Assembly (NCBI GenBank): GCA_018678395.1
Contig: JAHHMJ010000318.1
Coordinates: forward strand, 1 to 16,741
DNA length: 16,741 bases
Direction: 5' to 3'
DNA from: Gemmatimonadota bacterium
GTDB lineage: Bacteria > Gemmatimonadota > Gemmatimonadetes > Longimicrobiales > Gaopeijiaceae
How positions within the stretch are numbered: position 1 is the stretch's first letter; every line of letters starts with the position of its first letter. This document shows positions 1-16,741 of this stretch, in pieces. Both the position numbers and the translations under genes were made by a program. The notes under the pieces were generated by a model, which was not told the origin of the DNA, did not search any database, and saw nothing but the letters and a program-made list of their open reading frames with translations.

Positions 1-309
1 CAGGCCGCCGGCGAACTTCGACGCTGCGTAGCGCCAACGCGAGACGGGCAGCGCCAACGCATAGACGTGTCCATGCCGGTGGTCCCAGCTCCAGGCACTC
101 AGGGCGACGGTCGCTCCCGCCGCTACCGCCATGAGCGGGAAGAGAGGGCTGATCGTCGCCATCTGCAGCCAGACGTCCGAACTCTGGAGCGTGGCGTCAG
201 CCCGCATGCGCCCGACGATGAGGAAAGGCACTCCGAAGGCGGCGACGACCCAGGGGAGCAGGCCCCAGCGCGCAGCCTTCCAGTGCAGGGAAAGGAGTTG
301 CCTGGTCAT
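1..309 (-). CDS. ABC-2 type transporter permease, N-terminal part (runs off left edge)
   Basis: Only the first 103 codons are present; the frame stays open to base 1. It starts at an ATG (complement of 307-309), three bases after the stop of the upstream ATPase gene, with an AAGGA Shine-Dalgarno seven bases before it. The translation has an amphipathic start (MTRQLLSLHWKAARW), a membrane span at about residues 15-33, a second at about 50-72, and then the stretch GHVYALALPVSRWRYAASK. That pattern, an inner-membrane helix followed by a polar 'LP.sR..y..sK' cytoplasmic segment, is typical of ABC-2 export permeases. With the adjoining ATPase it would form an efflux or membrane-remodelling transporter in the cytoplasmic membrane. 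The substrate cannot be told. In YtrA-type operons such transporters often respond to cell-wall stress, but that is only an analogy here. Confidence 0.72.
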   Translation of the reverse strand, partial: MTRQLLSLHWKAARWGLLPWVVAAFGVPFLIVGRMRADATLQSSDVWLQMATISPLFPLMAVAAGATVALSAWSWDHRHGHVYALALPVSRWRYAASKFAGGL

Positions 310-312
310 GCG

Positions 313-1260
313 TCAGTCCTTGTCGAAGGGGCCGATGGGGGCACGGGAACGCTGCGACCGGAGGAGCTCGACGAATCCCTCCTCGAGGTCGAGGTCGACG
401 ACGTCACGAAGTCGCTCCGGCCCGTCCGCGAACCAGGAGGCGTGGTCGTCGTCCCAACCGCGCACGACCCAGGTTTCGTAGGACGAGACGCCGTTGGCCG
501 GTTTGCGGTCGAGCACGACGAAGGGCGGCTCGGTTCGGGCGGGTCTGGTCGGGGTGAAGGCCTCCGGTCGCGTCGGCTCCACCCGCAGGTGCTTGATGCC
601 GTTCTTGAACACGGTCATGGGGACTTCGGCGACCAGTGATCCCCCGTCCATCACGCCGACCCAGTCGCAGATGCGCTCGAGTTCGTGCACCAGGTGCGAC
701 GAGATGAAGACGGTCGCGCCGGTCTCGGACACGTAGTCGAGGACGGTCGTCATGACGTCGCGCCGGACCACGGGATCGAGCCCGTCGGTGGGCTCATCGA
801 GAACGAGGAGTTCGGGGCGCTGCGCGAGGGCCAGCGAGACGAGGAGCTTGCCGACCTCGCCCTTCGACATGCGGGCGATCTTGCGGCTGGGGTCGAGCCC
901 CAGCCGTTCGACCAGCTGGTCCGCCCAGTGCGGATCCCACTGGCGGTGGAAGGCCGCATGGAAGCGCAGCGCTTCGTCGACCGTGAGATGCGGGTAGACG
1001 TGGGGCCGCTCGGGCACGTAGCCGAGACGCGCGAGGATGTGCGGCATGTCGCGAGGCACCGATCCATCCAGCACGCGGATCTCGCCCGAGTTCGGCTTGG
1101 CCATCCCCATGAACAGCCGGATGGTCGAGGTCTTGCCCGATCCGTTGGGGCCGAGGAAGCCGTAGATCGACCCCCGCGGTACTCTGAGGCTGAGCTCGTC
1201 GAGTCGAAACGCGTCGCCGGGACTCCATACCACCCGGTCGAGTTCGATGGCGTACTTCAT
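313..1260 (-). CDS. ABC transporter ATP-binding protein, YtrB/CcmA-like exporter type
   Basis: A 315-residue nucleotide-binding subunit that would power the ABC-2 permease encoded next. Visible motifs are Walker A GPNGSGKT (37-44), the signature in the form MSKGE (131-135), Walker B LLVLDEP (151-157), the D-loop GLD, and the switch histidine in SSH (H189). The signature departs from LSGGQ, but 'SKG' forms are common in this exporter subfamily, so it need not mean loss of function. Residues from about 225 onward form an extra C-terminal domain of unknown role beyond the usual core of about 220 residues. The ATG overlaps the stop of the GntR gene by four bases (ATGA, 1257-1260), and a GGAG lies six bases before the start, so translation is probably coupled. 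The operon order is regulator, ATPase, permease. Confidence 0.93.
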   Translation of the reverse strand: MKYAIELDRVVWSPGDAFRLDELSLRVPRGSIYGFLGPNGSGKTSTIRLFMGMAKPNSGEIRVLDGSVPRDMPHILARLGYVPERPHVYPHLTVDEALRFHAAFHRQWDPHWADQLVERLGLDPSRKIARMSKGEVGKLLVSLALAQRPELLVLDEPTDGLDPVVRRDVMTTVLDYVSETGATVFISSHLVHELERICDWVGVMDGGSLVAEVPMTVFKNGIKHLRVEPTRPEAFTPTRPARTEPPFVVLDRKPANGVSSYETWVVRGWDDDHASWFADGPERLRDVVDLDLEEGFVELLRSQRSRAPIGPFDKD

Positions 1261-1661
1261 GCTGGCTCCGATGTGACCGGGGCGGCAGCGCCCTGCTCCA
1301 TGACGGCAGCGAGGGCGCCGATGAGTTCGTGTCCGGCGAGGCCCATGCGGGCGGCTTCCACCAGGGCACGCCGAGCGATGTCTTCTGCGTGGCGCGCCCG
1401 CTCCTCTTCACGGACCGCGGCCGGGACCGCCTGGACGAAGGTGCCGGCGCCGTGTCGCATCTCGACGAAGCCGTCGAGCTCGAGTTCGCGGTACGCCTGC
1501 ACGACCGTCGCGGGGTTTACCCGGGCCGTGCGTGCGAGCTGGCGCACGGAGGGCAGCGGGTCGCCCTTGTTCAGGTCACCGGCCGCAACCGCAACCCGGA
1601 CCCGCGCGGCGATCTGCGCGTAGAGCGGATTCGGACTGCGAGGATCGAGATCTTCGAACAT
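1257..1661 (-). CDS. GntR-family transcriptional regulator, YtrA subfamily
   Basis: A 134-residue repressor-type protein. The N-terminal winged helix-turn-helix is clear: PLYAQIAARVRVAVAAGDL (about 12-30), then GDPLPSVRQLA (33-43), VNPATVVQAYRELE (48-61) and the wing DGFVEMRHGAGTFV (63-76). The remainder is a short helical tail (about 80-125), the size expected of the YtrA branch, which lacks a large ligand domain. A longer frame reaches base 1751, but I chose the ATG at 1661 because GGAG lies six bases before it, homology begins there, and the extra 30 residues would cover the operator-like palindrome. It overlaps the ATPase gene by four bases and sits first in the operon. Autoregulation through the palindrome at 1714-1751 is the likely model. 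Confidence 0.92.
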   Translation of the reverse strand: MFEDLDPRSPNPLYAQIAARVRVAVAAGDLNKGDPLPSVRQLARTARVNPATVVQAYRELELDGFVEMRHGAGTFVQAVPAAVREEERARHAEDIARRALVEAARMGLAGHELIGALAAVMEQGAAAPVTSEPA

Positions 1662-1713
1662 CCAGGTCTCCGGAATCGTCGATGCGGACAGCACGTCCGC
1701 GTGCGGCGGCCGG

Positions 1714-1751
1714 GTGTCCCGGTGTATGGGTCGACCGATACACCATGACAC
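1714..1751. promoter_or_regulatory. Large palindrome, probable operator for the GntR/YtrA regulator
   Basis: A 38-bp dyad centred at 1732.5. The inner 24 bp (1721-1744) has arms GGTGTAT and ATACACC around GGTCGACC-like bases, with one mismatched pair. A second set of arms, GTGTC (1714-1718) and GACAC (1747-1751), sits outside with two unpaired bases on each side. In all, 16 of 19 pairs match. Its centre lies about 70 bases upstream of the regulator start, where a promoter would be. GTGTA/TACAC half sites are known for YtrA-type regulators, so this is a good candidate autoregulatory operator. It could also act on the divergent peptidase gene at 1866. Confidence 0.7.
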
Positions 1752-1865
1752 TCAGCCTCGACCGGTCCCACGAGAGCTGAAGCCCGCCGCTCGGACCGGC
1801 GTGGCCGAGAAGCGCGCGAATCCCTACTTTCCGCGCCCCTCAGGTCGACCCGAACCCCACGATCC

Positions 1866-3290
1866 ATGCCGTCTCCCGCTCGCTCCTCGCGCACGTACTC
1901 GCGCCTCGGTCCCGCGGGGCTCGTCGCAGCCCTGGCCCTCGTCGCCTCCGGTCCGTTCACTCCGCGACCCGCCGCCGCCCAGACGCCCGTCGCCGTCCCG
2001 CCCGATGCCCCCGCGCGCTACCACCCGCTGCCCTCGGTGCGCGCCCAGGCGGAGGAGATGCAGGGCTGGGTCGAGGCTCGGGTGGAGCGGGTGCTGCCCG
2101 CCCTGATGGCGGAGTACGACGTCGACATGTGGATCCTCTCGATGCGCGAGTACGGGGAGGACCCGGTGTTCTGGTCGATCATCTCGCCGACCACCTTCGC
2201 CGCCCGGCGCCGTTCGATCTACATCTTCACGCGCCAGGATGACGGCAGCGTCGAACGACTCGCTCTGGGCGGCTCCAGCCAGGGTGGACTCTTCGAGATC
2301 TACCGTTCGGCCAGACCGGCCCCGACCGGCGAGCAGGCCGAGTTGTGGGGCAACGAGCAGTGGCGGCTGCTGAACGAGGTCGTGTCGGATCGCGATCCCG
2401 GAAACATCGTGCTCAACATCGACGACACGTGGGCCTTCGCCGACGGCCTGGCGTCCGGTGAGCGGGAGGCTCTGGAAGAGGCGCTGGGGGAGAAGTACCT
2501 GGCTCGGGTGCGCCGCGAACCACGGCTCGCCACCGACTACATCTCGATCCGCGTTCCCGAGATGATGCCGCGCTACCGGAAGGTCATGGAGACGGTGCAC
2601 GCCATGATCTCGGAGGCCTTTTCGAACAGCGTCGTCACACCGGGCGTGACCACGACCGACGACGTCGTGTGGTGGCTGCGCCAGCGGGTGGTCGACTCGG
2701 GGATGGACACCTGGTTCCAGCCGTCGGTCTCGGTGCAGCGTGAGGGCGGCGTGCCTTCGGGCGGACCCGCCGTGATCCAGCCCGGTGACCTTCTGTGGAC
2801 GGATTTCGGGGTGATCGCCCAGCGGCTCAAGACGGACACGCAGCACCTCGGCTACGTACTGCGGGAAGGCGAAACCGAGGTGCCCGCGGGATTGCGGGCG
2901 TGCCTCGCCGCCAGCAACCGCATGCAGGACATCCAGCTCGCAGAGATGACGCCGGGCCGCAGCGGCAACGAAGCGCTTCGCGCTGCCCTGGACCGCATGG
3001 ATGAAGAGGGAATCGAGGGCACGCTCTACTCCCATCCGATCGGCGATCACGGTCACGGCGCCGGTCCCCTGATCGGACGGTGGGACAGCCAGGAGGGCGT
3101 GCCGGGCCGTGGCGATGCCCTGATCCGACCCTCGACCTGGTACTCGATCGAGTTGCAGGCCTCGATGCCGATCGCCGAATGGGGCGGCGAGCGGGCCTCC
3201 TGCCGGCAGGAGGAGGAGGCGTACCTCGACGAGGACGGCCAGCGGCACTGGGTGTTCCGGCGCCAGACCGACTTCCACCTGGTCTGGTAG
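1866..3290 (+). CDS. Secreted M24-family metallopeptidase (Xaa-Pro aminopeptidase/prolidase-like)
   Basis: A 474-residue exported enzyme. A basic start and hydrophobic stretch (about 15-29) are followed by AAAQ (36-39), a plausible signal-peptidase site. Residues 60-225 form an N-terminal domain, and the pita-bread catalytic domain runs from about 232 to the end. Likely dinuclear metal ligands, in the family order D, D, H, E, E, are D313 (WTDFG), D324 (KTDTQH), a His in HPIGDHGHGAG (390-400), E429 (YSIELQAS) and a Glu in QEEEAYL (449-454). All five classes are present, so activity is expected: removal of N-terminal residues or cleavage of Xaa-Pro dipeptides outside the cytoplasm. No clear Shine-Dalgarno is seen before the ATG. 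It is divergent from the GntR operon across 204 bases, and a short GC hairpin follows the stop. The exact substrate is unknown. Confidence 0.9.
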   Translation: MPSPARSSRTYSRLGPAGLVAALALVASGPFTPRPAAAQTPVAVPPDAPARYHPLPSVRAQAEEMQGWVEARVERVLPALMAEYDVDMWILSMREYGEDPVFWSIISPTTFAARRRSIYIFTRQDDGSVERLALGGSSQGGLFEIYRSARPAPTGEQAELWGNEQWRLLNEVVSDRDPGNIVLNIDDTWAFADGLASGEREALEEALGEKYLARVRREPRLATDYISIRVPEMMPRYRKVMETVHAMISEAFSNSVVTPGVTTTDDVVWWLRQRVVDSGMDTWFQPSVSVQREGGVPSGGPAVIQPGDLLWTDFGVIAQRLKTDTQHLGYVLREGETEVPAGLRACLAASNRMQDIQLAEMTPGRSGNEALRAALDRMDEEGIEGTLYSHPIGDHGHGAGPLIGRWDSQEGVPGRGDALIRPSTWYSIELQASMPIAEWGGERASCRQEEEAYLDEDGQRHWVFRRQTDFHLVW

Positions 3291-3297
3291 CGGCACC

Positions 3298-3312
3298 CCG
3301 CGCGAGGCGCGG
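3298..3312 (+). terminator. Short GC hairpin after the M24 gene, possible terminator
   Basis: A perfect 6-bp stem, CCGCGC and GCGCGG, around a GAG loop, starting eight bases after the stop codon. No U-rich run follows, so it may only stabilise the transcript end or pause polymerase. Confidence 0.3.
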
Positions 3313-3400
3313 AGTACATCCCGCCATTCGGTCGCCCCGCGATCGTCGCGATCGTCGTGGTGCACACCGAGCCCCATCCCTCCCTTCGACTTCTCTGGCG

Positions 3401-3862
3401 ATGAACTACTGGTTGATGAAGAGCGAGGCCGACGTCTATTCCATCGACGATCTGGCCCGGGACGGCAGCACCATGTGGGACGGCGTCCGGAACTATCAGG
3501 CCCGGAACCACATGAAGAACATGAAGAAGGGCGACATCGTGCTCTACTACCACTCGCGCCAGAAGCCTTCGGCGGTGACGGGGATCGCGCGGGTGGTGCG
3601 CGAGTCCTATCCGGATCCGACGCAGTTCGATCCGGACAACAAGTACTTCGATCCGAAGTCGTCCGAGGACGATCCGCGCTGGTGGCTCGTGGACGTCGAG
3701 TTCGTCCGGAAGTTCGACGATCCCGTCGGTCTGCCTGATGTGAAGGCCGAGAAGGGCCTGGCGGAGATGGTCCTGGTGAAGAACTCGCGCCTGTCGGTCC
3801 AGCCGGTCCGGAAGGCCGAGTTCGAACAGGTCCTCAAGATGGCGGGTGAGCCGCCTCTCTGA
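3401..3862 (+). CDS. EVE-domain protein (THYN1-like, modified-base-binding fold)
   Basis: A 153-residue single-domain protein. It opens with MNYWLMKSEADVYSIDDL and has WDGVRNYQARN (26-36), KKGDIVLYYHS (42-52) and a mid-domain KYFDP/RWWLVDVEF stretch (81-101), all hallmarks of the EVE domain. EVE domains are PUA-like and related to YTH domains; several family members bind modified cytosines in DNA, and others are proposed to bind modified RNA. The length matches the usual 135-160 residues, so nothing is missing. I start at the ATG at 3401 because the domain begins there, although no strong ribosome site is visible. Its 3' end overlaps the convergent GIY-YIG gene by 29 bases. No restriction or modification gene is next to it, so a housekeeping role is more likely than phage defence. 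Confidence 0.93.
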   Translation: MNYWLMKSEADVYSIDDLARDGSTMWDGVRNYQARNHMKNMKKGDIVLYYHSRQKPSAVTGIARVVRESYPDPTQFDPDNKYFDPKSSEDDPRWWLVDVEFVRKFDDPVGLPDVKAEKGLAEMVLVKNSRLSVQPVRKAEFEQVLKMAGEPPL

Positions 3863-5000
3863 GCGGCGGCACGGGCGGTGGCGCGAGCGACGAGGCGGGC
3901 GTTGGCGACGGACGCTTGGCCGTGAGCCAGTCCTGCGGGGAGCGCGTCCGTGAGAGCTCGTCCGGACGCAGTCGAAACCAGCGGGCGACGAGCAGGATCT
4001 CCGCCGCTTCGTGAGGGCTGAGACCGCCCGGGCCCGGCTCGAACGCGCCGAAGACGGCGTCCACGCGACCGGCCACCCGCTCGCGGGCTGCACGGGACTT
4101 CGGATGCGGAAGGGTATCGCGTAGACGCCCCCCTCGAATCAGGTGGACCCGGTCGTCTCCGCGATGGCCGGGCACCCGGTAGACGAAGCTCAAGGCGTCG
4201 ACCTCGCCCCGGAAACCCGTCAGCTCCTCCTGGAATCGGCGCAGTCGCTCGAGGCGATCCCGGACGAGGGCGGCGTATTCGAAGTCGCGACGGGCGGCGG
4301 CATCGGCCATGCGCTCGGACAGGATGGTCAACGGAGCGTGGCCCCGCCCCTCGAGGAAACGCCGCGCCTGTCGAACCCGCTCCGCGTAGTCGCGCGCCCG
4401 CGGCCGCCCGCAACAGGGCGCGAGACACGTTCCCAGGTCCGCGCGGAGGCACGCCGGAGATCGTTCGAGGGTCTCGCGACCGTCGAAGACGTCCAGCTGG
4501 TCGTCGAACACGACGGGCGTCGAGCCAGGGCAGTCGCGCAGTCCCAGCACGTGCGAGATGTCCCGAATCGTATGGGCGACGTGGCCGACGCGGGGGAAGG
4601 GTCCGTAGTAGGTCGATCCGTCATCGACGACCTGCGCGGCCGGAACGACTCGAGGTGCGGGCTCCCGCGTGATCTTCACGAACGCGTAGGCGCGTTTCCG
4701 CTTGTGCTGGACGTTGTACTTGGGCCTGTGGCGCTGGATCAGCCGCATCTCGCGTACGAGAGCGCCGAACTCGTCCGGCACGTAGTCCCAGTCGATGCGA
4801 GCGGTCTCTCGGATGAGGTCGCCAGGCTTCTCGCCGCGAGGGGCTCGGAAGTACGAGAGGAGGCGTGTCCGGACGCGGATGGACTTCCCCACGTAGAGCA
4901 ACTCGTCGCCGGGACCCCACATCCGGTACACGCCGGGTCGGTTCTCGACGTCGGCGCGGACGGCTTCGCGCAGCTCCGGATTGGCGAGGGTATCGGCCAC
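3834..5000 (-). CDS. UvrC-like GIY-YIG endonuclease with UVR motif, lacking the UvrC C-terminal half
   Basis: A 388-residue protein if the GTG at 5000 is used. An N-terminal GIY-YIG nuclease domain is clear: GVY (23-25), YVG (36-38), Arg in SIRVRTR (40-46), Glu84 in VREMRLIQRHRPKYN. Next comes a Cys-rich segment with Cys157, 184, 192 and 196; the last three have the 8- and 4-residue spacing of the UvrC iron-sulfur cysteines. A UVR helix pair follows (about 228-256, MADAAARRDFEYAALVRDRL), the UvrB-contact motif. The RNase H-like half of true UvrC is absent; residues 265-388 show no catalytic motif and end in a Pro-rich tail. It would make the 3'-side cut at lesions, as Cho does, or act in another repair route. 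The frame stays open far upstream across the HD gene, but that stretch is a shadow. The start is uncertain: no Shine-Dalgarno is visible. Confidence 0.8.
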   Translation of the reverse strand: MADTLANPELREAVRADVENRPGVYRMWGPGDELLYVGKSIRVRTRLLSYFRAPRGEKPGDLIRETARIDWDYVPDEFGALVREMRLIQRHRPKYNVQHKRKRAYAFVKITREPAPRVVPAAQVVDDGSTYYGPFPRVGHVAHTIRDISHVLGLRDCPGSTPVVFDDQLDVFDGRETLERSPACLRADLGTCLAPCCGRPRARDYAERVRQARRFLEGRGHAPLTILSERMADAAARRDFEYAALVRDRLERLRRFQEELTGFRGEVDALSFVYRVPGHRGDDRVHLIRGGRLRDTLPHPKSRAARERVAGRVDAVFGAFEPGPGGLSPHEAAEILLVARWFRLRPDELSRTRSPQDWLTAKRPSPTPASSLAPPPVPPLREAAHPPS

Positions 5001-5090
5001 GGCGGGTGCGGGACGGGGTGGGATCGGGGGCCCGAAGATGACCCGAAGACCGGGTGTGTCGCAAGGCGGACGAGGCCGGTCCCGCCATTG

Positions 5091-5096
5091 AGGAGG
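5091..5096 (+). promoter_or_regulatory. Ribosome binding site that fixes the GTG start of the HD gene
   Basis: A perfect AGGAGG lies six bases before the GTG at 5103. The in-frame ATG at 5124 would be 27 bases away, so the GTG is the better start. Confidence 0.75.
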
Positions 5097-5102
5097 CCGA
5101 CC

Positions 5103-6419
5103 GTGTCCCCTAACCTCGTCGTCATGAGACGCTTCGGCCGTACCGTGCGCGACCCCCTCTGGAATACCATCCGACTCGACGAGACCGCGACGCGGATCGT
5201 CGACACGCCGGCCTTCCAGCGACTTCGCTACATCCGCCAGCTCGGTTTCGCTCACCTCGTCTATCCGGGGGCCACGCACACGCGCTTCGACCACGCGCTG
5301 GGGGTTTATCACCTGGCGTCGACGGCGCTGCGGCTGCTCCGCGAGGACGATCGAGGGCCGACGGAGGTGTGGGGGGATGCGGGGCTCATCCCCTATGCGG
5401 CGCTGCTCCACGACATCGGTCACTATCCCTACTCGCACGCCCTCGAGGAACTCGAGTCCGATGCGATGCCCGCCGGCCACGAGGAGATCAGCGCCCGGTT
5501 CTTCGAAAGTGCGGAGCTGCGGGCGGCCCTCGAGCCGCTCGGAACCGGGGCCGCGGCCCGCATCCACGGCCTCATCCGCGGGGAGAGCGACTCGCCGCTG
5601 AGAGGACTGGTGAGTGGTTCGCTCGATCTCGACAAGCAGGAGTACCTGCGGCGAGACGCCCGTTTCTGCGGCGTGCCCTACGGCGAGGTCGACGTCGATC
5701 GACTGCTGCTCGGGATGACGATGCTTCAGGATCCGGAGACGGGTCGGTGGGAGGTCGGCGTGCACGAGAAGGCCGTGGCCGCCCTCGAGTCGCTGCTGTT
5801 CGCGAAGTACCAGATGTTCCGCAACGTGTACTGGCACCACGCCGTGCGGTCGGCGACCGCGCTGTACAAGCGCATCGTCGAGGAATCGGTCCGCAGCGGG
5901 TTGCTGGAGGGAGACGAGCTGGTCGGTCCCACCGACGAGGAGTTGCTCTACGAGATCACCCGGCGCGCACAGAATTCCGACGACGAGGTCGCCGAGCGGC
6001 TCGAGACCCGTTGGATCCCGGCTCTCCGGCAGCGTCGGCTTCCGAAGAGGGCCCTCGAGCTGACCGCAGCGGATCTGCGGGGGCGGCGGGTGGAGGACTG
6101 GGCGGTCGGGGATTCGCCGTGGAAGCGGGCAATCGAAGACGACCTGGCCCGCGACCTCTCCCTGGAGCCGGGGGAGGTCATGATCGACTTCCCGGCCAAG
6201 CAGGCCATGTTCCAGCTGGATCTCCTGGTCCAGCGGCGGGACGGCTCGGTGCAGCGCATGGGGCCCGGCGGTGTACCGGGACTCCTGGACCTGCCCAGGG
6301 TCGCGCAGGAACTCTACCACACCTCCCGTGCCCTACGCGTGTTCACCTTCGAGCGGCGCCGACTGGAGCCGGAGCAGCTCCTCGACCGGATCACCCGACC
6401 GGATCGGGGTGGTCCGTAG
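5103..6419 (+). CDS. HD-superfamily phosphohydrolase (dGTPase-like, YdhJ/SAMHD1 type)
   Basis: A 438-residue soluble enzyme. The N-terminal sequence DPLWNTIRLDE, then VDTPAFQRLRYIRQLG (33-48), is typical of HD phosphohydrolases related to dNTP triphosphohydrolases and SAMHD1. Metal ligands of the HD fold are visible: His64 in HTRFDHALGVYH, His103-Asp104 in LLHDIGHYPYSH (102-112), and a downstream Asp in SGSLDLDKQEYLRRD (171-185). The C-terminal half is helical with no further motif I recognise. The likely reaction is hydrolysis of a nucleotide or dNTP phosphoester; the true substrate is not determined. The start is the GTG behind the AGGAGG at 5091. It is divergent from the GIY-YIG gene (102 bases between starts) and overlaps the convergent phosphatase gene by 29 bases. 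Confidence 0.9.
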   Translation: MSPNLVVMRRFGRTVRDPLWNTIRLDETATRIVDTPAFQRLRYIRQLGFAHLVYPGATHTRFDHALGVYHLASTALRLLREDDRGPTEVWGDAGLIPYAALLHDIGHYPYSHALEELESDAMPAGHEEISARFFESAELRAALEPLGTGAAARIHGLIRGESDSPLRGLVSGSLDLDKQEYLRRDARFCGVPYGEVDVDRLLLGMTMLQDPETGRWEVGVHEKAVAALESLLFAKYQMFRNVYWHHAVRSATALYKRIVEESVRSGLLEGDELVGPTDEELLYEITRRAQNSDDEVAERLETRWIPALRQRRLPKRALELTAADLRGRRVEDWAVGDSPWKRAIEDDLARDLSLEPGEVMIDFPAKQAMFQLDLLVQRRDGSVQRMGPGGVPGLLDLPRVAQELYHTSRALRVFTFERRRLEPEQLLDRITRPDRGGP

Positions 6420-7185
6420 ACGTCGAGGCACCGTTCGACGATCCGACTGCGCGGATCACCACGGCGGTGATGTTGTCGGGCCCGCCACGCGTCAACGCCG
6501 CGGCGATCAGGCGGGCGGGAGCCTCGTCGAGGGAGTCGTCGCCGAGCGCTTCGCACAGGACGCTTCGGATCTCGTCATCGGCAACCGGTCCGGTGAGCCC
6601 GTCGCTGCACAGCAGCAGGAGGTCGCCGTCCCGTACGTCGTCCTCCCCCACGTCCGGCTCGGGTGCCGCGTCGATGCCGACGGCCTGCGTGAGCACGTGC
6701 GACATGGGATGCGTGGCCGCGGCCGACGGCGCGATCTGCCCGGTTTCGACGGCTTCGGCGACCCAGGTGTGATCGCGGGTGATTGCGCGAAGCTCGCCGC
6801 TCCGAAGCCGGTAGAGACGGGAGTCGCCGACGTGGGCGAACATCATGCGCCCCGACGGGCACAACCGGGCGGCGGTGAGGGTCGTGCCCATCCCCTCGTG
6901 GGTGGGCTCGACGTCGACGGCGGAGCGGATACCCTGGTGGGCCGCGATGACTCCTTGAGCCATGGTTCCGCCCCGGTCCGGGCCCGATGCTACCGTGTCG
7001 GAGCCGACCGCGTCGACGAATGCGCGGACCGCCACTGCGGATGCGTCCGCGCCGGCCGGGTGGCCTCCCATGCCGTCGGCTACCACGGCGAGGCCCGCGG
7101 TGGGATCGGTCCACCACGAGTCCTCGTTGCGTGTGCGCACGTGCCCCTTGTGCGATGCGCCGAACATGTCGTATCGAAAGGCCAT
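6391..7185 (-). CDS. PP2C-family serine/threonine protein phosphatase
   Basis: A 264-residue soluble phosphatase of the bacterial PPM/Stp type. Motifs in order: RTRNED (17-22), VADGMGGH (35-42), GMGTTLT (98-104), HVGDSRLY (118-125), LTQAVG (165-170), LCSDGLT (192-198) and GGPDNIT (234-240). The metal-binding aspartates D22, D37, D195 and D237 are all present, so an active Mn/Mg-dependent phosphoserine/threonine phosphatase is expected. The length matches a stand-alone catalytic domain with a short polar tail. There are no membrane spans and no sensor domain. Bacterial relatives reverse Hanks-type kinase phosphorylation, but no kinase gene is in the window. It is divergent from the sigma factor across 295 bases, and its end overlaps the HD gene by 29 bases. 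An alternative start at Met7 cannot be excluded because no Shine-Dalgarno is obvious. Confidence 0.95.
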   Translation of the reverse strand: MAFRYDMFGASHKGHVRTRNEDSWWTDPTAGLAVVADGMGGHPAGADASAVAVRAFVDAVGSDTVASGPDRGGTMAQGVIAAHQGIRSAVDVEPTHEGMGTTLTAARLCPSGRMMFAHVGDSRLYRLRSGELRAITRDHTWVAEAVETGQIAPSAAATHPMSHVLTQAVGIDAAPEPDVGEDDVRDGDLLLLCSDGLTGPVADDEIRSVLCEALGDDSLDEAPARLIAAALTRGGPDNITAVVIRAVGSSNGASTSTDHPDPVG

Positions 7186-7334
7186 TCGTGGAGGATCGGA
7201 AGGATTTCCCGTTTCGTCCAGAGCCGGGGGCCGCCGATGCGGTTCGGAGGGGGGGAACCGGCTTTCGGGGATGGGTTACGAATGCCTGAGTTCGTCCCCC
7301 GGGAACCCCTCGGGACAGGGGGGTAGGACAGAGG

Positions 7335-7354
7335 GCTCGCTTGACAACGCGAGC
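7335..7354. promoter_or_regulatory. Inverted repeat flanking a consensus -35-like TTGACA, upstream of the sigma gene
   Basis: GCTCGC (7335-7340) and GCGAGC (7349-7354) form a perfect 6-bp dyad around TTGACAAC. TTGACA (7341-7346) matches the sigma-70 -35 consensus on the strand of the sigma gene, 135 bases before its start. No good -10 sits 16-18 bases downstream; TATACG at 7384-7389 is too far away. It may be an operator over a promoter, or a leader hairpin. The 7186-7480 gap also holds a CGGTTC/GAACCG dyad (7240-7260). Confidence 0.3.
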
Positions 7355-7466
7355 ACTGCCCCCGAGGTTCAAGGGCTTCGGACTATACGAGCGAAGAGCC
7401 GGGCGTGGAACTCCTCACGATCGCGCGCCGGACGGTCGGGCAACAGCGCAACATGCGCTCTGCCCC

Positions 7467-7472
7467 AAGGAG
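7467..7472 (+). promoter_or_regulatory. Ribosome binding site of the sigma factor gene
   Basis: AAGGAG lies eight bases before the ATG at 7481. It picks this start over the far longer open frame upstream. Confidence 0.75.
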
Positions 7473-7480
7473 ATAGATGC

Positions 7481-8383
7481 ATGGCTGGAACCGCCACCAA
7501 GAGCCGTACGAAGCGGAAGGGCCGCAACCCGCTTGCGAGCTTCGACGCCAGCGTCGAGGAGCAGACTGCCCTCGACCAGTATCTTCGGGACGTCAGCCGC
7601 CACGAGCTGATCACCCCGGAGCAGGAGAAGATTCTCGGAGCCCGTGCCCAGAAGGGCGACGAGGACGCGGTCCAGGAGTTGGCGCGCGCCAATCTGCGCT
7701 TCGTCATCAGCGTTGCGAAGAAGTATCAGAACCGCGGTGTCTCGCTGACCGATCTCATTCAGGAAGGGAACGTCGGACTCGTCACGGCCGCCCGGAAGTT
7801 CGATCCGGAGCAGGGCGTGAAGTTCATTTCCTATGCCGTGTGGTGGATCCGTCAGGCCATCCTGGCGGCTCTCGCGAATCATGGCCGCTCGGTTCGCGTG
7901 CCGCTGAACCGGGCGAGCGATCTGGCGCGAATCTTTCGCGAGAAGGAGCGCCTCAAGCAGGAACTCGGACGTGAGCCCTCGCCCGAGGAGCTGAGTGCCG
8001 CCACCGACCTGACTCCGGAGCTCGTGGAGTCGCTGCAGACGCTGAACGCCGCCGAGATCCGTCTGGATGCGCCGATCGGCGACAGCGAGGACTCGCAGCT
8101 CGTCGAGCGGTTCATCACCGAGGAAGCCGCCGAGCCCGAGATCGAAGTCGAGAGCCGGCTCCTCACGGAGGCGGTGACCGAGGCGCTCGCCACGCTCGAT
8201 GCGCGGGACGCGAAGGTTCTGCGGCTCTACTTCGGGCTCGAGGGTGAGCGCGAGCACACCCTCGAAGAGATCGGCAACATGCTCGGCGTGACCCGCGAGA
8301 GGATTCGTCAGCTCCGCGATCGCGCCCTCCGTCGCCTGCGCGAGGGCGGTAAGGGTGCTGCGCTGGAGTCGTTCGCCGCGTGA
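7481..8383 (+). CDS. Sigma-70 RNA polymerase factor, short RpoD/SigA type without region 1.1
   Basis: A 300-residue sigma factor that directs RNA polymerase to promoters. Region 1.2 is at about 29-50 (LDQYLRDVSRHELITPEQE). Regions 2.1-2.4 span about 62-128, including NLRFVISVAKKY, LIQEGNVGL and ISYAVWWIRQAI. Regions 3.0-3.2 cover about 130-205, including the finger segment LDAPIGDSEDS. Region 4.1-4.2 is at about 231-287, with the helix-turn-helix TLEEIGNMLGVTRERIRQL. Region 1.1 and the non-conserved insert are absent; only a basic leader of about 25 residues precedes region 1.2. This layout and the YAVWWIRQ segment resemble the short primary sigma factors of Bacteroidota and Gemmatimonadota more than E. 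coli RpoD. Whether it is the primary factor or a group 2 alternative cannot be told from one window. Two hairpins follow the gene. Confidence 0.93.
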   Translation: MAGTATKSRTKRKGRNPLASFDASVEEQTALDQYLRDVSRHELITPEQEKILGARAQKGDEDAVQELARANLRFVISVAKKYQNRGVSLTDLIQEGNVGLVTAARKFDPEQGVKFISYAVWWIRQAILAALANHGRSVRVPLNRASDLARIFREKERLKQELGREPSPEELSAATDLTPELVESLQTLNAAEIRLDAPIGDSEDSQLVERFITEEAAEPEIEVESRLLTEAVTEALATLDARDAKVLRLYFGLEGEREHTLEEIGNMLGVTRERIRQLRDRALRRLREGGKGAALESFAA

Positions 8384-8391
8384 CCCGTCGG

Positions 8392-8409
8392 GTCGTGCTC
8401 GGGCACGAC
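8392..8409 (+). terminator. Hairpin just after the sigma factor gene
   Basis: A perfect 7-bp stem, GTCGTGC and GCACGAC, around a TCGG tetraloop, nine bases past the stop. It is followed at once by a larger hairpin (8417-8457). There is no U-run, so it may protect the mRNA 3' end rather than terminate. Confidence 0.4.
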
Positions 8410-8416
8410 GTGTACA

Positions 8417-8457
8417 CCGCGCCCCCCGGTCGGCCTCGAGCCGGTCGGGGGGCGCGG
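8417..8457 (+). terminator. Long GC hairpin between the sigma gene and rsgA
   Basis: Arms CCGCGCCCCCCG (8417-8428) and CGGGGGGCGCGG (8446-8457) pair perfectly over 12 bp. The 17-base loop holds a further 4-bp stem (CGGC/GCCG around CTCGA). It ends 14 bases before the rsgA GTG. Only a weak T-containing stretch follows, so it may be a U-poor terminator, a processing site, or a structure that tunes rsgA translation. Confidence 0.5.
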
Positions 8458-8471
8458 TCGTTCCAGGTCGG

Positions 8472-9428
8472 GTGAAGGTGCCCGACGACCTCTGGGGAGA
8501 AGTCCGGGAGTCGACCGGCGGGGTCTATCGGGTGTACCTCGACGACGGTTCCGAGGTGGAGGCCTTCCTTCGAGGACGCCTCAAGCGGGAAGCGCGTGCG
8601 GGTGACAAGGTCGTGATCGGCGACCGCGTTCGCATCGGGTCCGAGCATCAGGGCGACGAGATCGTCCGCACGATCGAGGAAGTCGCACCCCGTCGAACCC
8701 GGATCGTGCGTCGGTCGGGGCCGGGCCGAAAGCCAAAGGCCGTGGCAGCGAATCTGGATCGACTGGTCGTGGTGCAGTCGCTGCGCGCACCGGACCCACG
8801 GCTCGAGGTGATCGATCGTTTCCTCGTGCTGGCCGAGGTCGACGAGATCCCGGCACTTCTGGTGCTGAACAAGACGGACCTCGAGGGGGCGGCCGAGCAG
8901 GCGGATCTTCTCGAGGCCCTCTACCGCGACGTCGGGTACTCGGTGTTGCGTACGAGTCCGGTCACCGGAGAGGGCATTCCGGCCCTCGCCGAGGCGTTGT
9001 CCACGGGGGTGTCCGCGCTGGTGGGACCGTCGGGCGCCGGCAAGTCGACGCTGCTCAACGCCGTGGAACCCGGGCTCGAGCTCCGGACGGGGATCGTCTC
9101 ACGGGTGGCGGGTCGTGGCCGACACACGACGGTGTCATCTCGCATGATCCCCCTGAGCGGCGGCGGATTGGTGGCCGACACCCCGGGGTTCGGGGACGTC
9201 GGCCTGTGGGGCGTCGGTGAGGCGGAGCTGGAGCGCTGCTTTCCCGACATCGCCCGGTATGGCGAAGGGTGCCGGTTCCGCGGCTGTCGGCACCTCGAAG
9301 AGCCGGGCTGCGCGGTGAAGGAGGCCGTCGAGGAGGGTTGGATCGCGCCCTCGCGGCTGGCCTCGTTCAGTGCGCTTCGAGAGGAGGCTCGAGCGGACGC
9401 TCGGAAGGGTCGGCGTCCCGGGGAATGA
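8472..9428 (+). CDS. rsgA: Small ribosomal subunit-dependent GTPase A (RsgA/YjeQ)
   Basis: A 318-residue ribosome-maturation GTPase that helps finish the 30S subunit. An OB-fold-like N-terminal domain (about 8-75: GGVYRVYLDDG, FLRGRLKRE, GDKVVIGDRV) precedes a circularly permuted GTPase with motifs in the order G4 NKTD (133-136), G5-like TSPVTGEG (161-168), G1 GPSGAGKST (185-193), G2 HTTV (218-221) and G3 DTPGF (236-240). The C-terminal zinc knuckle is intact: C267, C272, H274 and C280 in GCRFRGCRHLEEPGC. Everything expected of the family is present. The start is a GTG; another GTG two codons later is possible, and the ribosome site is weak. Upstream lies a strong hairpin, so expression may be independent of the sigma gene. 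The 3' end overlaps the convergent ABC ATPase gene by 62 bases. Confidence 0.95.
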   Translation: MKVPDDLWGEVRESTGGVYRVYLDDGSEVEAFLRGRLKREARAGDKVVIGDRVRIGSEHQGDEIVRTIEEVAPRRTRIVRRSGPGRKPKAVAANLDRLVVVQSLRAPDPRLEVIDRFLVLAEVDEIPALLVLNKTDLEGAAEQADLLEALYRDVGYSVLRTSPVTGEGIPALAEALSTGVSALVGPSGAGKSTLLNAVEPGLELRTGIVSRVAGRGRHTTVSSRMIPLSGGGLVADTPGFGDVGLWGVGEAELERCFPDIARYGEGCRFRGCRHLEEPGCAVKEAVEEGWIAPSRLASFSALREEARADARKGRRPGE

Positions 9429-10188
9429 CGCGGGGGCTGCCCGTGGATTCATCGGTGCGAACGCTCAAGGGCCACCGGTAGACCTGCTCCAGCACCGGCT
9501 CCGTGTAGACCTCCGCGGGCACGCCCTCGGCGACGGCCTTTCCGCAGTCCATCAGCAGGATGCGGTCCGCGAAGCGGGCGGCCAGGTCCAGATGGTGTGT
9601 GATGAGCAGCACGGTCGTGCCCTCGTCGACAGCCCGCCGCAGAAGTCCGAGGATGGCCATCTCGTGACGGATGTCGAGGCTGGCCGTCGGTTCGTCCAAC
9701 ACGAGGGCGCGCGGGCGTTGCGCCAACGCCCGGGCGATGCGTACGCGCTGGAGCTCGCCCCCGGACAACGTCTGCACGTTACGCGACACGAGGTGCTCCA
9801 CGTCACAGCGTGCCAGCGCATCGTTCACGGCCGCGTGGTCCTCGGGCCCCTCGGCGCGTAAGGGGCCGAGGTGGGGGAAGCGCCCCATGGCGACGAGTGC
9901 CCGCACGGAGATGGGAAAGGGAATCGACTCCACCTGGGGGACGGCCCCGATGTTGCGAGCGAGTTCCCGGCGGTCCCACGCGGCGACGGGACGCCCGCCC
10001 ACGAGCATCTCGCCTCGTTCGGGCCGCACGATGCCCATGAGGGTCCGCATCAGCGTCGACTTGCCGGATCCGTTCGGACCGAGGACGGCGTACAGCGTCC
10101 CCGACGCGACGTCGAGTTCGACCCCGTCCAGAGCGGGCCCCCGGCTCCCGGGGTAGCGGACCACGAGGTCCCGCGCTTCGAACCTCAT
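9367..10188 (-). CDS. ABC transporter ATPase, BtuD/FecE-like (cobalamin or iron-siderophore import)
   Basis: A 273-residue nucleotide-binding subunit of a type II importer. Walker A GPNGSGKS (37-44), Q-loop Q85 (VPQVE), canonical signature LSGGE (141-145), Walker B ALVLDEPT (161-168), D-loop SLD and switch histidine in ITHH (196-199) are all intact. The tail from about 235 is longer than usual and polar, with no recognised domain. The ATG overlaps the permease stop by four bases (ATGA, 10185-10188), and GGAG lies six bases before it, so it is translationally coupled to the permease. It energises uptake by the permease and the BtuF-like binding protein. Cobalamin is the best substrate guess because of the binding protein; an iron chelate is the alternative. 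Confidence 0.93.
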   Translation of the reverse strand: MRFEARDLVVRYPGSRGPALDGVELDVASGTLYAVLGPNGSGKSTLMRTLMGIVRPERGEMLVGGRPVAAWDRRELARNIGAVPQVESIPFPISVRALVAMGRFPHLGPLRAEGPEDHAAVNDALARCDVEHLVSRNVQTLSGGELQRVRIARALAQRPRALVLDEPTASLDIRHEMAILGLLRRAVDEGTTVLLITHHLDLAARFADRILLMDCGKAVAEGVPAEVYTEPVLEQVYRWPLSVRTDESTGSPRVIPRDADPSERPLEPPLEAH

Positions 10189-11168
10189 GTCATGCTCCGA
10201 CGCAGCAGCACGAGGAAGACCGGTACGCCCACGAAGGCGGTGACGACGCCGATCGGGATCTCCGTGGAGCCGAGCAGCGTCCGTGCCCCGAGATCGGCGA
10301 GCACCAGAAAGGTGGCGCCGACCAGCAGGGACAGCGGCAGGAGGACCCGGTGGTCGGATCCGACCACCAGGCGGAGTGCGTGCGGAATCACGAGTCCTAC
10401 GAAACCGATCACGCCGGCGACGGCCACGCCGGCTGCGGTCACGAGCGAAGCCACGACGTACGCGGTGCGTTTGACCGACTCGACATCCGCGCCCAGATAG
10501 GCAGCCGACTCCTCGCCGACCGACAGCAGGTTGAGCGGTCGGGCGAGCCCCAGCAGGATGAGGGCGGCGGGCAGGGTGTAGGCCGCGGCCACGCCCACGT
10601 CGCTCCACGAAGCCCCGGCGACGCTGCCCATCATCCACAGCACGGCGCTGCGAACGGTGCGGGCTTCGGCGAGGGCCAGGATCATGGCGATGGCGGCGGA
10701 GAAGAAGGCTCCGACCACCACGCCCGCGAGCAGCAGGACCCGCACGTCGAGGCGGCGATCGGCCGATGCGGCGACGCCGAACACGAGGAGAATCGCGAGC
10801 AGGGCGCCGGCGAATGCGGCGAGTGGCAGCGCCCACGAACCCAGGGTCGTCAGGCCCAGCGCCAGGACGGCGACCGCGCCCGTGGCGGCCCCACCCGAGA
10901 TGCCGAGGATGTACGGCTCGGCGAGCGGATTGCGGAGCAGCGCCTGGAACGTCGCGCCGGCGAGCGCCAGCCCTCCGCCCACGAGCGCTGCGAGCAGGAC
11001 GCGGGGGACCCGGAGTTCGACGATGGTCGAGGCCAGGGCAGAGCCCCCGCCGAAGAGCGCCGCCAGGAGGTCGGCGGGCGGGACCTGCACCGAGCCCACG
11101 AAGATCCCCGCCATCCCCGCCGCGATCGGGGTCAGGGCGAGCGCACCGATCCGCAGGCGCCGGGTCAC
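10185..11168 (-). CDS. ABC transporter permease, BtuC/FecCD family
   Basis: A 327-residue polytopic inner-membrane protein with about ten hydrophobic segments. Family signatures are clear: GGGLALAGATFQALLRNPLAEP followed by ILGISGGA near the N-terminus, AAYLGADVESVK (the ATPase-coupling loop), IGFVGLVIPHALRLVVG with SDHRVLLP, and EIPIGVVTAFVGVPVF at the end. These fit BtuC/FecC/FhuB permeases that move cobalamin or siderophores. The start is a GTG (complement of 11166-11168) that overlaps the stop of the binding-protein gene by four bases. The first residues (MTRRLRIGALALTPIAAG) place a positive cluster before the first helix. The longer frame upstream is a shadow of the binding-protein gene. 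Confidence 0.94.
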   Translation of the reverse strand: MTRRLRIGALALTPIAAGMAGIFVGSVQVPPADLLAALFGGGSALASTIVELRVPRVLLAALVGGGLALAGATFQALLRNPLAEPYILGISGGAATGAVAVLALGLTTLGSWALPLAAFAGALLAILLVFGVAASADRRLDVRVLLLAGVVVGAFFSAAIAMILALAEARTVRSAVLWMMGSVAGASWSDVGVAAAYTLPAALILLGLARPLNLLSVGEESAAYLGADVESVKRTAYVVASLVTAAGVAVAGVIGFVGLVIPHALRLVVGSDHRVLLPLSLLVGATFLVLADLGARTLLGSTEIPIGVVTAFVGVPVFLVLLRRSMT

Positions 11169-12028
11169 CGGGAGGCCAGGTCGGGGTGGAGAGCCGCCGC
11201 CACCTGTCTGGCGGCTTCGACGATGCGCGGTCCGGGGAGCTCCACGAGGCCGCTCAGTACCTGGACCCGCCGTCCCTCCAGCAGTCGTGCATCGATGTCC
11301 GCGCCTTCGCTCAGCAGCACCACGTCGATCGCCCGCGTGGCGACCACCTCGGGGCTGACGGCGCCGAAGCGCCCCTCGATGTCGTCGAAGACGTTGATAC
11401 CGCCGGCCAGGGTGATGAGCTCGTCGATGTAGGTGCCCGACCCGGCGGACCACGGCGGGGAGCCCCCCATGAGATAGCCGGCGCGCACGGGGGGCCGCCC
11501 CGCGACCGCGGCTCGAACGGTGTCCAGGCCCGCTCGGAGGCGCGCGGCCAGTGGGCCGGAGCGATCGGGCAGCGCCAGCAGCACCCCGAGCTGTTCGACG
11601 ATGGTCCACACGTCGTCGAGGCGGTCGGGTCGCACGGCGACATGCGGGATCCCGAGGTCGTCGAGCCACCGCACGGTGGCCGGGTCCGAGTCGCCGCCGA
11701 AGCGGACGACGAGATCGGGGCGTGCCGCGGCCAACGCTTCGAGATCGGGCCCGAGTCCGCCGCCCACGGAGGGCAGGCCGGCCAGCTCGGGTTGGGAATC
11801 GTAGTCCGTGCGTGCGGCGAGGCGGTCGGTGGCTCCGAGCGCGATCACCGTTTCGGTCACCGAGGGCACGAGCGACACGACGCGCATGGCGGGAGCTTCG
11901 AGGCCGACGCGGCGCCCCTCGACGTCCATCAACTCGATGGCGTCCGGGCCCTCCGGAGGTGGGGAGCCCGCTTCACAGCCCCAGACGAAGGCGAGGAGGA
12001 ACAGCGCGATGAGGCGGGGAGCGGCCAC
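11165..12028 (-). CDS. BtuF-like periplasmic substrate-binding lipoprotein
   Basis: A 287-residue protein of the class III (BtuF/FepB) binding-protein fold. It begins with a lipoprotein signal, LIALFLLAFVWGC, with Cys18 as the likely lipid anchor; Trp at -2 is unusual for a lipobox. The first lobe has RVVSLVPSVTETVIALGATDRLAARTDYDSQP (49-80), close to the SLxPxxTExxxALGxxDrvvGrTdyc pattern of cobalamin binders, and PDLVV. The second lobe follows a long linking helix and contains SGTYIDELITLAGGINVFDD, VSPEVVATRAIDVVL and GRRVQVLSGLVELPGPRIVEAA. It would capture corrinoid or metal chelate and hand it to the permease. The start is a GTG (12028), one base after the stop of the upstream lipoprotein gene. 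The permease GTG overlaps its stop. Confidence 0.9.
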   Translation of the reverse strand: MAAPRLIALFLLAFVWGCEAGSPPPEGPDAIELMDVEGRRVGLEAPAMRVVSLVPSVTETVIALGATDRLAARTDYDSQPELAGLPSVGGGLGPDLEALAAARPDLVVRFGGDSDPATVRWLDDLGIPHVAVRPDRLDDVWTIVEQLGVLLALPDRSGPLAARLRAGLDTVRAAVAGRPPVRAGYLMGGSPPWSAGSGTYIDELITLAGGINVFDDIEGRFGAVSPEVVATRAIDVVLLSEGADIDARLLEGRRVQVLSGLVELPGPRIVEAARQVAAALHPDLASR

Positions 12029-12029
12029 G

Positions 12030-13055
12030 TCAGGCGCCCGACGGCCCGGCCTCCGGGTCGCAGCCCGCCTCGTAGACGGCCGACCACGCTCCGTCGGCGT
12101 TCTCCAGTACGGCCGCCCAGCGGGACGACGCCCCCATGACCTCGAGCAGCACCTCGGAGCGTCCGTCACCGTCCCAGTCGAACTGCTGGAAGAAGCGCGG
12201 GGCACCCTTCCCGTCGTCGCCCACGCGGCGGTACCAGACGTAGTCGATCCCCCACCGGGCCTGGAGGCGGGGCGACCCCATCACGAACAGGCTGTAGGCG
12301 ACGGGGGTGCCCGGGTCCTCGACGGCGAGACGATCCCGGAACATGAAGGTCGACGCGATCGAGGGTTCGACGCCGGGGCCCGTCCGGGTCACGACGAGGT
12401 CGGCCCTGGCGTCGGTGAGATCGTCCGGCCACAGCGCCGACTGCTGCATGATGGCGGTCTGGGCCAGCAGGCGGCTCGCCTCGCGGTGGGAGTCGAGGGG
12501 AGGCGGAAACGCACCCTCAGCGTGCTGCGCCTCCGGCTCCGATCCGCGCGCGAGCGCCAGGAATCGAGTGGCTCCCGCAGCCGCCGGGATCAACTCCGGT
12601 ACTCCCACGGCGGCGGTCCGGGGGACGCACCAGCCCGCGACCGATGCCACGGTGTCGGCTACCAGGGTGCCGACCCGAACGCCGTCCGCGAAGAGCGTGA
12701 ACTCGGTCCCGGGCGCCATTCGGCGTCGGGCGAAGTACGCGTCGTACCCCGGTGCGTCCGTCTCGGTGGATAGCGGCAGGATGCTGTCGCCACGGAACTC
12801 GAAGAGGGGGTACAGAGACAGCGTGGCGCCCGCCCGCGTACCCGCATAGAGCACCGATCCCTCCGGTAGCGGAGGAGGCGGAACCTCGCTGTCGGCCGCG
12901 AGGGAGTCCTCGGGAACCTCGAGATCGGCGCCGACCGTTGCGGGTGGAGGCGGTTGGAGGACGATCGACGCCCCTCCCCATTCCACGTTGTCGCAGCCCG
13001 CGGTCAGGGCTAGAATCACGAGGGACGCGAATGAGCGATGTGCAAGTCCCGCCAC
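12030..13055 (-). CDS. Hypothetical lipoprotein with an Asp-rich calcium-loop (FG-GAP/VCBS-like) motif, first gene of importer operon
   Basis: A 341-residue exported protein I cannot assign to a named family. It starts at a GTG (13055) with a short basic region and hydrophobic stretch ending in LTAGC, a good lipobox (Cys21). A Pro-rich low-complexity linker (about 34-64) follows. The body is mostly beta-type sequence with a Cys near the middle (GWCVPRT) and one near the end (EAGCDP), perhaps a disulfide. Near the C-terminus, FDWDGDGRSEVLLEVMG matches the DxDxDG loop of FG-GAP/VCBS beta-propeller repeats, a calcium-binding element, but only one copy is visible. It ends one base before the BtuF-like gene, so the two are cotranscribed. 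It may be a cell-surface partner of the importer, but that is only inferred from position. Confidence 0.75.
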   Translation of the reverse strand: MAGLAHRSFASLVILALTAGCDNVEWGGASIVLQPPPPATVGADLEVPEDSLAADSEVPPPPLPEGSVLYAGTRAGATLSLYPLFEFRGDSILPLSTETDAPGYDAYFARRRMAPGTEFTLFADGVRVGTLVADTVASVAGWCVPRTAAVGVPELIPAAAGATRFLALARGSEPEAQHAEGAFPPPLDSHREASRLLAQTAIMQQSALWPDDLTDARADLVVTRTGPGVEPSIASTFMFRDRLAVEDPGTPVAYSLFVMGSPRLQARWGIDYVWYRRVGDDGKGAPRFFQQFDWDGDGRSEVLLEVMGASSRWAAVLENADGAWSAVYEAGCDPEAGPSGA

Positions 13056-13109
13056 GTGTTCTGCTTCGCTTCGGGGGGCGCGGCCGACTGGGACCGCTCC
13101 CTTGGACGC

Positions 13110-13122
13110 TCCGGGATCCGGA
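13110..13122. promoter_or_regulatory. Dyad TCCGGGATCCGGA, first of a pair in the divergent intergenic region
   Basis: A 13-bp imperfect dyad with TCCGG arms, in the 155-base gap between the importer operon (minus) and the flavin reductase operon (plus). A very similar dyad lies at 13163-13176, with centres about 53 bp apart (close to five helical turns). This could be a paired operator site. Confidence 0.3.
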
Positions 13123-13162
13123 AAGAGTGGAAGCTAGCCCTGCCGCAATCGGCTGGCCAGCG

Positions 13163-13176
13163 TCCGGGAGCCCGGA
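13163..13176. promoter_or_regulatory. Dyad TCCGGGAGCCCGGA, second of a pair in the divergent intergenic region
   Basis: A perfect 6-bp inverted repeat (TCCGGG and CCCGGA) with a 2-base centre. It shares TCCGGGA and CCGGA with the dyad at 13110-13122. The 2-base spacer suits protein binding to DNA better than an RNA hairpin. Confidence 0.35.
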
Positions 13177-13210
13177 TGGGCCCTTCCCACCTTCCGACGC
13201 CGTCGAGGAC

Positions 13211-13696
13211 ATGACCTCTTCCCCTCCGGACGCCCGCTTGTTCCGACACGTCATGGGGCACTTCGGAAGTGGCGTGACCGTGGTCACCGCTGAAAGCGCC
13301 CCGATCCCGGTGGGCTTCACGGCGAGCTCGGTGGCGTCGTTGTCGCTGGAGCCGACGCTCGTGATGGTCGGCGTGGGCACGGACGGGGAGTCGCTGTCCG
13401 CGATCAGGGCGGCGGGCGCATTCGCGGTGAACATTCTCGCCCGCGATCAGGAGGCGCTGGCGATGCGGTTCGCGTCCGACAGGCGCGAGACGCGGTTCCG
13501 CGACCTCGAACTCGGCGTCGGCGTGACCGGGGCGCCCGTACTTCCGGGAGTCCTCGGCTGGCTCGATTGCCGGGTTCACGACGAATTCCCCGCCGGCGAT
13601 CACGTCGTGATGGTCGGTCGCGTCGAGGCCTGCGACGCCCAGGAGGGTGAACCGCTGCTCTACTTCCGCGGTCGTTTCGGAGGCTGGGCCTCGTGA
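13211..13696 (+). CDS. Flavin reductase-like domain protein (FMN-binding split barrel)
   Basis: A 161-residue protein of the flavin reductase/HpaC-like family. FRHVMGHFGSGVTVVTAE (11-28), GFTASSVASLSLEPTLVMVGV (35-55), FAVNILARDQ (71-80), GDHVVMVGRVEA (129-140) and PLLYFRGRFGGW (148-159) are the family's FMN-binding and dimer-core segments. Members use NAD(P)H to reduce free flavin for a partner monooxygenase, or act as flavin-bound electron-transfer proteins. No monooxygenase is encoded nearby. I start at the ATG at 13211, where homology begins; the ribosome site is poor (GAGG only two bases away). Its stop overlaps the GTG of the membrane-protein gene (GTGA, 13693-13696). It heads a coupled operon with an SbcCD-like pair, an unusual setting for this family. 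Confidence 0.9.
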   Translation: MTSSPPDARLFRHVMGHFGSGVTVVTAESAPIPVGFTASSVASLSLEPTLVMVGVGTDGESLSAIRAAGAFAVNILARDQEALAMRFASDRRETRFRDLELGVGVTGAPVLPGVLGWLDCRVHDEFPAGDHVVMVGRVEACDAQEGEPLLYFRGRFGGWAS

Positions 13697-14358
13697 GGCG
13701 GATCCTACCTCCCTTCATCGCGGGGGCGGTCGCCGTCCTCACGGCGGAGCTGACCCTCTCGCTCCTCCTCTTCGCCCGCCCCGGGTTTCTTCGTGCGCTG
13801 ACCGCGATCCTGGCGATCCAGCTCGCCTCGCTGGCCGTCGGCTTCGGGGTCGGGCCTCGGCGCGACGCCCAGGGAGCCTGGACGGTCGCGGCGGCCGTGT
13901 CCCTGCGATGGCGGTGGCTGTTCGCCGTCGCGTCGCTTGCGGTCGCCGCGGCGGCGGCGGCGGGGTGGAGCCTGCTGGGCGGTCTGGGTGGTACGGCCTT
14001 GCAGCGAGGGGTCGCGGTAGCAGCGTTGGGTGCGCTTCCCCTCATGACGCTCGGAGCCGTCCTGGGTGGAGTGGCGCAGCGGACCCCCAGCGCGCGCGTT
14101 GCGGTCTGGGCGGCGCTGGGCGGGGCATTCGGGGCGGCCCTGTTGGGTGGCGTACTCCTGACCCGCGTTCTCCCGGTGTCGATGCTCGTGGGAAGCGCGC
14201 TGTTCGTGTCGTTCGCGGCCATCCTGGATGGGGGCATCGATCGCGCGGAGTTCGACGAAGGCGCGGCGGAGGACGACGCGATCCTGTCGATCGACGCCCT
14301 GGCTCCCGAGGGCATCATCGCGATCGAGCGACTGGCCCCGGACCCGGAACGGGTGTGA
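13693..14358 (+). CDS. Hypothetical membrane protein with about six transmembrane helices
   Basis: A 221-residue Ala/Gly/Leu-rich protein I do not recognise. Probable membrane spans are at about 5-27, 32-54, 73-97, 106-128, 134-156 and 160-177. A charged, mostly acidic tail follows (about 181-221, with DRAEFDEGAAEDDA), likely cytoplasmic if the N-terminus (MRRI) is inside. No transporter or enzyme motif is visible. The start is a GTG overlapping the flavin reductase stop by four bases, with GGAGG nine bases before it. Its own stop overlaps the GTG of the SbcD-like gene in the same way, so the four genes are translated as one unit. It could anchor the downstream complex at the membrane, but nothing in the sequence shows this directly. 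Confidence 0.82.
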   Translation: MRRILPPFIAGAVAVLTAELTLSLLLFARPGFLRALTAILAIQLASLAVGFGVGPRRDAQGAWTVAAAVSLRWRWLFAVASLAVAAAAAAGWSLLGGLGGTALQRGVAVAALGALPLMTLGAVLGGVAQRTPSARVAVWAALGGAFGAALLGGVLLTRVLPVSMLVGSALFVSFAAILDGGIDRAEFDEGAAEDDAILSIDALAPEGIIAIERLAPDPERV

Positions 14359-15527
14359 TTCTCGCGCATCTCTCCGACCTCCACCTCGGACACCGAGCGT
14401 TCGATCGTTGGGAGCGCGGGGTGAACGTGCGTGAGCGGGATGTGGCGCAGTCGGTCCAGCGGGCCTTCGATGCGGTCATCGAGCGCCGACCCGACCTCGT
14501 CATCATCACCGGCGACGTCTTCGACCGACCCGACCCATCACCGGGTGCGCTGGTCACGCTGACCCGCGGCCTGGAGGCGCTTCACTCCGCCCTTCCGGAT
14601 ACGCCGGTGGTGATGGTCGCCGGCGCTCGCGATACCCCGCGGCGGTCGGCGGATGCGGGGGCGCTCGCCGCCCTCGACGCCTTCCCGAACGTCGAGGCCG
14701 CGACCGTGATGCCCCGGAGCATCTCCTATGCCCGGCGCTCCTTGCACGTGCTGCTGATTCCGCACACGGCGGTGCTCCGTGGCCCGCAGCCCCTGCTCGA
14801 GCCGGATCCCCGCATGGAGCGGAACGTCCTCGTCACCTGCGGCCGGGTCGCGCACGGGGAGGGACCCGGCCTCCAGGTCGACCCCGCCGAGTGGGACTAC
14901 GTGGCTCTGGGGTCCGACCACACCCATCGGGTGGTGGGTCCTGGCGTCGCCTACGCCGGCTCGCTCGAGCGTGTCGGTTCAGCGCCGTGGCGCGAAGCGG
15001 GCGAGGAGAAGGGGTTCGTCACGGTCGAGCTTCCGGGAGCGGAGATCCGCTTCCACCCGCTTCCGGGCCGACCCGTCGTAGCCCTCGCACCCAGTCGCGC
15101 ACCGACCGGTGACCCGGAGCGCCTGCGGGCGCGTCTCGCCGAGGTGGTGCGGGAGATCCCGGGCGGGATCGATCGCAAGGTCGTGCGGGTGCAGTTGCGG
15201 GGGCCCTCGCCCTCCGATCTGGTGGCGCTGCAGGGTCTGCTTCCCGAGTTGACCGAAGCCGCCGTCCACCTTTCGGTCGGCGTCGAACGTACGCGGACGG
15301 AGCCCTGGACCAAGGTCGATCCCCTGGAGCGGGCGCGGGCGGCGTTGCCTCCCGATGCGCCTCCGGAGGCCGGCACGCTGCTCGAGCGTGTGCTGGGCGA
15401 CGAGGGACCTCGTGGCGGACGGAGCGTAGCCGGTGACGGTGACGGTGAGGGCGACGGCGACGGCCTCGGTGACGGCCTCGGTGGCACGGCGGGCCCCGGG
15501 GCCGAGGCGCCGGAGGAGGCTTCGTGA
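14355..15527 (+). CDS. SbcD/Mre11-like metallophosphoesterase with degenerate active site
   Basis: A 390-residue protein with the SbcD/Mre11 fold by sequence. Motif I (SDLHLGH, D8 and H10) and motif II (ITGDVFDRP, D54) are kept. Motif III, normally GNHD, reads GARD (90-93), so the metal-binding Asn and catalytic His are gone. The later LxHG histidine is Cys162 (VLVTCGRV), and the GHxH pair reads GSDH (186-189), keeping only H189. YVAL before it and YAGSLER after it align with SbcD without gaps. Nuclease activity is therefore doubtful. A C-terminal domain (about 235-355) is followed by a Gly/Asp-rich repeat tail. It starts at a GTG overlapping the membrane-protein stop (14355-14358) and ends overlapping the SbcC-like GTG. 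Family assignment is firm; loss of activity is inferred. Confidence 0.88.
   Translation: MILAHLSDLHLGHRAFDRWERGVNVRERDVAQSVQRAFDAVIERRPDLVIITGDVFDRPDPSPGALVTLTRGLEALHSALPDTPVVMVAGARDTPRRSADAGALAALDAFPNVEAATVMPRSISYARRSLHVLLIPHTAVLRGPQPLLEPDPRMERNVLVTCGRVAHGEGPGLQVDPAEWDYVALGSDHTHRVVGPGVAYAGSLERVGSAPWREAGEEKGFVTVELPGAEIRFHPLPGRPVVALAPSRAPTGDPERLRARLAEVVREIPGGIDRKVVRVQLRGPSPSDLVALQGLLPELTEAAVHLSVGVERTRTEPWTKVDPLERARAALPPDAPPEAGTLLERVLGDEGPRGGRSVAGDGDGEGDGDGLGDGLGGTAGPGAEAPEEAS
15432..15484 (+). repeat. Short tandem repeat encoding a Gly/Asp tail on the SbcD-like protein
   Basis: About 53 bases built from GGTGAC/GGCGAC hexamers and two GACGGCCTCGGT units. They encode AGDGDGEGDGDGLGDGLGG. The units keep the reading frame (multiples of three), so copy number could vary by slippage without breaking the protein. 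Confidence 0.75.
15514..15519 (+). promoter_or_regulatory. Ribosome binding site of the SbcC-like gene, inside the SbcD-like gene
   Basis: AGGAGG lies four bases before the GTG at 15524 and within the last codons of the SbcD-like gene. It supports real translation of the downstream frame. Confidence 0.65.
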
Positions 15528-16741
15528 GGCTGGTCAGCCTGCATGCGCCGGCAGCGCCCGGACTGGGCACCCTCGAGGCCGACTACCTTCCCGCCGGCTT
15601 CGTGGCCGTACTGGCTCCGGACAGCCGCGTGCGGAGGGCGTTGCACGCTGCGCTCTCGGGAGAGGCGGGCCCCGACGCCTCGATCGTGACCTCGCCCCGC
15701 GGGCCCGACCCCTCGCTCGCTCGTCTGCCCGACCGCCTCGCGGACCGCCTTCGGACCGGGCGGGGTCTCGCCGACCTCGATGCCGTGGTCGAGGCGGGCA
15801 CCCGGGCCCTGGCTTGGCTGGACGGGCTCGATCGCATCGAGGCCGCCCGTGGTCGTCTCGCGCGCCTCTCGGGTGCGAACCGGGACGGCGCGCCTCCGCC
15901 CGCCCTGGTCGCGCGCATGCACGAGCTGGAGTCCGCCCCGGCCGAGTGCGCGAGACTCGAGGAAGCGCTGCGGCGGCACCGGGAGGACGATGTCGAGGTG
16001 GCCGGTGATCTCGAGCAGGCCACGATGGAATGGCTCCGTGAGCGGCAGGACGCCGAGACGCGACTTCAGGCCTACCGCGACCGGGCGCGCGAACTCAAGG
16101 CGCGTCTACGTCAGATGGAGGAGGCCGCCGAGGCCACGCCCTGCCCGACCTGTGGGCGACCGCTGGCGGACCATTTCGACACCGTGCTCGAGACCTTTCG
16201 CGACGAGTGGGAGGGGGTCGTCCAGGACGGAAGCTGGTGGCGGCGGCGGCGAGAGCAGCTCGAGGGGAAGCCCCAGTCCCTCCAGGAGCTCGAGAGCCGC
16301 GCCCTGCAGCTGCATGCCGCCGCCCTGGAGCTGGCCGAACGGGTCCACGCCGCCCGCGCTCTCGTCGACGAGCTCGACGAACTCCGGGCTCGTGTCGGCC
16401 CCGAGCCTGCCACCGGGACGACGGCGCCGGGCGAATCGGTCGCGCGCACCGTGGACGATGCGCTCGCCGAGGCGGGCCGGGAGGTGGTGGCCGCAGCGCG
16501 CCATCGCCTGCTCGACCGCGCGGCGGCCTACCTGCTGCGCCTCTCCGCCGGTCGCCTGCTGGGGTTTCGGCTGACTTCGTCGGGCCGGACCGCCCTGGTT
16601 GGGCCCGAGGTCGACCTCTCGACGCCACCCGACGAGGATGGGGCCGCCGCGTTGCTCGCGGTCCGGCTCGCCGCGGTGGAGTGCGCCCACGAGGCCGTCG
16701 GCTCGCGCCACGCCGCACTCGTCGTCGGCAACCCCTTCGAT
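15524..16741 (+). CDS. SbcC/Rad50-like coiled-coil protein with zinc hook but no recognisable ATPase motifs (runs off right edge)
   Basis: 406 codons are present with no stop. The start is a GTG overlapping the SbcD-like stop (GTGA), with AGGAGG four bases before it. The N-terminus follows the SbcC pattern (MRLVSLHAPAAPGLGTLEAD, then LPAGFVAVL), but the P-loop position reads APDSRVRR (31-38), without Gly-Lys-Ser/Thr. Helical, charged segments (about 90-205 and 240-295) flank CPTCGRPL (207-214), a Rad50-type zinc hook. The C-terminal lobe (LLDRAAAYLLRLSAGRLLGF, about 329-348) is SbcC-like, but the signature position reads LSTPP (365-369) and the Walker B end reads VVGNPFD (400-406) where LDDPFD is usual. 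The arms are much shorter than in SbcC. It should still dimerise through zinc and bind the SbcD-like partner, but ATP use is unlikely. Confidence 0.82.
   Translation, partial: MRLVSLHAPAAPGLGTLEADYLPAGFVAVLAPDSRVRRALHAALSGEAGPDASIVTSPRGPDPSLARLPDRLADRLRTGRGLADLDAVVEAGTRALAWLDGLDRIEAARGRLARLSGANRDGAPPPALVARMHELESAPAECARLEEALRRHREDDVEVAGDLEQATMEWLRERQDAETRLQAYRDRARELKARLRQMEEAAEATPCPTCGRPLADHFDTVLETFRDEWEGVVQDGSWWRRRREQLEGKPQSLQELESRALQLHAAALELAERVHAARALVDELDELRARVGPEPATGTTAPGESVARTVDDALAEAGREVVAAARHRLLDRAAAYLLRLSAGRLLGFRLTSSGRTALVGPEVDLSTPPDEDGAAALLAVRLAAVECAHEAVGSRHAALVVGNPFD

What the first reader, a model, noticed from the sequence alone, without database searches (positions are those of the whole stretch)
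14355..16741. A catalytically degenerate Mre11-Rad50 (SbcCD)-like pair kept as intact genes
Seen: adjacent, 4-base-overlapping SbcD-like and SbcC-like frames. The first has lost four active-site positions (GNHD to GARD, LxHG to TCG, GHxH to GSDH). The second has lost Walker A, the ABC signature and Walker B, yet keeps the CPTC zinc hook, coiled coils and the C-terminal lobe. Known: true SbcCD/Mre11-Rad50 needs all these sites for ATP-driven nuclease action. Inferred: both partners decayed together while the frames stayed open and a good ribosome site remained, so selection probably keeps a non-catalytic role, such as DNA end tethering, sensing, or regulating a true SbcCD elsewhere in the genome. 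I know of no described system of this kind.
Basis: partly seen in the sequence, partly recalled or inferred. Interest (0 to 1): 0.88.

Follow-up and report, generated by a model that had tools for sequence, protein, structure and literature searches.

The report
Conserved dead Mre11-Rad50 repair complex

Summary
SbcD-like (14355-15527) and SbcC-like (15524-16741, cut by the contig end) genes overlap by 4 bases and lack the sites named. It is not recent decay. Of 203 SbcD rows read, 63 keep the catalytic His, 139 have Arg and 1 Ser. Of SbcC-like frames placed with them, 39 of 39 beside His rows have Walker A and 0 of 137 beside the others. The pair shares gene order with canonical SbcCD in sister families, so it is the ortholog, changed about once. 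Metal-1 ligands are kept while metal-2 ligands drift. Conservation is inverted: heads 42-47% and hook 69% identity, against 68-69% and 42% in canonical SbcC. dN/dS is 0.05-0.33. 39 of 60 distinct relatives are fused. Predicted folds remain Mre11 and Rad50/SMC. 64 of 82 family genomes have it; 11 of those have no detected SbcD over cut-off or YhaO. Best reading: a non-catalytic zinc-hook tether or scaffold. Loss of sites and selection are well supported; the tether role is inferred.

The parts
14355..15527 (+). pseudo-SbcD (Mre11-like), 390 aa, GTG start
   Evidence: Metallophos E 9.6e-7; TIGR00619 52.7 bits, under the cut-off 77.65
14376..14384 (+). kept metal-1 ligands D8 and H10 (DLH)
   Evidence: 59 of 60 distinct pseudo rows each
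14514..14516 (+). kept bridging ligand D54
   Evidence: 58 of 60
14625..14630 (+). lost metal-2 ligand N91 to A and catalytic H92 to R (GARD)
   Evidence: N in 0 of 60; R in 120 of 120 listed homologs
14838..14840 (+). lost metal-2 ligand H162 to C
   Evidence: H 34, R 13, Y 8, C 3, T 1, Q 1 of 60: His is still present in over half of the relatives
14913..14915 (+). lost metal-2 ligand H187 to S (first His of GHxH)
   Evidence: G 37, S 15, Y 3, C 2, H 2, L 1 of 60
14919..14921 (+). kept metal-1 ligand H189 (second His of GHxH)
   Evidence: 57 of 60
15431..15483 (+). low-complexity GDG-rich tail of pseudo-SbcD (tandem repeat)
15512..15519 (+). ribosome-binding-like site GGAGGAGG of pseudo-SbcC
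   Evidence: pattern with GTG expected 0.16 times by chance in the window
15524..16741 (+). pseudo-SbcC (Rad50-like), 406 aa here, cut by the contig end; full-length relative 476 aa
15614..15637 (+). place of the lost Walker A (APDSRVRR)
   Evidence: no Walker A in 120 of 120 listed homologs
15971..16288 (+). hook core, the best conserved stretch
   Evidence: mean pairwise identity 0.69 against 0.42-0.47 in the head parts, 56 rows
16142..16153 (+). zinc hook CPTC
   Evidence: first Cys in 120 of 120 and second in 119 of 120 listed homologs
16619..16642 (+). place of the lost ABC signature
   Evidence: no SGGE or SGGQ at this place in 120 of 120
16712..16741 (+). place of the lost Walker B and D-loop (AALVVGNPFD)
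   Evidence: DE at this place in 2 of 120
13693..14358 (+). syntenic membrane-like protein, 4-base overlap with pseudo-SbcD
   Evidence: matches the representative of neighbour cluster C4 (E 5e-20) and ORFs in 56 relative loci; no Pfam or NCBIfam hit

Best explanation
This is the clade's own SbcCD (Mre11-Rad50) ortholog, converted probably once, near the base of one Gemmatimonadota family, into a non-catalytic complex. Shown from sequence: the two-metal nuclease site is dismantled (metal-2 ligands and catalytic His gone) while the metal-1 site is kept; the ATPase sites are gone while the SMC/Rad50 head fold is predicted to remain; SbcC is shortened; the two subunits are one polypeptide in many members; the hook-near coiled coil is the most constrained part. 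Inferred: one metal bound at site 1 is structural; the heads do not cycle with ATP, so the complex is locked in one shape; two copies join at the zinc hook and hold two partners (most likely DNA ends or sister DNA, possibly a protein) side by side as a passive tether or scaffold.
Against: No binding or activity is measured. The pair is missing from 18 of 82 genomes, so it is dispensable. The DNA-binding surface was not tested. pTM of the P0121 model is only 0.62. 3 of 60 distinct rows lost metal-1 ligands too, and 34 of 60 still have the His of one metal-2 position. The pseudo branch itself has support 73 only. 2 of 120 SbcC-like homologs keep a Walker B DE. Tethering without an ATP-driven step has no direct precedent that I know of (recalled).
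Confidence: 0.55

Rival explanations
1. A regulator or decoy of an intact Mre11-Rad50-type complex in the same cell (true SbcCD or YhaNO): the dead copy mixes with or competes against the active one.
For: The window's own genome holds an intact YhaO/YhaN-like pair. YhaO and the pseudo pair co-occur: 51 of 57 genomes with YhaO have the pair against 13 of 25 without (Fisher p 0.0004).
Against: 11 of 64 genomes with the pair have neither YhaO nor an SbcD over the cut-off. The co-occurrence leans on one genus (g11, 8 genomes with neither pair nor YhaO). The pair is in 22 of 35 genomes with true SbcD and in 42 of 47 without.
Confidence: 0.15
2. A new single-metal enzyme: the kept metal-1 site with the nearly fixed Arg at the catalytic His position does a different phosphoester chemistry, and ATP is no longer needed.
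For: Metal-1 ligands rank 24, 25, 35 and 48 and Arg92 rank 27 of 300 positions by conservation, the metal-2 positions 149, 173 and 218.
Against: A structural metal explains the same pattern. Rows with lost metal-1 ligands (L023, L157, L168) still have the hook core.
Confidence: 0.15
3. Slow decay: the genes persist by inertia after the loss of catalytic sites.
For: Absent from 18 of 82 family genomes; a D-like stretch with 2 TGA in G080 and a change of frame in G028.
Against: dN/dS 0.05-0.33, long open frames across sequences under 80% identical, a hook core more conserved than in canonical SbcC, Arg92 nearly fixed.
Confidence: 0.05
4. A hidden ATPase and nuclease: catalytic groups moved to other positions.
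For: The replaced P-loop is itself patterned (G-x-D-G-R-x-R-R; Arg at the Walker Lys place in 93 of 120 rows, 16 of which are gapped there, Lys in none). 2 of 120 keep DE at the Walker B place.
Against: The new loop is not recognisable in many fused clades; no G..G.GK[ST] in 137 pseudo frames; the second His after GSDH is not invariant (H191 in 44 of 120).
Confidence: 0.08

Closest known systems
Bacterial SbcCD / Mre11-Rad50, as in the sister families of the same order
   Same: Ortholog by gene order and descent, both folds, adjacent genes, zinc hook
   Different: No Walker A or signature, Walker B in 2 of 120 only; no metal-2 site or catalytic His; SbcC 476 aa (P0121) against 811-875 aa in 9 of 11 canonical frames (stop to stop); often fused
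Mimivirus R555 type Mre11/Rad50 fusion proteins (PMC3175470; two passages and the start of the abstract seen)
   Same: Mre11-like and Rad50-like parts in one protein
   Different: R555 is reported to carry Walker A and Walker B and most nuclease residues; here both are gone
YhaO/YhaN pair (an intact one is in the window's own genome; names recalled)
   Same: Metallophosphoesterase plus ABC/SMC-like partner
   Different: Intact GNHD, GHVH, P-loop and LDE in L106; other locus; relatives of it form their own tree branch
Pseudo-metallophosphoesterases such as Vps29 and the eukaryotic DNA polymerase B subunits (recalled, no call)
   Same: Phosphoesterase fold kept as a scaffold without the catalytic site
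   Different: Not paired with a Rad50-like zinc-hook protein

Membership tests
SbcD / Mre11 nuclease | Mre11 fold | tested here: met
SbcD / Mre11 nuclease | score over the TIGR00619 cut-off | tested here: not met
   52.7 against 77.65 bits
SbcD / Mre11 nuclease | two-metal site and catalytic His (GNH, H, GHxH) | tested here: not met
SbcD / Mre11 nuclease | nuclease activity | not testable with these tools
   needs purified protein
SbcC / Rad50 ATPase | Walker A, signature, Walker B | tested here: not met
   window: none at their places. Family: Walker A in 0 of 120 homologs and 0 of 137 frames, signature at its place in 0 of 120, Walker B DE in 2 of 120
SbcC / Rad50 ATPase | SMC/Rad50 head fold with coiled coil | tested here: met
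   P0121 model pLDDT 90.6; Foldseek SMC head 5.5e-10, Rad50 1.9e-7
SbcC / Rad50 ATPase | zinc hook CxxC | tested here: met
   but Pfam Rad50_zn_hook only 13.5 bits, under its cut-off 24.3
SbcC / Rad50 ATPase | score over the TIGR00618 cut-off | tested here: not met
   not listed up to E 1
Lamassu LmuB | PADLOC LmuB match beyond the coiled coil | tested here: inconclusive
   P0121 best 23.4 bits, best stretch 134-284 in the coil only; the library gives no cut-off
Mre11/Rad50 fusion (R555 type) | both parts in one frame | tested here: not met
   the window has two frames; 39 of 60 distinct pseudo relatives are fused

The most novel reading that the evidence does not exclude
A bacterial family replaced its Mre11-Rad50 nuclease by a catalytically dead descendant at the same locus that works as an ATP-independent, single-metal, zinc-hook-dimerised tether, and in many lineages fused it into one reduced protein: a natural separation of the structural function of the Mre11-Rad50 complex from its enzymatic ones.
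Probability: 0.5. Interest if true: 0.85.

Novelty: new variant of a known kind. Interest (0 to 1): 0.74.

Why it matters
How much of Mre11-Rad50 biology is scaffolding rather than cutting is a long-standing question, studied mostly with point mutants (recalled). Here evolution seems to have run that experiment across many genera: nuclease and ATPase sites were dropped, and the zinc hook region became the most constrained part. The compact, sometimes single-chain form would be a convenient object for structural work. The pair also marks annotation errors, since sources name some of these proteins SbcCD nuclease or ATPase subunits.

Tried and rejected
Recent decay or pseudogene: rejected by the clade-wide state and dN/dS. 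Motifs preserved at shifted positions: the HTH in GSDHTH looked like a displaced GHxH, but only H189 is invariant; SGGE or LSGG strings found in some pseudo frames (10 hits) lie elsewhere, such as FSGGEAVD near the C-terminus and LSGGRIL, not at the signature place. Defence system: PADLOC shows only weak coil-type matches to LmuB; the window's neighbours with Pfam matches include RsgA, sigma-70, HD, FecCD transport and flavin reductase. Mutual exclusion with true SbcCD: Fisher p 0.006 over 82 genomes, but p 0.48 without genus g11, so not claimed. Literature: nine searches, seen as listings, listed no paper on a degenerate SbcCD in Gemmatimonadota; Gemmatimonadota with SbcCD gave 0 papers. The library lacks most subscription journals, so absence is weak. 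A complex of the two separate window proteins was not predicted: the tool takes one chain, so a natural fusion was used. YN00 dN/dS failed for most pairs, so NG86 is quoted; in fused loci the stretch counted as D also takes in part of C. VIA-align tested mainly residues 1-315 of the fused model. In one search the window's own membrane protein and flavin reductase were hidden by an overlapping frame; one search checked them directly.
Full report
1. The observation. The window is contig C452 of genome G000, 16741 bases, genome 78% complete in 705 contigs. At 14355-15527 lies a 390-aa SbcD-like frame and at 15524-16741 an SbcC-like frame that runs off the contig at residue 406. They overlap by GTGA; the upstream frame 13693-14358 overlaps the first one in the same way. 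GGAGGAGG precedes the second start. The first protein matches Metallophos (E 9.6e-7) and TIGR00619 at 52.7 bits, under its cut-off of 77.65; the second matches no SbcC model, and archaeal Rad50 models only weakly through its coiled coil. A 99% identical relative of the second protein is complete at 476 aa (P0121).

2. Sites. Aligned with the best 120 of 446 homologs (the list shows 120), the SbcD-like family has Arg in place of the catalytic His in 120 of 120, Asn at the metal-2 position in 0, and keeps G53, D54 and the second His of GHxH in 120 of 120. Of the best 120 of 195 SbcC-like homologs, 0 have Walker A, 0 have the signature at its place, 2 (P0195, P0217) have DE at the Walker B place, and the zinc hook Cys pair is kept in 120 and 119. 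The ligand names follow the Pyrococcus Mre11 structures as I recall them; the residue pairing with Methanocaldococcus Mre11 is and that of a canonical relative with Pyrococcus Mre11.

3. Extent. I read SbcD rows from 202 loci plus the window: 63 have the catalytic His, 139 Arg and 1 Ser; many loci repeat one genome. I call the last two kinds pseudo. After dropping rows under 240 aa or at least 80% identical to a kept row, 101 remain, 60 of them pseudo. In these 60, all four metal-1 ligands are kept in 57. By conservation they rank 24, 25, 35 and 48 of 300 positions, while the three metal-2 positions rank 218, 173 and 149. So one metal site is under constraint and the other drifts; at one metal-2 position His is still there in 34 of 60. 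SbcC-like frames with a hook score of at least 60 bits: 39 of 39 placed with His-type SbcD have Walker A, 0 of 137 placed with pseudo SbcD do, and 6 frames without an SbcD row have none. No mixed pair was seen.

4. Origin. In a phylum sample of 395 genomes, 313 hold the hook core. A canonical SbcD query matched 125 of 150 phylum genomes; inside family f1 the matches are 27-38% identical, outside it 38-64%, apart from two weaker ones (G163, G184). The loci read from families other than f1 are canonical. Gene order is shared: lipoprotein-like (C2), flavin reductase (C6), membrane protein (C4), SbcD, SbcC, then C1 and C5 (by my reading a large membrane protein and a TrpE-like enzyme). Among 11 canonical loci, L189 shows the full order; L177 shows C1 and C5; L091, L092, L093, L095, L096 and L109 show one to several of these neighbours; L108 and L110 show none; L094 is too short. 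The window's own membrane protein, flavin reductase and lipoprotein-like gene match C4, C6 and C2. On the tree pseudo and canonical rows are split by one change; the canonical branch has support 99, the pseudo branch only 73 (quick search; two long branches flagged). So this is most likely the clade's own SbcCD, converted in place. Record titles put a canonical form in Longimicrobiaceae (L189) and name the pseudo loci Longimicrobiales, Gemmatimonadales or just the phylum, with two odd labels.

5. Selection. For pairs with NG86 dS under 1, dN/dS is 0.09-0.24 for the D stretch (9 pairs) and 0.05-0.33 for the hook (10 pairs). Mean pairwise identity in 56 pseudo SbcC (a subset of the 120, mostly unfused and nearer the window) is 0.42 (N head), 0.69 (hook) and 0.47 (C head). 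In 10 canonical SbcC it is 0.69, 0.42 and 0.68 (the hook figure is from the matched 105-aa core). The two sets differ in overall divergence, but the order of the parts is reversed. The hook core motif (W..RQDA, YRDR, VQDGxWW) already exists in some canonical SbcC (L093, L096, L177, L189), so it was not invented after the loss.

7. Other intact pairs. The window's own genome holds an intact YhaO/YhaN-like pair on contig C451. Among 82 family genomes (81 at least 90% complete, plus G000), the pseudo hook is in 64, SbcD over the cut-off in 35, YhaO in 57 (one of these, G060, is a weak match). Pseudo with SbcD 22, pseudo without 42, SbcD without pseudo 13, neither 5. Of the 64, 11 have neither SbcD over cut-off nor YhaO (12 if G060 is not counted as YhaO); three of them are the g24 genomes in these calls. 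These are draft genomes, so single absences are unsure. Hence the pair does not seem to need an intact complex beside it. The negative link with SbcD rests on one genus, and the positive link with YhaO partly too.

8. Mechanism. Shown: loss of both catalytic centres at sequence level, predicted retention of folds, retention of one metal site and of the hook, purifying selection. Inferred: no ATP cycle and no two-metal nuclease, hence a fixed shape; dimerisation at the hook; holding of two DNA segments or partners. The tether is my preferred reading (0.55). Rivals are a regulator of intact pairs (0.15), a single-metal enzyme (0.15), hidden catalysis (0.08) and decay (0.05).

9. Known work. Mre11/Rad50 fusions are described with Mimivirus R555, which keeps the ATP motifs (PMC3175470, two passages). 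Nine paper searches, seen as listings, showed nothing on a naturally dead SbcCD in this phylum. I therefore rate it a new variant of a known kind.

Noticed in passing
L025 / L148 (genome G028): The SbcD part is split over two overlapping frames (259 and 712 aa) while two other genomes of the genus have one 879-aa frame; sequencing error or true frame change not decided.
   Followed up: no
G080:C123:18130-19200: A pseudo SbcD-like stretch with 2 TGA and no hook match in a genome that holds a canonical SbcD: real decay may occur in places.
   Followed up: no
L154 and L114: Records titled Gammaproteobacteria and Gemmatimonas phototrophica carry the pseudo pair with f1-type neighbours; labels are probably wrong.
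   Followed up: no
window 12030-13055 (-): A lipoprotein-like protein without any Pfam match, with relatives beside the pair in 60 loci and also beside some canonical SbcCD.
   Followed up: partly
window 13693-14358: Membrane-like protein without family match, 4-base overlap with the pseudo SbcD start; may be an operon partner.
   Followed up: partly
L106:5568-9505 (contig C451 of the same genome): Intact YhaO/YhaN-like pair.
   Followed up: yes
G013 (contigs C183 and C209): Two pseudo SbcD copies in one genome; the one in L018, near a contig end, has Ser at the Arg92 position and may be a fragment or a paralog.
   Followed up: no
P0195 and P0217: Two SbcC-like homologs without Walker A keep DE at the Walker B place; possible early-branching states.
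   Followed up: no
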